Source of the DNA: Clostridia bacterium
GTDB lineage: Bacteria; Bacillota; Clostridia; Oscillospirales; CAG-272
Length of the DNA stretch: 58,074 nt
Direction: 5' to 3'
Assembly: GCA_017403155.1 (NCBI GenBank)
Contig: JAFQOP010000002.1
Span: 1-58,074 of the forward strand
The notes beneath the pieces are model-generated. The model had not been told where the DNA came from, did no database searches, and saw only the letters and a program-made list of their open reading frames with translations. Numbering within the stretch: position 1 is the first letter of the stretch; every line of letters begins with the position of its first letter. The position numbers and the translations under genes are program-made. Positions 1 through 58,074 of the stretch are shown in pieces.

Positions 1-141
1 ACCAAATCGGTGTCCTCTTTTTTTCATGCTTCCCCGTCGGGAGAACCCACACCAAAAGCTCTGGCTTTTGGGATCGGGTTCGAATCATTGCCTCGTCGTC
101 TCTCGGCGAGAGACCTCGTAGGACGAGGCAAATTCCCGTAC

Positions 142-229
142 CTTACTCTCCGCACGCTAGTCAATTCCCTTATTCAAAGGACACCTTGATGGTGTCCTGC
201 TCTTCTGTTTTCGTGTGCCTCGCACACTC
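142..229 (+). repeat. Direct repeat unit A (pair with 346-432)
   Basis: This unit shares the opening CTTACTCTCCGCACGCTAG, then AATTCCCTTATTC, a GGACACC/GGTGTCC hairpin, TCTGTTTTC and CCTCGCACACTC with the unit at 346-432, differing by scattered substitutions and a few indels. Upstream (1-141) lie a degenerate copy of the GGTGTCC...TTTTCATG part near 9-28 and small hairpins (CCAAAAGC/GCTTTTGG near 52-71, and a GCCTCGTC/GACGAGGC arm pair near 90-129). I see no credible gene in 1-562, so this looks like a structured intergenic repeat array. Confidence 0.7.
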
Positions 230-345
230 AACGAACCCACTCGGTGCGCTCTGCGCAGCGATGGGGTTCGCATACCGCCCTCGGCGGTATATTGCGTCAA
301 GCGTGGGTATACCTCCATCCTCGCACAACCGCCTACGGCTCCGCG

Positions 346-432
346 CTTACTCTCCGCACGCTAGCAAATTCCCTTATTCTAAGGACACCGTCAAGGTGTC
401 CTGCTTTCTGTTTTCATGTACCTCGCACACTC
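346..432 (+). repeat. Direct repeat unit B (pair with 142-229)
   Basis: This is the second copy of the roughly 87-nt unit. It contains a GGACACC-GTCA-AGGTGTCC hairpin. Its 3' half, 394-430, recurs perfectly at 8335-8371 on the far side of the AT-rich gene block. Between units A and B lie further short inverted repeats, such as ATACCGCC/GGCGGTAT near 271-290. Confidence 0.7.
394..430 (+). repeat. Left 37-nt direct repeat, candidate attL
   Basis: This starts AGGTGTCCTGCTTTCTG and ends CCTCGCACAC, identical to 8335-8371. Sequence differs immediately on both sides of the two copies, apart from the shared GGACACC hairpin arm upstream. It is a candidate attachment-site remnant or simply another copy of the local repeat family. 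Confidence 0.55.
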
Positions 433-504
433 TCGAACTACTTCGTAACAGATAAGTTGTTCGGATTTGTTTTTGTTTTAATTATTTGTTTTAATTCATA
501 AAAT

Positions 505-550
505 AAAAGTCTGTATGCTCTTCAAATCAATCGAGTCATACAGACTTTTT
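505..550 (-). terminator. Terminator after the Panacea operon
   Basis: Inverted repeat AAGTCTGTATG/CATACAGACTT with a loop of about 20 nt. On the minus strand it follows the stop codon at 563 and ends in a T-rich tract (TTTTATTTTA). It closes the leftward two-gene operon. Confidence 0.65.
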
Positions 551-562
551 GTTTTGCTTTAT

Positions 563-1327
563 TTATATTTTTGAGTAAAAAACAAAGGTTAATGTTATCA
601 GCACACCGTTGATTACAATATATAATATCCAAGGAATTGCAGATCGCATTTTGCTCCACGATAATTTAGTTATAAAAGACATCAATATCGCAACCACATT
701 AGCAAATACCACGCCAAGCAGGCAAACAATGAACCCTAATTGAGAGATATTTACATCGGTTAAATTGGAAAGAGCTTCTCCGATAGTAGAAGTAGCAAAA
801 GAAAATGTTACTACGATACCTGCAAAAATACCTAAAATAGAAATTAACTGTTGAGATAGCTTCCCGGCTTTCTCCTCTGTATCTCCAATGCTTGTTTTTG
901 CTCTTTCCAGCAACTTGTTAGATTCTTTATATGTCGCATTTGCTTCAGCAGAAACGACCTTAATTTGATAAATGCTGGATAACCTAGAAGATTCCAATTC
1001 TATGTGATCTGCTAATTTAATGATTTTTTTGTAACATTCCTTGTTTTCGGGTTCTGTTTCGTCTTGATCGTATAAATTCTTGCGAGCATCTTCCAAAATT
1101 TGCACCATTCCTTCGCGAAGACGATCAAATACATCCGGTGTTTTTTCCGACAAGTGTTTGGATATATCCGAATATCTGTGTCTATCGATTCTAATATAAA
1201 ACGCTTTAAATTTTAAAAAATACTTGTCAGATATTTCTCTAATTTTGTCAGTGTCTATTGCCTCTATAGCATTATGATATGTATCATCAGCAATAATTGA
1301 ATCCAACAAATCAAGTAATTCTGTCAT
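563..1327 (-). CDS. Coiled-coil protein with C-terminal membrane segments, candidate PanAT toxin
   Basis: A 254-residue protein, not matched to a named family. Residues 1-110 are soluble and charged, about 110-150 looks like coiled coil, and the last roughly 95 residues form three hydrophobic helices (near 162-183, 195-220 and 232-252). Its ATG overlaps the stop of the upstream Panacea-domain gene (ATGA), indicating translational coupling. Panacea (DUF4065) proteins are known antitoxins that pair with diverse toxins, some of them small membrane-acting proteins. From position and topology I infer this is the toxin partner, perhaps acting at the inner face of the membrane. Alternative: an accessory membrane anchor with no toxicity. 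Confidence 0.55.
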   Translation of the reverse strand: MTELLDLLDSIIADDTYHNAIEAIDTDKIREISDKYFLKFKAFYIRIDRHRYSDISKHLSEKTPDVFDRLREGMVQILEDARKNLYDQDETEPENKECYKKIIKLADHIELESSRLSSIYQIKVVSAEANATYKESNKLLERAKTSIGDTEEKAGKLSQQLISILGIFAGIVVTFSFATSTIGEALSNLTDVNISQLGFIVCLLGVVFANVVAILMSFITKLSWSKMRSAIPWILYIVINGVLITLTFVFYSKI

Positions 1328-1764
1328 ACATTAATCTCCAAGGGGTTGTTGGATGCAAAAAATTTTTTAATTGATTGTTTGGTAATAATATGTCCTGAAG
1401 CTGCAGTTTTCCAGGGAGCTTCACTATGCGTTTTATTAACCAAAGATGAAGATGCAATGTTTTGACACTTCTCAACAATCTTATCTATAAGCTCACTCTC
1501 ATCCGTTGTAAGCATCACCGAGTCTTCATTGGTTGATACAAGTGGTTTTGAACCAAAAAGATTGTATTCATAATATGCAATTGGAACTACTGGACCATAT
1601 TGCCAACAATATATTTCTTCTGGAAATGCTTCTCTATTAAACTTTTTGAAGAAATACCCCTGTACATAATAGAGTATTTTTTGAAGTTTTAAATTTGTGA
1701 TTTTTTGTTCGTTTTCCTCGAACAGTGAAATAATATGATTTGACAAAGATAGTACATTAATCAT
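1324..1764 (-). CDS. Panacea-domain (DUF4065, SocA-like) antitoxin
   Basis: About 146 residues. The Panacea signature is clear: ITNLKLQKILYYVQGYF near residues 22-38, then an acidic stretch, CWQYGPVVP and a YYEYNLFG segment. This family (SocA/GepA-like) neutralises a partner toxin by direct binding and is found in prophages and integrative elements. I chose ATG 1764: it has GAGG eight bases upstream, gives a family-like N-terminus, and a TTGAAT-17-TACAAT promoter lies just upstream. An in-frame TTG at 1851 with its own GGAGG would add 29 atypical residues and would start upstream of that promoter. It forms an operon with the overlapping downstream membrane gene. Confidence 0.85.
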   Translation of the reverse strand: MINVLSLSNHIISLFEENEQKITNLKLQKILYYVQGYFFKKFNREAFPEEIYCWQYGPVVPIAYYEYNLFGSKPLVSTNEDSVMLTTDESELIDKIVEKCQNIASSSLVNKTHSEAPWKTAASGHIITKQSIKKFFASNNPLEINV

Positions 1765-1809
1765 ATTTTTATCCTCTTTCTTTTCTTTTCCGTACACTCG
1801 TCCAAATAT

Positions 1810-1838
1810 ATTGTAACACAAAGTTTTCAAAAATTCAA
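1810..1838 (-). promoter_or_regulatory. Promoter of the Panacea/toxin operon
   Basis: -35 TTGAAT (1833-1838), 17-nt spacer, -10 TACAAT (1810-1815) on the minus strand. The hexamers are identical to those of the recombinase promoter at 6774-6802. It lies inside the TTG-extended reading frame, which argues for the start at 1764. Confidence 0.55.
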
Positions 1839-1952
1839 GTATATTCAACAAAATCCTCCTTTCTTGCCCTAAAATTTACAAAAATTTACTAATTATTATG
1901 TTAATCTAGTTGTTAATTATCACATTCTAACATATCAAATTTAAAAAATATG

Positions 1953-2252
1953 TTATTCCATATGGTTAGCCTTTTTAAGTGATTTTTTTATGTTTATCGA
2001 TTCACTTCTCCATTTTTCAAATTCTTCTTTTCCTTTATCCGATTCAAGAAATTTTATAATATCAGGCAATAGACAACGTGCGATTTCTTTAAGCAATTCA
2101 TCTGGAATTTCGCACTCACCATGATTATCTATCAGCTGTTCTTCTATACGTTTTATTATCTCCGTGAGTTGCCATTGAAACTCGGGTTGAATGCCCGAAG
2201 ATTTGTCTTTGAGTAAAGATACCAGTCTATCTTTGATTGTTTTTAAGTTCAT
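1953..2252 (-). CDS. Hypothetical 99-residue helical protein
   Basis: Small, charged, mostly helical protein. I do not recognise a family, and there is no cysteine cluster, signal peptide or membrane segment. The start is supported by AGGAGG six bases upstream of the ATG. It lies between the Panacea operon and another small unknown gene on the same strand, with about 190 nt upstream of its promoter-proximal neighbour and AT-rich DNA downstream (1853-1952). It is probably an accessory gene of the integrative element. Confidence 0.6.
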   Translation of the reverse strand: MNLKTIKDRLVSLLKDKSSGIQPEFQWQLTEIIKRIEEQLIDNHGECEIPDELLKEIARCLLPDIIKFLESDKGKEEFEKWRSESINIKKSLKKANHME

Positions 2253-2271
2253 TTATTCCTCCTAATTTACT

Positions 2272-2459
2272 GACGTACGAATTGACATACACTTTTACCT
2301 TGTAAACACTGACTTTTTGCTCTTTCTGACATACAAGTCTACCACCAGCGGTTTTTACCGACGTACACTTTTTGAAAGAGGCAAAAGTGCGAAAATCCCT
2401 TACACTGTCGGCTCTGCCGGCAGATGTGATATGGGCGAAAGTCGGTTACCGACGTACAC
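2272..2459. repeat. Iterated GAC[G/A]TAC motif in non-coding DNA
   Basis: Five copies of GACGTAC or GACATAC occur at 2272, 2284, 2328, 2360 and 2451, two of them inside a longer shared TTACCGACGTACAC. A GTCGGTTACCGAC palindrome sits at about 2441-2453. The stretch 2253-2499 has no convincing gene. The repeats could be protein-binding sites or relics of a duplicated spacer. Confidence 0.4.
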
Positions 2460-2499
2460 CCTTTCTCCTGCTTTGAAATCGATAGCATCAAACGTGCTA

Positions 2500-2859
2500 T
2501 TATTTGCCGTATTTTTGTTCCCAAAGAGTCTTTTTTACATTGGGTTTCGGCTCACTTATTGTTGCGCTCACCTCGGTGGTTTTGCCAATTAGCTTGTTCA
2601 TCTGCTGCCTGGCTTTCTCACGCTTTTTGTCCGACGGCGGTTTCATGCATCTAAATGTAAAACTGTCTTTGTTGATTTCAAATACCAAGCATCCAATCTC
2701 ATCATCAGAGATGAGTTTGCAAAGTTCGGGGCACTCTTTTGAAAAGTCTAGTAATCTGTTTTTTAGCTTCGTGTTATAGGTTGATATTGTTGTAATATCA
2801 TCTGCTTCGTTGAAGTAAATTTCGGTTGTTTTTTGCTTCTTTTTAAGTCCTGTTATCAT
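2500..2859 (-). CDS. Small conserved mobile-element protein of unknown function
   Basis: 119 residues. It opens with an ITGLKKKQKTTEIYFNEADD-type segment, which resembles a small family I recall from clostridial mobile elements and phages that is sometimes labelled molecular chaperone without clear evidence. The first 65 residues look like an alpha/beta domain; the C-terminal half is lysine-rich and helical. AAGGA lies upstream of the ATG. It is transcribed leftward with its neighbours, but 350 nt separate it from the zinc-ribbon gene upstream. I assign no function. Confidence 0.6.
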   Translation of the reverse strand: MITGLKKKQKTTEIYFNEADDITTISTYNTKLKNRLLDFSKECPELCKLISDDEIGCLVFEINKDSFTFRCMKPPSDKKREKARQQMNKLIGKTTEVSATISEPKPNVKKTLWEQKYGK

Positions 2860-3209
2860 AATTGTCCTTTCTTGATATGATGGTCGTTTTTGGGCAAAAA
2901 GCCTAGGTCTATAGCGTGGAAATTTGCGATTTTTTCGAATGACGAAAGCATTTTTGTATCTATATTCGTGTTTTCTCTCAAATTGGCAAAACTTGCAATT
3001 TCTTAGGTCTATACCTCATTTTTTAAGAAGCGATTTTTAGGCTTTTTAGAATGTTTTTTCTTTGTTTTAGGCGGTATATTTTTTTACCACTTCTGCAATT
3101 AATAAAGGTCGATACAACTAGCATTAACATAGCGTCAAACTATGTCACATTGCTATTTGTATCGACCCTTTTATTTCCCGAATTCACTGCCGGGAGGATG
3201 AGTTTCTTT
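2860..3209. other. 350-nt gene-free stretch with hairpin and short repeats
   Basis: There is no coding potential that I trust. It contains a TAGGTCTATA direct repeat at 2904-2913 and 3004-3013 (exactly 100 nt apart) and the long hairpin annotated at 3101-3175. It is AT-rich throughout. Confidence 0.5.
3101..3175. repeat. Long imperfect hairpin, 75 nt
   Basis: Outer arms AATAAAGGTCGATACAA (3101-3117) and 3157-3175 pair over 17 bp with a 2-nt bulge. Inside, TAGCA/TGCTA (3119-3123 with 3151-3155) and ACATAG/CTATGT (3127-3132 with 3140-3145) continue the stem to a 7-nt loop. It lies 34 nt beyond the stop of the zinc-ribbon gene, so it may terminate the SOS operon, encode a structured RNA, or be a recombination site. 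Confidence 0.6.
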
Positions 3210-3431
3210 TCACTGTACTGTTACAAGCGGGGCTGCAGTATGTAATGGTTTGATAGTTAAACCAACTATCTTTCTGCACTTCGGGCATTGAATAAAATAA
3301 TCTGCGCTATCGGTTACTGTTAACTCGAGTGAATTCTTAAGCGTAGGTGTTCTTGAATCCACGACTCGCGAGTCGCAATAAGGGCAACGAGATTTCGGCA
3401 TTTGTTTTCTGCCGTCATCGTTTTTCTTCAC
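3210..3431 (-). CDS. Small zinc-ribbon protein
   Basis: 73 residues with two CxxC knuckles (CPYC and CPKC) about 33 residues apart, the pattern of a zinc ribbon. The GTG at 3431 is chosen because GGAGGT lies seven bases upstream; an ATG 30 nt further upstream would overlap the LexA-like gene and lacks a site. It is the last gene of the SOS-box operon, one base downstream of the LexA-like stop codon, so likely translationally coupled. The function is unknown; zinc ribbons this size often bind DNA, RNA or a protein partner. Confidence 0.6.
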   Translation of the reverse strand: MKKNDDGRKQMPKSRCPYCDSRVVDSRTPTLKNSLELTVTDSADYFIQCPKCRKIVGLTIKPLHTAAPLVTVQ

Positions 3432-3432
3432 T

Positions 3433-4065
3433 TCAACACCTCCTTCGTTTAGGGGCTTCAAGATTTTTAAGAACTCGTACGGCTACACCCTGAATATCAA
3501 CTTTACTTACTATGATATCGTCGAAGTTGTCGTTTTCAGGACGAAGGACATATCGATTGTTTTCCTCGTCTCGATAAAATCTCTTTAGAGTGGCATAGTA
3601 ACCATCTGTTAGATCATCTTGAATAATTGCAACAACGATCTCTCCATCTTCTGCGGTGGATTGCTGGCGAATATAAACGGTGTCTCCTGCGCAAATTCCT
3701 GCATTAATCATAGAATCACCATCCGCAATAAGACCAAAGTATTCTCCGGGGCCGAGACTTCCTTCATCAATCGGAATATAACTTTCTATGTATTTTGCTG
3801 CAAGTATTGGTTCTCCACATGCTATACGACCAACAACAGGCATCCTTGAACACGATATATTTCCTGCTGCCTTTATTTGATACCTACCAAGCTTTTCGAT
3901 AAGTCCATCGTCGATAAGACGATTTCTATACTTAGAAGCTATAGATTTTGCCATTCCAAGTTTGTTGCCAATTTCTTGAACAGTAGGGTACACACCATAT
4001 TCTTTCATATATCTGGTCATGAAATTGTAAACTTCCATCTTACGACTGTCATTTTTGTGGCGCAT
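3433..4065 (-). CDS. LexA-like self-cleaving repressor
   Basis: 210 residues with full LexA architecture: an N-terminal winged HTH (about 8-65, including the TVQEIGNKLGMAKS recognition region) and a C-terminal S24 peptidase domain. The catalytic dyad is Ser118 (GDSM) and Lys161 (TLKR). The scissile site in VGRIACGEP is Cys83-Gly84, as in UmuD, rather than the usual Ala-Gly of LexA. It sits in an AT-rich accessory block downstream of a perfect GAACN4GTTC box, so it probably represses its own operon and is cleaved on RecA activation. It may be an element-encoded paralog; the window cannot show whether the host has another LexA. Confidence 0.88.
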   Translation of the reverse strand: MRHKNDSRKMEVYNFMTRYMKEYGVYPTVQEIGNKLGMAKSIASKYRNRLIDDGLIEKLGRYQIKAAGNISCSRMPVVGRIACGEPILAAKYIESYIPIDEGSLGPGEYFGLIADGDSMINAGICAGDTVYIRQQSTAEDGEIVVAIIQDDLTDGYYATLKRFYRDEENNRYVLRPENDNFDDIIVSKVDIQGVAVRVLKNLEAPKRRRC

Positions 4066-4083
4066 ATATATATATACTCCTTT

Positions 4084-4785
4084 TCAGTATAATGCATAAA
4101 GTATAGAATCTCTATAATACGAGTTGAGGCAAATCGATACCGCATCAATTACAATAAACTTTCCGTCTTGGTATTCCAATATGTATAAAAAATCGTTGCA
4201 TATGAATGATATGAAAGTATCGTGTGATACTTTACTACTTCTAAACTTAAATGCATTATACAACAATGTGTGCAAATATCTTATAACCAAAACAGTTTGC
4301 ATGTCCGTTGTGATTTTTATGGGAAGGTAAAAAAACACATTTTTCTCGGTTTTTAATATCTTGCAAAAAGCTAGCACATCACTATTTGTGATTTTACTTT
4401 CATAGTTTAGAAAATCATCCAAAGAGTATTGAAAAAGCAAATTATGTAATGGGGTTTTAGGTGGCTCTTTCTTGGCGTTAGGATTGTCATATGTAAAAAT
4501 AAAACCCTCTTTCATGTGAGTTCGGTCTATGGTGGGAGCGAGGTCATTCTTTTGTTTCATAACAGACGACGCAACAATAAGCTTGAAGTCGAAAGAGTAA
4601 TTATCCCCAACGGCATCACACTCACCATGATCCTGCTTCTTTGAGTGAGTAAAAGAATGGCAACCAACTCTTTTGTGAAAATTCCACGCATATTCAATAA
4701 AGTCCAAAAGCATTACTTCGTAATCAAAATGATTGGCTTTATTATTTTTTGTTGCATAAAAGGGTAAATCTTCAACTTTAAACAT
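4084..4785 (-). CDS. Unknown SOS-box-controlled protein, possible nuclease fold
   Basis: 233 residues, family not recognised. A segment near residues 58-74 reads CDAVGDNYSFDFKLI, which fits the D-(x)n-[D/E]xK spacing of PD-(D/E)XK nucleases and is preceded by a helix; this is weak, motif-level evidence only. No membrane segment or signal peptide. ATG 4785 is preferred over one at 4815 because AGGTG lies just upstream and the earlier ATG overlaps the SOS box. It is the first gene of an operon with the LexA-like repressor (18-nt gap) and is placed to be strongly induced by DNA damage. Confidence 0.6.
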   Translation of the reverse strand: MFKVEDLPFYATKNNKANHFDYEVMLLDFIEYAWNFHKRVGCHSFTHSKKQDHGECDAVGDNYSFDFKLIVASSVMKQKNDLAPTIDRTHMKEGFIFTYDNPNAKKEPPKTPLHNLLFQYSLDDFLNYESKITNSDVLAFCKILKTEKNVFFYLPIKITTDMQTVLVIRYLHTLLYNAFKFRSSKVSHDTFISFICNDFLYILEYQDGKFIVIDAVSICLNSYYRDSILYALY

Positions 4786-4808
4786 TTTGCACCTGCTCGC
4801 CTGTGTGA

Positions 4809-4858
4809 CGAACACGAGTTCGTGTTAAAATTATAACACAAAGAATTCTTCCTGTCAA
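4809..4858 (-). promoter_or_regulatory. SOS box and promoter of the LexA-like operon
   Basis: On the minus strand: -35 TTGACA (4853-4858), 17-nt spacer, -10 TATAAT (4830-4835), then CGAACTCGTGTTCG (4809-4822), a match to the Gram-positive DinR/LexA box GAACN4GTTC. The box begins seven bases after the -10, covering the likely transcription start, and ends 23 bases before the start codon at 4785. Repressor binding here would block initiation. Confidence 0.85.
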
Positions 4859-4907
4859 TAGCTTATTATCAAAAACATTGTTGCTTTAGAAATAGAAACC
4901 ACATCAC

Positions 4908-4959
4908 TTGATTTATAGCATCTTATATGTTATAATAAACACAACGGAACGTTGAGTTC
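4908..4959 (+). promoter_or_regulatory. Divergent promoter of the XRE gene with near-SOS box
   Basis: -35 TTGATT (4908-4913), 17-nt spacer, -10 TATAAT (4931-4936). Around the expected start lies GAAC-GTTGA-GTTC (4947-4959), which resembles a LexA box but with five rather than four central bases. It could be a weak LexA site or an operator for the XRE protein itself. Confidence 0.55.
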
Positions 4960-5035
4960 ATGTTGCGAATTAGTATCTTCAAAAACAGACCGTTTTTTTG
5001 ATATACTTATTGTAACGAAACAGAGGAGGTGCTGT

Positions 5036-6163
5036 ATGCAACATTCAATTGGAAAAACGATAAAAGAACTTCGTAAAAGCCGAGGTCTTACTCAAGAAGA
5101 GCTTGCAGAGAAAATTGGTGTTACCGCACAAGCTATTTCTAAATGGGAGAACGAAAGCGGAATGCCTGACCTTTCGCAAATCGTTCCATTGGCGCATGTA
5201 TTTGGTGTTAGTACGGATACAATTCTCGGAACTGGAGATATAAAGAAAAACGAGGATATTTCGGAAATAATGAGGAGAGCGCAAAGCAAACTCACATTTC
5301 CTTTGACCATCGAGTGCTTGACCGACAAATACAATGTGCTGCTTGAGGGATTAGAGATCTACCCAAACAACTTTACACTCCTTATAAACTGTATGGAGAT
5401 TGAAATTTCGCTCGCATATCCGCAAAATCCTGTTTATGATGCGAAGAACGCAAAAGCTCTTTATGAAGCCTGTGAAAAACACGCAAACACCATCTTTTCT
5501 TACGATGATAACGTAAACAGAATACTTCGCGCCCGAATGATAATGCTTATGCTCCACTGTGCTAACGGCAAATTTGAAGAAGCAAGAAGACAAGCTGAAA
5601 AATTTCCGTCAAGGGCGGATTTCAATATCCATAAAATGTACTCCATTCACGCCCATTGGCAGAAGGATTACAAGACCGAGATTACAAGCTGGCAGTTTTA
5701 TATAATGAATTTACTCCATGCCCTTTTGTACGGTGCAGTCAGCCTCGGCAAAGCTTATGATCTGACAGAGGAACCTGAGAAGGCGATGGATATATACAAG
5801 CGTTTGATAAGAATGCTCGACATTATATTTGAGGGCGAGACGAAGATGCCCTTCCACCACGTTGAAGGCGGAGATATATACGTTCTTCTCGCAGAAAAAG
5901 CGATAGAACTTGGCAATGCGGAATTAGCGATTGACTCGCTTGAAAAAGCCATTAAATATGATGTTGAAGAAAAAGAGAATCTTATTGCTTCCAACTTTAA
6001 AATAGAATCTCCGTTCCTTTCAAATGTCGGAGGGCGCTTGGGTGACAGATACCAAAATCTTGATGAGATAATGTCCAAGGAATGCTTTGCCACTCTTAAA
6101 GATAACGAGCGTTACAAAAAACTGTTGATTGATATCGACGCCTTTAAAGAGAGGTTAAAATAA
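5036..6163 (+). CDS. XRE-family HTH regulator with TPR-like C-terminus
   Basis: 375 residues. Residues 6-60 form a classic Cro/C1-type HTH (LTQEELAEKIGVTAQAISKW, then LSQIVPLAHVFGVSTDTILG). The remaining 300 residues are helical with TPR-like repeats, the layout of PlcR/Rgg-like regulators that sense peptides, though no ligand is evident. The start at 5036 is set by AGGAGGTG eight bases upstream; an earlier in-frame ATG at 4952 has no such site. It is divergent from the SOS operon and its stop overlaps the next start (TAATG). It could act with the LexA-like protein as a two-repressor switch; that is inference. Confidence 0.8.
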   Translation: MQHSIGKTIKELRKSRGLTQEELAEKIGVTAQAISKWENESGMPDLSQIVPLAHVFGVSTDTILGTGDIKKNEDISEIMRRAQSKLTFPLTIECLTDKYNVLLEGLEIYPNNFTLLINCMEIEISLAYPQNPVYDAKNAKALYEACEKHANTIFSYDDNVNRILRARMIMLMLHCANGKFEEARRQAEKFPSRADFNIHKMYSIHAHWQKDYKTEITSWQFYIMNLLHALLYGAVSLGKAYDLTEEPEKAMDIYKRLIRMLDIIFEGETKMPFHHVEGGDIYVLLAEKAIELGNAELAIDSLEKAIKYDVEEKENLIASNFKIESPFLSNVGGRLGDRYQNLDEIMSKECFATLKDNERYKKLLIDIDAFKERLK

Positions 6164-6579
6164 TGTTCTTTGCCACTTCCAGAAAACTCAAAAAGATTAT
6201 AGGAGATGCTCCCAAACAAAACCTCGAACATTTTTACTTGTACAATTTAAAAATTAACGATATTGCCGTTAATCTCTATGTCAGCAAAAAGAGAGCTACG
6301 AAAGCAACGCATATTCACTGCAACGAAAGCGGTGATATAATGTGGGAGCAGTTTTACCTGTTTGGTGGCATGTCAAGACCAGCACGAGAAAAGAAATATG
6401 TGTTGAAGCCGATATGTGATAGGACTGTGATTTCTGTGGTGATTATACGTGGAAATCCAGGCATTATCGTTGGTTTGGATGGTTTAATAAAATCACACAA
6501 CAACGTACCGAAACCAAATAAGATATTTCTGATGGTTGAGCGTAATGCTATGGATTTTTTGCGACCCATATTTAGCTAA
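6163..6579 (+). CDS. Hypothetical protein coupled to the XRE regulator
   Basis: 138 residues, no family recognised. Mixed alpha/beta, basic, no membrane segment. Its ATG overlaps the stop codon of the XRE gene by one base, so translation is probably coupled and the two proteins likely work together. A terminator follows directly. Candidates by context are a partner of the regulator or a toxin-like effector; nothing in the sequence decides. Confidence 0.55.
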   Translation: MFFATSRKLKKIIGDAPKQNLEHFYLYNLKINDIAVNLYVSKKRATKATHIHCNESGDIMWEQFYLFGGMSRPAREKKYVLKPICDRTVISVVIIRGNPGIIVGLDGLIKSHNNVPKPNKIFLMVERNAMDFLRPIFS

Positions 6580-6583
6580 AAAC

Positions 6584-6609
6584 AAAGCCTCGGATCTCGA
6601 GGCTTTTCT
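6584..6609 (+). terminator. Terminator after the XRE operon
   Basis: AAAGCCTCG/CGAGGCTTT stem with a short loop, followed by TTCTTTG. It separates the regulator pair from the recombinase. Confidence 0.7.
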
Positions 6610-6773
6610 TTGTTTAGTGCTGTAATTTTTTTTTGCAACTCTCAAGCTCTTTTTCATTGATTTAGGCATAGTGATTTTTCAAGTTTTAGTGGCAATATCG
6701 TAATGAGATGTACCTGGATGTGCACACCATGCTAAAATCGAGGTGTTTTGGCAAAATAAGTAGTTAAAAAGAC

Positions 6774-6802
6774 TTGAATATCAGAGAAGTTTATGCTACA
6801 AT
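6774..6802 (+). promoter_or_regulatory. Promoter of the serine recombinase
   Basis: -35 TTGAAT (6774-6779), 17-nt spacer, -10 TACAAT (6797-6802), 34 nt upstream of the recombinase start. Both hexamers equal those of the Panacea operon promoter. Confidence 0.6.
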
Positions 6803-6836
6803 CAAACCACAAATTTTAGGGAAGGGGTAAGAGTAA

Positions 6837-8232
6837 ATGACGGGTGTAATTTATGCGAGATATTCCTCGGACAATCAGCGTGAGGAATCGATCGAGTGGC
6901 AGATTCGTGAGAATACTGCTTTTGCCGAGAAGAACGGTATTGTTATCGTTGGGCACTACATAGACAGAGCCGTTTCCGCGAAAACGGACAACCGCCCCGA
7001 GTTTCAGCGTATGATACACGACAGTGCGAAGAAGACCTTTGACGTAGTCATAGTTTGGAAGCTTGACCGCTTTTCGCGTAACCGCTACGACAGTGCGAAA
7101 TACAAGGCTGCTTTGAAGAAGAACAATGTTCGCGTTGTTTCTGCAACAGAGGCAATCTCGGAAGGGGCAGAGGGCATAATTCTTGAGTCCGTGCTTGAGG
7201 GTATGGCAGAATACTATTCAGCCGATCTTGCAGAAAAGGTAACACGGGGTTTAACCGAGAACGCCTTAAAATGCCGTTTTAACGGTGGCAACGGTCTGCC
7301 TTACGGTTATAACCGTTAACGAGGAGAAGCACTTCCAAATTGACCCCTTAAAAGCTCCCATAGTGGCTGAAATCTTTGAGCGTTACGCTCAAGGTGAGTC
7401 AATTACGGAAATTGTACATAGCCTGAACGCGCGAGGACTCAAAACGCAAAAGGGTAAAGCATTTAACCACGGCACACTCAACCGAATGTTTACCAATAAA
7501 TCATATATGGGAGTGTATCACTATAGCGGCATTGAAATTCCGGGCGGTGTACCTGCGATAGTGTCCGAAGATACCTTTAAGGTAGTCGAAAGGCGAATGG
7601 CACAGAACAAGCACGCATCCGCTAAAAACAAGGCGGAAGAAAAGTACGTGCTGACTACCAAGCTTTTCTGTGGAAAGTGCCACAGCATGATGGTTGGAGA
7701 TTCCGCACAAAAGAAAAACGGCAATATCTATCGCTACTACAAATGCGCCAGCGCGAAGAGGCACGAATGCGATAAAAAAGCCGTTCGTAAAGAATGGATT
7801 GAAGAGCTTGTGCTGAATAAGGTTATCAAGGTTCTGTTTGATGACGAAGCTCTCGATAAGATTGCTGACGAAATAGTCGCTCTGCTTGATGAGGACAACA
7901 AGGTAATACCGCTTCTTGAAGCTCAGCTCAAGGAAGTTCGCAAGTCCATCGACAACGTGATGAAGGCTATCAAGGCAGGAATTATCACTCGTTCAATCAA
8001 GGCAAAGCTCGAGGAGCTTGAAGCCGAGGAAGAGCAAATCGAGCTTAATATTTTGAAAGAGCAGACAAGCTCTCCCAAGCTCACGAAAGAACAGATTTTA
8101 TTTGCATTAGACAAATTCCGTAAACTTGACTTAACAATTGAAGCAAATAAAGAGCGTTTGATTGACAGTCTTGTGAAATGCGTTCTACTTTATGACGACA
8201 AGCTTGTAATAACCTTTAATTTCAAAAAATGA
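6837..8232 (+). pseudogene. Large serine recombinase, frameshifted
   Basis: The first 160 residues (6837-7319) carry the resolvase catalytic domain with nucleophile Ser10 in YARYSSDNQ and the LDRFSRN motif. The reading frame then moves by one base near 7311-7314: the text continues in the next frame as VNEEKHFQIDP, the normal continuation. The downstream part holds the recombinase DNA-binding domain, a zinc ribbon (CGKC followed by a second Cys pair, about 7670-7770) and a coiled coil. With one base removed it would be about 464 residues, a usual length for this family. The frameshift is a real inactivation or a sequencing error; programmed shifting seems unlikely, as no slippery run is seen. 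It probably integrated the surrounding element. Confidence 0.85.
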
Positions 8233-8306
8233 GCCTGTAACCGTTCCCACGAGCGAGAAATTTGACGCAATAGAGAAAAGTTCGGATATTGAAGCGTTTG
8301 CTTCAC

Positions 8307-8359
8307 CATGAAACAGAAAGCAGGACACCCTTCGAGGTGTCCTGCTTTCTGTTTTCATG
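8307..8359. repeat. 23-bp-arm palindrome at the element's right end
   Basis: Left arm CATGAAACAGAAAGCAGGAC...ACC (8307-8329) and right arm 8336-8359 are reverse complements apart from one bulged T, with the 6-nt loop CTTCGA. The right arm is part of the 37-nt repeat; the left arm is therefore an inverted copy of it. The left-end copy at 394-430 lacks this extended inverted arm. It may be a recombination site, a bidirectional terminator, or both. Confidence 0.75.
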
Positions 8360-8371
8360 TACCTCGCACAC
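8335..8371 (+). repeat. Right 37-nt direct repeat, candidate attR
   Basis: Identical to 394-430 over 37 nt. It lies 103 nt beyond the recombinase stop codon and just before AT composition returns to the host level. Confidence 0.55.
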
Positions 8372-8388
8372 CCATCGTGCCTCACCGC

Positions 8389-8420
8389 AAAAAAACGGAC
8401 ACCGTTGGTGCCCGTTTTTT
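8389..8420 (-). terminator. Terminator of the macro-TIR gene
   Basis: ACGG.CACC/GGTG.CCGT stem with a 3-nt loop, A-rich on the left and T-rich on the right, so on the minus strand it ends in a T7 tract. It sits 15 nt beyond the stop of the macro-TIR gene. Confidence 0.75.
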
Positions 8421-8434
8421 GTTATGTTTTTACG

Positions 8435-9478
8435 TTAATTAAGCTCTTTTACTATCGAGTCAACGAACTCCTCGAGCCTCTGCTCGATGGGAGGGATATG
8501 CGCGTCCATCCAGTGCTGACGGGAGAGATAGTAGCTGAAGGCGGGGGCGAGGTCGGCGGTGTCGATACGCAGGGGCTTGAACTTGATGTCGTTCGGCAGG
8601 CGCTTGAAGGCCAGGTCAATCTCGTTCAGCACGTGCTCGGAGAGCATACACTCACGGCTCAGTATTACTATAAAGTGAGTTGCCTTTTCTATCGCCTCCG
8701 CTATCGCGGTGGCATATGCACCCTCTACGTTTCGGGGTGCGTACCACACGCGCATACCGCGCGACTCGAGCTTAAAGCAGAGGTTGTCCGCTACGTTGCG
8801 GTTGGGCGTGGTGTAGCTTATGAAGGCAAGGGGTGTACGCGCGGACTTCTTCGGCTCGCTTGCCTCGAGGAAGAGAGCATAGGAGCTCTCTATCGCGCTG
8901 ACAAAGGCTTTTGCCTTTTTCTCACTATATTCGATGAAATACATATTTTTCACACTCTCGTTGCGCTTGAGGAATGCTACGCACTCGTTGATAAGCGGTG
9001 TGATTATTAGATTCTCCGACAGCTGCTGCTGACCCGTGCCAAGGAGGGGAAGCGCGACGTTGTCCATCTTAACCCCCGAGGCGGAGGCGATATCAAGCAG
9101 ATGGAAGTACGCCCTGATAGAGGATAGAAGAGCCTCCTCGTCAATCGAGTAGAAGCTGCGGCTGTCGAGCTTGTATCTGCTCTCTATGCATCCGATGCGG
9201 CGTATCATAGAGGTGCCCTGCTCTATCTTTTCGGAGAGCCAGACGTTGCTCGTCCTTCTTAAATCTATATACGGCTCCTCGGCAAGCTGCTCCACGCTGA
9301 TGCCAATTTTGGCAAGAGCGCCGTACAAGGAGCCGGGAGTTGGATTGTATCCGCCGGGAAAGGCGGAGGTTGTCAGCACGTCTATCGGCAGCTCAACCCT
9401 TGTAATATCCTCACATATAACCGAAAGCGACTTCTTTCCGTAGGCTGTGGAAAGCTCTATATTAAAAAGCTCGTTCAT
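8435..9478 (-). CDS. Macro-domain / TIR-domain fusion protein, candidate NADase defence protein
   Basis: 347 residues from the ATG at 9478 (GAGG just upstream; an ATG four codons earlier fits less well). Numbering from that earlier ATG: residues about 25-200 look like a macro domain (VLTTSAFPGGYNPTPGSL, then VALPLLGTGQQQ and a FIEYSEKKAKAF end), the ADP-ribose-binding fold. Residues 221-330 are a TIR domain (LAFISYTTPN, RVWYAPRNV, FIVILSRECMLSEHVLNEIDLAF) with the likely catalytic Glu290 present. Bacterial TIR domains cleave NAD+ or make ADP-ribose-type signals, and macro domains bind such molecules; in type II Thoeris separate TIR and macro proteins work as signal maker and receptor. I infer a single-chain immune or stress protein. 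It is monocistronic, beside the integrative element. Confidence 0.8.
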   Translation of the reverse strand: MNELFNIELSTAYGKKSLSVICEDITRVELPIDVLTTSAFPGGYNPTPGSLYGALAKIGISVEQLAEEPYIDLRRTSNVWLSEKIEQGTSMIRRIGCIESRYKLDSRSFYSIDEEALLSSIRAYFHLLDIASASGVKMDNVALPLLGTGQQQLSENLIITPLINECVAFLKRNESVKNMYFIEYSEKKAKAFVSAIESSYALFLEASEPKKSARTPLAFISYTTPNRNVADNLCFKLESRGMRVWYAPRNVEGAYATAIAEAIEKATHFIVILSRECMLSEHVLNEIDLAFKRLPNDIKFKPLRIDTADLAPAFSYYLSRQHWMDAHIPPIEQRLEEFVDSIVKELN

Positions 9479-9509
9479 CTCATTCCTCACTTCTGATGTT
9501 TCTGTATTT

Positions 9510-9539
9510 AGAATAACATAAAGGAAGCGATTTTGTCAA
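9510..9539 (-). promoter_or_regulatory. Promoter of the macro-TIR gene
   Basis: Minus-strand -35 TTGACA (9534-9539), 18-nt spacer, -10 TATTCT (9510-9515), about 32 nt upstream of the start codon. No operator-like repeat was noticed, so low constitutive expression is plausible. Confidence 0.5.
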
Positions 9540-9616
9540 TACGGCGCTACCGCGCATTTTTTCTCCTCCGCTGTTTACAAAACGAAAAAAAGCGGGGCAA
9601 CTAAACCACCGGTATA

Positions 9617-9645
9617 TTGACATTCATCCGTATGTGTGGTATTCT
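9617..9645 (+). promoter_or_regulatory. Promoter of the acetyltransferase / ABC exporter operon
   Basis: -35 TTGACA (9617-9622), 17-nt spacer, -10 TATTCT (9640-9645), 20 nt before the start codon at 9666. Confidence 0.55.
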
Positions 9646-9665
9646 TGAGTCGAGGTGATTATCTT

Positions 9666-10283
9666 ATGAAAGATGAAAAAGAAAAGCTGCATACGGGCGA
9701 ACTGTATCTGCCGACGGACAAGGCGATATTTGACCGTCAGCTTGCATTGCTCGATAAATTGCACCAATACAACTCAACCAGACCGTCCGACCTTGAGCGC
9801 CGCACGTCGCTGCTTAAGGAGATGTTTGCCGAATTCGGAGAGGGCAGCTATGTAGAAATCCCCTTTCACGCAAACTTCGGCGGTGCACACTGCCACTTCG
9901 GCAAATATGTATATGCCAACTTCAATCTTACCTGCGTCGACGACACACACATCTACGTGGGAGACTATACGATGATCGGTCCGGGTGTCATCCTCGCTAC
10001 GGCATCCCACCCGATACTCCCCGAGCTTCGCGAAAAGGGTTATCAGTATAATATGCCCATCCATATCGGCCGCGGCTGCTGGCTGGGCGCAGGTGTGATA
10101 GTAATGCCGGGTGTGAAGGTGGGCGACGGCACGGTTATAGGTGCGGGGAGCGTGGTTACCCACGATATTCCCGCAGGAGTGGTCGCAGTGGGCACCCCGT
10201 GTCGCGTTTTGCGCGAGATTGGAGAGCGAGACCGCGAGTTCTACTTTAAGGACAAACGGATAAATTACGATGAAATTATATAA
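9666..10283 (+). CDS. Sugar O-acetyltransferase (maltose/galactoside type)
   Basis: 205 residues of the left-handed beta-helix (hexapeptide) acetyltransferase family, Maa/LacA type. The N-terminal MAC helical region (about 8-60) is followed by hexapeptide repeats; the catalytic His is in ATASHPI and the acetyl-CoA loop is WLGAGVIVMPGVKVGDGTVIGAGSVV. It transfers acetyl from acetyl-CoA to a sugar hydroxyl in the cytoplasm; the physiological sugar is uncertain in this family. The ATG at 9666 has GAGGTG upstream. It is the first gene of an apparent operon with the ABC exporter, 11 nt downstream. Confidence 0.88.
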   Translation: MKDEKEKLHTGELYLPTDKAIFDRQLALLDKLHQYNSTRPSDLERRTSLLKEMFAEFGEGSYVEIPFHANFGGAHCHFGKYVYANFNLTCVDDTHIYVGDYTMIGPGVILATASHPILPELREKGYQYNMPIHIGRGCWLGAGVIVMPGVKVGDGTVIGAGSVVTHDIPAGVVAVGTPCRVLREIGERDREFYFKDKRINYDEII

Positions 10284-10294
10284 AGGAGATAATA

Positions 10295-11218
10295 ATGGAA
10301 TACGTGCTGCAAACCCATGAGCTGACGAAGAAATACGGCTCGCAGACGGTGCTTGACAAGGTAAATATAAATATCGGGCGCGGTGATATCTACGGTTTTG
10401 TCGGAGAGAACGGCTCGGGCAAAACGACGGTCATCCGACTCATCTCGGGTCTGATATTTGAAAACAGTGGCTCGCTTGAGCTGTTTGGCACCTCAAACAA
10501 GGACCCCCGAATAAGCAAGGCGCGAAGAAAGCTCGGTGCCATAGTTGAGAGCCCCTCGATATATCACAATATGTCCGCCTACGACAACCTGAAGCTCCAG
10601 GGCGAGCTTATCGGCGGCGTGACGGACGAGACAATAAAGGAAACGCTCTCTGAGGTAGGTCTCGGGCATCTTTTTACCGATAAGAAGGCGGCAGGCAACT
10701 TTTCTCTCGGCATGCGCCAGAGGCTGGGCATCGCTATGGCGCTGCTCGGTGAACCCGAGCTTCTCCTGCTTGACGAGCCGATGAACGGGCTCGACCCCGC
10801 AGGCATCGTGGAGATACGCGAGCTTATCCTCAAGCTCAACCGCGAGCGCGGCATTACCTTCCTCATCTCCTCACACATCCTCACGGAGCTTTCACTTGTG
10901 GCAACGAAGTACGGTATAATCTCAAAGGGCAAAATAGTAAGAGAGATAAGCGCCGAGGAGCTTCGCCGCGAGTGCCGCAGGACGACCGCGATACACACCT
11001 CCGACAGAGACGCACTCCTCGCCCTGCTCCCCACCCTCCTGCCCGAGGAGGATATTGCGCCCACCGCAGACGGCGCGCGCATATACGGTGAGACAAGGCT
11101 GAACAGCCTATTTTCTGCTATTATTGATGCAGGAATAGAGATAACCTCGGTGAACTGCACCGAAGCAAGCATCGAGGACTTTTATCTCAAGACGGTAGGA
11201 GGAAGAGCAAATGCGTAG
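10295..11218 (+). CDS. ABC transporter ATP-binding protein, BcrA type
   Basis: 307 residues. Walker A GENGSGKTT (about 37-45), signature FSLGMRQRLG, Walker B ELLLLDEP and an SSH switch histidine are all present. The C-terminal extension of about 90 residues is typical of BcrA/NosF-like exporters that work with a separate permease. AAAGGAGA precedes the ATG. It overlaps the permease gene by 8 nt. The likely role is export of, or self-protection against, an antimicrobial peptide or lipid-linked compound; the substrate is not evident. Confidence 0.9.
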   Translation: MEYVLQTHELTKKYGSQTVLDKVNINIGRGDIYGFVGENGSGKTTVIRLISGLIFENSGSLELFGTSNKDPRISKARRKLGAIVESPSIYHNMSAYDNLKLQGELIGGVTDETIKETLSEVGLGHLFTDKKAAGNFSLGMRQRLGIAMALLGEPELLLLDEPMNGLDPAGIVEIRELILKLNRERGITFLISSHILTELSLVATKYGIISKGKIVREISAEELRRECRRTTAIHTSDRDALLALLPTLLPEEDIAPTADGARIYGETRLNSLFSAIIDAGIEITSVNCTEASIEDFYLKTVGGRANA

Positions 11219-12029
11219 TCTTATCAAAATCGACCTTGTCCGCATATTCAAGGATAAGCTCTTTCTTATCGCGACAATTATTACAGGCGCCTTTTCAGTA
11301 TTTACTCCCCTTTTATATAAGCTCCTCTTCTCCTTGCTGGATACAGATGGAATAGAGGGCGCCGGCAGCAGTATGTTTACCCCCTCCGCCAGGGATATGT
11401 TCTTTACCTCATTTACCCCCGGAAACAACCTCGGTCTTATCGTACCGATATTCGTAACTATAATTCTGTGCAAGGACTTCAGCTGGGGCACGGTGCGCAA
11501 CAAGCTGATAAGCGGCAAGAGAAGATGGGAGGTATTCCTCTCCACCTTTATAAGCTGCTCTGTCACTATGTGCGCATTTATGCTCACCCACGCGCTGCTC
11601 TCGCTTGCAGTGTCGCTCATTTTCTTCGATTACGGTGTTGCATTCAACCTAGCAGAGCTTGGCTACATGCTTCTCTCGACGCTCCTCGAGCTGCTGGTCT
11701 ACGTTCTCATCTCGGCACTCATCTCCTTCTTCTCCGTGCTGACACGGAAGGCCGGAGTTGCGGTGGTGCTTTACTTCGCAATGAATTTCTTCTTCTCTAT
11801 CGTCGGCAGCATCACTATGATAGTCTCGAGCCTTCTCTCCGAGGCAGACGCGGCATACGCGATAGTCACCTTTCTCGACAGGGCGAATATATTCACCTCG
11901 AGCGTTATAGGAGGCGGTGTGAGCTACTCTCTCTCCGACATTCTATACGTCCTTGTGCCGACCCTTGTCGGCTCGGCTCTGCTCGTCCTGCTGGGCATCA
12001 AGCTCTTTTCAAAAAAGGATCTGAAATAA
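11211..12029 (+). CDS. ABC-2 family permease subunit
   Basis: 272 residues, six predicted membrane helices, the first near residues 17-38 and the last near 245-265, in the ABC-2 membrane family. Overlap with the ATPase gene shows it is the transporter partner. Similar two-gene units in Bacillota confer resistance to bacitracin- or lantibiotic-like peptides, but also serve other export roles. A terminator follows. Confidence 0.82.
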   Translation: MRSLIKIDLVRIFKDKLFLIATIITGAFSVFTPLLYKLLFSLLDTDGIEGAGSSMFTPSARDMFFTSFTPGNNLGLIVPIFVTIILCKDFSWGTVRNKLISGKRRWEVFLSTFISCSVTMCAFMLTHALLSLAVSLIFFDYGVAFNLAELGYMLLSTLLELLVYVLISALISFFSVLTRKAGVAVVLYFAMNFFFSIVGSITMIVSSLLSEADAAYAIVTFLDRANIFTSSVIGGGVSYSLSDILYVLVPTLVGSALLVLLGIKLFSKKDLK

Positions 12030-12034
12030 ACATA

Positions 12035-12061
12035 GAAAAAAGCACCTTGCGGTGCTTTTTT
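12035..12061. terminator. Bidirectional terminator between converging genes
   Basis: AAAAAAGCACC-TTGC-GGTGCTTTTTT: A-run, 11-bp arms, T-run. It serves the ABC operon on the plus strand and the polysaccharide cluster on the minus strand. Confidence 0.9.
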
Positions 12062-12063
12062 CT

Positions 12064-13485
12064 TTACTCTGCCCCCTCTCTGTGAATAAGAGCCAGAGCT
12101 ATAACTGAATACATCATTGTATAAAAATCGAATATGAAATTATCAAGCAGACTCGAGAGAAGAATGACGAGTATGCCGACAAATAGAATCGACTTACCGA
12201 GGGTCGGTTTTTTTAACACGGGTATAATGCTGAGCACTCTGTACACACCGTAGGCAAGGAGCCCGACAGTGCCAAGCGCGCTCATAAGTTCAAGCGGCGT
12301 GCAGTGCGCCATGGCAGGCCAGGGCCCCATCGGTGCATACTGATACGGCAGAGAAATTATACCCTCGAAGCCTCCGAAGCCAACACCGAATACGGGATAG
12401 GCAAGGAAGTTTTCTATCGCAATGCTCGCATGCTCGCGCCTGCCGTTGTCATCAAGGAAGGAGGAGAGCAGCTCGGGGATTTTGTCGAAGGCGAGGACAA
12501 AAATTCCGAGCGCGCCCACAGCGCCGATGACGCAAAGGACTCGGTAGAAGAGTCTGTGTCCTGACTTGAATGCCGCAATTATGACACAGGCCGCGTATGC
12601 CAGAGTGGCAAAGACCTGCGCGTTTCGCGACATGGTGAGCACGGCAAAAACCCACGTCAGGGTCGCTATAGCGAAATAAATCCAGGAATACCTCCCGCCC
12701 GTCATAGCTCCGTAGAATATAGCAGGGATAAGCATCGCCAAAGATATACCGACGAGCGTCCATACTCCAAATCCGAGCATTATCGCAGTTTTGTTCACCG
12801 TGCCGCCTGCAAAAACAACGTCGGGGTGGCGTATAAACAGAGCAATCAGCTGCAGGATAATAACACCAGCGGCAAGGGCGCTGACGTATGAAAAATAGCT
12901 GATAAGCTCACCCCGTGTCTCATTTTCCGAGTGACCGTAGGCAAAAAGCACGAACACGAAAAGAAAAGCGAGGGTCTGAAGCGCGGCGATAAGAATGCCG
13001 TCCCCCCAGGTGGGAGAAAAGGCTCCGCCGAGAAAGAAGGTCACGCACAGTACAACCGTAGAGAGAAGCATTTTGTCCTTCGGGAGGCTTATGCGCAAAT
13101 AGCACCTGCGCCTTATGAAGAACACGACGCAGCCGATGAGCATCAGCGATATCGTCACGGCAATAAGGGTTATGCGCCAGGGAACAAAGAGATAACCTGC
13201 GTCACCGTCTCCGTATTGGTTATTCACAACCTCGGAGGGAGAATGCTTCAGCGACATCTGATAGAGAAAGGTGATAAAGGTCACCGTCATCGGGCGGACG
13301 CTGTCTACGAGCAGGGTGCAAACGATGAAGGTCAGCGCCAGAAGAAGCATAGTGTATAGCTCTATTCCAAAAAGTGCACCGATAAGAACGGTAAGTGCCA
13401 CACACGCGGGGTATATCCGTCCCTCAAAGAAGGCGCGCAGCCCCTTTGCAATTCCTACAAAATCAACCCTCGCCTTCACAGCCAA
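12064..13485 (-). CDS. O-antigen-ligase-like (Wzy_C) membrane protein
   Basis: 473 residues, about 12 membrane helices. Family marks are MSRNAQVFATLAY and the large external loop with HCTPLELMSALGTVGLLAYGVY near the C-terminus, as in Wzy_C/WaaL-type ligases and polymerases. In a Gram-positive this would polymerise or ligate an undecaprenyl-linked surface polysaccharide. The start is a non-ATG: TTG at 13485 (GGAGG 3 bases upstream) or GTG at 13479 (9 bases); both are possible. It overlaps the glycosyltransferase gene by 23 nt, so the operon is tightly coupled. Confidence 0.78.
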   Translation of the reverse strand: MAVKARVDFVGIAKGLRAFFEGRIYPACVALTVLIGALFGIELYTMLLLALTFIVCTLLVDSVRPMTVTFITFLYQMSLKHSPSEVVNNQYGDGDAGYLFVPWRITLIAVTISLMLIGCVVFFIRRRCYLRISLPKDKMLLSTVVLCVTFFLGGAFSPTWGDGILIAALQTLAFLFVFVLFAYGHSENETRGELISYFSYVSALAAGVIILQLIALFIRHPDVVFAGGTVNKTAIMLGFGVWTLVGISLAMLIPAIFYGAMTGGRYSWIYFAIATLTWVFAVLTMSRNAQVFATLAYAACVIIAAFKSGHRLFYRVLCVIGAVGALGIFVLAFDKIPELLSSFLDDNGRREHASIAIENFLAYPVFGVGFGGFEGIISLPYQYAPMGPWPAMAHCTPLELMSALGTVGLLAYGVYRVLSIIPVLKKPTLGKSILFVGILVILLSSLLDNFIFDFYTMMYSVIALALIHREGAE

Positions 13486-14548
13486 GTGCCTCCTTTATAT
13501 CGGCATAGGTGCGCGGAAATACGTTGTCGAAGGTGTATTTGCTGTATACCTCGTGCATTGCCTCGCACGATACGGTGAGCTCACCCGAATGTATGCCCTT
13601 TATGAGAGAAGCGAGCTTCTCCACGTCCCCGAGGGGATAGAGATAGCCGTTTATTCCTTCGCTGATAAGGTCGTCGTGCCCCTTGACGCAGGAGGCTACA
13701 ACGGGCGTATCCGTGCCCATAGCCTCAATGAGATTAAAGGGCATTCCCTCAATTTTTGACGCGCTGACGTAAAGGTCGGAGGCACGAATAAAGTCACACG
13801 GGTTAGCTCTTACTCCTGCAAAGAGCACTCTGTCGGACACACCGAGCTCCTCCGCAAGAGCGGCATACTCCTCCATCTTATCACCCCCACCTACAAGGCA
13901 AAGGGTGACGGTGGGGATATCCTCACTCACAAAGGCTAGAGCTCTTATAAGCTCGCACTGATTCTTTCTGCCGCTGATCTCACCGACGAAGGTGAGAAGG
14001 TAGGCGTCGGCAACACCGAGCTCTGTCCTTATCTCATCGCGCCCAATTGCAGTGGGGGGACATTTTGCTCCCATACCCAGCGTCATAACAGCGCCCTCAC
14101 GGGAAAGATTGTTTTCCTGACAGATTTTGTAATCCTCCTCATTCATAACGAGGATCTTATCCGTCTTTTTTCTTAATATCCACTCGCAGAATCGGAGAAT
14201 TTTGTCCTTCAGTCCACCACCGCGGCGGAAAAGATAGCCGTGGGCTATATTTATGCACCTCGGTCTGTTTTTTCTCGGCATGGCAAGCCTGATATGGAAT
14301 GCGGCGAGGGTAGTGTTCAGAATCACCGCGTCGAAATGCTCTTTTCTAAAAATCTCGCGTATCATCCTGCGGCAGCGTGTGTTCTTGGACGAGAGGAGCT
14401 TTTTCTCGAAGGGAATGTTAAAGTCCGCCTCCTCTCCCCGTGCCATAACGAGCACCTCGTGCCCCTCGCTGCGCAGAGCCTCTATATATGGAAGGTGGAA
14501 GTTCTTTATATGTGAATAGGTTGATGCAGTATAGAGAATTTTACTCAT
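13463..14548 (-). CDS. Glycosyltransferase family 4 (GT-B fold)
   Basis: 361 residues. The N-terminal domain starts ILYTASTYSHIKNFHLPYIEA, and the C-terminal GT1/GT4 domain has VGGGDKMEEY, VLFAGVRANPCDFI and the EGMPFNLIEAMG motif with the E-x7-E pair. It probably adds a sugar from a nucleotide donor to a lipid-linked intermediate at the inner membrane face. AGGAGG precedes the ATG. It sits between the priming transferase and the polymerase/ligase-like gene, consistent with a short surface-glycan pathway. Confidence 0.85.
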   Translation of the reverse strand: MSKILYTASTYSHIKNFHLPYIEALRSEGHEVLVMARGEEADFNIPFEKKLLSSKNTRCRRMIREIFRKEHFDAVILNTTLAAFHIRLAMPRKNRPRCINIAHGYLFRRGGGLKDKILRFCEWILRKKTDKILVMNEEDYKICQENNLSREGAVMTLGMGAKCPPTAIGRDEIRTELGVADAYLLTFVGEISGRKNQCELIRALAFVSEDIPTVTLCLVGGGDKMEEYAALAEELGVSDRVLFAGVRANPCDFIRASDLYVSASKIEGMPFNLIEAMGTDTPVVASCVKGHDDLISEGINGYLYPLGDVEKLASLIKGIHSGELTVSCEAMHEVYSKYTFDNVFPRTYADIKEALGCEGEG

Positions 14549-14596
14549 ATTTTCCTCCTAATCTTCAGGTCGGAACGGTGGTATCGATAGACGTAA

Positions 14597-14631
14597 CACC
14601 CGTGTGTTTTGAGAAAAACGTTACACGGGTG
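14597..14631 (-). other. Intercistronic hairpin in the polysaccharide operon
   Basis: CACCCGTGT/ACACGGGTG 9-bp stem with a 17-nt loop between the sugar transferase stop and the glycosyltransferase ribosome site. No T-run follows on the minus strand, so it is more likely an RNA processing or stability element than a terminator. Confidence 0.45.
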
Positions 14632-14640
14632 CCATTCTAC

Positions 14641-16113
14641 TTACTTATAATCCCTTGTTGTCTCGTCGTCAAGCAGCTCACCGTCGGGAGATTCATAGAC
14701 GTATTTCTCGTTCTTGTTTATCATCGTGAAGGGAGTCTTGAAGAAGATGTACATATCGAGCAGGAAGCTCCAGTTTTCGATATATTCAATATCCTCGTGA
14801 ATTCTGTCCTCGACGGAGGTATCGCCGCGCAGACCCTTTATCTGCGCCAGTCCCGTCATGCCGGGCTTCACGTAATGCTTTACCATATAAAGGGGAATCG
14901 TCTCCTTGAATTGCTCCACGAACACGGGAATCTCTGGGCGCGGTCCGATAAGGGACATGTCACCCTTGAGAACGTTGATAAGCTGGGGCAGCTCATCGAT
15001 GGCGGTCTTCCTGATGAAGTTACCGAACTTCGTCTTACGGGAGTCGGTGTTGGTTGTCCAGCCCTTGTTTGAGAGGCTGTTTATACGCATCGAGCGGAAC
15101 TTCAGCATCATAAAGCGCTTGCCCATCTTGCCCACTCTCATCTGACGGAAGAGAATCGGACCCGGAGACGAGAGGCGCACGCCAATCGCCGCCACGATCA
15201 TAACGGGCGAGAGAAGTGTCAGCATAAGGGCGGATATCAATATATCGAACGCGCGCTTCAGTGCGGCGTTGGCAACGTTGTCAAGAGGGGTGGAGTGAAC
15301 GTTGATGACGGGGATGGAGCCCACCTGCTCTATCTGCCTCGGTGACTTGAAGAAGCCGTAGGTTACGGGAAGGAAATAGACACGGATGCATCTGTCGTCG
15401 CACATATTGACCAGCCTGATAAGATGGCGCTTGTCATATGCGTCGATGGCAAAGACGACGTCGGTCGGCTTTTCCTTATCCAGTATATCGGCAAGTCCCG
15501 AGAAGGAGCCGAGCTTGTCTATGCCTATGTCCGCGGTCATCTTGTCTCCGACGAAGCCGAGCAGCATCGTGCCATACTCACTGTTGTCGTTCACCTGCTT
15601 TATGTACTCGCGTGCGGCATCGGCATTGTCGCCAACTATGATTATCTTACGCAGGTTGTATCTGTATCTTCTGAATCCTCTCAGCAGCACCTTGATAAGG
15701 TGGCGCTTGAAGGTCAGGAAGGAGGTCGAGAAGGTGGCGGCAAACAGCGCCCAGAAGAGGAAAAAGACAACGTAATCCTTTCTCGTCGAGATGAGTATGA
15801 CAAGTGCCAGCGGACCGTAGTACATCAGAGTTGCCTTCAGTGCGGCGGGCAGGCTGCGATACCTGCGCTGATATCTCGTTGGGTGATACAGACCTGACAC
15901 GTGGAATACGAAGGAGGCGGCAAGCACGTTTACCGCTATAATGGCAACCGTCCACGGTGCATTCAGCTTTACAACAGTGCTCCCTGCCTCTGAAATCGAC
16001 TCACCCTTCACCAGCATTGCAAAGAAATAGGCGATGAGAATTGCCGAAAGATTAAGGAACATGTCAATATATACTTCGATTACGTCAAGCAGTCCCTTGC
16101 GTTCGTTTCGCAT
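14641..16113 (-). CDS. Undecaprenyl-phosphate sugar-1-phosphate transferase
   Basis: About 490 residues, WcaJ/WbaP-like. Four to five N-terminal membrane helices (to about 125), a Rossmann-like CoA-binding segment (IIVGDNADAAREYI), another hydrophobic helix, then the Bac_transf catalytic domain (KRAFDILISALMLTLLSPVM, LFRQMRVGKMGKRFMMLKFRSM, RPEIPVFVEQF). It transfers a sugar phosphate from UDP-sugar to undecaprenyl phosphate and starts surface-polysaccharide synthesis. I prefer the ATG at 16113 (GGAG six bases upstream) to one four codons earlier at 16125. It is the first gene of the three-gene cluster. Confidence 0.9.
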   Translation of the reverse strand: MRNERKGLLDVIEVYIDMFLNLSAILIAYFFAMLVKGESISEAGSTVVKLNAPWTVAIIAVNVLAASFVFHVSGLYHPTRYQRRYRSLPAALKATLMYYGPLALVILISTRKDYVVFFLFWALFAATFSTSFLTFKRHLIKVLLRGFRRYRYNLRKIIIVGDNADAAREYIKQVNDNSEYGTMLLGFVGDKMTADIGIDKLGSFSGLADILDKEKPTDVVFAIDAYDKRHLIRLVNMCDDRCIRVYFLPVTYGFFKSPRQIEQVGSIPVINVHSTPLDNVANAALKRAFDILISALMLTLLSPVMIVAAIGVRLSSPGPILFRQMRVGKMGKRFMMLKFRSMRINSLSNKGWTTNTDSRKTKFGNFIRKTAIDELPQLINVLKGDMSLIGPRPEIPVFVEQFKETIPLYMVKHYVKPGMTGLAQIKGLRGDTSVEDRIHEDIEYIENWSFLLDMYIFFKTPFTMINKNEKYVYESPDGELLDDETTRDYK

Positions 16114-16179
16114 TGCTTTCTCCATTCCGCCGCCCGCGTGCGCAGGCGTCAGTGATATTTTGCGCGTATGTGCATATAT

Positions 16180-16208
16180 ATATTAACACTAAATGTCGAT
16201 TTTGTCAA
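16180..16208 (-). promoter_or_regulatory. Promoter of the polysaccharide operon
   Basis: Minus-strand -35 TTGACA (16203-16208), 17-nt spacer, -10 TAATAT (16180-16185). Confidence 0.6.
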
Positions 16209-16506
16209 GCGAGTGCGTCGTAGGATACACCGAAGGCACAAAAATGGCGGATATCCGAAATAGGACACCCGCCAACTTTAATTATAGCATATAGAATGAC
16301 ATACGTCAAGGCATAATGCTGCAACGAACTAAAGCTTTTACATTTTGGTAACAATTATCAAATTTTTGCAATTATTTTATCAAAAACTATTTATTTTTAC
16401 CAAAGAGTGTGCTATAATAAGCTTACAGGGGAGGAGGGGAGCTTCGCCACTCCTCGCCCGAGCTAGAAGAAAGGATACCAAGACGGCTTGGTAAACGGTA
16501 ATCGGT
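16209..16506 (+). promoter_or_regulatory. hpf upstream region with -10 box and two leader hairpins
   Basis: The gene-free stretch 16126-16506 holds the leftward promoter above and the hpf leader. A -10 TATAAT lies at 16413-16418 with only a weak -35. The leader then forms GAGGAG/CTCCTC (about 16430-16456) and a perfect TACCAAG-ACGG-CTTGGTA hairpin (16476-16493), 13 nt before the ATG. The best ribosome site, AAAGGA (16470-16474 region), is upstream of that hairpin, so folding would bring it close to the start codon. Control of translation is inferred. Confidence 0.5.
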
Positions 16507-17031
16507 ATGAAGATCACAATCATGGGAAAGCAAATGACAGTCCGCGAGAGCCTCAAGGAGCTCATCGAAAAGAAGCTTGCAAAGTTCGACAAGTTCTTCG
16601 GCGAGGACACGGAGGCATTCGTAACCTGCAAGGTGCGCAAGGGAGATAAAATTATCGAGATTACCGTAACCTACGGCGGCACCCTCTTCAGAAGCGAGGA
16701 GGAAAGCGAAACCTTTATGACAGCGCTCGACAGAGCGACGGAGGGACTCGAGCGCCAGATAAGAAAAAACAAGACAAGGCTCGAGAAGAAGGTGAAGGGC
16801 GGTGCCTTCAGTATCATTGAGGCAGAGGACGACGATGAGTATGAGGAGGAGGCAGAATTCAATATCCGAGTAAAATCCTTCCCCTTCAAGCCTATGACTC
16901 CCGAGGAGGCGATACTGCAGATGAATCTGCTCGGTCACAGCTTCTTCGTGTTCAACGATGCCGAAACACACAAGGTCGGCGTAGTATATAAGAGAAAGGA
17001 CGGAGACTACGGCCTTATTATAGAGGAATAG
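16507..17031 (+). CDS. hpf: Ribosome hibernation promoting factor, long form
   Basis: 174 residues. An N-terminal S30AE domain (about 1-95) that binds the 30S decoding region, an acidic linker (AEDDDEYEEEAEF, about 108-120), and a C-terminal dimerisation domain (about 122-172, SFPFKPMTPEEAILQMNLLGHSFFVF) that joins two 70S ribosomes into 100S dimers. Length and the C-terminal domain identify the long HPF typical of Bacillota. Monocistronic, with its own leader and terminator, as expected for a stationary-phase gene. Confidence 0.93.
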   Translation: MKITIMGKQMTVRESLKELIEKKLAKFDKFFGEDTEAFVTCKVRKGDKIIEITVTYGGTLFRSEEESETFMTALDRATEGLERQIRKNKTRLEKKVKGGAFSIIEAEDDDEYEEEAEFNIRVKSFPFKPMTPEEAILQMNLLGHSFFVFNDAETHKVGVVYKRKDGDYGLIIEE

Positions 17032-17049
17032 TCAAAAAGCTGCCACAGG

Positions 17050-17085
17050 AAAAAGCACGGTGCATTACGCACCGTGCTTTTTCTC
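17050..17085 (+). terminator. Terminator of hpf
   Basis: AAAAGCACGGTGC-ATTAC-GCACCGTGCTTTTT, a strong stem with T-run. It may also act on the converging beta-helix gene. Confidence 0.9.
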
Positions 17086-17133
17086 ATTTTTGCCATTCCG
17101 TCACGGTAAAAATGTTTGTTTTTTTACATTTTA

Positions 17134-18624
17134 TCACTTTTTGATTATCTCTACGTCCTTAAAGAGGGGCGTGTCGTTTACAATAACGGGGACGTTATAC
17201 TTATTAGACTCTATAATGACGCGCTTCACGGGCTGATAGGGATTTTTGTTCGGTGTGCCGTCGGGGAGAGTAGTCTTGCTTACGTCGCCGTACTTCTCTA
17301 TGTATCTTGCAAAGATATAAAGAGGTCTGCCGCCCGAGGTGCGCACGTCGGAGATGGTGATGGTGTGAGGCATACACGTCTCATAGCCGAAGTCCCAGTT
17401 CTCCCATGCACCGTATCCTGCCATAAGCGAGAAGTCCTGGTCATCCTTCGGAGAGGAGAGGGTTACGTCCTTGATATACGCAGTTCCGCGCCAGATACAG
17501 CCATAGTCACCGCGCAGGGTCATTATCTCGGGCTTGGGTCCCATCTGTATGATGGTGTTCTCGATATGTACGTGACCGACACCGATGCAGTTGATGTGCT
17601 CTATCTCGGAGTTAATGATGGTAATGTTGCCCGAGCCCTTGTGAGAGTCGAAGGAGGAGAGGTGACAGCCGTCAACGAGGAAGTTGCGGCAGTAGTTGGA
17701 GCCCATCTCGCCCTTGAAGAGGATTGTGACGTCATCGTCCTCATACATATTGGGCTGGTAGATATTCTTCAATGTAATTCTGTTCGAGTTGCCGAATTGA
17801 ATCTCATAGGAGCCGAGGAGGTTAAGTCCGCCGGGGTCCTGACGGAAGTAGTGCTTATGTGCGCGGACGATGCCGTTTTCAAGGGTGAGGTTGTTAACAA
17901 GCTCGGCACAAAGAAATCCGGCGTAGGGAGAGCGCGTGGGTCCCTCCTTTATCATCTTGTGGTCAAAGTTGCGGAAGGTTACGTTGGAGCGGGTTATCCT
18001 GATGCCGCGCTGATAGTAGTAATACTCGTTGGGTGCCTGGTTAGCCCAGCGGATAAAGTGACCGCCGTTGATGTCGATAGGCTTATCGTCGATTGGGTGC
18101 GCTGTGCACTTGGTTACTGTGTCGTAATCCCAGGATACGGGAGTCGAGGGGTCGATATTTCCGTCCGCATCGACAAGGAGCACCTCTCTCTGCGCGTCAC
18201 CCTTGTCCTCGTTAAGACCCGAGCGTATGTATCTGCGCTGGTTCTCATTCACAACGTGGACAAGTGCGGGGAAGCCGACCCTTACACCGATATTTGTATC
18301 ACCGATTTTGAGCGAATTAACTCCCTCAAGTGCGACGGGATTCCCGTCCGAGGTAATTTTAAACAGAGGGGTCGTTCGAGCGGGCATATCATAGGTTATC
18401 TCGGAATCGTCGAGAATAAACGCGCAGCCTACCCAGAGTGTGTCGGTCTTGATTATTACAGACTCACTTCCGTTGTCACCGAGGCGATAGGTTCTGCCGG
18501 GCTGCCCCTCTACGGGAAGGTCATGCTCGTTTGCATAGTCGTGTGCCGCCTTAATAGCCGCAAAATCGTTGACAACACCGTCTCCTACGGCGCCAAAATC
18601 AGAGTATCTTACTACGTTCTCCAT
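17134..18624 (-). CDS. Pectate-lyase-like right-handed beta-helix protein
   Basis: 496 residues. The N-terminus (YSDFGAVGDGVVNDFAAIKAAHDYA) is the entry motif of the pectate lyase 3 / glycoside hydrolase 28-like beta-helix superfamily; repeating short strands with ITLKNI, ITIINSEIEHI, VHIENTIIQM follow. No signal peptide or membrane segment is seen, so it would remain in the cytoplasm, which is unusual for this fold. The substrate is unknown; possibilities are a polysaccharide lyase or hydrolase for imported oligosaccharide. Its ATG overlaps the stop of the RNase III gene (TAATG), so the two are co-translated. Confidence 0.75.
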   Translation of the reverse strand: MENVVRYSDFGAVGDGVVNDFAAIKAAHDYANEHDLPVEGQPGRTYRLGDNGSESVIIKTDTLWVGCAFILDDSEITYDMPARTTPLFKITSDGNPVALEGVNSLKIGDTNIGVRVGFPALVHVVNENQRRYIRSGLNEDKGDAQREVLLVDADGNIDPSTPVSWDYDTVTKCTAHPIDDKPIDINGGHFIRWANQAPNEYYYYQRGIRITRSNVTFRNFDHKMIKEGPTRSPYAGFLCAELVNNLTLENGIVRAHKHYFRQDPGGLNLLGSYEIQFGNSNRITLKNIYQPNMYEDDDVTILFKGEMGSNYCRNFLVDGCHLSSFDSHKGSGNITIINSEIEHINCIGVGHVHIENTIIQMGPKPEIMTLRGDYGCIWRGTAYIKDVTLSSPKDDQDFSLMAGYGAWENWDFGYETCMPHTITISDVRTSGGRPLYIFARYIEKYGDVSKTTLPDGTPNKNPYQPVKRVIIESNKYNVPVIVNDTPLFKDVEIIKK

Positions 18625-19799
18625 TACTTTGTTCCCTTTCTTATGGTAGGTTTGTTTGATTTTTGTCTACTTTTCTTTGCATTAATCGAGGTTTTAACCC
18701 TTTTCTCCGTCTTTTTTCTCGACGCGTCCAGCCTCGAAAGCACGCGTGCCGCAGCGCACTCTCGCGCCGTACTTTTGTCCTGCCCGACACCAATCTCGTC
18801 TACACCCGCAAGAGTGCATCTGACGCGGTATTCGGCAGTGCCATCGCACAGAGTCGCGCCAAGATCGCGAAAGGTGGGCTGGAGGAGCTTCTCTCTCTTT
18901 GCGTACTCCTTGAGCCTCACGGCTGCACCGTCCGAGGCGCTCTCCCTTCCCTTCTTCGCCTGCACCTTAGGCGCTTCTTCCCGTTTTTTTGTCGGCGCAG
19001 CGGGCGCGGTTTTTGCGGTTTTCTTTACACGCCCCTCACCGTTTTCGAGAATTTTGAGTGTTGCCTCTGCTGCGGCAGCATCTGCCGCCTTGAGGTTTTT
19101 TCCACTTCCCGTGGCATATGTCCTGCCATCAATTATCACGGCTCTTTCATAGACCTTCTTGTGCTCGGGACCCGATTCGCCGACCGTCTTATAGACTGGG
19201 GCACCGAGTCTGTGGCTCCTGTCAGCGCACCACTCCTGGAGTCGGTTTTTCGCGCTCTTCATGGTGTCGGGGGCGCTCTCGCGCTGTGAGGACTCAATGA
19301 CCTTCTTTATATCAAGCATGCCCGAAACAACCCCTATAACCGCGCCGAGGTCAAGCCCCGAGTCAATATATACCGCGCCGATGATGCTCTCAAACAAGTC
19401 CTCCAGCACGGACGGCTCGCTCGCTACACCGAGCTTGACGTCTCCCTCTCCCATGCGAAGAAATTCACCGAGCCCGAGCCTTGCGGCACGGTCGGAAAGA
19501 TTCTTCTTGTCGCTGAGGCGGGAGCGGATGACGGTAAAGTCTCCCTCCTCGAGGGCGGTGCGAATACCGTGCTCATACCTGTTGGTATATTTACCTATAA
19601 AAAGTGTTACTATCGCGGAGGAGAGTATGCTGTCTCCGAAGAACTCGAGCACCTCGCTCGACTGATACTCGCTCACGCCGTTTTTTTTATGCTCGTTGCA
19701 GAAGCTGGTACGGGTGAACGCCTGCAAGAGCAGGCTCTTGTCACGGAAGGTGTAGCCTATTCTTTTTTCTATTTCCTTTATCTTCTTATCTTCGTTCAT
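18624..19799 (-). CDS. rnc: Ribonuclease III with two dsRNA-binding domains
   Basis: 391 residues from ATG 19799 (AAAGGAAG upstream; an ATG eight codons earlier has none). Residues about 5-155 form the RNase III endonuclease domain with signature SEVLEFFGDSIL (49-59 region) and the second acidic pair in DLFESIIGA (catalytic Glu 137). A first dsRBD lies at about 181-252 (ending GSGKNLKAADAAAAEATLKIL). After a Lys/Ala/Pro linker a second dsRBD lies at about 290-358 (VGQDKSTARECAAARVLSRL), then a basic tail. Bacterial RNase III normally has one dsRBD and about 230 residues, so the duplication is unusual. All catalytic residues appear intact. Role: dsRNA cleavage in rRNA and mRNA processing. Confidence 0.9.
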   Translation of the reverse strand: MNEDKKIKEIEKRIGYTFRDKSLLLQAFTRTSFCNEHKKNGVSEYQSSEVLEFFGDSILSSAIVTLFIGKYTNRYEHGIRTALEEGDFTVIRSRLSDKKNLSDRAARLGLGEFLRMGEGDVKLGVASEPSVLEDLFESIIGAVYIDSGLDLGAVIGVVSGMLDIKKVIESSQRESAPDTMKSAKNRLQEWCADRSHRLGAPVYKTVGESGPEHKKVYERAVIIDGRTYATGSGKNLKAADAAAAEATLKILENGEGRVKKTAKTAPAAPTKKREEAPKVQAKKGRESASDGAAVRLKEYAKREKLLQPTFRDLGATLCDGTAEYRVRCTLAGVDEIGVGQDKSTARECAAARVLSRLDASRKKTEKRVKTSINAKKSRQKSNKPTIRKGTK

Positions 19800-19821
19800 T
19801 TGAGCTTCCTTTCTCGTTCTC

Positions 19822-19850
19822 ATTATAGCTTATGAAAAAAGAAAAAGCAA
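19822..19850 (-). promoter_or_regulatory. Promoter of the RNase III operon
   Basis: Minus-strand -35 TTGCTT (19845-19850), 17-nt spacer, -10 TATAAT (19822-19827), divergent from the Nudix promoter. Confidence 0.55.
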
Positions 19851-19873
19851 TACTTTTTATATTTTTATTTGCC

Positions 19874-19902
19874 TTGACAAAGGGTCGCATATGGAGTAAA
19901 AT
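19874..19902 (+). promoter_or_regulatory. Promoter of the Nudix gene
   Basis: -35 TTGACA (19874-19879), 17-nt spacer, -10 TAAAAT (19897-19902), about 30 nt before the start codon. Confidence 0.65.
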
Positions 19903-19931
19903 AGAATTATAAATATAAAGAGGTTTTATCG

Positions 19932-20486
19932 ATGAGTAATCTTGTAGAGAGCTTTGTCAGCCGCGAGGAAATCTTCGACGGCAGAATACTTAAGGTAGTG
20001 AAGGACACCGTTACTCTCCCGAACGGAGAGATGGCAACGCGCGAGATGTGCCTGCACGTCGGCGGCGTGTGCGTGCTTCCGCTGCTCGATGACGGGCGCG
20101 TCATAATGGAGCATCAATACCGCTATCCGCACGGCAGAATCTTCTTTGAAATTCCTGCAGGTAAGCTCAATTACAAGGGCGAGGACCCCCTCTCGGCAGG
20201 AATGAGAGAGCTACGTGAGGAGACGGGAGCTGTGGCAGAGCGCTACACCTTCCTCGGAGAGCTTGCCTCCACCCCCGCTCTCATCGACGAGAAAATTTAT
20301 ATGTACCTTGCCGAGGGAATAACCTTCGGTGAAAGAAGGCTCGACGAGGATGAGTTTCTCGACGTTGAGCTCGTTCCCCTCAGCGAGCTTTATGAAATGG
20401 TTATGCGCGGAGAAATAAAGGACGCAAAGACCCAGCTCGCAATACTCAAAACGGCAAATCTCAGACGCGATCTTCTGAATCTATAA
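19932..20486 (+). CDS. Nudix hydrolase, ADP-ribose pyrophosphatase type
   Basis: 184 residues. The Nudix box reads GEDPLSAGMRELREETGA, with REUxEExGU intact and one extra residue before the first Glu relative to the strict consensus (GKLNYKGE). The preceding IPAGKL and MEHQYRYPHGRIFFEIPAG segments are characteristic of the NudF/YqkG ADP-ribose pyrophosphatase branch, which cleaves ADP-ribose to AMP and ribose 5-phosphate. An 18-nt gap leads to the CvpA-like gene, suggesting one operon. Confidence 0.88.
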   Translation: MSNLVESFVSREEIFDGRILKVVKDTVTLPNGEMATREMCLHVGGVCVLPLLDDGRVIMEHQYRYPHGRIFFEIPAGKLNYKGEDPLSAGMRELREETGAVAERYTFLGELASTPALIDEKIYMYLAEGITFGERRLDEDEFLDVELVPLSELYEMVMRGEIKDAKTQLAILKTANLRRDLLNL

Positions 20487-20504
20487 TATTGACGGAGGTA
20501 TGCT

Positions 20505-22121
20505 ATGGAAAACATAGTAACAATTATCCTGCTCTCCTTCACGGGCCTACTCGGACTTATCGGTGCGATACTCGGTTGCGTGCGCGGAATAGGCAGGCAG
20601 GCTATACGCACTGCAACGGTGCTCGTATCAGCGGTGCTGGCAGTCGTTTTCTCCCTTGTGGCATCGAACGCTGTGCTCGACCGTATCAACGAAAAAACGC
20701 CCGAAGAAATTATGGGAATTATCGAGCGAGCAGGTGTCAGGATACAAGGCACCGACTATGAGGGTCTGGTCCGCGACATCGACCCCACCACAATAAGCAG
20801 CGTTTTTGCAATACCGCTGGCTCTTATCATCATTCCGATAGTCTTTGTAATTTTGTTCCTCCTGCTCAAGCTGATTATGATTATCGTACATAAGATAATT
20901 TCAAACATCTGCGGCTTCACGAAGGCAAGAAACAGCTATCTCACAAGAGCCCTCGGCGCCTTGCTCGGTGCCGTGCAGGGCGTTGGCGTAGCCCTGATTG
21001 TCGTGGCACCCGTGTCGGGTGCGTGCGCGCTCATTTCGGACACGGTGACGGAAATACGCGCCTACGAGGATGAGGAATACGGTGCGAGTGAAATCGTGAG
21101 CTTCTACGACGAGAATATGGCTAGGTACGTCGACGACCCCGTGGTCAAGCTGATGGGTAACCTCGGTGGCAAATTCATATACAGGCAGCTCACCACAGTA
21201 GAGCTCCGGGAGGAGAAGCACAATATAAACGACGAGATGCGCGAAACCGCCTGCGCCGTAAGCATATCCTGCACCAAGCTTGGCGGCATGGATCCCACAT
21301 TGCCGATGGCAAAAAACAAAGAGGGTCTTGTCGAGCTGGTTGAGGTTATGGGCAAGACACCCTTTGCGAAGGCTCTTATGCTTGATCTGCTCGAGGGTCT
21401 GTCCGACGCGCATAACAGCGGCGCCTTCGTGCTCACGGAGGATGAGCTGCTCGCCGAGGCAACCGACGCCGCATTTGAGGTTATGGGCAACATAACCGAA
21501 GATAGCTTTGAGGCTGACCTGAATGCAATTCTCGACGCGTATTACATACTCGGCAGAGAGGGTGCGCTCACCGCATTTACGGGAGGAGAGCTTGAGACGG
21601 TAAGAAACTCGCTCATCAAAACCTACGTGCCCCACGAGCTCGACCCCAAGACTCCGTCGGACGACCTGCCCGGTGACGTGAGTGTGCTTAAAAAGGTAAC
21701 CGAGATTCTCGGCACAAACGAGCACACCCAGCCTATCGTGACCGCACTCTCGAAGATATCCCTCTCCGTGCTTGCGACAAACCTCGGCTCGGATCTTCCC
21801 GTTGACGAGATATACGAAAACGTTAAGGACGGACTCACAACCACTCTCTCCATCTCAAAGGATGGCAAGACCGAGGACGAATATAAGAGCGAGGTAAGGG
21901 CGTCCATCGACAACGCGCTGAAGAGCTCTGATATCGACTTCAGAGAGGATGAGCAGTACATCCTTGACAATATGGCAGATTACGTCTGGGATAATTACGA
22001 CCAGCTTGTCACAACCGATGAAAACGGTGAGCCTGCCGTCTCCGACGAGCAGATCAACGAGGTCATCCTTTCCTACTACGATGCATATCTGGCAGGAGAA
22101 GAAGTAATTCCCGAGGAATAA
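20505..22121 (+). CDS. CvpA-family membrane protein with long extra domain
   Basis: 538 residues. The first about 180 residues match the CvpA layout: a membrane helix, LIGAILGCVRGIGRQ, further helices, and LTRALGALLGAVQGVGVALIVVAP. The remaining 350 residues are soluble, acidic and mainly helical, ending in DAYLAGEEVIPEE. CvpA proteins are usually 160-230 residues, so this C-terminal addition is not typical. By topology it could be extracytoplasmic or cytoplasmic; I cannot tell. CvpA is linked to envelope stress and colicin V production in E. coli; the role in Bacillota is unclear. Confidence 0.72.
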   Translation: MENIVTIILLSFTGLLGLIGAILGCVRGIGRQAIRTATVLVSAVLAVVFSLVASNAVLDRINEKTPEEIMGIIERAGVRIQGTDYEGLVRDIDPTTISSVFAIPLALIIIPIVFVILFLLLKLIMIIVHKIISNICGFTKARNSYLTRALGALLGAVQGVGVALIVVAPVSGACALISDTVTEIRAYEDEEYGASEIVSFYDENMARYVDDPVVKLMGNLGGKFIYRQLTTVELREEKHNINDEMRETACAVSISCTKLGGMDPTLPMAKNKEGLVELVEVMGKTPFAKALMLDLLEGLSDAHNSGAFVLTEDELLAEATDAAFEVMGNITEDSFEADLNAILDAYYILGREGALTAFTGGELETVRNSLIKTYVPHELDPKTPSDDLPGDVSVLKKVTEILGTNEHTQPIVTALSKISLSVLATNLGSDLPVDEIYENVKDGLTTTLSISKDGKTEDEYKSEVRASIDNALKSSDIDFREDEQYILDNMADYVWDNYDQLVTTDENGEPAVSDEQINEVILSYYDAYLAGEEVIPEE

Positions 22122-22126
22122 GCAGA

Positions 22127-22159
22127 GGTGGCTGTCGCGCATGCGACAGCCACCTTTTT
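22127..22159 (+). terminator. Terminator after the CvpA-like gene
   Basis: GGTGGCTGTCGC-GCAT-GCGACAGCCACC, a perfect 12-bp stem followed by TTTTTG. Confidence 0.9.
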
Positions 22160-22178
22160 GTTTTCTTTTTACATGCCC

Positions 22179-23747
22179 TCAAAGCATCGGTGCGAGGAGC
22201 TTCAGCACAGCAAGGAAAAGCCTCTTTATCGGTCCTGCCTTTGCCATACTCACGTCTGCCACAATGCACTTATCCGAGAGCATACTGTCAAAATCGCGCT
22301 TGATATCTGAAATGCACTCGGTCCTGTACATATACACCGCGTTCTCAAAATGGTGAACGAGGCTGCGGTAATCCATATTTACAGTGCCGACAATGGCACT
22401 CTCACCGTCCGCGAGATACACCTTCGCATGCACGAAGCCCGACTCATACTCATATATACGCACCCCTGCCGACATAAGACGGGGATAGAGGCTCCTCGCC
22501 ATCATAAAAACGAGCTTCTTGTCCGGAATGTGGGGCAGAATCAAGCGCACATCAACTCCTCGCAGCGCAGCCCCCTCAAGTGCAAGGCAAAGCTCGCTGT
22601 CGATAACGAGATAGGGGGTCATTATATATACGTATCGTTTTGCCGTGGAGAGCATATGCATGATAGCCCCCTTTGCCACCCTTCTTTCATATATCGGACG
22701 CGGTCCATCGCCAAACGGGAGGATATACCCCTCCCCGTGCGACGTTTTCGACTGTTGGAAGAAGGGCTCGAAGCTATCATCCACGCTCTTGACATTTATG
22801 CCGTAGTCGGTGAGAAAGAGGCTTGTCAGCTCATTTACGCACTCTCCCGTAATGCGCACCGCCACGTCCTTCCAGTGACCGAAGCGCTCTGTCTCGTTTA
22901 TATATTCGTCGGCAAGATTAACACCTCCCGTGTATCCGACCGCGCCGTCTATAACAAGAATTTTTCTATGCGAGCGATTGTTAAACTCGCTGTCTGCCTG
23001 ACCGCGCAGACGTGAGAAGGGCGTTGCCTTAATTCCCCACGTGCCCAGCAGCTTGAAGTAATTGCCCGGGAGGGTGGACATACAGCCTATATCGTCGTAA
23101 ACAACGCGCACGTCGACCCCCTCCTTCGCCTTTCTCTTCAGTATTTCGAGTATCGAGCCCCAGAATTTACCCTCCTCTATTATAAAAAACTCAAGGAAGA
23201 TAAACCGACGCGCCCCCTCAAGGTCGGCAAGCATTGCCCTGTGCGCATCCTCGCCAAGCGGATAATAGATAACGTGCTCTGCGTGATACAGCCCCGCCCC
23301 CGAGGTGCGTGATAGCAGGCGCGCGCAGGAGGCAGCAAGGATATCCTCGCGCTCAAGCTCCGATACAACGGTAGCACTGTCATTCTTATACAGCCGCGCC
23401 CTGAGCTCGCGAAGTCGCACAACGAATTTGCGTTTGAGCTTTCTCGAGTAGAACATAAGATAGAGCATAAAGCCGACTATAGGCACGGTTATAACAAATA
23501 TCAGCCAGGGCACCTTGTAGTCGGGGTTGTCCCCCGAGGCGACGATGGATATGACACAGCCCACCGTAGTGAGAAATGCCGCAATATAAAAATAAGGAAT
23601 ATAAATACAGCAAATTACCACGCTGGCTATCACGCCTACAATCTCAAGCACAGTGAGCAGCATAGCTATGATATACCTCACGGGTATGTAGTTTATATCC
23701 CTCTCAACCGTCTTGTCATTCACCTTATACTTCAGTCGTCTTTTCAT
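22179..23747 (-). CDS. cls: Cardiolipin synthase
   Basis: About 522 residues. Two N-terminal membrane helices, then two phospholipase D motifs: HRKILVIDG with VGYTGGVN, and HAKVYLADG with AIVGTVNMDYRS. It joins two phosphatidylglycerol molecules into cardiolipin and glycerol at the membrane. The ATG at 23747 is preceded by GAGGTGG; an in-frame TTG four codons upstream is less likely. It is the last gene of a leftward run with two small genes (23802 and 24087). Confidence 0.93.
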   Translation of the reverse strand: MKRRLKYKVNDKTVERDINYIPVRYIIAMLLTVLEIVGVIASVVICCIYIPYFYIAAFLTTVGCVISIVASGDNPDYKVPWLIFVITVPIVGFMLYLMFYSRKLKRKFVVRLRELRARLYKNDSATVVSELEREDILAASCARLLSRTSGAGLYHAEHVIYYPLGEDAHRAMLADLEGARRFIFLEFFIIEEGKFWGSILEILKRKAKEGVDVRVVYDDIGCMSTLPGNYFKLLGTWGIKATPFSRLRGQADSEFNNRSHRKILVIDGAVGYTGGVNLADEYINETERFGHWKDVAVRITGECVNELTSLFLTDYGINVKSVDDSFEPFFQQSKTSHGEGYILPFGDGPRPIYERRVAKGAIMHMLSTAKRYVYIMTPYLVIDSELCLALEGAALRGVDVRLILPHIPDKKLVFMMARSLYPRLMSAGVRIYEYESGFVHAKVYLADGESAIVGTVNMDYRSLVHHFENAVYMYRTECISDIKRDFDSMLSDKCIVADVSMAKAGPIKRLFLAVLKLLAPML

Positions 23748-23801
23748 ATTCCACCTCAAAGTGACGTAGGGGTGCCGTCAGAGCACCCCGTGTCGCGTTT
23801 T

Positions 23802-24059
23802 TTATTTTCTCGAGCTTTTTGCAGCCTCGATTCTCTCTTCGGCTGCCGCGCGGCGAGCCTCTGCCTCGGCTACTGCCTCTGCCCGCTCCTCGTTCATCTT
23901 TTCTCTTCGTGCCGAGGGAGACATCTTTGCCTCCTCGAAGGTTGCGCGAGCCTCTGCCTTTGCGGCAGAAAGATTTGCCTTGTCTACCTCGTGCTGTGCC
24001 TTGGCATCCTCCTTCATATCCGAGAATGCTTTCTTAAAAAAGCTGATAATTTTTCCCAT
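23802..24059 (-). CDS. Small charged coiled-coil protein
   Basis: 85 residues, extremely rich in Ala, Glu, Lys and Arg, likely one long helix after an amphipathic N-terminus (MGKIISFFKKAFSDMKED) that could touch the membrane. No family recognised. It lies between cls and a small two-helix membrane gene and probably shares their transcript. A GGGGTGC/GCACCCC hairpin (about 23770-23788) separates it from cls. Confidence 0.55.
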   Translation of the reverse strand: MGKIISFFKKAFSDMKEDAKAQHEVDKANLSAAKAEARATFEEAKMSPSARREKMNEERAEAVAEAEARRAAAEERIEAAKSSRK

Positions 24060-24086
24060 TTCAGTAAGTCTCCATTTTGTTATTAA

Positions 24087-24443
24087 TTATTCGCCTATAA
24101 GCAAATCGGCGAGCGCCTTCATTTCGTCGGCATATTTCGCTCTTCTTCCCGCAAGAATGCGCTTGTAGAGGGGATAGTTTACCGACACGATAAGAATACC
24201 GACAAGTCCGATAGCAACACCGAGCACGATATCAAGCGCGCCTCCGAAGCCTATCACCTGCATGGCGAGGCACATACCCACACCGAGAATAAGCGAGCCT
24301 ATAACACCGAGCACGTATGCAAGCATGAGCGCAGGACGCTTTACCCTTCTCTCCAGCTCGATAATCTCATCGTATGCCGACCTTTCGGGCTCCTCATACC
24401 GAGCACGGATGCTCTTTATTCTTCTTTCATCATAATTCGTCAT
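24087..24443 (-). CDS. Small two-helix membrane protein, paralog of the gene at 26853
   Basis: 118 residues. Charged N-terminus (RRIKSIRARYEE...ELERRVKRP), a hydrophobic hairpin of two helices (LAYVLGVIGSLILGVGMCLAM and LGVAIGLVGILIVSVNYPLYKRI), then a short basic/acidic tail. The protein at 26853-27245 has the same architecture and similar residues at the same places (V-K-R/N-P, G-V-I/V-G-L-I-G-G, Y-P-L), so they are paralogs. Function unknown; the context is cardiolipin synthesis. Confidence 0.65.
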   Translation of the reverse strand: MTNYDERRIKSIRARYEEPERSAYDEIIELERRVKRPALMLAYVLGVIGSLILGVGMCLAMQVIGFGGALDIVLGVAIGLVGILIVSVNYPLYKRILAGRRAKYADEMKALADLLIGE

Positions 24444-24548
24444 TTTTCATTTCCTCCGTTTTTTGTTTTGTGAGTACATTATACCTCCCCTTTGTAAGTG
24501 AAATGCTAAAGGGTTGTAAGTGTTTTGAAAGAAAAATGTAAAAGAAAT

Positions 24549-24584
24549 GTAAAAGCGGAGGCACCCATAACGGGATGCCTCCGC
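24549..24584 (-). terminator. Terminator of the bPH2 operon
   Basis: GCGGAGGCA/TGCCTCCGC stem, extended by CCC/GGG inside, followed on the minus strand by TTTTAC. Confidence 0.7.
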
Positions 24585-24651
24585 ACTATTGCGACGAACT
24601 GTTTATAAATACCTATGCCATAGCACACCGCACGGACGCCCTTCGGCATAA

Positions 24652-26184
24652 TCACAGTGTCAGCATTTTATCAAGCCTATCCGGAAGAGTGTCCTTTTGG
24701 ATATGGATCTTGACCTCGTTTGACTGCGCATTGGTTTTCAGATGCATTATCACACTCGAAATGCCTCTCTTTTTTCGTAGAGGGGTAGTCACGTCCTCCA
24801 CAGCGACAAGATTTTTTGCCTTAAAAACAGTGATGCTTCTTGTAAAGCCGCCGCTGTACGCGGTTATTCTATCGCCCTCAACGGCAATACCGCTCGTGCG
24901 ATAGCTGAGGCTTGCGCTTACGAATTTAAGCGCAACAACCGCAAGTGCCAAACTCGCGAGCGCAATCGAGACCGCCAATATCACCGATGGTGGTGCCAAC
25001 CTCAGCACCGCCATAATTGCAACAACCACCGCAAGTGATGCTATCGCACAGATGCCGAATATAAGAAGGAACCAGGACATGAAAGAAAAGAGGGATACTG
25101 AGCACGTTTGCTTTTCATCGGGCTTGTAGTCGGGCAACACCCTGTCGAGTATCTCGCCTATCTCGCAATATCTGCAAAACGGGATCAAAACGCCAATGCC
25201 CGTATTCTTATTTTCGTCACCGCCGCCTACGGTATAGCCTATTACCTCCAGCCTGATTGTGGCGAAGCCGAGAAATCTCTGAACGAGTCCCTGCGTTATC
25301 TTCACCGCCTTGATTCTATCGTAGCTGAAGGTGTTGGTGTGCTTCTCAAAAAGCCCGTAGGATATGCACAGGTTGTTATCTCGCCTTGCAACGGTGAAGC
25401 CGTAATATCCAACGAAGGAGTGAATGATGCTACCGATAAGTGAGAAAAGGGAAAAAAGCAGTGTTGCGCCGACGGTTATCAGAACAGCGTATATGAAATA
25501 CTCTCCCCACGAGCCGAGAAAGCCGAGCCTCACCACACCCTTGCACGCGCTGAGGACGGCAATAGCAAATACGGCAAGAGTGAGTGTAAGGAATGCGGTG
25601 GATATAATATTAATGAGGGTGTAGAGTACTTTCTTGCCCGAGGTAAAGGAATATAAGTCGTCTCCCTCGGATAAGAGCAGCTTTTCCTTCTTCTCCTTCT
25701 CCGCCTTTGCCTCGATGCCCCCCGCCTTAAGCGAGTTCAGTCTGTCCAAAAGAGAGTCCACGACCGCTTCCCTCTCTATAACCGTGATCTCCGCTTGGTG
25801 CGATGTGTTTGCAGAGCCGCTGTCTACCGTTAAAACGGCGATACCGAATATTCTCTGTATAAGATTTTGCTTTTTATTTATAGCATGTATTCTGTTATAA
25901 TCAAGCACCGAGCGCTTTCTGAAAAGGACACCTCTGTTGCATTTTATCTCCTTATCCGTCAGCTCGTAGCCCGAGGCTCTGTAATACAGAATTCTATATC
26001 CCGTGAGTAAGAGATATAGCGCGCCGAATACTGCCACGGTAAAAGGAAGCACCGACGTCATATCCGACGGAGTTGACTCCTCCTCAAGAAAAAAATCAAT
26101 GAAGAGAAGGAAGACAGCCGCAAGGCTGCCGAGAAAATCCGTCAGAAGGCCGGAGAAGATATATCCTTTATCAAATCTCTTCAT
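24652..26184 (-). CDS. Bacterial PH-domain (bPH2) membrane protein, YdbT-like
   Basis: 510 residues. Paired membrane helices at about 12-30 and 45-62, a bPH2 domain (SGYELTDKEIKCNRGVLFRKRSVLDYNRIHAINKKQ), a second helix pair and bPH2 domain (YDRIKAVKITQGLVQRFLGFATIRLEVIG), a third helix pair, and a C-terminal third bPH-like domain. This matches the YdbT family, which pairs with YdbS; in Bacillus these have been linked to resistance against some antimicrobial peptides. It overlaps the YdbS-like gene by 14 nt. Confidence 0.85.
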   Translation of the reverse strand: MKRFDKGYIFSGLLTDFLGSLAAVFLLFIDFFLEEESTPSDMTSVLPFTVAVFGALYLLLTGYRILYYRASGYELTDKEIKCNRGVLFRKRSVLDYNRIHAINKKQNLIQRIFGIAVLTVDSGSANTSHQAEITVIEREAVVDSLLDRLNSLKAGGIEAKAEKEKKEKLLLSEGDDLYSFTSGKKVLYTLINIISTAFLTLTLAVFAIAVLSACKGVVRLGFLGSWGEYFIYAVLITVGATLLFSLFSLIGSIIHSFVGYYGFTVARRDNNLCISYGLFEKHTNTFSYDRIKAVKITQGLVQRFLGFATIRLEVIGYTVGGGDENKNTGIGVLIPFCRYCEIGEILDRVLPDYKPDEKQTCSVSLFSFMSWFLLIFGICAIASLAVVVAIMAVLRLAPPSVILAVSIALASLALAVVALKFVSASLSYRTSGIAVEGDRITAYSGGFTRSITVFKAKNLVAVEDVTTPLRKKRGISSVIMHLKTNAQSNEVKIHIQKDTLPDRLDKMLTL

Positions 26185-26665
26185 TTTTCAGCTCCTCAAC
26201 TCTTACCTCAAGATTTTCCTCCAGAGCGTCAATCAGTCGGTCTGCCTCCTCCGTCGTGAGGGTGGAAATATTAAAATTCGAGCCTGCAGTAGAAACGGTT
26301 ACACCGCTCAACCCCATCATCATCATAATCGGCCCCTGAGTCCTGTGCAGGTCCTGAATCTGACAAACGGGGATAAGAACCCTTCGCCTGAAAACCACTC
26401 CGTATCTGACGATGACTCTCTTTTCGTCATACCCCCAAGAATACGCCTTGTAGCGAAGCGAGGGAAAAACAAGGATGAAGCAAAGAAGAAGCAATGCCGG
26501 AACTGCAGAGCATACTAAAATAACCGCCATGAGGTCCGCCGATACCTCCCCCAAAAGAAGCACCGCGGTTACAGTGGCCTCGACTATAATAATCGACAAG
26601 GCAAAGAACGCTGCGCGAAGGTACCAATACTTAAGCACTTTTTTGTCAAGCATATTCATTTTCAT
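26171..26665 (-). CDS. Bacterial PH-domain (bPH2) membrane protein, YdbS-like
   Basis: 164 residues from ATG 26665 (GGAG eight bases upstream; the longer frame to 26707 lacks a site). Two membrane helices (about 15-35 and 42-62), then one bPH2 domain (YDEKRVIVRYGVVFRRRVLIPVCQIQDLHRTQGPIM). It is the expected partner of the YdbT-like protein downstream. Its own promoter sits at 26751-26779. Confidence 0.85.
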   Translation of the reverse strand: MKMNMLDKKVLKYWYLRAAFFALSIIIVEATVTAVLLLGEVSADLMAVILVCSAVPALLLLCFILVFPSLRYKAYSWGYDEKRVIVRYGVVFRRRVLIPVCQIQDLHRTQGPIMMMMGLSGVTVSTAGSNFNISTLTTEEADRLIDALEENLEVRVEELKNEEI

Positions 26666-26750
26666 GTTTTTTCTCCATATCTGCGCCAAATTTACGGCAT
26701 TCCTCAAGGAAGAGCAAAAAGCCCCTCAAGCTGTTACACCGACTAATGTT

Positions 26751-26779
26751 ATTATAATCACCTCACGCGCAAATTTCAA
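26751..26779 (-). promoter_or_regulatory. Promoter of the bPH2 operon
   Basis: Minus-strand -35 TTGAAA (26774-26779), 17-nt spacer, -10 TATAAT (26751-26756). Confidence 0.65.
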
Positions 26780-26810
26780 GAGCCTTGCCGTAATTTAAAT
26801 GCCGTAAGAA

Positions 26811-26840
26811 AAAATCCAACGCAAAATTGCGTTGGATTTT
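26811..26840 (-). terminator. Terminator of the two-component operon
   Basis: AAAATCCAACGCAA/TTGCGTTGGATTTT, nearly perfect, on the minus strand 12 nt after the stop codon at 26853; it continues into T-rich sequence. Confidence 0.85.
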
Positions 26841-26852
26841 CACCCGTTTTTC

Positions 26853-27245
26853 TTACTTTTTGCCGAGGAGCTCGTCTGAGAGGCGAAGTATCTCGGGGGC
26901 ATACTTTTTTGTCAGATGCCGGTGTGCAAAATTAAATAGCGGATACGCGAATGCGAGAGGAAGGATGCCCACCGCCGCTACTATAACTCCCCACACGATC
27001 TCGGAAAACTCGAGCACGAGTGCCATGCCTGTACCGAATATCAGAAGTCCTACGACACCGAGAATGAGTGAAATCATTGTAGGCACGTTTTTTACCCTCC
27101 GGTCGAGTCTCTTTATTTTCCCGACGGCGTCGGAGCTCTCCTCCTTCGTCTCATACTGCCGTCTTATACTTGCTACCTCGCGGCGCTGCTCCTCCGTCAG
27201 GGCTACGTAGGTGTAATTAAATTCCTTGCCGTCCTTATCCTGCAT
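26853..27245 (-). CDS. Small two-helix membrane protein, paralog of the gene at 24087
   Basis: 130 residues. Charged N-terminal helix (LTEEQRREVASIRRQYE, then IKRLDRRVKNVP), a hydrophobic hairpin (MISLILGVVGLLIFGTGMALVL and WGVIVAAVGILPLAFAYPLFNF) and a charged tail ending in LSDELLGKK. Its start overlaps the end of the upstream membrane gene by 11 nt, so it is the last gene of the four-gene two-component operon. Function unknown. Confidence 0.65.
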   Translation of the reverse strand: MQDKDGKEFNYTYVALTEEQRREVASIRRQYETKEESSDAVGKIKRLDRRVKNVPTMISLILGVVGLLIFGTGMALVLEFSEIVWGVIVAAVGILPLAFAYPLFNFAHRHLTKKYAPEILRLSDELLGKK

Positions 27246-28167
27246 TGTTTAACTCCGTTTTAATTTTATTTATTCTTTTATTTGCCTTCACTATCATAAA
27301 TACCGAGAGAGTGAGGGTTGTCAGACTTACCGCACTGCCCGTGAGGGTATTGAAAAGGGATATATCGACGCTGCCGTCGGTAAACGCGTGCAAAAGCGCC
27401 GTCTGAAGCGCGAGCACCGACACCGCCGCATCTATGAGGTTGATATCCCTCACTGCGTGTACGGTCAGCTCCTCCGAGGCACGCGAGCGTACCATGTTGA
27501 TTACCGACATCGTTATCTTATAGAATGCATATGCCGCGTAGGCAAACACTGTCCAGTCGGGGTATTCAAAGAACCTATCCTCGAATATCATCTGCGCAAT
27601 TGCACTTGAGAGTGCGAGGTTAAGGGACAGCATCAGAATACCCGAATTTCGGTAGCTCCTCGCCCTCCTCAGGCTCTCAAGCCCCTCCGTGGAGAGTCGG
27701 GTGCTCCGTACGTGCACCAACACCGTGCCCCCTCTTACAAAGGCTATCACGATATGATATGCTGCCAATGCGCCATACCACACGGAAAGGTAGAGAATAC
27801 CGAGCGCACCGTTAAAGATGCCGTATGCGATAGAGGTCAAAAAGCCGACCGCAGCCGCGGTGAGAGTGCGTATGCTGTAATTTTCCTTCAGTGTCCTCGT
27901 TATTCTGTTCGAGTCAACAGCGCGCGAGAGCGCCCTCTTGAGGCGAGGAAAATGGCGGACGATGATATATACGGTGTAGCCGAAGGTTATTGCCGCGAGA
28001 GCAAACGAGACGTATGCCAAAATCTCAAGCGGTGTGCCGACGTAGTCGACAAGCAGCATAGACAGCGCCAGCGCAACGAAAAGCACGCACAGGACGAATG
28101 CCACCGCGATTATGGGAGCACTCGGCGCCACAAGGCAACCGAGAAGCTTTCTTATCTTTTCTTTCAT
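27235..28167 (-). CDS. Multi-helix membrane protein of unknown function
   Basis: 310 residues with roughly eight membrane helices spread over its length, short loops and a basic stretch near residue 75-95 (RHFPRLKRALSRAVDSNRITRTLKE). No family recognised. It follows the histidine kinase by 13 nt and overlaps the next gene, so it is part of the same operon. It could be a target of the two-component system or an accessory sensor. Confidence 0.65.
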   Translation of the reverse strand: MKEKIRKLLGCLVAPSAPIIAVAFVLCVLFVALALSMLLVDYVGTPLEILAYVSFALAAITFGYTVYIIVRHFPRLKRALSRAVDSNRITRTLKENYSIRTLTAAAVGFLTSIAYGIFNGALGILYLSVWYGALAAYHIVIAFVRGGTVLVHVRSTRLSTEGLESLRRARSYRNSGILMLSLNLALSSAIAQMIFEDRFFEYPDWTVFAYAAYAFYKITMSVINMVRSRASEELTVHAVRDINLIDAAVSVLALQTALLHAFTDGSVDISLFNTLTGSAVSLTTLTLSVFMIVKANKRINKIKTELNNAG

Positions 28168-28180
28168 TTTTTATTATATA

Positions 28181-29209
28181 CTATACCGTTACGGTGAAGG
28201 TCGTGCCAACACCGAGTGTGCTGGAAACGGATATCTCAGCGCCCAGAATATCTATCACGCGCTTTACGAGCGCAAGACCGAGTCCGTTGCCCTCGGAGCG
28301 GTGCGAGGTATCTCCCTGGTAGAATTTTTCAAACATTTTTTCGCCAACCTGCTGCGATATACCGCACCCCGAGTCGGATATTCTGACTATTGCCCTGCCA
28401 TCCGACTCGGTGAGAGATACGGTAATTCTGCCGCCTCTGTCGGTGAATTTAACGGCATTGGACAAGAGATTTGAGAACACGATATCGAGGTAGCTCGGGG
28501 ACGTGGTAGAGTACACGTCGTCGAGCTCGCACTCGAGCTCTATGCCCTTTTCCTCTATCCTCTCCTCAAAGGCGAGTGCCGACTCGGCAAGGACGGAGGC
28601 AATATTGACGCGCTCGCACTCGGGGTGTATCTCGCTGTTCTCGAGCTTGCTCAGCTTCAATATATTCGTGATGAGGCTGCCAAGCCTCTCGGTGGCTGAT
28701 AGCACCGTCTCAGTGTATTTCTGTCTGTCGGAGTCGCAAAGCCCCTCTGTGGCGAGGAGCGCGGTATAATTTTTTATTACCGCAAGCGGGGTCTTTATCT
28801 CGTGGGAGACGTTGGCGATAAAGTCGGTCTTTAAAACCTCGCTCTTCTCCAGCTCCTCAGCGAGTGTATTTATATTCTCCATTATGATGTCATAGGAGTT
28901 ATACTTGCCATATGTGTGCTCGGGCTCCGTGCGATAGGAGAAGTCACCCGAGGCAATCTTTTCCGTTGCCTTGAGAATTTTTGACACGGGTCCGTCGACG
29001 GTTATTCTGCGTCGTATCAGATCCGCAACTGTGCACACCACCGCTATGAAGATAATAACAACCAGCATAACGAGAGATATTTCCCATCGGTTGTCGGTGG
29101 CGGAGCGAACAGCATCAAACACCAGCACCGCTATCATTACCACCGCGGCAACCGTCAGCGCGAAGAACAGAAGCCCCAGCACCGTGGCACTGCGTTTTTT
29201 CCTTTTCAT
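28181..29209 (-). CDS. Sensor histidine kinase
   Basis: 342 residues. Two N-terminal membrane helices (about 8-30 and 40-62) with almost no external loop between them, a HAMP segment (about 65-118), HisKA with FIANVSHEIKTPLAV (phospho-acceptor His), and an HATPase domain with N box (LLSNAVKFT), G1 (DSGCGI) and G2 (GNGLGLALV). The minimal sensor loop suggests membrane-intrinsic sensing, as in intramembrane-sensing kinases for cell-envelope antibiotics. It overlaps the response regulator by 4 nt. Confidence 0.92.
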   Translation of the reverse strand: MKRKKRSATVLGLLFFALTVAAVVMIAVLVFDAVRSATDNRWEISLVMLVVIIFIAVVCTVADLIRRRITVDGPVSKILKATEKIASGDFSYRTEPEHTYGKYNSYDIIMENINTLAEELEKSEVLKTDFIANVSHEIKTPLAVIKNYTALLATEGLCDSDRQKYTETVLSATERLGSLITNILKLSKLENSEIHPECERVNIASVLAESALAFEERIEEKGIELECELDDVYSTTSPSYLDIVFSNLLSNAVKFTDRGGRITVSLTESDGRAIVRISDSGCGISQQVGEKMFEKFYQGDTSHRSEGNGLGLALVKRVIDILGAEISVSSTLGVGTTFTVTV

Positions 29210-29877
29210 TTCAGCACCGCCTTGTATCCGAGTCCGTGTACGGTGAGTATCTCAAAGCCGTCGCAGCCGGAGGTCTTCTCACGCAGCTTTGCCATATAGA
29301 CGTCAACCGTGCGTGAGGTTGCAGAGGAATCATAGTCCCAGAACTCCTCCATAAGAGCCGAGCGGGTGAAGGTCTTCTTCGGATATGACAGAAGCTTGAA
29401 GAGCAGGTTGAACTCTCGGGCGGTGAGGGATATTTCCTCTCCGTCTACCGTAGCGCTTCGCTCCTCCGAGCTCATACGGAGGTTGCCTATCCGGAGGCAT
29501 TTCTCCTCCTCTATGCGCGCGCGACGCAGAATCGCCGATATTCTCATCAGGAGCACGTCCGTGTCAAAGGGCTTTATCACGTAGTCGTCGATGCCAATTC
29601 TGTATCCGCGCATCTGGGAGGGCTTGTCGTCTCTTGCAGTCATAAAAACAATAGGTATATCCGCGTCTATCTGCTTTACGCCCTCTGCGAGCTCAAAGCC
29701 GTCAACGCGCGGCATCATAAGGTCGGTTATAACCATATTCGGTCTCATCGACTCGAGCGCCGCAAGCGCCTCGGCGCCGTCATAGGTGCTCGTTACCTCA
29801 TAGCCTGCATTTCTGAGGCTCATACAGACAAGCCTGTTAAGGTCGCGGTCATCCTCGGCAAGAAGTATTTTTATCAT
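29206..29877 (-). CDS. OmpR/PhoB-family response regulator
   Basis: 223 residues. Receiver domain 1-115 with acidic pocket (AEDD), phospho-acceptor Asp52 (VITDLMMP), switch Thr (FMTA) and Lys (VIKPFD); winged-helix DNA-binding domain about 128-222 (LTAREFNLLFKLLSYPKKTFTRSALMEEFW, SRTVDVYMAKLREK). First gene of the operon with the kinase and two membrane proteins; it likely controls this operon and perhaps the neighbouring bPH2 pair. Confidence 0.93.
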   Translation of the reverse strand: MIKILLAEDDRDLNRLVCMSLRNAGYEVTSTYDGAEALAALESMRPNMVITDLMMPRVDGFELAEGVKQIDADIPIVFMTARDDKPSQMRGYRIGIDDYVIKPFDTDVLLMRISAILRRARIEEEKCLRIGNLRMSSEERSATVDGEEISLTAREFNLLFKLLSYPKKTFTRSALMEEFWDYDSSATSRTVDVYMAKLREKTSGCDGFEILTVHGLGYKAVLK

Positions 29878-29964
29878 TTCCCTCTCCTTTTGCTTTATTA
29901 GTCAAGCTATTATAACCTTCTTATGTTTAAAAAAGGTTTGCAAAATGTTACGAGAATGTTAATA

Positions 29965-29992
29965 CCGCCCGTGTCCTCATGGACTCGGGCGG
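29965..29992 (-). terminator. Terminator of the pheST operon
   Basis: CCGCCCG.GTCC/GGAC.CGGGCGG stem 11 nt beyond the pheT stop, followed on the minus strand by TATTAACATT, a weak T-tract. Confidence 0.55.
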
Positions 29993-30002
29993 CATGGATA
30001 GT

Positions 30003-32372
30003 TTAATTTTTAAGGGTAAGACCCTCTGCTGCAAAGGCGCCGAGAATCTTATCTACCGACTCCTGCACCTCGCCCCTGGTGAGGGTGCGCTCGGTGGAAA
30101 CGAAGGAGAAGCGGAGAGTAAGTGCGCTGACACCCTCTGCTGTGTAAATATCCTTCACCCTTACTGCGGTGAGGTATTCGCCTGCGACACTCATAGCGAG
30201 CGACTCAAGGGCAAAGAGGTTTACTGCGCTGATATCCGCGTTGAAGGTGAGGTCGATATCCATACCCGGGAAGCGGGAGGGCTCGCTGTACCTGATCTTC
30301 TTTATCTCGCGAGCGGCAAGCAATTCCGTCTCGAGCTCGAAGAAGGCTACTGCACACTTCTTGTCTATGTTTGCAAGGACAGTGGGATGAGGCACGGAAA
30401 GCGTACCAATTCTTACTCCGTCGACGAGGATAGCAAAGGTGTTGGTCGGATGCATAAATCCGTACTCACACTCAGCGCTCTCAAATACAGCGGTGCTGTG
30501 GAGGATATCCGAAACGATCTCTGCAACGATATCGCGGCACTGCATAAAGAGGCTCTCCTCGCTCTCGGTCTTGGAGTAAAGAACTGTGCCGAGCTTGCTC
30601 TTCTCGAGGCACAGCCCGTTCTCCCTCACACCGTTCACGGTATGACCTATCTCGAAGATACCGTAGGTATCTGCATAGGTCTTGTTCTCCTTTGCAAAGG
30701 AGAGGAGAGTAGGTATCATGGTAGTGCGGATGTACTGGTGGTCGGGAGTCTGGGCATTGATTATTCTCATGCCACGCTCGGTCTCAATCCCGAGCTCCTT
30801 GTCCTTCTGTGCATCTGACCAGATGTAGGAATGAACCTCGTGGAGGCGGTAGCTCTTTACAAGGATGTCCTTGATTCTGTCCTCCTCGGACTTGAGGGTC
30901 TCCTTGCGCACGGGGAGAAGCGCGCTCTCGGAGGTGAATACGTCGAAGTTATCGTAGCCGTAAATTCTGGTTATCTCCTCGATGATGTCCGCCTTTATGG
31001 TAACGTCCTTGGTTGCGCGCCAGGAGGGAACGGTAACGGTAAAGCTATCTCCCTCGAGCTTCACTCCGAAGCCCAGACCCGTGAGAGTTTTTACAATAGT
31101 TTCATTCGGGATATTGATACCCGTATATCTGTCCACGTACCTCTTGTCAAAGTCAAGGGTAATGGTGGGATAGCGGTTTACGTACGCGTCGGTGAAGGAA
31201 GAAATTACCCTGGCACCGCCGTCGAGTCGGAGGAGTATCTCGAGAAGCCTCTCGGTAGCGAGGCGGCAAAGTTCGGGGTCGAGCATCTTCTCATATCTCA
31301 TGGATGCATCGGTGCGCAGACCGAGTCGGGTCGTTGTCTTTCTTACGGATACACCGTCGAAGGTCGCGGACTCGAGAAGGAGGGAGGTGGTGTCGTCGTC
31401 TATCTTCGATGCATCTCCGCCCATAACGCCCGCAACGGCAACGGGCTCGTCACCCGAGGTTATCATCAGCATCCTGTCGTCGATAAGCCTCTCTACACCG
31501 TCAAGGGTTGTAAAGTTGAACTCCTTATCAAAGGTCTGCACCTCAATCTTATCAACCTTGCGCATATCGAAGGCATGCATAGGCTGACCGAGCTCCATCA
31601 TAACGTAGTTGGTCAAATCAGCAAGGAAGTTTATTGCACGGGAGCCGCAGTAATAGAGGCGGATACGCATATTTACGGGGCTGGTTCTGCGCGTGATGTT
31701 CTCCACCTTGATTGCGGAGTATCTCCATACAAGCTCGGTCGCCTTTACCTTTACCTCGACCTCGGGGAGGCTGTCGTAGGGGGCAACCGAATGAAGAGCG
31801 GGGCTCTTCAGCTCCCTGCCCGTTATGGTCGCAAATTCGCGCGCCATGCCGTAGTGGCTCCAAAGGTCGGGGCGGTTGGTGAGAGACTTGTTGTCAACCT
31901 CAAAGATTATGTCGTCAATATCGTATACCGACTTGATATCGGTGCCGAGGGGAATATCGTCTGCTATCTCCCAGATGCCCGAGTTGTCGTCGCTGATACC
32001 GAGCTCAGCCTCGGAGCAGCACATACCGTAGGAGGTGAAGCCCGCAACGGTGGCAACCGAGATGGGGTGACCCGCAACAGAGCCGCCCGCGGTAGCAAGA
32101 GCCACCTTCATTCCCTCGCGGACGTTGGGCGCGCCGCATACGATGTCGAGCACGTCCGCACCCGTGTCAACCTTGAGAAGGTGGAGCTTCTTCGAGGAGG
32201 GGTGATTCTCTACACTGATTATTCTTGCAACGACAACACCGTAGGTGTCGCTGCCCTTTTCGATTATATCCTCAACCTCTGCGGTCGAGAGTGTGAAGTT
32301 ACGGATAAGAGCCTTTCTGTCAAGACCGGAGAGGTCAACGAAATCGCTTATCCAATTCATAGACAAAAGCAT
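30003..32372 (-). CDS. pheT: Phenylalanyl-tRNA synthetase beta subunit
   Basis: 789 residues, the usual length. N-terminal OB-fold tRNA-binding domain (about 40-150, VVVARIISVENHPSSKKLHLLKVDTG), B3/B4 editing domain (about 210-380), B5 domain (about 400-470), catalytic-like core, and C-terminal anticodon-binding FDX-ACB domain (about 695-788, SRFPGMDIDLTF). It forms the alpha2-beta2 enzyme with PheS and edits mischarged Tyr-tRNA. AGGAGG precedes the ATG. It follows pheS by 15 nt. Confidence 0.97.
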   Translation of the reverse strand: MLLSMNWISDFVDLSGLDRKALIRNFTLSTAEVEDIIEKGSDTYGVVVARIISVENHPSSKKLHLLKVDTGADVLDIVCGAPNVREGMKVALATAGGSVAGHPISVATVAGFTSYGMCCSEAELGISDDNSGIWEIADDIPLGTDIKSVYDIDDIIFEVDNKSLTNRPDLWSHYGMAREFATITGRELKSPALHSVAPYDSLPEVEVKVKATELVWRYSAIKVENITRRTSPVNMRIRLYYCGSRAINFLADLTNYVMMELGQPMHAFDMRKVDKIEVQTFDKEFNFTTLDGVERLIDDRMLMITSGDEPVAVAGVMGGDASKIDDDTTSLLLESATFDGVSVRKTTTRLGLRTDASMRYEKMLDPELCRLATERLLEILLRLDGGARVISSFTDAYVNRYPTITLDFDKRYVDRYTGINIPNETIVKTLTGLGFGVKLEGDSFTVTVPSWRATKDVTIKADIIEEITRIYGYDNFDVFTSESALLPVRKETLKSEEDRIKDILVKSYRLHEVHSYIWSDAQKDKELGIETERGMRIINAQTPDHQYIRTTMIPTLLSFAKENKTYADTYGIFEIGHTVNGVRENGLCLEKSKLGTVLYSKTESEESLFMQCRDIVAEIVSDILHSTAVFESAECEYGFMHPTNTFAILVDGVRIGTLSVPHPTVLANIDKKCAVAFFELETELLAAREIKKIRYSEPSRFPGMDIDLTFNADISAVNLFALESLAMSVAGEYLTAVRVKDIYTAEGVSALTLRFSFVSTERTLTRGEVQESVDKILGAFAAEGLTLKN

Positions 32373-32387
32373 TATTCTCTCTCCTCC

Positions 32388-33410
32388 TTATATAGACTTG
32401 AACTGAGAAAGAGCCTTGAGGCTGCCGCTGTTGAAGTCGCGGATATCCTTTATGCCGTATCTCATCATTGCAAGACGGGTCAGACCGAGACCGAAAGCAA
32501 AGCCGGTATACTTCTCGGTGTCAATGCCGCCCTCGCGGAGGACGTTGGGGTGTATCATACCGCAGGGACACAGCTCAAGCCAACCCGAATTTTTGCAGGA
32601 GGGACAGCCGTCACCACCGCAAATCTCGCAGTTGATGTCAAGCTCAAAGCCCGGCTCGACGAAGGGGAAGAAGCCGGGGCGAAGTCTTACCTTTACGTCG
32701 CGGTTAAATACCTCGGAGAGCATCGTCTTCATAAAGTAAATGAGGTTGGAGATAGAGATGTTCTCATCTATCATCATACCCTCCATCTGGAAGAAGGTAT
32801 TCTCATGGCAGGCGTCGGTGGACTCGTTTCTAAAGCAACGGCCGGGGAAAATCGCGCGCAGTGGCGCACCGTACTTCTTCATTATCGCATTCTGCGCCGC
32901 AGAGGTATGGGTCTTGAGAAGCTGACCGTTCTCAAGGTAGTAGGTGTCCTGCATATCTCTTGCGGGATGGTGCTTGGGAATATTAAGCGCCTCAAAGCAC
33001 TCGTAGTCTCCGACTATCTCGGCATAATTCTCAATGGTAAAGCCCATGCTCTCGAATATCGCCTCTACCTCACGGGTGGCGAGGGTTATCGGATGGTAAG
33101 AGCCCATCTCGCGGGGAAAGGTGAGAGTGGGGTTATACTTCTTTGCGCGCCTTATCTGCGCATTTATTGCCTCCTCGTAGAGGGCAGTCTCGCGCTCGGC
33201 AATCTTCGCCTCTACATCAACCTTAAAGGAGTTGATGAGCTGACCTGCCGCCTTCTTATCGGCAACGTCGCGCAGACCCTTCATAAGCTCTGTGAGGTGA
33301 CCGCGCTTGCCAAGATACTCGACTCTGAGCGCCTCAAGGGCGTCAAGATCTGCCACCTCGGCGAGCGAGGCGCCGAACGAGGCGGTAAGCGCTTCGATTC
33401 TATCCTTCAT
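32388..33410 (-). CDS. pheS: Phenylalanyl-tRNA synthetase alpha subunit
   Basis: 340 residues. N-terminal coiled-coil region (1-90) that contacts tRNA, then a class II catalytic core with HPARDMQDTYY (motif 1 region), FRNESTDACHENTFFQMEG (motif 2) and GFAFGLGLTRLAMM (motif 3). A CGGDGCPSCKNSGWLE segment is typical of bacterial PheS. First gene of pheST, with a promoter 46-74 nt upstream and no T-box leader, which many Bacillota pheST operons have. Confidence 0.97.
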   Translation of the reverse strand: MKDRIEALTASFGASLAEVADLDALEALRVEYLGKRGHLTELMKGLRDVADKKAAGQLINSFKVDVEAKIAERETALYEEAINAQIRRAKKYNPTLTFPREMGSYHPITLATREVEAIFESMGFTIENYAEIVGDYECFEALNIPKHHPARDMQDTYYLENGQLLKTHTSAAQNAIMKKYGAPLRAIFPGRCFRNESTDACHENTFFQMEGMMIDENISISNLIYFMKTMLSEVFNRDVKVRLRPGFFPFVEPGFELDINCEICGGDGCPSCKNSGWLELCPCGMIHPNVLREGGIDTEKYTGFAFGLGLTRLAMMRYGIKDIRDFNSGSLKALSQFKSI

Positions 33411-33455
33411 TTTATTTTTTCCTTTCGGTGTAGCATTTAATTTTTACAAGTAAAT

Positions 33456-33484
33456 ATTTTAGCACAACGGAGCGGCAATGTCAA
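33456..33484 (-). promoter_or_regulatory. pheST promoter
   Basis: Minus-strand -35 TTGACA (33479-33484), 17-nt spacer, -10 TAAAAT (33456-33461). The leader to the pheS ATG is only about 40 nt, too short for a T-box. Confidence 0.75.
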
Positions 33485-33496
33485 CAAAATATTTTA

Positions 33497-33961
33497 TTAA
33501 AATCTTTCTTTTATATATTTTATGACCTCGTCTGACAGTATTCCGTCGAGCGGCTCACCGCGCCTTATGCGCTCCCTTGCGACAGTGGAGCTTATGCCGA
33601 TGAGCTCGGGACAGTGCCACATAAGGGTCTCATAGCCGCCGTGCTTCATATTGTATTCCGCCTGCACTCTCTCATACTCGAGGTCGCGCCCGTCGCGGTA
33701 GCCCTTTATGATTTTCTCTATCCCATGCTCACGCATATAGTCAACGACGCGCCCGTTTGAAAAGCTGACGAGCACGTTGTCAAGCCCGTCGGTCGCGAGC
33801 ATAAGCATGCGCACTCTGTCGTCGAGGGAGAAGGTGTAGGTCTTCTCGGGATTCACAAATATGACGGCAAAAACCTCATCGTATTCCTCTGCGGCGCGCC
33901 TTATCAGCTCGAGGTGACCGAGGGTGACGGGGTCGTAGCTGCCGGGTAGAATTACTCTCAC
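33497..33961 (-). CDS. coaD: Phosphopantetheine adenylyltransferase
   Basis: 154 residues. Nucleotidyltransferase motif PGSYDPVTLGHLELI at the N-terminus and the ISSTVARERI motif near the C-terminus. It makes dephospho-CoA from 4'-phosphopantetheine and ATP. The start is the GTG at 33961, giving VRVILPGSYDP: it overlaps the rsmD stop (GTGA) and has GGAGGGGAAGAGG just upstream; the longer frame to 34066 would run into rsmD. Third gene of uvrC-rsmD-coaD. Confidence 0.95.
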   Translation of the reverse strand: MRVILPGSYDPVTLGHLELIRRAAEEYDEVFAVIFVNPEKTYTFSLDDRVRMLMLATDGLDNVLVSFSNGRVVDYMREHGIEKIIKGYRDGRDLEYERVQAEYNMKHGGYETLMWHCPELIGISSTVARERIRRGEPLDGILSDEVIKYIKERF

Positions 33962-34527
33962 TCCTCTTCCCCTCCGCGGTACAGAAGTATGTTGACGAAG
34001 GTCTTCTTGCCGTAGTGAGTGGACTTCATTACCTCGAAATCGGGATTCTCTGAAAAGTCGGGACACTCTGTGCCGCTCTCGAGGACGAGAATGGCACCGC
34101 GCTCAAGCAGTCCCGAGCGCGCAAGGCGCTCCACAGCATCCGCACAGCATTCCATAGCATAGGGCGGGTCGATGAAAACAAGGTCGTACCTCACCCTGCC
34201 CGACGCCTTTCTAATATAATTGCGCCAGTCGCTGACAAGGTATTTGCATCTATCCTCAAAGGAGCATATCCTTACGTTTTCCTTTACTATCTCCATTGCC
34301 TCTCGCTCGAGGTCGATGAAGGTGCAGCTGCCCGCACCTCGCGAGAGTGCCTCAAGCCCGAGCTGACCCGAGCCCGCAAAGAGGTCAAGCACTCTGCGCT
34401 CCTCGAGATCAAACTGTATTGAGGAAAAGACTGCCTCCTTTATTCTGTCGCTCGTTGGACGGGTTGAGTCGCCCTCGAGACTTTTCAGCTTCTTTCCCTT
34501 TGCCGTTCCTGTTATAATTCTTAACAC
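33958..34527 (-). CDS. rsmD: 16S rRNA (guanine966-N2)-methyltransferase
   Basis: 189 residues. RIITGTAKGKKLKS start, TRPTSDRIKEAVFS, SAM-binding VLDLFAGSGQLGLEALSRG and catalytic DPPY (FIDPPYAM). It methylates G966 of 16S rRNA. I prefer GTG 34527 (GAGGTG seven bases upstream), which matches the family's usual start; GTG 34542, overlapping the uvrC stop, is the alternative. rsmD-coaD adjacency is common in bacteria. Confidence 0.94.
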   Translation of the reverse strand: MLRIITGTAKGKKLKSLEGDSTRPTSDRIKEAVFSSIQFDLEERRVLDLFAGSGQLGLEALSRGAGSCTFIDLEREAMEIVKENVRICSFEDRCKYLVSDWRNYIRKASGRVRYDLVFIDPPYAMECCADAVERLARSGLLERGAILVLESGTECPDFSENPDFEVMKSTHYGKKTFVNILLYRGGEEE

Positions 34528-34538
34528 GGGGTAGCACC

Positions 34539-36362
34539 TCACTTCTTTTTGTGATAATATTCGTATATTCTTTTGGCATCTGTTCTGCCGATGCCGCGCA
34601 CCGCAGCAAGCTCCTCGGTGGTAGCATTCTTGATTTTTGCAAGGGGCATTGCCGAGAGAAGCGCCCTTGCCTTTTTCGGGCCTATGCCCTCGATTTTCTC
34701 GAGCGAGGAGGTCGTCATTGTGCGTATCTTGGCGCCGCTCGAATGCTTGACGGCAAAGCGGTGAGCCTCCTCCTGAAGATTGTATATAAATGCGTACACG
34801 CCTGCCTCGAGAGCTATGGATATTTCCCTCTCTCCGTCGGTGATGGCGCGCGTCTTGTGATAATCGTCCTTCACCATTCCAAACAGAGGCGTCTCGGGCG
34901 CAAGGGCGTCAACAATCGGACGCACGGCAGACACGTGCGTGGCACCGCCGTCCAGCAGGATAAGGTCGGGCGCGACACCGAGGGAGGCACTGCCGTCTCC
35001 GATATGGCGCAGCCTTCTCTCTATCACCTCACGCATTGAGGCATAGTCGTCCGCCTCCTTCACTGACTTGACGGTAAATACGCGGTAGTCGCTCTTCTTC
35101 AGCTTGCCGCCCTCAAAGACAATCATCGAGGCGGTTATGTTATCGTTGCCCCAGTTCGATATATCGTAAGCCTCAATTCTCAGAGGCAGCTCGGAAAGAC
35201 CGAGAAGGGTCGAGAGGCGGCGCAAATTCTTGTCCTCCCTCTCTCCCTCGAGGCGATACTGCCTTGCGCTTTCCATAGCATTCTTGCGAGCCATATCGCA
35301 CAGAGCTCTGCCGTCGCCTCGCTCGGGTATCCTCACGGATACCTTGTATTTTGAACCAAGCGAGAGATACTCCGAGAGAAGGCTCAGGTCGTCGTCGGAT
35401 ATCTCAAAGTCGAGCATTACCTCGCGAGGAGGCTTTGCCGAGGTGTCGTAGTATCCTACAATCAGGGAAAGCGCGTCCTCGGGGCTGGTAAGCTCGGAGA
35501 GCGAGAGAATAAACTCGTTCTTGTTGACGAGGGCGCCGTCGCGCACCGAAAGCATAGCAAGCACTCCCTCGGTCTCGGAGGTGTAGAGGGAAAATACGTC
35601 GCGGTTTACCCTCGAGTCGGCAACAACCTTCTGCTTCTCCGACAGTCGCTCAAGCGCGCGGATGCTGTCGCGTAGGACTGCGGCGCGCTCAAACTCCATA
35701 TTTTCCGCCGCCTCGTTCATCTCGGCAGCGAGCATCTCCGAGGTCTTCCTCACGTTTCCGTCAAGGACAGACTCGGCGCATCTTACAAGGGCGCGGTATT
35801 CCTCTGCGGACACCCTTCCCGTGCAGGGAGCGATGCACCTGCCCATATCCTTGTAGATGCAGGGACGCTCCTTGCCGATATCGCGAGGAAAGGAGCGCTT
35901 GCAGGTAGCCAGCGTAAAAATCTTCATCACCGCGTCAAGCGCGTCGTGCGCAGCAGAGGAGCCCTGATACGGTCCATAATAACGGGCTCTGTCGCTCCTT
36001 CGCTCTCTGGTGACGAAAAGACGCGGATATTCGTCCGAGGTGACCTTGATATACGGGTATGACTTTGCATCCTTCAGCTTTATATTATACCTCGGCGAAT
36101 GCTTTTTGATAAGCACGTTCTCAAGGGTCAGCGCCTCAATCTCGGTCTTGCAGACGATGTAATCAAAGTCAAAGATATGACTTACGAGCTTGGCTGTCTT
36201 GTAGGTATGAGAGGAGCCGACGAAGTAGCTCGTCACGCGGTTTTTGAGCTTTTTCGACTTTCCGACGTAGATGACCTCGCCGTCTCTGTTTTTCATAATG
36301 TAGACACCGGGTGACGGCGGCAGTGAATTTGCCTTCTCACGAAGGCGCGCGAGTATATCCAT
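34539..36362 (-). CDS. uvrC: Excinuclease ABC subunit C
   Basis: 607 residues. GIY-YIG nuclease domain at the N-terminus (SPGVYIMKNRDGEVIYVGKSK, about 15-95), a Cys-containing central region (CIAPC), UVR motif (about 200-235), RNase H-like C-terminal nuclease domain, and tandem HhH motifs at the end (EKIEGIGPKKARALL, AAVRGIGRTDAKRIY). It makes both incisions in nucleotide excision repair with UvrB. GGAGGAG precedes the ATG. Confidence 0.97.
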   Translation of the reverse strand: MDILARLREKANSLPPSPGVYIMKNRDGEVIYVGKSKKLKNRVTSYFVGSSHTYKTAKLVSHIFDFDYIVCKTEIEALTLENVLIKKHSPRYNIKLKDAKSYPYIKVTSDEYPRLFVTRERRSDRARYYGPYQGSSAAHDALDAVMKIFTLATCKRSFPRDIGKERPCIYKDMGRCIAPCTGRVSAEEYRALVRCAESVLDGNVRKTSEMLAAEMNEAAENMEFERAAVLRDSIRALERLSEKQKVVADSRVNRDVFSLYTSETEGVLAMLSVRDGALVNKNEFILSLSELTSPEDALSLIVGYYDTSAKPPREVMLDFEISDDDLSLLSEYLSLGSKYKVSVRIPERGDGRALCDMARKNAMESARQYRLEGEREDKNLRRLSTLLGLSELPLRIEAYDISNWGNDNITASMIVFEGGKLKKSDYRVFTVKSVKEADDYASMREVIERRLRHIGDGSASLGVAPDLILLDGGATHVSAVRPIVDALAPETPLFGMVKDDYHKTRAITDGEREISIALEAGVYAFIYNLQEEAHRFAVKHSSGAKIRTMTTSSLEKIEGIGPKKARALLSAMPLAKIKNATTEELAAVRGIGRTDAKRIYEYYHKKK

Positions 36363-36398
36363 GTGCTCTCCTCCTCTCCGACAGCTTTAACAAAACGA

Positions 36399-36433
36399 GT
36401 AGCCGTTACACCGTAATCGAGTGTAACGGCTAC
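36399..36433 (-). terminator. Terminator of the HPr gene
   Basis: GTAGCCGTTACAC/GTGTAACGGCTAC, a perfect 13-bp stem; on the minus strand it is followed by TCGTTTTGTT. Confidence 0.85.
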
Positions 36434-36465
36434 GCCGTAAATATATTGGGCTCGCAGAAAAGCTA

Positions 36466-36732
36466 TCAGCAGCCCTCGAACTCGCTATCAATAAGCGCAA
36501 TGAGACCGTCAACCGCCTCTGCCTCGTCAGCACCGTCAGCAATGAGGGTAATGGTAGTACCCTTTACGATACCGAGAGAGAGAACGCCGAGAAGGCTCTT
36601 TGCGTTTACTCTGCAATCCTCCTTCTCTACCCAGATGGAGCTCTTGTAGGAGTTCGCCTTCTGAATGAAGAAGGTAGCAGGACGGGCATGGAGTCCGTGA
36701 CTGTTCTTTATTGTAACACTGCGAGAAATCAT
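36466..36732 (-). CDS. ptsH: HPr phosphocarrier protein
   Basis: 88 residues. His15 in GLHARPA is the PEP-dependent phosphorylation site and Ser46 in NAKSLLGVLSLGI is the HPr-kinase site, so this is HPr proper and not Crh, which lacks His15. It relays phosphate from enzyme I to sugar-specific EIIA proteins, and as P-Ser-HPr works with CcpA. No ptsI follows; the gene is monocistronic with its own promoter and terminator, common in Clostridia. Confidence 0.93.
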   Translation of the reverse strand: MISRSVTIKNSHGLHARPATFFIQKANSYKSSIWVEKEDCRVNAKSLLGVLSLGIVKGTTITLIADGADEAEAVDGLIALIDSEFEGC

Positions 36733-36766
36733 TTGAATTATCCCCTTTGGTTTTTCTTCTATTACA

Positions 36767-36795
36767 AGTATAACAAAACCTTAAATAAAAATCAA
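36767..36795 (-). promoter_or_regulatory. HPr gene promoter
   Basis: Minus-strand -35 TTGATT (36790-36795), 17-nt spacer, -10 TATACT (36767-36772). Confidence 0.6.
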
Positions 36796-36849
36796 TAGTT
36801 TTTTAAAAAATCTTCAGAAGTTCGTCAAAATATGCGGCACTTTTTCCAT

Positions 36850-38565
36850 TTAGCGGCGACGCAGTGCAATATCTGCGTCCGAGGACTCAAAGCTGCTGGT
36901 GTCACCGAAGTAGCCGAGACGGTCCTCATACTCACGTCTGGAGATGCGGAGGGAGGCTGTGCTCATACCGAACACGGTGAAGAATAGGAGCAGCATCTTA
37001 GGATTGCTATGCACGTCATAGAAGTAGCCCATAGCAAGCATACAGAAAAGAGCAAGGGCGGTCATGCTTGACAGATTCTGATGCGACGAGGTCTCGAGAT
37101 ACCCCTCATAGACGGAGAGCTGGCGCATGCGCAAAATCAGAACGAGAGCAACCACCGCAACCACCGCGATACCGAAGCGGCAGGCAATGCCGAGGGGGGT
37201 GTTGGTTAGCAGCTCGGCTGCATCCGTCGTCCCTACACCGAAAAGATTCTCGCCAAAGGAGTAGAACGAATCAACAAGCCCCGCTCGAAGCTCGGGCAGG
37301 GTCGGATTAAGCCCAAAGACGTCGGATATTCTGTACAAATACGACATAGGCAAAAAGAATACGGCAAGAGGCATTGCGAAGGGAATTATAAGGAGCTCCT
37401 TAGGCGCTCCGCGCCACTTAATGATGGCATATGCGATGAGCGCGACGGGCAAAACAATTAACACGGGTGCCGCCTGAGTGGTAAAAATACCGAGCAGGCA
37501 CAGACACATCACACCTCCGACAAGCACCTTGGAGACTCCGCTCCTGCTCCCGATATAAACGAAGGCGAGAGCCGCTGCGACAAGAAGATAGGTGGCAAGA
37601 GATGCACCGGACGTCATAAATCCCGCCATGGGAGCAAAGCTGCCTCCTGCGAGGCTTATGATGTACATAACGATAGCATATACCGAGATGGGCACAGCGG
37701 ATACCAACACAGCATTTACAGCGCAGTCGGCAAGGCGGCGATTGACTATCATATTTGCTGCGGGAATATATCCGAGAGCAAACACGGCATACTGCCAGCT
37801 CTCGGAGGTGGGTATGCCACCGCCGATAACGCCGAAGCCGAGCACCAGGACGATAAGCAGGTAGATCACGGCATCGGAAATACCGAACACGTACACGCGC
37901 TTACCGAGGTGCACCTTGCGCAAGAAGGAAAATATAGTGAGCCCCAGAATCGAGGCAAGAATAACGTCGGAGTACGGAACGAGCTGTGCATAGGGGAGCA
38001 CCAGCACGGTGGAAAGAAAAGCAAATTCGGGTGAGCCGAGCGTTACGGCAACGAATATAACCGAGCCAACGCCGAGGAGCACGTATCCTATCGGGAGGAA
38101 GAATGCAACGACTGCGAGAGCAGCACCGAGCACGATACCGACAATGGGCGGCAACGTCCTGACGCGCTCTCCCCTCCCCGTCCTCTTGATCGAAAGAAAC
38201 TCGAAGAATATAAAATCAGTCAGGGCAAAGTCCTGCAGTGCTATGCAAAGAGGCTTATCAATGAACAATAGGGGCGCGCCGACAATAGCGACTGCGGCGC
38301 TTATAACAAGGGTAGAGAGCTCGACTGTGGGATTATCTTCAAAATAATATTTTGCAAGATGCATTATAAGAGAGAAAAGGCCGAATGCCAAGGAGGCGCA
38401 CCCGACGGTGCGCGTGCCCGTGTAGGTAATGCTCTTGCTTATTCTCGCTATGAGATTGCCTATCCTGGTAAGTATGTGATTCTTTCCGAAGCCCGTGGAC
38501 AGTCCGCTTATCTCCTTGGCAAAGAAAAGTGCCGAGGCTACCGTGCGTTTTCCCTTATTCTGCAT
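36850..38565 (-). CDS. O-antigen-ligase-like polytopic membrane protein
   Basis: 571 residues, about 12 or more membrane helices, with short basic ends. It resembles the Wzy/WaaL superfamily (long central helices, FGENLFGVGTTDAAEL loop) but the match is loose. ATG 38565 is chosen because GGAAGGGAGA lies five bases upstream; the longer frame to 38652 would overlap trmD and encode a Lys/Arg-rich shadow. It lies downstream of trmD by 25 nt and could share its transcript. Likely surface polysaccharide assembly; sureness is moderate. Confidence 0.65.
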   Translation of the reverse strand: MQNKGKRTVASALFFAKEISGLSTGFGKNHILTRIGNLIARISKSITYTGTRTVGCASLAFGLFSLIMHLAKYYFEDNPTVELSTLVISAAVAIVGAPLLFIDKPLCIALQDFALTDFIFFEFLSIKRTGRGERVRTLPPIVGIVLGAALAVVAFFLPIGYVLLGVGSVIFVAVTLGSPEFAFLSTVLVLPYAQLVPYSDVILASILGLTIFSFLRKVHLGKRVYVFGISDAVIYLLIVLVLGFGVIGGGIPTSESWQYAVFALGYIPAANMIVNRRLADCAVNAVLVSAVPISVYAIVMYIISLAGGSFAPMAGFMTSGASLATYLLVAAALAFVYIGSRSGVSKVLVGGVMCLCLLGIFTTQAAPVLIVLPVALIAYAIIKWRGAPKELLIIPFAMPLAVFFLPMSYLYRISDVFGLNPTLPELRAGLVDSFYSFGENLFGVGTTDAAELLTNTPLGIACRFGIAVVAVVALVLILRMRQLSVYEGYLETSSHQNLSSMTALALFCMLAMGYFYDVHSNPKMLLLFFTVFGMSTASLRISRREYEDRLGYFGDTSSFESSDADIALRRR

Positions 38566-38590
38566 ATCTCTCCCTTCCGAGTCGGACGTC

Positions 38591-39346
38591 TTATCCCTTT
38601 TCGTCCTTCCCTTTTCTGCGTTTTTTCTTTTTTGGTCGGAGGCTTTCTTCAATCTCGGGGTGAAGTGCGAGAAGGTCAGGCCTTCTCTCCCTCGTTATCT
38701 CCACCGCCTGCTCAAGCCGCCAGCGGTCTATTCGCGCGTGGTCACCCGAGAGGAGGATGTCGGGCACCTCCCTGCCCATGAACTCGCGCGGCTTTGTATA
38801 CTGCGGATACTCAAGTATGCCCGAGGCTATTGTCTCGCCCTCATAGCATTCGCTCGAGGCGAGGACGCCGTCCTTGAGCCTTGATACTGCGTCTATGACG
38901 ATGCAGGCGGGAATCTCTCCGCCCGTAACGACATAGTCGCCTATCGATATCTCGGTATCCACTATTTCATCCAGTATTCTCTGGTCTACGCCCTCATAAT
39001 GACCGCAGAGGAAGATAAGGTTATCATACTCTGCGAGCGAGCGCGCCATACCGTGGTCAAAAATTTTCCCCTTCGGGGACATATATATCACAAGAGTCCT
39101 GTTTTCCTCGGGTATAGTGTCCCTTACCGAGCGGTAGCAGTCGTATATCGGCTGGCACGTCATCACCATTCCGACGCCTCCGCCATAGGGTGTGTCATCC
39201 GTCTTTCTGTGCTTATCGGTGGAGAAATCACGGATATTATGGGTGTGTACCTCAATACACCCCGAGCGCTGCGCCCGTCCGATGATGCTCTGGTCGAGCA
39301 CTCCCTTCACCATCTCGGGGAAGAGAGTCATAACGTCAAATCTCAT
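38591..39346 (-). CDS. trmD: tRNA (guanine37-N1)-methyltransferase
   Basis: 251 residues. MRFDVMTLFPEMV start, PYGGGVGMVM, VIYMSPKGKIFDHGMA, FLCGHYEGVDQRI and EISIGDYVVTGGEIPA mark the SPOUT-fold knot that binds SAM. It makes m1G37, which prevents frameshifting. The C-terminus ends in a lysine-rich tail (RPKKKKRRKGKDEKG) longer than usual. It follows rimM by 2 nt. Confidence 0.97.
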   Translation of the reverse strand: MRFDVMTLFPEMVKGVLDQSIIGRAQRSGCIEVHTHNIRDFSTDKHRKTDDTPYGGGVGMVMTCQPIYDCYRSVRDTIPEENRTLVIYMSPKGKIFDHGMARSLAEYDNLIFLCGHYEGVDQRILDEIVDTEISIGDYVVTGGEIPACIVIDAVSRLKDGVLASSECYEGETIASGILEYPQYTKPREFMGREVPDILLSGDHARIDRWRLEQAVEITRERRPDLLALHPEIEESLRPKKKKRRKGKDEKG

Positions 39347-39348
39347 AT

Positions 39349-39861
39349 TCAGTCGAAAAAGCCGGGGATGGGCTTAACCACAACGCCCCTCTCCTCACTT
39401 ATCTCCTTTATAAATTCGTCAACACCCGGAAGAATAACCTCACTCCCGTCGGGACACTTTACCGTGTAGAGCCTGTATCTGACCCCGTCGCGCACGTCGC
39501 AGACCTCGCCATATACCCTACCCGTGTCAAAATCCACAACGGGAAGACCGATAATATCTGCAAGCAGCATCGCGCCCCTTGCAACGGGGATATCCTCTCT
39601 TCTGAGGTAGAGGACGGTGTTCTTATACCCCTGGGCGCTCTCGCGCGAATCAATGCCGCGCACACCCATCAGGACGCCGTCGCGATTGACAGAGGCGCTT
39701 ATCACCTCAAGCTCACGGTAGGTGCCGCTCCTGTCGAGAATATATACCCTCCTCTGCGAGGCGAGCACTCGGGGGCTGTCGCACCAGGACTCAACGTTAA
39801 GTATTCCGCGCACCCCGTGGGGGGAGCGGATCAATCCACATTCAAGAAATTCTTTTTTCAT
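39349..39861 (-). CDS. rimM: 16S rRNA processing protein RimM
   Basis: 170 residues. N-terminal RimM domain (ECGLIRSPHGVRGILNVESWCDSP) and C-terminal PRC-barrel (LADIIGLPVVDFDTGRVYGEV...VILPGVDEFIKEI). It binds S19 and helps mature the 30S head. The usual partners rpsP and rplS are not adjacent here. Confidence 0.95.
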   Translation of the reverse strand: MKKEFLECGLIRSPHGVRGILNVESWCDSPRVLASQRRVYILDRSGTYRELEVISASVNRDGVLMGVRGIDSRESAQGYKNTVLYLRREDIPVARGAMLLADIIGLPVVDFDTGRVYGEVCDVRDGVRYRLYTVKCPDGSEVILPGVDEFIKEISEERGVVVKPIPGFFD

Positions 39862-39870
39862 AGCTCTTTT

Positions 39871-39899
39871 ATTTTAACATATACGCGTGGGAATGTCAA
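39871..39899 (-). promoter_or_regulatory. rimM-trmD promoter
   Basis: Minus-strand -35 TTGACA (39894-39899, overlapping the tadA stop), 17-nt spacer, -10 TAAAAT (39871-39876). The rimM ATG is only 10 nt downstream of the -10, so the leader would be very short or a different start is used. Confidence 0.5.
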
Positions 39900-40378
39900 G
39901 CACCGTCGGGCGGCGCACCCTTCACTCTCTTCCTCTTGAAGTAGGATGAGAGGATGCTGCGGTTTTCCTCCTCAAGGACACCGCCCACCACCTCGGGCTT
40001 GTGATTCAGTCCGACCTCGCACAGGTTGATTTTCGACCCGAAGGCACCGAAGCGCAGGTCGTATGCACCGAACACCACCCTCGGTATGCGTGCGTTCACG
40101 ATAGCACCCGCGCACATGGCGCAGGGCTCCATTGTCACGTAGAGAGTAACACCGGGCAGACGCCAGCCGCCGAGTGCCTCGCAGGCTCGCTCGATGGCAA
40201 GAATCTCGGCGTGATGGGTCGCGCACCTTGAGCTCTCGCGAGTATTGTATGCCGTTGCGATAACGACTCCGTCGCGCACTGCGACCGCACCGACGGGCAC
40301 CTCGTCAATCTCCTCGGCGCGCTTCGCCTCGTCCATTGCCATTCTTATATATTTTTCATCAATGCTGTTAATTTCCAT
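39896..40378 (-). CDS. tadA: tRNA-specific adenosine deaminase
   Basis: 160 residues, cytidine-deaminase fold. Zinc and catalytic residues in HAEILAIE (His and proton-shuttle Glu) and PCAMCAGA (two Cys). It converts A34 to inosine in tRNA-Arg(ACG). 26 nt downstream of rnr. Confidence 0.95.
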   Translation of the reverse strand: MEINSIDEKYIRMAMDEAKRAEEIDEVPVGAVAVRDGVVIATAYNTRESSRCATHHAEILAIERACEALGGWRLPGVTLYVTMEPCAMCAGAIVNARIPRVVFGAYDLRFGAFGSKINLCEVGLNHKPEVVGGVLEEENRSILSSYFKRKRVKGAPPDGA

Positions 40379-40404
40379 AAAAAACCTCGTTATGAATGAA
40401 AGCT

Positions 40405-42531
40405 CTACTCAACCACGGAGAAGCGCAGCTTGCCCCTCACGATGTCAGCCTCCTCGAGTCTTACGCGCACTCTGTCGGCTATGTGATAGATCTTGTGGAA
40501 GGAGCGGAGGGTGATATTCTTCTCGTCAAACGCAAACATTCCGTCAAGCTCGCTTATCGGTACAAGACCCTCGCAGGTATTCTCCAGCTCGGCAAAGAAG
40601 CCGAAGGAGGTTATCGAATTGATCACCGCATCGAACTGCTCGCCAATTCTGTCCTTCATAAATATGACCTTGTACAGATTCTCGATTTTTCTCTCTGCAT
40701 CTACCGCGCGCAGCTCGGACTCGGTGGCTGCGGCTGCCGCACGGCGCGCATATTTTCTGTACGCATCCGCCCTCTTGCCCTCAAGGAGCACCTTGTGAAT
40801 TATCCTGTGAGTAGCAAGGTCGGACAAGCGCCGTATCGGAGAGGTGAAGTGGCAGTAATAGCTGAGAGATAGGCCGAAGTGAGCTCTGCGCACGTCGGAA
40901 TACTTTGCCTTCGACATTGAACGGAGCATAGAGTAGGATACCTGAGGAAGGAGTCCGCGCTCCTCTGCCTCGGTAAGAAGACGGCAGAAGTCAGCGCTCG
41001 TTGCCTTCTCTACCGAAACAAAATCGGTATCAAAGCCCAGGCTGTGCACATAGGCAACAAAATCGAACAGCTTTTCGGGCGGAGGCTCATCGTGGACTCG
41101 GTAGACGCAGGGAATATCCTTGTCCGAGAGGAGTCTTGCCACCGCCTCGTTTGCGGTAAGCATAAATTCCTCTATCATCATCTCAGCATCCGCACGGGTG
41201 CGGCGCACGATATCGACGGGCATCCCGTCCTTATCAAGAACTATCTCCGCCTCTGCGCTCTCAAGCTCCAGACTGCCGCGCGCTCTTGATTTTTCCTTCA
41301 GCACAAGATAGAGCTCGTGCATCCTTTTAAGTGTGGGAATAACCTCCTTATATTTGACACGGGTAGCATTGTCAGCCCTGTTTTCGAATATTGCGTTGAC
41401 CTCGGAGTAGACTCCGCGCACTCGGCTGCGTATGATGGAGGGCTCAATCCTCACGCTCTTGATTTCAGCCGCAGAATCGAGGTTGATGATCGCACTCAGA
41501 GTGTATTTATCCTCCCCTGCATTCAACGAGCAAGCTCCGTTTGAAAGAGCGGGTGGAAGCATGGGCACGACCTTGTCGGTAAAGTAGACGCTGGTGCCCC
41601 TCGCCATTACGGCACGGTCGAGGTGCGTGCGTTCACCGACGTAGGCAGACACGTCCGCGATATGGACTCCAAGCTGCCAGCCACCCTTGATTTTTCGGAG
41701 GGATATGGCATCGTCTAGGTCCTTTGCGCCCTCTCCGTCTATTGTGAAAATTATCTCACGACGACGCACCCTTCCCTCTTCGGTAAGGGGGGTAGCGGCA
41801 AGCCTCTGTGCCTCGGCAAGCTCCTCGGGGGTGAAATCCACGGGTATCTCGCACTCGGCAAGTATCGACTCGTAATTTGCCTCCCTAGTGTCGAATCTGC
41901 CGAAGCTGCGGACAACCTCGCACTCGAGCCTCGAGCCAGAGCGCGGACGAATGAGGGTTGCCTCAACCTTGTCACCGACCCTTACGTCGACACCGGACGA
42001 CTTAATCCTTATAGAATCCCCCATTTTGGGGTCGTCGGGCACCAAAACGAAGCTATGCGGCAAGCGGGCACGGCGACGGGAGAGCATTCTCTCCTCCTCT
42101 ACCCTGCCAATTACCTTCTTCCTTGTTTCGACAAGTATTTTTGTGACACGCCCCTCGGTCTTTCTCTCGCCGAGGTAGCCTTCATATTCATGGAACACTA
42201 TCTCGACCACGTCCCCGTCGAGGGCACCTGCGGTCTTGTCCTGGGGGATAAAAACGTCTCCCTCTCTATCCTCCACCGTAACGAAGCCGAAGCCCGAGCG
42301 GGACGAGGAAAACACACCCTCCGCACTTCTCTCATCGTGGCGGCGCTTTGATGATGCACGCTCGCGTCTGCCACCGTCGTGAGAGTCACCGAGATGCAGA
42401 GCATCGGTGCCGACGCCCGTCTCGGCTACTGCGCGCATAAGCTCGCGTCTTGCCGCCTCCTTGGTGCGCCTTTTGTGGGTGTTTCGCTTTTTGAATTTTT
42501 CAAATGCCTTCTTTGTGCTTTTTTTCTTCAT
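40405..42531 (-). CDS. rnr: Ribonuclease R
   Basis: 708 residues. Basic N-terminal tail, cold-shock-like OB domains (about 70-215), RNB catalytic domain with TIDGEGAKDLDDAISL and HYCHFTSPIRRLSDLATHRI, and a C-terminal S1 domain (about 620-705, FDAVINSITSFGFFAELENTCEGLVPISEL). A 3'-5' exoribonuclease that degrades structured RNA. AAGGAT precedes the ATG. In many Bacillota secG-rnr are neighbours, as here. Confidence 0.96.
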   Translation of the reverse strand: MKKKSTKKAFEKFKKRNTHKRRTKEAARRELMRAVAETGVGTDALHLGDSHDGGRRERASSKRRHDERSAEGVFSSSRSGFGFVTVEDREGDVFIPQDKTAGALDGDVVEIVFHEYEGYLGERKTEGRVTKILVETRKKVIGRVEEERMLSRRRARLPHSFVLVPDDPKMGDSIRIKSSGVDVRVGDKVEATLIRPRSGSRLECEVVRSFGRFDTREANYESILAECEIPVDFTPEELAEAQRLAATPLTEEGRVRRREIIFTIDGEGAKDLDDAISLRKIKGGWQLGVHIADVSAYVGERTHLDRAVMARGTSVYFTDKVVPMLPPALSNGACSLNAGEDKYTLSAIINLDSAAEIKSVRIEPSIIRSRVRGVYSEVNAIFENRADNATRVKYKEVIPTLKRMHELYLVLKEKSRARGSLELESAEAEIVLDKDGMPVDIVRRTRADAEMMIEEFMLTANEAVARLLSDKDIPCVYRVHDEPPPEKLFDFVAYVHSLGFDTDFVSVEKATSADFCRLLTEAEERGLLPQVSYSMLRSMSKAKYSDVRRAHFGLSLSYYCHFTSPIRRLSDLATHRIIHKVLLEGKRADAYRKYARRAAAAATESELRAVDAERKIENLYKVIFMKDRIGEQFDAVINSITSFGFFAELENTCEGLVPISELDGMFAFDEKNITLRSFHKIYHIADRVRVRLEEADIVRGKLRFSVVE

Positions 42532-42577
42532 ATCCTTATTTTACACCGAGTATCCGTATTTAACCGCAGAAAAGCAA

Positions 42578-42602
42578 AGCGGACGAGATTACCCCGTCCG
42601 CT
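42578..42602 (-). terminator. Terminator or hairpin after secG
   Basis: AGCGGACG/CGTCCGCT stem just beyond the secG stop, followed on the minus strand by TTGCTTTTCTG. It may be partial, allowing readthrough into rnr. Confidence 0.6.
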
Positions 42603-42606
42603 TATA

Positions 42607-42984
42607 TCATGCTTTCTCGTTAGCAGCAAGATCACTCTCGATAATGTCTGCGTAATCCTGCTCGACCTCTTCCATGTAATGAAGCCAGGAATCAAAATCG
42701 TTCATCACAGGATTGCCGGATGTATCCTCGACAACCGTCTCGTAGTTGGGCTGAATGATGTAAACAACAGCAACTGCAAGCGCGAAGATGATGCCTATTA
42801 TCGCGGTCCACTTAGCAAGCTTCTTATCCTTCTTTATCGAATCATCCTTGCCGTAGTAGGTTTCGGTGCCACCTACGATAGTGCCCGAAAGTCCTTCCTT
42901 GCCGGACTTCTGGAGAAGGGAGATAACTACGATAAAGAGTGCGGCGACAAGAAGAACGCCTATAAGTATATACTGGAGTACCAT
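42607..42984 (-). CDS. secG: Preprotein translocase subunit SecG
   Basis: 125 residues. The first 78 match SecG: helix 1 (LQYILIGVLLVAALFIVVISLLQ), the SGKEGLSGTIVGG cytoplasmic loop, and helix 2 (WTAIIGIIFALAVAVVYII). The acidic C-terminal 45 residues (about 82-125) are extra compared with the usual 75-80 residues. It is an accessory subunit of the SecYEG channel. Confidence 0.9.
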   Translation of the reverse strand: MVLQYILIGVLLVAALFIVVISLLQKSGKEGLSGTIVGGTETYYGKDDSIKKDKKLAKWTAIIGIIFALAVAVVYIIQPNYETVVEDTSGNPVMNDFDSWLHYMEEVEQDYADIIESDLAANEKA

Positions 42985-43050
42985 ATTTTTTCCTTCCTTT
43001 TATGCTTAAAGCCTGCGCATCTATCGCGCAAGCATACAATTTACTAATGT

Positions 43051-43079
43051 ATTGTATCACAATTAAACGAAAAATGCAA
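43051..43079 (-). promoter_or_regulatory. secG promoter
   Basis: Minus-strand -35 TTGCAT (43074-43079), 17-nt spacer, -10 TACAAT (43051-43056). Confidence 0.6.
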
Positions 43080-43115
43080 TACCTTTTTCAAATTTATAAT
43101 ATTATTTATTTTCTA

Positions 43116-43808
43116 TCAATACTTTTCTATCAGAGCGAGGGTCAGACGCTCGGAGCTTGCCGCCGCAATTTTGAGAAAAGCGGGGTAGTCGAGTACAGAG
43201 GAGCCGTTGGCGCTGTCGGATATTGCGCGCACGACCGCAAAGGGAGTGCCCGATACGAATGCCGCCTGGGCAATTGCACCGCCCTCCATCTCGCATACGT
43301 CAGCACCGAAGAGTGTGCGCAGCCTCTCTCTTGTTTCGCTGTCTGCAACGAATCTGTCGCCCGTGGCAACAATGCCGCGCCTGACAGGAATGCCGAAGCT
43401 CTCTGCCGCCTCAACCACGATATTGCTCGCGCGCTCATCGGTATCGAAGAATACGCGGTTGATGCCCGAGATGAGCCCGACGGGGTCACCGAGGGGGCTG
43501 GTATCCATATCGTGCTGAACAAGGCGGGTCGCCACCACCGTATCAGCGCAGGCGAGCGACTCGCTGAGGGCACCGCCGACGCCCGTGTTTACTACAAGGA
43601 TGGGCTGATAGCGGATTATCATAGCGGTCGCACACATGGAGGCAAAAACCTTGCCGACTCCGCATCTTGCTATAACGACAGGCTTGGAAAAGATAGTACC
43701 CGTGTGAAATTTTATGCCCGCCACAACCTCTTCTGTGCGATTGTCAAGTCTTGCAATAAGCCCCTCAACCTCGGGGTCCATTGCTCCAATTATTCCGATA
43801 GGTCTCAT
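43116..43808 (-). CDS. mtnN: 5'-methylthioadenosine/S-adenosylhomocysteine nucleosidase
   Basis: 230 residues, PNP/UDP phosphorylase family. GIIGAMDPEVEGL with catalytic Glu12, NTGVGGAL, EMEGGAIAQAAF and the catalytic Asp in RAISDSAN are present. It cleaves SAH to S-ribosylhomocysteine and adenine. luxS lies 13 nt upstream in the same operon, so together they recycle SAH and make the AI-2 precursor. Confidence 0.96.
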   Translation of the reverse strand: MRPIGIIGAMDPEVEGLIARLDNRTEEVVAGIKFHTGTIFSKPVVIARCGVGKVFASMCATAMIIRYQPILVVNTGVGGALSESLACADTVVATRLVQHDMDTSPLGDPVGLISGINRVFFDTDERASNIVVEAAESFGIPVRRGIVATGDRFVADSETRERLRTLFGADVCEMEGGAIAQAAFVSGTPFAVVRAISDSANGSSVLDYPAFLKIAAASSERLTLALIEKY

Positions 43809-43821
43809 TCGTTATCCTCCG

Positions 43822-44289
43822 CTATTTTTCGGGGTAGGTAAAGCTCTGCTCCCTGGAATTAAGGGCACTGAGGTATCTCTCGCACTCCCTCTTCGCCGCC
43901 TCGAGAGAGAGGTTTTTGTAGTTTCCGCACTCCTTGCGGCTCTGTCCAAACATTTCTCCCTCGTGGGAGATTATCCTCTCAAGCGTGTCGGTGACGGCAC
44001 GGAGAACCTCGGCATTCGTCCTTCCTCTCACAAGGAGATAGAAGCCCGTCTGGCAGCCCATCGGTCCGAAGTAGATAACGTCGGAGCCTATAGCGGAGGA
44101 ACGGATATAGGTCGCAAACATATGCTCTGTTGAGTGCATTGTAAGATTGTCCATATAGTCCCCCATATTCGGCACTCGCGTGCGCATATCGTAGGTAACT
44201 ATATCTCCGTCTATCCTTGAAACGTAGATTCCCTCGCTTATAAGGTCGTGGTCGACGCTGAAGGATGCAATTCTCTCGGGTGCTTTCAT
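43822..44289 (-). CDS. luxS: S-ribosylhomocysteine lyase
   Basis: 155 residues. Metal site HSTEH (His52, His56) with Glu55, catalytic Cys79 in GPMGCQTGFYL, and the downstream ECGNYKNLSL ligand Cys. It splits S-ribosylhomocysteine into homocysteine and DPD, the AI-2 precursor. It is coupled to mtnN. Confidence 0.97.
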   Translation of the reverse strand: MKAPERIASFSVDHDLISEGIYVSRIDGDIVTYDMRTRVPNMGDYMDNLTMHSTEHMFATYIRSSAIGSDVIYFGPMGCQTGFYLLVRGRTNAEVLRAVTDTLERIISHEGEMFGQSRKECGNYKNLSLEAAKRECERYLSALNSREQSFTYPEK

Positions 44290-44305
44290 ATTATCTCCAT
44301 TTAGG

Positions 44306-44330
44306 AAAGAGGGGGACGTGCCCCCTCTTT
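44306..44330 (-). terminator. Hairpin between glyQS and luxS
   Basis: AAAGAGGGGG/CCCCCTCTTT 10-bp stem 8 nt beyond the glyQS stop and 16 nt before the luxS start. The T-tract is short, so termination may be partial. Confidence 0.55.
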
Positions 44331-44337
44331 TCGGTTT

Positions 44338-45729
44338 TTAGAATTTGAGTCTTTCGCTGATATATGCCTTAACCTCGGACATAGGTATTCTCACCTGCTC
44401 CATAGTATCTCTGTCTCTTACGGTTACGCAGCCGTCGTTCTCGGTGTCGAAGTCGTAGGTGATGCAGAAGGGGGTGCCTATCTCGTCCTCGCGGCGGTAT
44501 CTCTTACCGATAGAGCCTGTCTCGTCGAAGTCGGTCATAAACTCCTTTGCAAGCTCGTCATAGAGCTCAAGCGCACGCTCGGAGAGCTTCTTCGAGAGGG
44601 GGAGCACCGCACACTTGAAGGGTGCAAGCGCAGGGTGAAGGTGAAGAACGTTACGAACGTCGCCACCCTCAAGCTCCTCCTCGTCATATGCCTCAACGAG
44701 GAATGCCAGAGCCACGCGGTCTGCGCCGAGGGAGGGCTCGATAACGTAGGGAATGTAGTGCTCGTTTGTCTCGGGGTCGAAGTAGGTCATATCCTTGCCC
44801 GAGTGATTCTGATGCTGACCGAGGTCGTAGTCTGTTCTGTCGGCAACGCCCCACAGCTCGCCCCATCCGAAGGGGAAGAGGTACTCGAAGTCGGTGGTTG
44901 CCTTGGAGTAGAAGCAAAGCTCCTCGGGATCATGGTCGCGAAGGCGAAGGTTCTCGTCCTTCATGCCAAGGTCGAGCAGCCACTGATGGCAGAAATTCTT
45001 CCAGTATGCAAACCACTCGAGGTCGGTGCCGGGCTTGCAGAAAAACTCGAGCTCCATCTGCTCAAACTCACGGGTACGGAAGGTGAAGTTACCGGGGGTA
45101 ATCTCATTTCTGAAGGACTTACCTATCTGTGCAACACCGAAGGGGAGCTTCTTTCTTGTAGAACGGGCAACCGAGGGGAAGTTAACGAAAATGCCCTGCG
45201 CCGTCTCGGGGCGCAGATATACGGTGCTTGAGGAATCCTCGGTTACACCGACGAAGGTCTTGAACATAAGATTGAACTTCTTGATATCGGTGAATTCGTG
45301 GCCGCCGCAGGTGGGGCACTCGATGCCCTTCTCCTTGATGAAAGCACTCATTTCCTCAAAGCTCCAGCCCGCGGGATTTTCATCCGTGCCGTTCTTGAAG
45401 GCGTAGTCCTCAATGAGCTTGTCCGCTCTGTGGCGCGCCTTGCACTGCTTGCAGTCCATAAGGGGGTCGGAGAAGCCGCCGACGTGACCCGATGCTACCC
45501 AAGCCTCGGGATTCATTATGATAGCAGAATCAAGTCCTACGTTGTATCGCGACTCCTGCACGAAGCGCTTCCACCACGCACGCTTGACGTTGTTCTTGAA
45601 CTCAACGCCGAGGGGTCCGTAGTCCCATGAGTTTGCCAGACCGCCGTATATCTCCGAGCCGGGGAATATAAAGCCACGGGTCTTACAAAGGGCTACAACC
45701 TTTTCCATTGTCTTCTTACTGTTTTCCAT
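44338..45729 (-). CDS. glyS: Glycyl-tRNA synthetase, single-chain type
   Basis: 463 residues, the class II alpha2 form (GlyQS), not the alpha/beta type. [42 protein letters not shown] (motif 2 region), [28 protein letters not shown] and [13 protein letters not shown] (motif 3), with a C-terminal anticodon-binding domain (about 360-460). A CxxC pair ([17 protein letters not shown]) suggests a zinc-binding insert. Confidence 0.96.
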
Positions 45730-45775
45730 TTTGTCTCTCCATTTGTAAACTATTGTTTATATTTTTATTTTTAAA

Positions 45776-47086
45776 TCAAATCAATTTTCCGAACACTACG
45801 CCGTTGCTATGCGACACGGGTACGACTCTCACAGCCTCGCCCGTCATATCAACACCCTCGGGCGGATAGAAGCCTATCTCGACGTATGAGTCGGAGTGCG
45901 CCCCGAACATTCCCGACGCAAGTCGGCTCTCGGCAATGGCGGGAAGGGGCTCGCCGCGCTCAACTATACCGTCCAGCACCCTGTCTCTTACCTCATTCTT
46001 AATGGCGATAAGCCTTTCGCTACGCTCTCTTTTCACCTGCTCGGGAATCTGGTGCGCATAGGTGGCGGCAGGAGTGCCGCGACGGGGGGAATAGGCGAAT
46101 ACGTGGGCATCGAGCAGCCCGACCTCCCTTACGAAGTCAGAGGTGAGAAGAAAATCCTCCTCCTCCTCTCCCGGAAAGCCAACCATAAGGTCGGTTGTGA
46201 TGTGCGCTGTGGGAAAGTGGGAGCGAAGCCTCTCGATATTTTCTATCGCGCGCGCTCTTGTGTAGCGCCGCTTCATAGCCTTCAGAATTTTATCCGAGCC
46301 GCTCTGCATAGATACGTGGAAGTGCGGTGCTAAAATACCGACACCGCTTATCTTCTCGGCAAAGCGCTCGCCAACGAGCTCGGGTGCAAGCGAGCCGAGC
46401 CTTATGCGCTCGCAGCTCCCTCTCGCGTCAAGCTCCCTGATAAGGTCACCGAGGTCGTACTGCTCGGCAAAGTCTCTGCCGTATGAGCCTGTCTCAATTC
46501 CCGTGAGAACAATCTCACGTATACCGGAGGCTGCAAGCGACTCCACCTCCGCGACAACCTGCTCACGCGGCTTTGAGCGGACTCTGCCGCGTGCGTCTGC
46601 TATGGCACAGTAGGTGCACCTCGATTCACACCCGTCTTCTATCTTCAGGTAAGCCCGCGTCCTCGGTGCGCTGTATATGCGCATAGGCTCAAAGGTAGCG
46701 CACGAAAGGTCCTCAACCGACACGTCGGTCTCGGTGCCGCGCTGCTCCAGCTTTTTTATCACCCTCTGTATTACCGACATCTTATCTGCCGTGCCGAGGA
46801 CTATATCAACGCCCTCTATCGCCACAAGCTCATCGGGTGTGCGCTGGCTGTAGCAGCCTACAACGGCTACCACGGCATCGGGATTCGTTTTTATTGCGCG
46901 ACGGATTATCTGGCGCGACTTTCGGTCACTCTCGGCGGTAACGGTGCAGGTGTTGATAACGTAGGCGTCACAGCGCTCCGCATAATCGCGCACTGCGAAG
47001 CCCGCGCGGACAAAGCCCTCGCTTATGGCCTCGGTCTCATACTGCGAGACCTTGCACCCCAGGGTATAAAGCCCGACACTGTACAA
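45776..47086 (-). CDS. mtaB: tRNA (N6-threonylcarbamoyladenosine37-C2)-methylthiotransferase
   Basis: 436 residues. N-terminal MTTase domain with three conserved Cys (TLGCKVSQYE, VINTCTV, VVGCYSQ), radical-SAM CxxxCxxC in CESRCTYCAI, and a C-terminal TRAM domain (about 370-432). It makes ms2t6A37 in tRNA for ANN codons. The HIPEQVKRERSERL segment is typical of MtaB. Confidence 0.95.
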   Translation of the reverse strand: MYSVGLYTLGCKVSQYETEAISEGFVRAGFAVRDYAERCDAYVINTCTVTAESDRKSRQIIRRAIKTNPDAVVAVVGCYSQRTPDELVAIEGVDIVLGTADKMSVIQRVIKKLEQRGTETDVSVEDLSCATFEPMRIYSAPRTRAYLKIEDGCESRCTYCAIADARGRVRSKPREQVVAEVESLAASGIREIVLTGIETGSYGRDFAEQYDLGDLIRELDARGSCERIRLGSLAPELVGERFAEKISGVGILAPHFHVSMQSGSDKILKAMKRRYTRARAIENIERLRSHFPTAHITTDLMVGFPGEEEEDFLLTSDFVREVGLLDAHVFAYSPRRGTPAATYAHQIPEQVKRERSERLIAIKNEVRDRVLDGIVERGEPLPAIAESRLASGMFGAHSDSYVEIGFYPPEGVDMTGEAVRVVPVSHSNGVVFGKLI

Positions 47087-47213
47087 GTGGCGACCACCTC
47101 ATTTCCGAAAGATAGCAATATTCTTACCGATATATTCTAGCAGAAATAGCAGTGAAAGTCAATAATAAATAGAAAGTTTAAATATTATAATATAAAATAT
47201 TTTCCAAAGGCAC

Positions 47214-47242
47214 TTGACAAATCAATCCTTTTCGGTTATAAT
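47214..47242 (+). promoter_or_regulatory. rpmH promoter
   Basis: Perfect consensus: TTGACA (47214-47219), 17-nt spacer, TATAAT (47237-47242). The surrounding 47087-47328 is AT-rich; no TTATCCACA DnaA box was seen. Confidence 0.85.
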
Positions 47243-47328
47243 ATATCGTGCTTTGGTATGAATACGCAAAAGTTTACGCAGTTTGCTGCGTTTTTTGATG
47301 TTAAAAAAATTGCAAGGAGGTGCTAACT

Positions 47329-47463
47329 GTGAAGAGAACATATCAGCCTAAGAAGAGACAGAGAAAAAAGGAACACGGCTTCAGAAAGAGAATGGCAACC
47401 GCTAACGGCAGAAAAGTTCTTAAGAGAAGACGCGCCAAGGGTAGAGCAAGACTCACCTACTAA
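47329..47463 (+). CDS. rpmH: Ribosomal protein L34
   Basis: 44 residues, from a GTG start with AAGGAGGTG nine bases upstream. [20 protein letters not shown] and a basic C-terminus ending in RARLTY match L34 along its whole length. First gene of the rpmH-rnpA-yidD-yidC-jag-mnmE block. Confidence 0.97.
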
Positions 47464-47500
47464 TTCTGCATAATGCAGAGCGCCACCAGAGTGGCATCTA

Positions 47501-47545
47501 AAACCTCCGATAAATCACCTGGGTGCTTTTATCGGGGTTTTTGTT
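47501..47545 (+). terminator. Terminator or attenuator between rpmH and rnpA
   Basis: AAACCTCCGATAAA/TTTTATCGGGGTTT stem, 12-nt loop, then TTTTTG. It would reduce expression of the genes downstream relative to L34, as expected from the different protein amounts needed. Confidence 0.75.
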
Positions 47546-47579
47546 TAGTATGAAAAATCTGAGAGGAGGGTGATTTTTT

Positions 47580-47954
47580 ATGAAGCTGAAGGCTATTTGC
47601 GAAAATCATCTGTACTCCAAGGCGTATTCAAAGGGGAAAAGAGCAGTGACATCGGCTCTGGCAGTTTACGTGCTCCCCGACTATGCGGCAAAAAAGCTAG
47701 CCAAGGCGCATCCTCAAGGGAGGATTACTAACAGAATAGGTCTTACGACCTCGACAAAGCTCGGCGGCGCGACAGTCAGATCAAGATGCAGACGAATTCT
47801 GCGCGAGGGATTTTATGCAATCGAAAGAAAAAAGCCCTTGAAGCAGGGATACCTTATAGTGATTGCCGCGCGCAGCGCCGCTGTCAAACTGAAGAGCACC
47901 GATATCGAGCGTGAGCTTGATACGGCGTTTTCCAAGCTTGGTATGTACGAATGA
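47580..47954 (+). CDS. rnpA: Ribonuclease P protein component
   Basis: 124 residues. Family motif [18 protein letters not shown] (the RNR-type motif), and [12 protein letters not shown] before it. It supports the RNase P RNA in 5' tRNA maturation. Strong GAGGAGGG ribosome site. Its stop overlaps the yidD start (ATGA). Confidence 0.96.
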
Positions 47955-48247
47955 AGCATATAATGATATGGCTCGTCCGTCTGTACCGAAAATATATCTC
48001 ACCGCTAAAACCGAATTGCTGTAGATTTACGCCTACCTGCTCGCAGTATGCACTGCAAGCATTTGAGAAACGAGGCTTTTTCGTGGGTATGGCTCTCACG
48101 GTATGGAGGATACTACGCTGCAACCCCTTTTCCAGGGGTGGCTACGACCCAGTCCCCGAGAGAGGGAGCCGCGCCGCACGACGCAGAGCAAAGGATGAGA
48201 TAGAAGAGCCCACAAACAAAACAGAAAAGGAATCACAAGATGTTTGA
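47951..48247 (+). CDS. yidD: Membrane protein insertion efficiency factor YidD
   Basis: 98 residues. [34 protein letters not shown] and [14 protein letters not shown] are the diagnostic parts, including the conserved Cys residues. It assists YidC-dependent insertion. Overlaps yidC by 8 nt. Confidence 0.96.
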
Positions 48248-49352
48248 TTGGTTATATTCGTTACTGGGAACCCTAATGTACTGGTTCTCGTATATTATGG
48301 GCAACAGCTATGCGCTTGCCCTTGTGCTGTACGCACTCGTCTTTAAGCTTATTTTCCTGCCCTTTGCCATAAAGCAGCAGAAGAACCAGATAAAGATGGC
48401 AAACCTCACCCCCAAAATTGAGCTTATCAAGGCAAAATACAGAGGAAGAAACGACAGAGTCACCCAGCAGAAGATGCAGCAGGAGATTATGGAGCTGCAG
48501 CAGAGAGAGGGCGCGAGCATGCTCGGCGGTTGCCTCCCCCTGCTTATCCAGTTCCCTATCATCATTTTCCTCTACAACGTTATAAGACGTCCCCTTACCT
48601 ATATATGCGCTGTTACAACAGACGGCTTCGCCAAGCTCGGCGGAGAGATGGTTAATGTATACAAGGCTAACCCCGCGCTCATCTCCGCAGGCAAAACTGC
48701 ACAGGAAATGGTAGCCGCCTTTGGCGGAGACGAGATCAAGATGATCTCCTTCGCAAACGAGCACGGAATCGACCTCACCTCATACGTCACCAACGGCAGA
48801 CCCATTCCCGATATGAGCCTGTTCGGTGTCAACCTCGGCTACTCCCCCTCGGAGGCATTCGCAGGCACGGTGCTCTGGGTTATCGTATTTATTCCGATAC
48901 TCGCAGCGGCATTCCAGTGGCTGACAATGTTCCTCACCAAGAGATGGAACGGCAATGCCAACCAGGTAGCAATGCCTGACGGTCAGACAAATGCGTCTAT
49001 GAAGATGATGGATCTCATCTTCCCCCTTATGACGCTTTGGATCGCATTCTCCTTCTCCGCGCTTATGGGTCTGTACTGGATATTCCAGTCTGTTCTCTCC
49101 ATAGTCCAGATATTCATTCTCTCCCGTCTTATGCCGCTGCCCAAGTTCACCGAGGAGCAGCTCAAGCAGATGAGAAAGGAGCAGAAGGCGGCAGAAAAGG
49201 CGCAGAGAGCCGCATTGAAGAACCAGAAGTATAAGTCGCTCCACTATATCGACGAGGACGACTACGACGATCTTATGGACGTCAAGACCAACGAGAAGAG
49301 CTCCGGCTCAACCGCCGTTGATAAGAGCGCGCTCCCCGAAATTAAAGACTAA
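48240..49352 (+). CDS. yidC: Membrane protein insertase YidC
   Basis: 370 residues. Five-helix core typical of Gram-positive YidC, with the positively charged hydrophilic groove residue in [12 protein letters not shown] region and [13 protein letters not shown]. No N-terminal lipoprotein signal (LxxC) is seen, unlike SpoIIIJ of Bacillus; the N-terminus starts directly in a helix. The helical Lys-rich C-terminal tail (320-345) may bind ribosomes. Confidence 0.95.
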
Positions 49353-49381
49353 TAAATAGAATAACAGGAATAAAGATAATT

Positions 49382-50332
49382 ATGATTAAGGAAATTATAT
49401 CCAGCGGCAAGACCGTAGACGAGGCTCTTGAGACCGCTAAGGCAGCCCTCGGCGTTGGCCCTCTTGATGAGGTCAAGTTTGAGGTTATTCACACGGGAAG
49501 CCGCGGTATCTTCGGTATCATCGGCGTTAAGCCCGCAAAGGTAAGAGTATACATCGAGCTCCCCGACGCGCAGGAAAAGTCTAAGACGCGCCACGAAAAG
49601 CCCAAGCGCGAGAGAAACGAGCAGCGCGCGGAGGGCACAAAGAAGCCCCAGCAGAAGAAGCAGAAGAGCGAGAAGAAGCCCCAGGCTGAGAAGACCTCTG
49701 CTCCCAAGGAGAAGGCAATCCCCGAGACCGAGCTCAAGCTTGAGCGCCGTGAGGTCAAGGACGGAGAGGATATGTCCTTCGAGTTTGTAAAGACCCTGAT
49801 CACCGATATCGGTCTTAACGCAGAGGCAACCCTCTACTCCTGCGAGGACGGCACGAGAAGAATTATAATCGACGGTGAGGATGCCTCCACCCTTATCGGT
49901 CACCACGGTGACACCCTCGACGCGCTTCAGTACCTTGCAAACCTCGCCTCCGCGAGAAAGAACATCAACGGCGAGCGCGACAAGAGCCGCGTTACCATAG
50001 ATATCGAGGGCTACCGCGCAAAGAGAGAGGAAACTCTTCGTGCGCTTGCACGTCGCATGGCTGCAAAGGCACTGCGCAACAGACGCAGCGTTATGCTCGA
50101 GCCCATGAGCCCCTATGAGAGAAGAATCATTCACTCTGAGGTTCAGGGAATCGAGGGTGTATCCACCAACTCGATAGGCTCGGACAACAACCGTAAGATC
50201 GTTATCTTCCTCACCGACAAGAAGCCCAAGGAGCTCTTTGACGAGGATAAGGACGAGGCTGTAACCGAGGCAGTAGCCGAGGAGTCGGCAGAGATTGCTA
50301 CCGAGTCCACCGACGACACTCCCGAGGAATAA
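49382..50332 (+). CDS. jag: RNA-binding protein KhpB / Jag
   Basis: 316 residues. Jag_N domain (about 1-52, IIKEIISSGKTVDEALETA...GIFGIIGVKPAKVRV), a basic linker with many Lys/Glu (about 60-118), a KH domain (about 145-220, IIIDGEDASTLIGHHGDTLDALQYLA) and an R3H domain (about 225-285, RRSVMLEPMSPYERRIIHSEVQ). It binds RNA and affects cell-wall growth in related bacteria. A 50-nt acidic tail follows. Its stop overlaps the mnmE start (TAATG). Confidence 0.94.
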   Translation: MIKEIISSGKTVDEALETAKAALGVGPLDEVKFEVIHTGSRGIFGIIGVKPAKVRVYIELPDAQEKSKTRHEKPKRERNEQRAEGTKKPQQKKQKSEKKPQAEKTSAPKEKAIPETELKLERREVKDGEDMSFEFVKTLITDIGLNAEATLYSCEDGTRRIIIDGEDASTLIGHHGDTLDALQYLANLASARKNINGERDKSRVTIDIEGYRAKREETLRALARRMAAKALRNRRSVMLEPMSPYERRIIHSEVQGIEGVSTNSIGSDNNRKIVIFLTDKKPKELFDEDKDEAVTEAVAEESAEIATESTDDTPEE

Positions 50333-51723
50333 TGGCATACGGACATACAATAGCGGCAATATCCACCCCGCCCGGTAAGGGCGGGGTTGCGCTTATCCGC
50401 ATAAGCGGAGAGGATGCCCTTGCAGTAGCCGAGAGGGTTTTCGCACCGAAAAGGCGCGGCGCCGCTATAAAGGACAATCCGAGAGCTCAGCTCTACGGAG
50501 ATATCAGAAATTCGGCAGAGTTCGTCGACGACGGAATGCTCACCTACTTCCCCGCCCCCCATTCCTACACGGGTGAGGACGTGGTGGAGATAAGCTGCCA
50601 CGGCGGCACTCTTGTGACAAGGTGCGTGCTTGAGGCGGTGCTGTCGGCGGGCGCCACTGCTGCTGAGGCGGGCGAGTTCACCAGACGTGCGTTTATAAAC
50701 GGGCGCCTCACCCTCACCGAGGCAGAGGCGATAGGCACAGTCCTTGAAGCAAGAAGCCGCGACCAGCTGCGCATAAGCTCCGCCCCCTCCCGAGATATAC
50801 TCGCGGAGAAAATAGCCGAGATAAGAGAGGAGCTTACCTCCCTGCTCTCCTCCATATTTGCAAGAATCGATTACCCCGACGAGGACCTCGGTGAGTTTAC
50901 CGCAAGGGAAAGCCTTGTCATCCTCACAGAGATAGACGGCAAAATAAACCGCCTGCTCTCCACCTACCCGACGGGCAAGGCAATCTGCGAGGGCATTCGC
51001 ACGGTTATCGCAGGCAAGCCCAACGTCGGCAAAAGCACCCTCTACAACGCGGTGCTCGGTGAGGATGCGGCAATCGTAACCTCGGTGGCAGGCACAACGC
51101 GCGACGTTCTGTCAAGAGAAGTCTCCCTCGGTAAGGTTATGCTCCACCTCTCTGACACGGCAGGTGTGAGAAATATAGCTCTGGCTGACGAGGTTGAGGG
51201 CATCGGCATCGAGCGCACAAGGGCAGAGCTTAACAAGGCCGAGCTCATAATAGCGGTATTCGACGCCTCACGCCCCCTCGACGGAGAGGACGCAGCTCTT
51301 GTAGCAGAGCTCGATGCACTCGGGGCGGCAAAAATTGCCGTTCTTAACAAGTGCGACCTTGATGCGGTGATTACACCCGAGAGCCTTGGAGGCTCGTTTG
51401 ACGCCGTCATCAGCACAAGCGCAAAGGACTCACCGACCGACACCGCGGCAGCACTCGCGAGCGAGGCGGAGAGGCTCTTTACCGACGGTAGTATACGCGT
51501 CGGCGAGGAGGCGGTCATATACTCTGCGCGGCAAAATTCAGCCCTTATGCGCGCCCACGTCTTCATCGGTGCGGCTATCGCCGCCTACGAAAGAGGCGAG
51601 TGGGAGGACGCGGCGGCATCCGAGATAGAAAGGGCTCTCGGCGCTATTGCCGAAGCAGACGGCAGAGCGGTATCCGACGAGGTAGTTGCCGGGATATTCT
51701 CAAAATTCTGCGTAGGAAAGTGA
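50332..51723 (+). CDS. mnmE: tRNA modification GTPase MnmE
   Basis: 463 residues. N-terminal folate-binding domain (DTIAAISTPPGKGGVALIRISG-like start), GTPase G1 GKPNVGKSTLYN, G3 DTAGVRN and G4 NKCD, and the C-terminal CVGK (in place of the usual C[I/L]GK) that closes the active site. With MnmG it makes cmnm5U34. mnmG and rsmG, usual partners, do not follow here. Confidence 0.96.
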   Translation: MAYGHTIAAISTPPGKGGVALIRISGEDALAVAERVFAPKRRGAAIKDNPRAQLYGDIRNSAEFVDDGMLTYFPAPHSYTGEDVVEISCHGGTLVTRCVLEAVLSAGATAAEAGEFTRRAFINGRLTLTEAEAIGTVLEARSRDQLRISSAPSRDILAEKIAEIREELTSLLSSIFARIDYPDEDLGEFTARESLVILTEIDGKINRLLSTYPTGKAICEGIRTVIAGKPNVGKSTLYNAVLGEDAAIVTSVAGTTRDVLSREVSLGKVMLHLSDTAGVRNIALADEVEGIGIERTRAELNKAELIIAVFDASRPLDGEDAALVAELDALGAAKIAVLNKCDLDAVITPESLGGSFDAVISTSAKDSPTDTAAALASEAERLFTDGSIRVGEEAVIYSARQNSALMRAHVFIGAAIAAYERGEWEDAAASEIERALGAIAEADGRAVSDEVVAGIFSKFCVGK

Positions 51724-51731
51724 GAAAAGCA

Positions 51732-52061
51732 ATGGAATCCAAAAGATTTACCAAAAACGACGACGGCTTCATCTGCAAAAATTGCGGCAGAGAGGTGCTC
51801 CCTCTCGGATACACCTCTCGCAACCACTGCCCATTCTGCCTCACTTCGGTACACGTGGATATAAACCCCGGAGACAGAGCCAATCCCTGCGGAGGACTTC
51901 TCCGCCCCATCAAGGCAGAGCCCGACTCAAAGCGAGGATATATTATTATACACCGCTGCGAAAGGTGCGGCGCTGTTGTGAGGAACAAGGCGGCGCACGA
52001 GGCAAAGGTACAGCCCGACGACACCGACCTGATTATCAGACTCACGGCAGGTCCCATATAA
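51732..52061 (+). CDS. RNHCP-domain zinc-binding protein
   Basis: 109 residues. The RNHCP pattern is clear: FTKNDDGFICKNCGREV, then YTSRNHCPFCLTSVHVD and RCERCGAVVRNK, giving three CxxC pairs that would bind zinc. A GTG at 51720, overlapping the mnmE stop (GTGA), is an alternative start. The function is not established for this family. It closes the mnmE operon. Confidence 0.8.
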   Translation: MESKRFTKNDDGFICKNCGREVLPLGYTSRNHCPFCLTSVHVDINPGDRANPCGGLLRPIKAEPDSKRGYIIIHRCERCGAVVRNKAAHEAKVQPDDTDLIIRLTAGPI

Positions 52062-52085
52062 AAAGCGCACTTTTGTGCGCTTTTT
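52061..52085 (+). terminator. Terminator after the RNHCP gene
   Basis: AAAAGCGCAC-TTTT-GTGCGCTTTTT, a strong stem with T-run. It ends the long rpmH-to-RNHCP transcript. Confidence 0.9.
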
Positions 52086-52097
52086 CTTCTTTTACCC

Positions 52098-52126
52098 TTT
52101 ACATTTTCATAAACGTGTGCTAATAT
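52098..52126 (+). promoter_or_regulatory. Promoter of the small membrane gene at 52160
   Basis: -35 TTTACA (52098-52103), 17-nt spacer, -10 TAATAT (52121-52126). Confidence 0.5.
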
Positions 52127-52159
52127 AATAATAGTAATATTCAGAAAGGAGTACATATA

Positions 52160-52405
52160 ATGTCTAACAATTCCTTTACCTCTCAGTATGATTCTCTCCA
52201 CTTTGTATTAAGGCTTGTTATCCAGATCGTCCTCGGCGCGGTTGTCGGCGGTGTTTACCGCATTTTCCGCTACGTGGAGAACAAGAACGTTACGACTCTC
52301 GTCGTAGGCATTCTTACCGTTATTCCTCCCATCAGCTTCATCGCTTGGGTGGTAGATCTCGTAACACTTATACTTAACCGCAAGTATACCGTATTTGTTG
52401 ACTAA
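52160..52405 (+). CDS. Small two-helix membrane protein
   Basis: 81 residues. Two hydrophobic helices (LVIQIVLGAVVGGVYRIF and LVVGILTVIPPISFIAWVVDLVTLIL) joined by a short charged loop. AAAGGAG precedes the ATG. No family I can name; it stands alone between terminators, so it is an independent gene. Confidence 0.65.
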   Translation: MSNNSFTSQYDSLHFVLRLVIQIVLGAVVGGVYRIFRYVENKNVTTLVVGILTVIPPISFIAWVVDLVTLILNRKYTVFVD

Positions 52406-52407
52406 GG

Positions 52408-52435
52408 CAAAGGGAGCGCTCAAGGCGCTCCCTTT
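52408..52435. terminator. Bidirectional terminator
   Basis: CAAAGGGAGCGC-TCAAG-GCGCTCCCTTTG. It overlaps the end of the AraC-type gene and serves both converging transcripts. Confidence 0.85.
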
Positions 52436-53274
52436 GTTTTTTGTCTGTATTCTCTCGGTGACATACCCGTATGCTTCCTGAAGGTCTTGGAGAAGAAGTG
52501 CTTGTCGGCATAGCCGACCATTTCCCCTATCCTGCCGATATCTATATCGGTGGAGGAGAGAAGGGATGAGGCATAGTTTATGCGCAGAGAGGCAATGTAC
52601 TGCGTGGGACTCATGCCCGTAATGGCGCGGAAGACTGTGTTGTAGCGCGAGACGCTAATGCTGTCCAGATGTGCCAGCTCCGGCACCGAGATGGGCTCTG
52701 CGTAGTAGGCATTTATATACTGCAGCGAGCGCGTGAGACGCTCGCTCTTTCCTGCCCTGCCGAGCCCCGCGAGGGAGGAAAGTATTACTGCGAGATATCC
52801 GCCGAAACAGACGTCGAGGCAATCCCCATCCTCGGAGAAGGATGAAAACATCTCGGAGAATGCGCGAGTGGCACGCTCAGAGTGACCGCCCTTAACCGCG
52901 GTGGGAAGATTGGTAAATCCGAGAGACTCAAGTGTGGAATCTGCAGCCGAGCCCGTAAAATGGACGAAATAGTAGCCTATCTCCCCCTCTCCCGAGAAGG
53001 TGTAGCAATAGCGGCACCGCGGTGGAAAGATAACAAAGTCTCCCTCGCTCACCGTAGCACTTTCCCCGTCAAGCACGACAGAGAGCTCGCCGTGCGCCAC
53101 GTATATAAGATAATAATCGTCCCTCCCCCTTCGGTTGTAGGTGGTAAAACGATGAGAAAGGCTCATAAAGCCCGTGCAGTTTACCATCAGGGGATATTTG
53201 TCACACTCTCTCGAGCAGGCGTTAAAGCCGTGGGCTTCGCTGTCGGCAAACGCATAGTAGCTTAATGATTTCAT
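52420..53274 (-). CDS. AraC-family transcriptional regulator
   Basis: 284 residues. N-terminal cupin sensor (about 40-115, HGELSVVLDGESATVSEGDFVIFPPRCRYCY) and two C-terminal HTH motifs (VPELAHLDSISVSRYNTVFRAITG and IGEMVGYADKHFFSKTFRKHTGMSPREY). It is divergent from the oxidoreductase and MFS genes and likely activates them on sensing a sugar-like ligand. Confidence 0.9.
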   Translation of the reverse strand: MKSLSYYAFADSEAHGFNACSRECDKYPLMVNCTGFMSLSHRFTTYNRRGRDDYYLIYVAHGELSVVLDGESATVSEGDFVIFPPRCRYCYTFSGEGEIGYYFVHFTGSAADSTLESLGFTNLPTAVKGGHSERATRAFSEMFSSFSEDGDCLDVCFGGYLAVILSSLAGLGRAGKSERLTRSLQYINAYYAEPISVPELAHLDSISVSRYNTVFRAITGMSPTQYIASLRINYASSLLSSTDIDIGRIGEMVGYADKHFFSKTFRKHTGMSPREYRQKTKGAP

Positions 53275-53402
53275 TCTTCCCTCACAGTTAAAAAATACAA
53301 CAACACAGTTGAAATATCACTTGAATATCTGTTGTTTTTATTGTAACATATAATCGAATGGCAGTCAATGCCATAACGAAAAATTACAACAGGAGTCTTA
53401 AA
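53275..53402. promoter_or_regulatory. Divergent control region of the AraC / oxidoreductase pair
   Basis: 128 nt with an ACAACA...TGTTGT inverted repeat (about 53298-53336) and a -10-like TATAAT at 53349-53354 for the oxidoreductase; -35 matches are weak, as expected for an activated promoter. Confidence 0.45.
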
Positions 53403-54680
53403 ATGGAAAATAGCATCAAAAAGAAGCTGATACTTATAGGCGGCGGTGGCCGTGGCAATTCCTACACCAAGATAGGAAAGGACCTCGGCAAGTTTGAGCT
53501 CGTTGCTGTGGCAGAGCCCATCAAGTGCCGCCGCGAGTACATCGCAAAGCTGCACGGCATTCCCGAGAATATGTGCTTCGAGAGCTGGGAGCCCCTCCTT
53601 GAGCTCGGCAAGATTGCAGACGCGGCTGTCATCGCAACGATGGACCGCGACCACTACGCCCCTGCAATGAAGGCTATCGATTGCGGTTATGACCTCCTCC
53701 TCGAGAAGCCCGTATCTCCCGACCTCTCCGAGTGCGAGGAAATCGAGGCTGCAGCCAAGGCAAAGGGTGTCAACGTGCTCGTCTGCCACGTGCTGAGATA
53801 CACCCCCTTCTTCCGCGCGCTCAAGAAGCTTATCGACGACGGCAAGGTCGGCAGGATAATGAACATCGACCACATTGAGGGTGTCGGCAACGTTCACCAG
53901 AGCCACAGCTTTGTAAGAGGAAACTGGGGCAACTCGGTGCGCTCCTCGTTCATGCTGCTGCAGAAGTCCTGCCACGACCTCGATATTCTTCAGTGGCTCA
54001 TTGGCAAGGAGTGCAAGAGAGTGCAGAGCTTCGGACACCTCTCCCACTTCAACGAGAGGAATGCTCCCGCAGATGCACCCGAGCGTTGCTTTGACGGATG
54101 CCCTCACCTTGAGAGCTGTCCTTACAGCGCAAAGAAGCTCTACATAGAGAGAAAGAACGACGGCAACTGGTTCCGCTCCTCTCTCACTAAGCACCTCGAC
54201 GTCGTCGGCGACGACGTTGCTATGGAGGCACTGAAGGACTCGCCCTACGGCAAATGCGTATACAAGCTCGACAACGACGTAGTAGACCATCAGACGGTTA
54301 ATATGGAGTTCGAGGACGACATTATCGTAACCTTCACGATGAGTGCATTCAACCTCGGCGGACGCAGGATACGCATAATGGGTACCGAAGGTGAGCTTAT
54401 CGCAGATGCGGGCAGTCCCATCATTACCTACAACAACCTTCTTACCCAAACCACCGAACAGATTAACATCGACGACGCTATCGCAAGCGACTCTATCGTG
54501 TCGGGTCACGGCGGCGGTGACTCGGGCATCATGTGCGCCCTCTACGACCTGCTCGAGGGTGACGCGGACGCAGGCATGCTCTCGAACATCTCCATCTCCG
54601 TCAAGAACCACAGGATTGTCTTTGCGGCAGAAAAATCCCGTCACGAGGGCAGAATTGTGGAGCTTTGCGAGCTCGATTAA
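53403..54680 (+). CDS. Gfo/Idh/MocA-family oxidoreductase
   Basis: 425 residues from the ATG at 53403 (AGGAG upstream). N-terminal Rossmann fold (LIGGGGRGNSYTKIG), EKPVSPD at the usual catalytic loop, and a C-terminal alpha/beta domain. A Cys-rich insert (CFDGCPHLESCPY) about residue 230 may bind metal or be structural. These enzymes oxidise or reduce sugars and polyols with NAD(P). The substrate is not evident. It is regulated with the neighbouring AraC-type gene. Confidence 0.88.
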   Translation: MENSIKKKLILIGGGGRGNSYTKIGKDLGKFELVAVAEPIKCRREYIAKLHGIPENMCFESWEPLLELGKIADAAVIATMDRDHYAPAMKAIDCGYDLLLEKPVSPDLSECEEIEAAAKAKGVNVLVCHVLRYTPFFRALKKLIDDGKVGRIMNIDHIEGVGNVHQSHSFVRGNWGNSVRSSFMLLQKSCHDLDILQWLIGKECKRVQSFGHLSHFNERNAPADAPERCFDGCPHLESCPYSAKKLYIERKNDGNWFRSSLTKHLDVVGDDVAMEALKDSPYGKCVYKLDNDVVDHQTVNMEFEDDIIVTFTMSAFNLGGRRIRIMGTEGELIADAGSPIITYNNLLTQTTEQINIDDAIASDSIVSGHGGGDSGIMCALYDLLEGDADAGMLSNISISVKNHRIVFAAEKSRHEGRIVELCELD

Positions 54681-54686
54681 AAAGGC

Positions 54687-54716
54687 AAAAAGCGACTTTG
54701 AAAAAAGTCGCTTTTT
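54687..54716 (+). terminator. Terminator after the oxidoreductase
   Basis: AAAAAGCGACTTT-GAAA-AAAGTCGCTTTTT, a near-perfect stem with T-run. Confidence 0.9.
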
Positions 54717-54719
54717 CTA

Positions 54720-54748
54720 TTGACTTTTTACCTTCTCGGTGCTATCAT
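54720..54748 (+). promoter_or_regulatory. Promoter of the MFS gene
   Basis: -35 TTGACT (54720-54725), 17-nt spacer, -10 TATCAT (54743-54748), immediately after the terminator. Confidence 0.5.
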
Positions 54749-54836
54749 AGCCTCGAGGAATAGCAAGAGGTCAGAAAAACCGCAACAAAAAATTCGGCCT
54801 GCGCGTAGCCGCAACAATTTAAAAGGAGCTTTTGCA

Positions 54837-56114
54837 ATGAATTCCCAGGTGTCCGTAAAGGACCAATACCGCACCAGCCGCATTATGTATATAATCGAGG
54901 CGATGGTGGAGAATTTTATATCCATACTCACCGCAGGAGCATATCTCGCCACTCTGACGAGGGCTATCGGCATATCGGACAGTATGACTGCAGTTCTATC
55001 CGCACTGACCTCTCTCTCGGGACTGTTCCAGATTTTCACCATCCTCGTAGCTCACAAGACACCGGTCAAAGGATGGGTCATACCCCTTCAGATTTTAGCC
55101 CACCTTATGCTTTGCGGACTTTATCTTATTCCGCTGTTCGGGCTTGGCAGGCATGCAAGCATACTGTTTCTGCTGCTTATCCTCGGCGCAAACGGCATAA
55201 AGAGCTTCAAATCCTCGGTTAAAATCAACTGGTTTATGTCTATGGTGGAGCCGAAAAACCGCGGCAGCTACTCGGGCATACTCACCGCCGTTTCGGTTGT
55301 ATCCTCATTGTTTTTCTCCCTCGGTGCCAGCTACGTCTTTGACAGCTTTATTGCCGCGGGAAACGAAAGAGGCGCCTTTGCAGTCATTTCGGTTACGATA
55401 CTCGTGCTTATTGTGCTTGACGCAATCCCTCTTTTCATTTCCAAGGAAAAGCCTACGGATATGAGGCGCATCACCTCCCCTCTCTCGTCGGTTAAGGAGC
55501 TTATGGCAAACAGGAGCTTCAGAACTCTTCTGATAATCTCCACCGTCCAGGCTGCGGCAACGGGCATAGCGCCCCCCTTCCTAAGCACCTATCAGATAAA
55601 CGAGCTCGGCTTCTCACTGTCCTTCATCGCACTGACGGATATAATCGTCAATGCAGTGTGGGTGTGCGCACTGCTCGGCTTCGGACACTTGTCAAGAAGG
55701 CTACCGTATGAAAGGATTATGCATTTGTCGGTAATCATTCAGGCTCTCACCTTCGGCGCGCTTATATTTGTCGTGCCCGCAAACGGGCGAATTCTTTTTA
55801 CGCTCTACCGTTGCCTCAGCATGGTGTGCGGAAGCGCTAGCGCCGTTTCGCTCAACAACCTGGTGTTTGACCTTGTTCCGGAGACGCAACGTACGAGCGC
55901 ACTCGCTGTCCGCACGGTTTTCACAGGCACAATATCCTTTGTCGTTACCATATCCGTGACACCTCTTTTCGAGAGTCTGCAAGCAAAGAGAATAACACTC
56001 CTCGGCACGGAGCTGTATGCACAGCAGTTTCTCGCAATATGCACCTTCTCGATAATTCTTATAGTAAATATCCTATGGCTGATTTACGGCAGAAGAATGA
56101 GAGTTGAGCACTAA
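54837..56114 (+). CDS. MFS transporter
   Basis: 425 residues, 12 membrane helices. Starts at the ATG at 54837 with AAAGGAG upstream; the longer frame to 54720 covers the promoter. It resembles the sugar/oligosaccharide MFS branch (VEPKNRGSYSGILTAVS loop between helices 4 and 5, and FDLVPETQRTSALAVRT between 10 and 11). It has its own promoter but sits beside the AraC and oxidoreductase genes, suggesting uptake for the same pathway; the ligand is unknown. Confidence 0.82.
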   Translation: MNSQVSVKDQYRTSRIMYIIEAMVENFISILTAGAYLATLTRAIGISDSMTAVLSALTSLSGLFQIFTILVAHKTPVKGWVIPLQILAHLMLCGLYLIPLFGLGRHASILFLLLILGANGIKSFKSSVKINWFMSMVEPKNRGSYSGILTAVSVVSSLFFSLGASYVFDSFIAAGNERGAFAVISVTILVLIVLDAIPLFISKEKPTDMRRITSPLSSVKELMANRSFRTLLIISTVQAAATGIAPPFLSTYQINELGFSLSFIALTDIIVNAVWVCALLGFGHLSRRLPYERIMHLSVIIQALTFGALIFVVPANGRILFTLYRCLSMVCGSASAVSLNNLVFDLVPETQRTSALAVRTVFTGTISFVVTISVTPLFESLQAKRITLLGTELYAQQFLAICTFSIILIVNILWLIYGRRMRVEH

Positions 56115-56150
56115 AAAAAGCGGAGAGCCTTTCGGCATCTCCGTCTTTTT
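56113..56150. terminator. Bidirectional terminator between MFS and ribU
   Basis: AAAAAAAG-CGGAGA-GCCTTTCGGCA-TCTCCG-TCTTTTTTT: 6-bp stem with an inner GCC/GGC pair, and A- and T-tracts on both sides. Confidence 0.85.
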
Positions 56151-56810
56151 TTACCATATTATTATAAGTATCACAGCCGCCACCAAAAGTGACACGCCCC
56201 CCACTATAAGGGTCAAAACAGAGCTTTTGTTAAAGGTTGTTTTATGCTCCGAGCGCGGAACGAGGCGCGCTGCGCGCATAGCTCCGACCACAGGCTTATA
56301 GAGCATAAGCGCTATGGCACTGTTAAGCAGGGTCTTGGCGAAGTTGAAGGGCAGAAGAAGGGTGGGAAGCAGCTCTATCACCGCCTCGGTCGGCATACCG
56401 AAATAAAAGGGGGTGATAAAGATATTGAGAAGAAGCATAACACCCGTTGTTGCGACTATCGCCGCGCCGAAGCCTATCGCCGCACCGTTAAAGCTCTTCT
56501 TGAATTTATATACAAGAGAGGCAGTGAGGGAGAAGATAGCGGAGGAGGCGAAGTTCATAATAAGACCGTACCAGCCGGTATCGCTTATGGTAATGAACTC
56601 GATAAGAGCAACGATTGCAGAGATTATCGGGGCAACGAGGGGACCGTAAATGAAGGAGGCTATCGCAATCACCGCGTCCTTGGCATCGAGGGAGAGAAAT
56701 CCGCCAACGCTCGGTATTATCTTGCAGATAAGGGTGGTGACAAAGGCGAGAGCCGAAAATATACCCACGCCCGTAATCTTATGAATTACTTTATTTTGAT
56801 TTGATTTCAT
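56151..56810 (-). CDS. ribU: Riboflavin ECF transporter substrate-binding subunit
   Basis: 219 residues from the ATG at 56810 (AAAGG upstream). Six membrane helices; FLSLDAKDAVIAIASFIYGPLVAP and TGWYGLIMNFASSAIFSLTASLVYK match the RibU S-component. With the shared ECF module (EcfA1/A2/T, not in this window) it imports riboflavin. An FMN riboswitch in the leader supports the assignment. Confidence 0.93.
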   Translation of the reverse strand: MKSNQNKVIHKITGVGIFSALAFVTTLICKIIPSVGGFLSLDAKDAVIAIASFIYGPLVAPIISAIVALIEFITISDTGWYGLIMNFASSAIFSLTASLVYKFKKSFNGAAIGFGAAIVATTGVMLLLNIFITPFYFGMPTEAVIELLPTLLLPFNFAKTLLNSAIALMLYKPVVGAMRAARLVPRSEHKTTFNKSSVLTLIVGGVSLLVAAVILIIIW

Positions 56811-56837
56811 ATTTTGCCTTTCGATGTATCGAAGGGG

Positions 56838-56874
56838 AGAGCCCCACCGCACATAGATGTGCACGGTGGGGCTC
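56838..56874 (-). promoter_or_regulatory. Hairpin between the FMN riboswitch and ribU
   Basis: AGAGCCCCACCG/CGGTGGGGCTCT arms enclose a smaller GCACA/TGTGC. It lies between the aptamer and the ribU ribosome site and lacks a T-run, so it is likely part of the expression platform, acting on translation or with Rho. Confidence 0.6.
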
Positions 56875-56925
56875 TAAATAAATGGTGAGGGTGCGTATAT
56901 CACCCAAACGCATAAACTCTTTTCT

Positions 56926-57034
56926 CATCCGGACTTTACCGTCGGTCGGGGACTTTCACCCCGTCGGGCACGAAACGCATTCGTGCTTTGCAGACTTTAC
57001 TGCCGGTATGGAATTGCACCAAACCCCAAAGATA
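56926..57034 (-). ncRNA. FMN riboswitch (RFN element)
   Basis: Minus-strand sequence shows the RFN core in order: ATCTTTGGGGTTTGGTGCAA, CCGGCAGTAAAGTC, a variable arm (GCACGAATGCGTTTCGTGC), GGGGTGAAAGTCCCC, GACCGACGGTAAAGTCCGGATG. It binds FMN and reduces ribU expression when flavin is ample. A -10-like TATAAT (57034-57039) lies just upstream, but no good -35 was found. Confidence 0.95.
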
Positions 57035-57083
57035 TTATATGCTTTTTATTTCCTGGCACGGGGCACCCCGTGTCAATTTTTTT

Positions 57084-57116
57084 ATAGCCCGACACTCTTT
57101 TGGAGCATCGGGCTAT
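57084..57116 (-). terminator. Hairpin downstream of tuf
   Basis: ATAGCCCGA/TCGGGCTAT, 9-bp stem with a 15-nt loop, 46 nt after the tuf stop. On the minus strand it is followed by A's rather than T's, so it is not a standard intrinsic terminator. A GGCACGGGG/CCCCGTGTC hairpin follows at 57056-57074. Confidence 0.4.
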
Positions 57117-57162
57117 ATTTATCGGTTTTTAAGAATTGCTCTTAAAATCTTGTGACTAGAAA

Positions 57163-58074
57163 TTAGCCAAGGATCTCAGAAACAACGCCCGAACCAACGG
57201 TACGACCACCCTCACGGATAGCGAAACGGAGACCCTTCTCGCATGCGATGGGAGTGATGAGCTCAACGTTCATGTCAACGTTGTCGCCGGGGCGGCACAT
57301 GTCAACGTTTGCAGGAAGGTTGATAACACCGGTAACGTCGGTAGTTCTGAAGTAGAACTGAGGTCTGTAGCCGGAGAAGAAGGGCTTGGAACGGCCGCCT
57401 TCCTTCTCGGTAAGAACGTAAACCTGACCTACGAACTTGGTGTGGGGGGTGATGGAACCGGGCTTAGCAAGAACCTGACCTCTCTCGATCTCGTTCTTCT
57501 GGATACCACGGAGAAGCAGACCAACGTTGTCACCAGCCTCTGCGTTGTCCATGAGCTTGTGGAACATCTCGATACCGGTTACAACAGTCTGTCTGGACTC
57601 GTCGGTGAGACCTACGATCTCAACAACGTCGGACATCTTGATGGTACCTCTCTCAACTCTACCGGTAGCAACAGTACCACGGCCGGAGATGGAGAATACG
57701 TCCTCGACGGGCATAAGGAAGGGAAGGTCAGCCTTTCTGTCGGGAGTAGGAATGTAAGAGTCAACTGCGTCCATGAGCTCCTTAATGCAAGCGAACTCGG
57801 GTGCATCAAGGCCGTTAGAAGAGGTAAGAGCCTCACGAGCGGAGCCGCGGATGATCGGAATGTCGTCACCGGGGAAATCGTACTCGGAAAGGAGGTCTCT
57901 GATCTCCATCTCAACGAGGTCAAGAAGCTCCTCGTCGTCAACGATATCGCACTTGTTCATGAATACAACGATTGCAGGAACGCCAACCTGACGAGCAAGA
58001 AGAACGTGCTCTCTGGTCTGTGCAAGAGGGCCGTCAGTGCCGGCAACAACAAGGATTGCGCCGTCCATCTGAGC
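57163..58074 (-). CDS. tuf: Elongation factor Tu, 5' end cut by window
   Basis: About 303 residues visible; the N-terminal part with G1 and G2 lies beyond the window end. The G3-region continues ([22 protein letters not shown]), G4 NKCD ([12 protein letters not shown]) and domains 2 and 3 follow, ending [10 protein letters not shown]. It brings aminoacyl-tRNA to the ribosome. It is the first gene read leftward from the right edge and is followed by non-coding DNA, so tuf is last in its operon. Confidence 0.97.

Follow-up and report, generated by a model that had tools for sequence, protein, structure and literature searches.

What does a bacterium do with a single protein that joins a macro-like domain to a TIR domain, and does the gene's place beside a mobile element mark it as part of a defense system? 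The question arises in a stretch of 58,074 nucleotides from a Clostridia bacterium (hereafter the window, meaning the whole stretch that was analyzed). A sequence-only reading of the window had described a gene at 8435-9478 that carries both domains in one chain, had tied it to type II Thoeris, and had proposed that the protein might make and sense its own signal or protect itself from it. The gene is indeed there, and its features and those of the adjacent element are as follows.

8435-9478, reverse strand: macro-TIR gene, an intact open reading frame of 347 aa with its ATG at 9478 and its stop at 8435
8879-9478, reverse strand: N-terminal divergent macro-like domain, approximately residues 1-200, with the LPLLGTG loop (143-149), D24, S38 and Q151, assigned from profile-profile and family alignments
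8498-8824, reverse strand: C-terminal TIR_2 domain, residues 219-327 (PF13676, E=4.3e-16, 59.9 bits against a cut-off of 28)
9510-9539, reverse strand: sigma-70-like promoter, TTGACA-18-TATTCT, just upstream of the macro-TIR gene (consensus match only)
8394-8406, reverse strand: terminator-like hairpin with a T run, just downstream of the macro-TIR gene (consensus match only)
6837-8232, forward strand: large serine recombinase in two overlapping frames, frameshifted; part of the neighboring element, not of the macro-TIR gene
395-430, forward strand: left copy of a direct repeat, 36 nt, exact
8336-8371, forward strand: right copy of the direct repeat, 36 nt, exact; probable right end of the neighboring element

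Residues are numbered from the ATG throughout. A GTG at 9490, 12 bases upstream, is an alternative start that would give a 351-aa version; the PLLGTG motif that had been placed near 148-153 is present, follows the GTG numbering, and corresponds to 144-149 from the ATG.

The gene and its surroundings

The macro-TIR gene is preceded by its own promoter-like sequence, which suggests that it may be expressed as a separate transcript. The region has two terminator-like hairpins; shuffled sequences average 2.1.

Next to the gene, positions 395-8371 form a probable integrative element of about 8 kb. It is AT-rich and contains a LexA-like repressor, a SocA-like gene, an RstR-like regulator, and the serine recombinase. 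Two copies of a 60-nt sequence (142-201 and 346-405; 204 bp apart, 90% identical) lie just to the left of the element end. The 32-nt core of the direct repeat, with up to three mismatches allowed, was found nowhere in the 87%-complete assembly but in the repeat copies at 395-430 and 8336-8371. The 36-nt repeat overlaps a hairpin and has a third copy, 60% alike, at 185-227; a length of 36 nt is long for the att core of a large serine recombinase, and the sequence could be a host repeat rather than the end of an element.

We considered the macro-TIR gene as cargo of this element and rejected the idea. Its stop codon is 63 bp past the right repeat copy, and its GC3 of 0.684 resembles that of ten host-side genes (0.588-0.687) rather than that of eight element genes and gene pieces (0.267-0.533). 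Since the gene lies outside the repeat and has a host-like GC3, it is probably chromosomal and outside the mobile element, and the nearness of the element is not evidence of defense. The position beside a mobile element had thus been read correctly, whereas the defense role drawn from it was not supported; no integrase, moreover, was seen among the ORFs beside the relatives, as inspected by eye.

No partner gene was seen to recur. Among 38 neighbor proteins from six loci, families were present in at most two loci among the matches listed (the best 25 of 97 for Pfam and the best 25 of 26 for PADLOC). The earlier remark that no effector gene is adjacent to the window gene was supported. The 38 neighbors were mostly ordinary chromosomal genes, with no defense island. 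Further loci (L002 and L083-L085), inspected by eye, had surroundings that looked unrelated and no recurring gene. For the acetyltransferase gene next door in the window, a possible marker of an empty element site, no shared neighboring gene appeared in the 13 related loci examined. Individual loci had their own companions: the Sel1-repeat gene upstream of macro-TIR in L016 stops 7 bp short of it, and L018 and L019 each have a further TIR gene, at a distance of about 3 kb and 0.7 kb, respectively, with nothing recurring in the same place. In L083/L086 the macro-TIR gene is preceded, on its own strand, by an ORF that looks MutT/Nudix-like by eye, and none was seen beside other members; Nudix enzymes can act on ADP-ribose.

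No CRISPR or CBASS gene was noticed among the ORFs adjacent to the window gene, inspected by eye, and ThsA_Macro had no match in the window's own genome (87% complete). Neither the neighboring genes nor searches of that genome with ThsA_Macro and TIR_2 offered a candidate for a ligand-making enzyme; the genome does hold three other TIR_2 genes.

The two halves of the protein

The TIR half was the easier to assign. E286, within the motif S-E-H-V-L-N-E286-I, aligned with the Glu of solved TIRs, e.g., TIR-STING and TLR1, and a Glu was kept at this position in all 10 TIR-bearing family members. We take the position to be that of the catalytic Glu, as in SARM1-type TIRs; it is the same residue that the sequence-only reading had named, in the GTG numbering, as the likely catalytic Glu290, and it is intact. 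From these residues, the TIR half of the window protein is probably an NADase. Across 28 pairs, the mean pairwise identity was 68% (59-87) for the TIR and 45% (36-75) for the macro half, and the TIR half is therefore the more constrained of the two. The same genus also has TIR domains joined to BspA-like repeats and to other domains; by eye, three loci (L006, L008, and L082) combine a TIR with BspA-type leucine-rich repeats, and one of the three belongs to the genome of the window.

The N-terminal half was less readily recognized. Pfam placed no family on it, its macro families matched none of the eight family members (E up to 1), and, with the same limit, ThsA_Macro (PF20016) matched neither the window protein nor any of the seven relatives found first. 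Single hits gave weak signals: the PARP14 macro domain 3vfq matched the window protein at E=0.0037, falling to 0.16 with an eight-sequence profile, and the NCBIfam O-acetyl-ADP-ribose deacetylase family matched residues 112-198 at E=0.03, far below its cut-off. Profiles gave clearer evidence. An HMM built from the eight N-terminal domains, run against 398 genomes of the phylum, recovered, besides the gene itself, nothing but a canonical macro protein in each of two genomes. These two macros matched at E=9e-5 and 6e-4, both confined to positions 113-198, and are near-identical and from one genus.

Profile-profile comparison pointed the same way. Against eight macro proteins the score was 43.1 (probability 86.6), but one of these (L021) had come from the query's own profile; when it was left out, the seven independently found macros gave 35.1 (probability 57.7) over 83 columns, a score reached by none of 100 column shuffles (maximum 18.7). 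Extending the profile to 11 members raised the score against the same seven to 37.4 (probability 69.7) over 148 columns, spanning residues 19-187, and again none of 60 shuffles came as high (maximum 19.3). The 38 neighbor proteins, used as decoys, scored at most 22.8. Taken singly, four of the eight macros (three of the seven independent ones) exceeded the best decoy, as did one of 10 ThsA macros. Against the ThsA macros as a set, the score was 26.0 (shuffle maximum 22.7), or 28.7 with the 11-member profile (shuffle maximum 23.4); canonical macros themselves scored only 25.0 against this set, so the lower ThsA score does not settle the macro subgroup. On these alignments, membership of the N-terminal half in the macro superfamily is well supported, though not proven. 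The single-chain combination of macro-like and TIR domains was thus borne out, by the PF13676 match for one half and by profile-profile homology for the other, even though the macro half is invisible to Pfam. In five other loci from the same genus or order (L023, L024, L025, L026, and L030), a canonical MacroD-type domain is followed by a C-terminal extension of about 150-200 aa, shared as judged by eye, that ends near EALFAFDQSLLG.

We then compared the putative ligand pocket with that of EcThsA, whose described ADP-ribose contacts include D83, L113, S217, G218, and T220 (PMC11204291). The equivalents D24, L51, T148, G149, and Q151 were placed on these contacts by eye alignment, with D24 corresponding to D83, position 51 to L113, and G149 to G218. 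D24 was an Asp in six of eight members and was replaced by Ala and Glu in the two Coriobacterial proteins, while position 51 was Leu, Val, or Met and position 148 Thr, Ser, or Gly across the eight. Of the members found later, L085 has Asp at D24, L084 has Asn, and L083 is unreadable there. G147, G149, and Q151 were invariant across all 11 members. The family thus appears to have partly retained EcThsA-type ADP-ribose contacts.

The comparison with hydrolytic macro domains pointed elsewhere. The NAAN asparagines and the glycine-loop residues are marks of these enzymes, and neither were conserved in the family alignment. Because these residues are lost, we infer that ligand binding fits the N-terminal domain better than hydrolysis does. 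The window protein shares profile homology with MacroD-type macros (PF01661) over the 148 columns given above, but differs from them in that their hydrolase loops are not conserved in it and it has no Pfam match.

A hydropathy scan with a 19-aa window found no convincing N-terminal membrane segment in the window protein, whose maximum of 1.13 falls inside the TIR. Ten ThsA proteins reached 1.48-2.81 on the same measure, all within the first 106 residues. The other ten family members had maxima of 1.14-1.79, which overlap with the two lowest ThsA values; none of these lay in the first 80 residues.

The family and its DUF4145 member

The homolog and neighbor search that had been proposed for this gene yielded ten relatives from Bacillota, Coriobacteria, and further genomes, again without a recurring partner: nine are macro-TIR proteins, and the tenth joins the N-terminal domain to DUF4145. 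Seven of the relatives are full-length and share 46-50% identity. One of these seven comes from the same genus, and the gene was present in two of 36 genomes of the genus (the window's own included) and in two of 59 genomes overall; eight further genomes had TIR-only matches. The other six, found in a search for close relatives only, belong to Clostridia, Lachnospiraceae, Solobacterium, Clostridiales, Coriobacteriales, and Coriobacteriaceae records, two of them from goat gut samples.

Searches with the N-terminal profile brought to light few others. Own-genome matches apart, no further members were detected in 394 genomes of the order, in 398 genomes of the phylum (canonical macros also set aside), or in 296 genomes of the class of a Coriobacterial member, while 397 genomes of the family of a Lachnospiraceae member contained three more. 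The distant members L083/P0004 (partly unread owing to a run of N) and L084/P0002 are macro-TIR proteins. No relatives were found in viral contigs (queries P0001, A2, and P0003), plasmids (query P0001), or phages (queries P0001 and P0003). When P0002 was searched against plasmids, 13 records matched, all within query residues 176-309 only, a stretch that covers the TIR and the edge just upstream of it. In a tree of eight proteins, the window protein clustered (100/99) with the proteins of G017 and of the goat-cecum Clostridia record; the remaining five stood separately, and within them the two Coriobacterial proteins paired (99/99). The family looks rare and patchy, and the macro-TIR fusion, as recognized from sequence, is kept across phyla.

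The tenth relative (L085/P0003; G1344:C45:2211-2777 and downstream, from the Lachnospiraceae survey) differs in its C-terminal part, which matched DUF4145 at 33.6 bits against a cut-off of 23.1, while its N-terminal domain retains the family's 18 invariant columns. DUF4145 has been treated as a domain of the HEPN superfamily, described in fusions with restriction modules and with a TIR in one of the cases listed (PMC3710099). Since the N-terminal domain here sits on DUF4145 without a TIR, the putative sensor need not read a TIR product. This one protein suggests that the N-terminal half may be an interchangeable sensor.

A similar exchange has been described for AbiJ-NTD, an N-terminal module shared among HEPN/DUF4145, TIR, and nuclease effectors (PMC3710099); the macro-like module shows the DUF4145/TIR part of that exchange. 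AbiJ-NTD1, however, is described there as mostly alpha-helical, in contrast to the macro-like module of this family.

A proposed ligand-gated TIR effector and its alternatives

The explanation that we favor, with slightly better than even confidence, is that the protein is a ligand-gated TIR effector with an N-terminal macro-like sensor. The ligand of the macro-like domain would be a nucleotide that contains ADP-ribose or is related to it, or else an ADP-ribosylated molecule, and its source would lie outside the window protein. Binding would alter the oligomeric state and bring the TIR domains together, and the assembled TIR would hydrolyze NAD+, thereby stopping the cell or the infecting phage. 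Depletion of NAD+ by the TIR itself would be the simplest output. The ligand class, gating by oligomerization (by analogy with Cat1, a CARF-TIR protein), NADase activity, and a defense role are what we infer for the protein. TIR NADases are described as depending on self-association (PMC12847820), and Cat1 as a proven ligand-gated TIR filament (PMC12162218). In Cat1, TIR-SAVED, and STING-TIR, as presumably here, a nucleotide-binding sensor is joined to a TIR, and the expected action would be the same, ligand-gated TIR assembly followed by NAD+ loss; the sensor of the window protein is macro-like, as opposed to CARF, SAVED, or STING. Because the neighbors of the relatives are mostly ordinary chromosomal genes, the proposed defense role rests on domain type, and the fusions of TIR to BspA-like repeats in the genus indicate that a TIR need not mean immunity.

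Several other readings of the same protein have to be weighed against this one. Many macro domains are ADP-ribosyl or OAADPr hydrolases, and the macro half might accordingly act as an eraser or antidote that hydrolyzes the TIR's ADP-ribose products and protects the host. The NAAN and glycine-rich loops of such enzymes are not conserved, however, so that the self-protection that had been suggested seems very improbable by way of hydrolysis. A non-immune role would make the TIR an interaction module without NADase activity in a signaling protein or scaffold whose macro domain reports the metabolic ADP-ribose state. The ordinary chromosomal neighbors of the relatives and the BspA-like fusions in the genus would suit this role, but the conservation of the catalytic-position Glu in 10 of 10 proteins speaks against it, and a rare, patchy distribution across phyla is more accessory-like than expected of core metabolism; we consider it unlikely.

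Closer to what the sequence-only reading had in mind is a self-contained, Thoeris-like circuit, in which the TIR would make an ADP-ribose-type signal that the macro domain of the same or a neighboring molecule binds, resulting in positive feedback or self-restraint. In the type II Thoeris circuit, the TIR protein is described as able to make ADPR and imidazole adenine dinucleotide, and the ThsA macros as binding both (PMC11204291); the weak profile similarity to ThsA macros (28.7 with the 11-member profile, above its shuffle maximum) points the same way. Yet L085 carries the same sensor on DUF4145, with no TIR to feed it, and since the window protein has no convincing membrane segment and its 87%-complete genome no ThsA_Macro match, a sensed signal would be left without a separate output. 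We therefore give such a circuit little credence. It is mainly because of L085, a single protein, that we depart from the proposal of a protein that both produces and detects its signal, while the tie to type II Thoeris found no support in view of the missing ThsA_Macro match, in protein and genome alike, and the lack of a convincing membrane segment. Alternatively, as a special case of the favored explanation with a macromolecular trigger, the macro domain may read a protein or nucleic acid that a phage or toxin ADP-ribosyltransferase has ADP-ribosylated, and thereby trigger the TIR. Many macro domains are described as reading ADP-ribosylated macromolecules (PMC11204291), and the trigger may be external, given that no gene for making a signal was noticed alongside; the ThsA pocket, on the other hand, is described in the same source as unable to bind mono-ADP-ribosylated proteins, and we regard this version as distinctly unlikely. 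Overall, the evidence favors a macro sensor with an exchangeable effector over a protein that makes and senses its own signal.

In type II Thoeris, as in the window protein, a TIR (ThsB) and a macro domain (the TM-macro protein ThsA) form one functional unit, encoded by two adjacent genes rather than one chain, and in both the macro domain probably binds an ADP-ribose-type ligand. ThsA macros are described as forming higher-order oligomers on ligand (PMC11204291). The ThsA macro protein is, however, membrane-anchored and is itself the effector, whereas in the window protein, with no convincing membrane segment, the TIR is the likely effector. For comparison, a Vibrio pectenicida plasmid (L034, 2016-3346) carries adjacent TIR and macro genes with a one-base overlap, a type II Thoeris-like pair. 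Macro domains also appear in print as components of other bacterial conflict systems (PMC7159879, PMC8195603). A macro-TIR fusion was not described in the open-access papers searched, the nearest match being the two-protein type II Thoeris.

A broader proposal, which we put forward tentatively and as somewhat doubtful, is that the divergent macro domain may be a portable immune receptor that gates different killing domains, a TIR NADase in the window protein and a DUF4145/HEPN-type domain in L085. The family would then represent a partner-free, ADP-ribose-sensing class of abortive-infection proteins in Bacillota and Coriobacteria, triggered by an ADP-ribose-type molecule or by ADP-ribosylation during infection. 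If the ligand-gated reading is true, with a macro domain as the input, ADP-ribose-type molecules would join the range of direct TIR-gating signals, and one protein would merge two functions that type II Thoeris splits over two. The macro-DUF4145 relative raises the more general question of whether the macro-like domain may be a swappable receptor.
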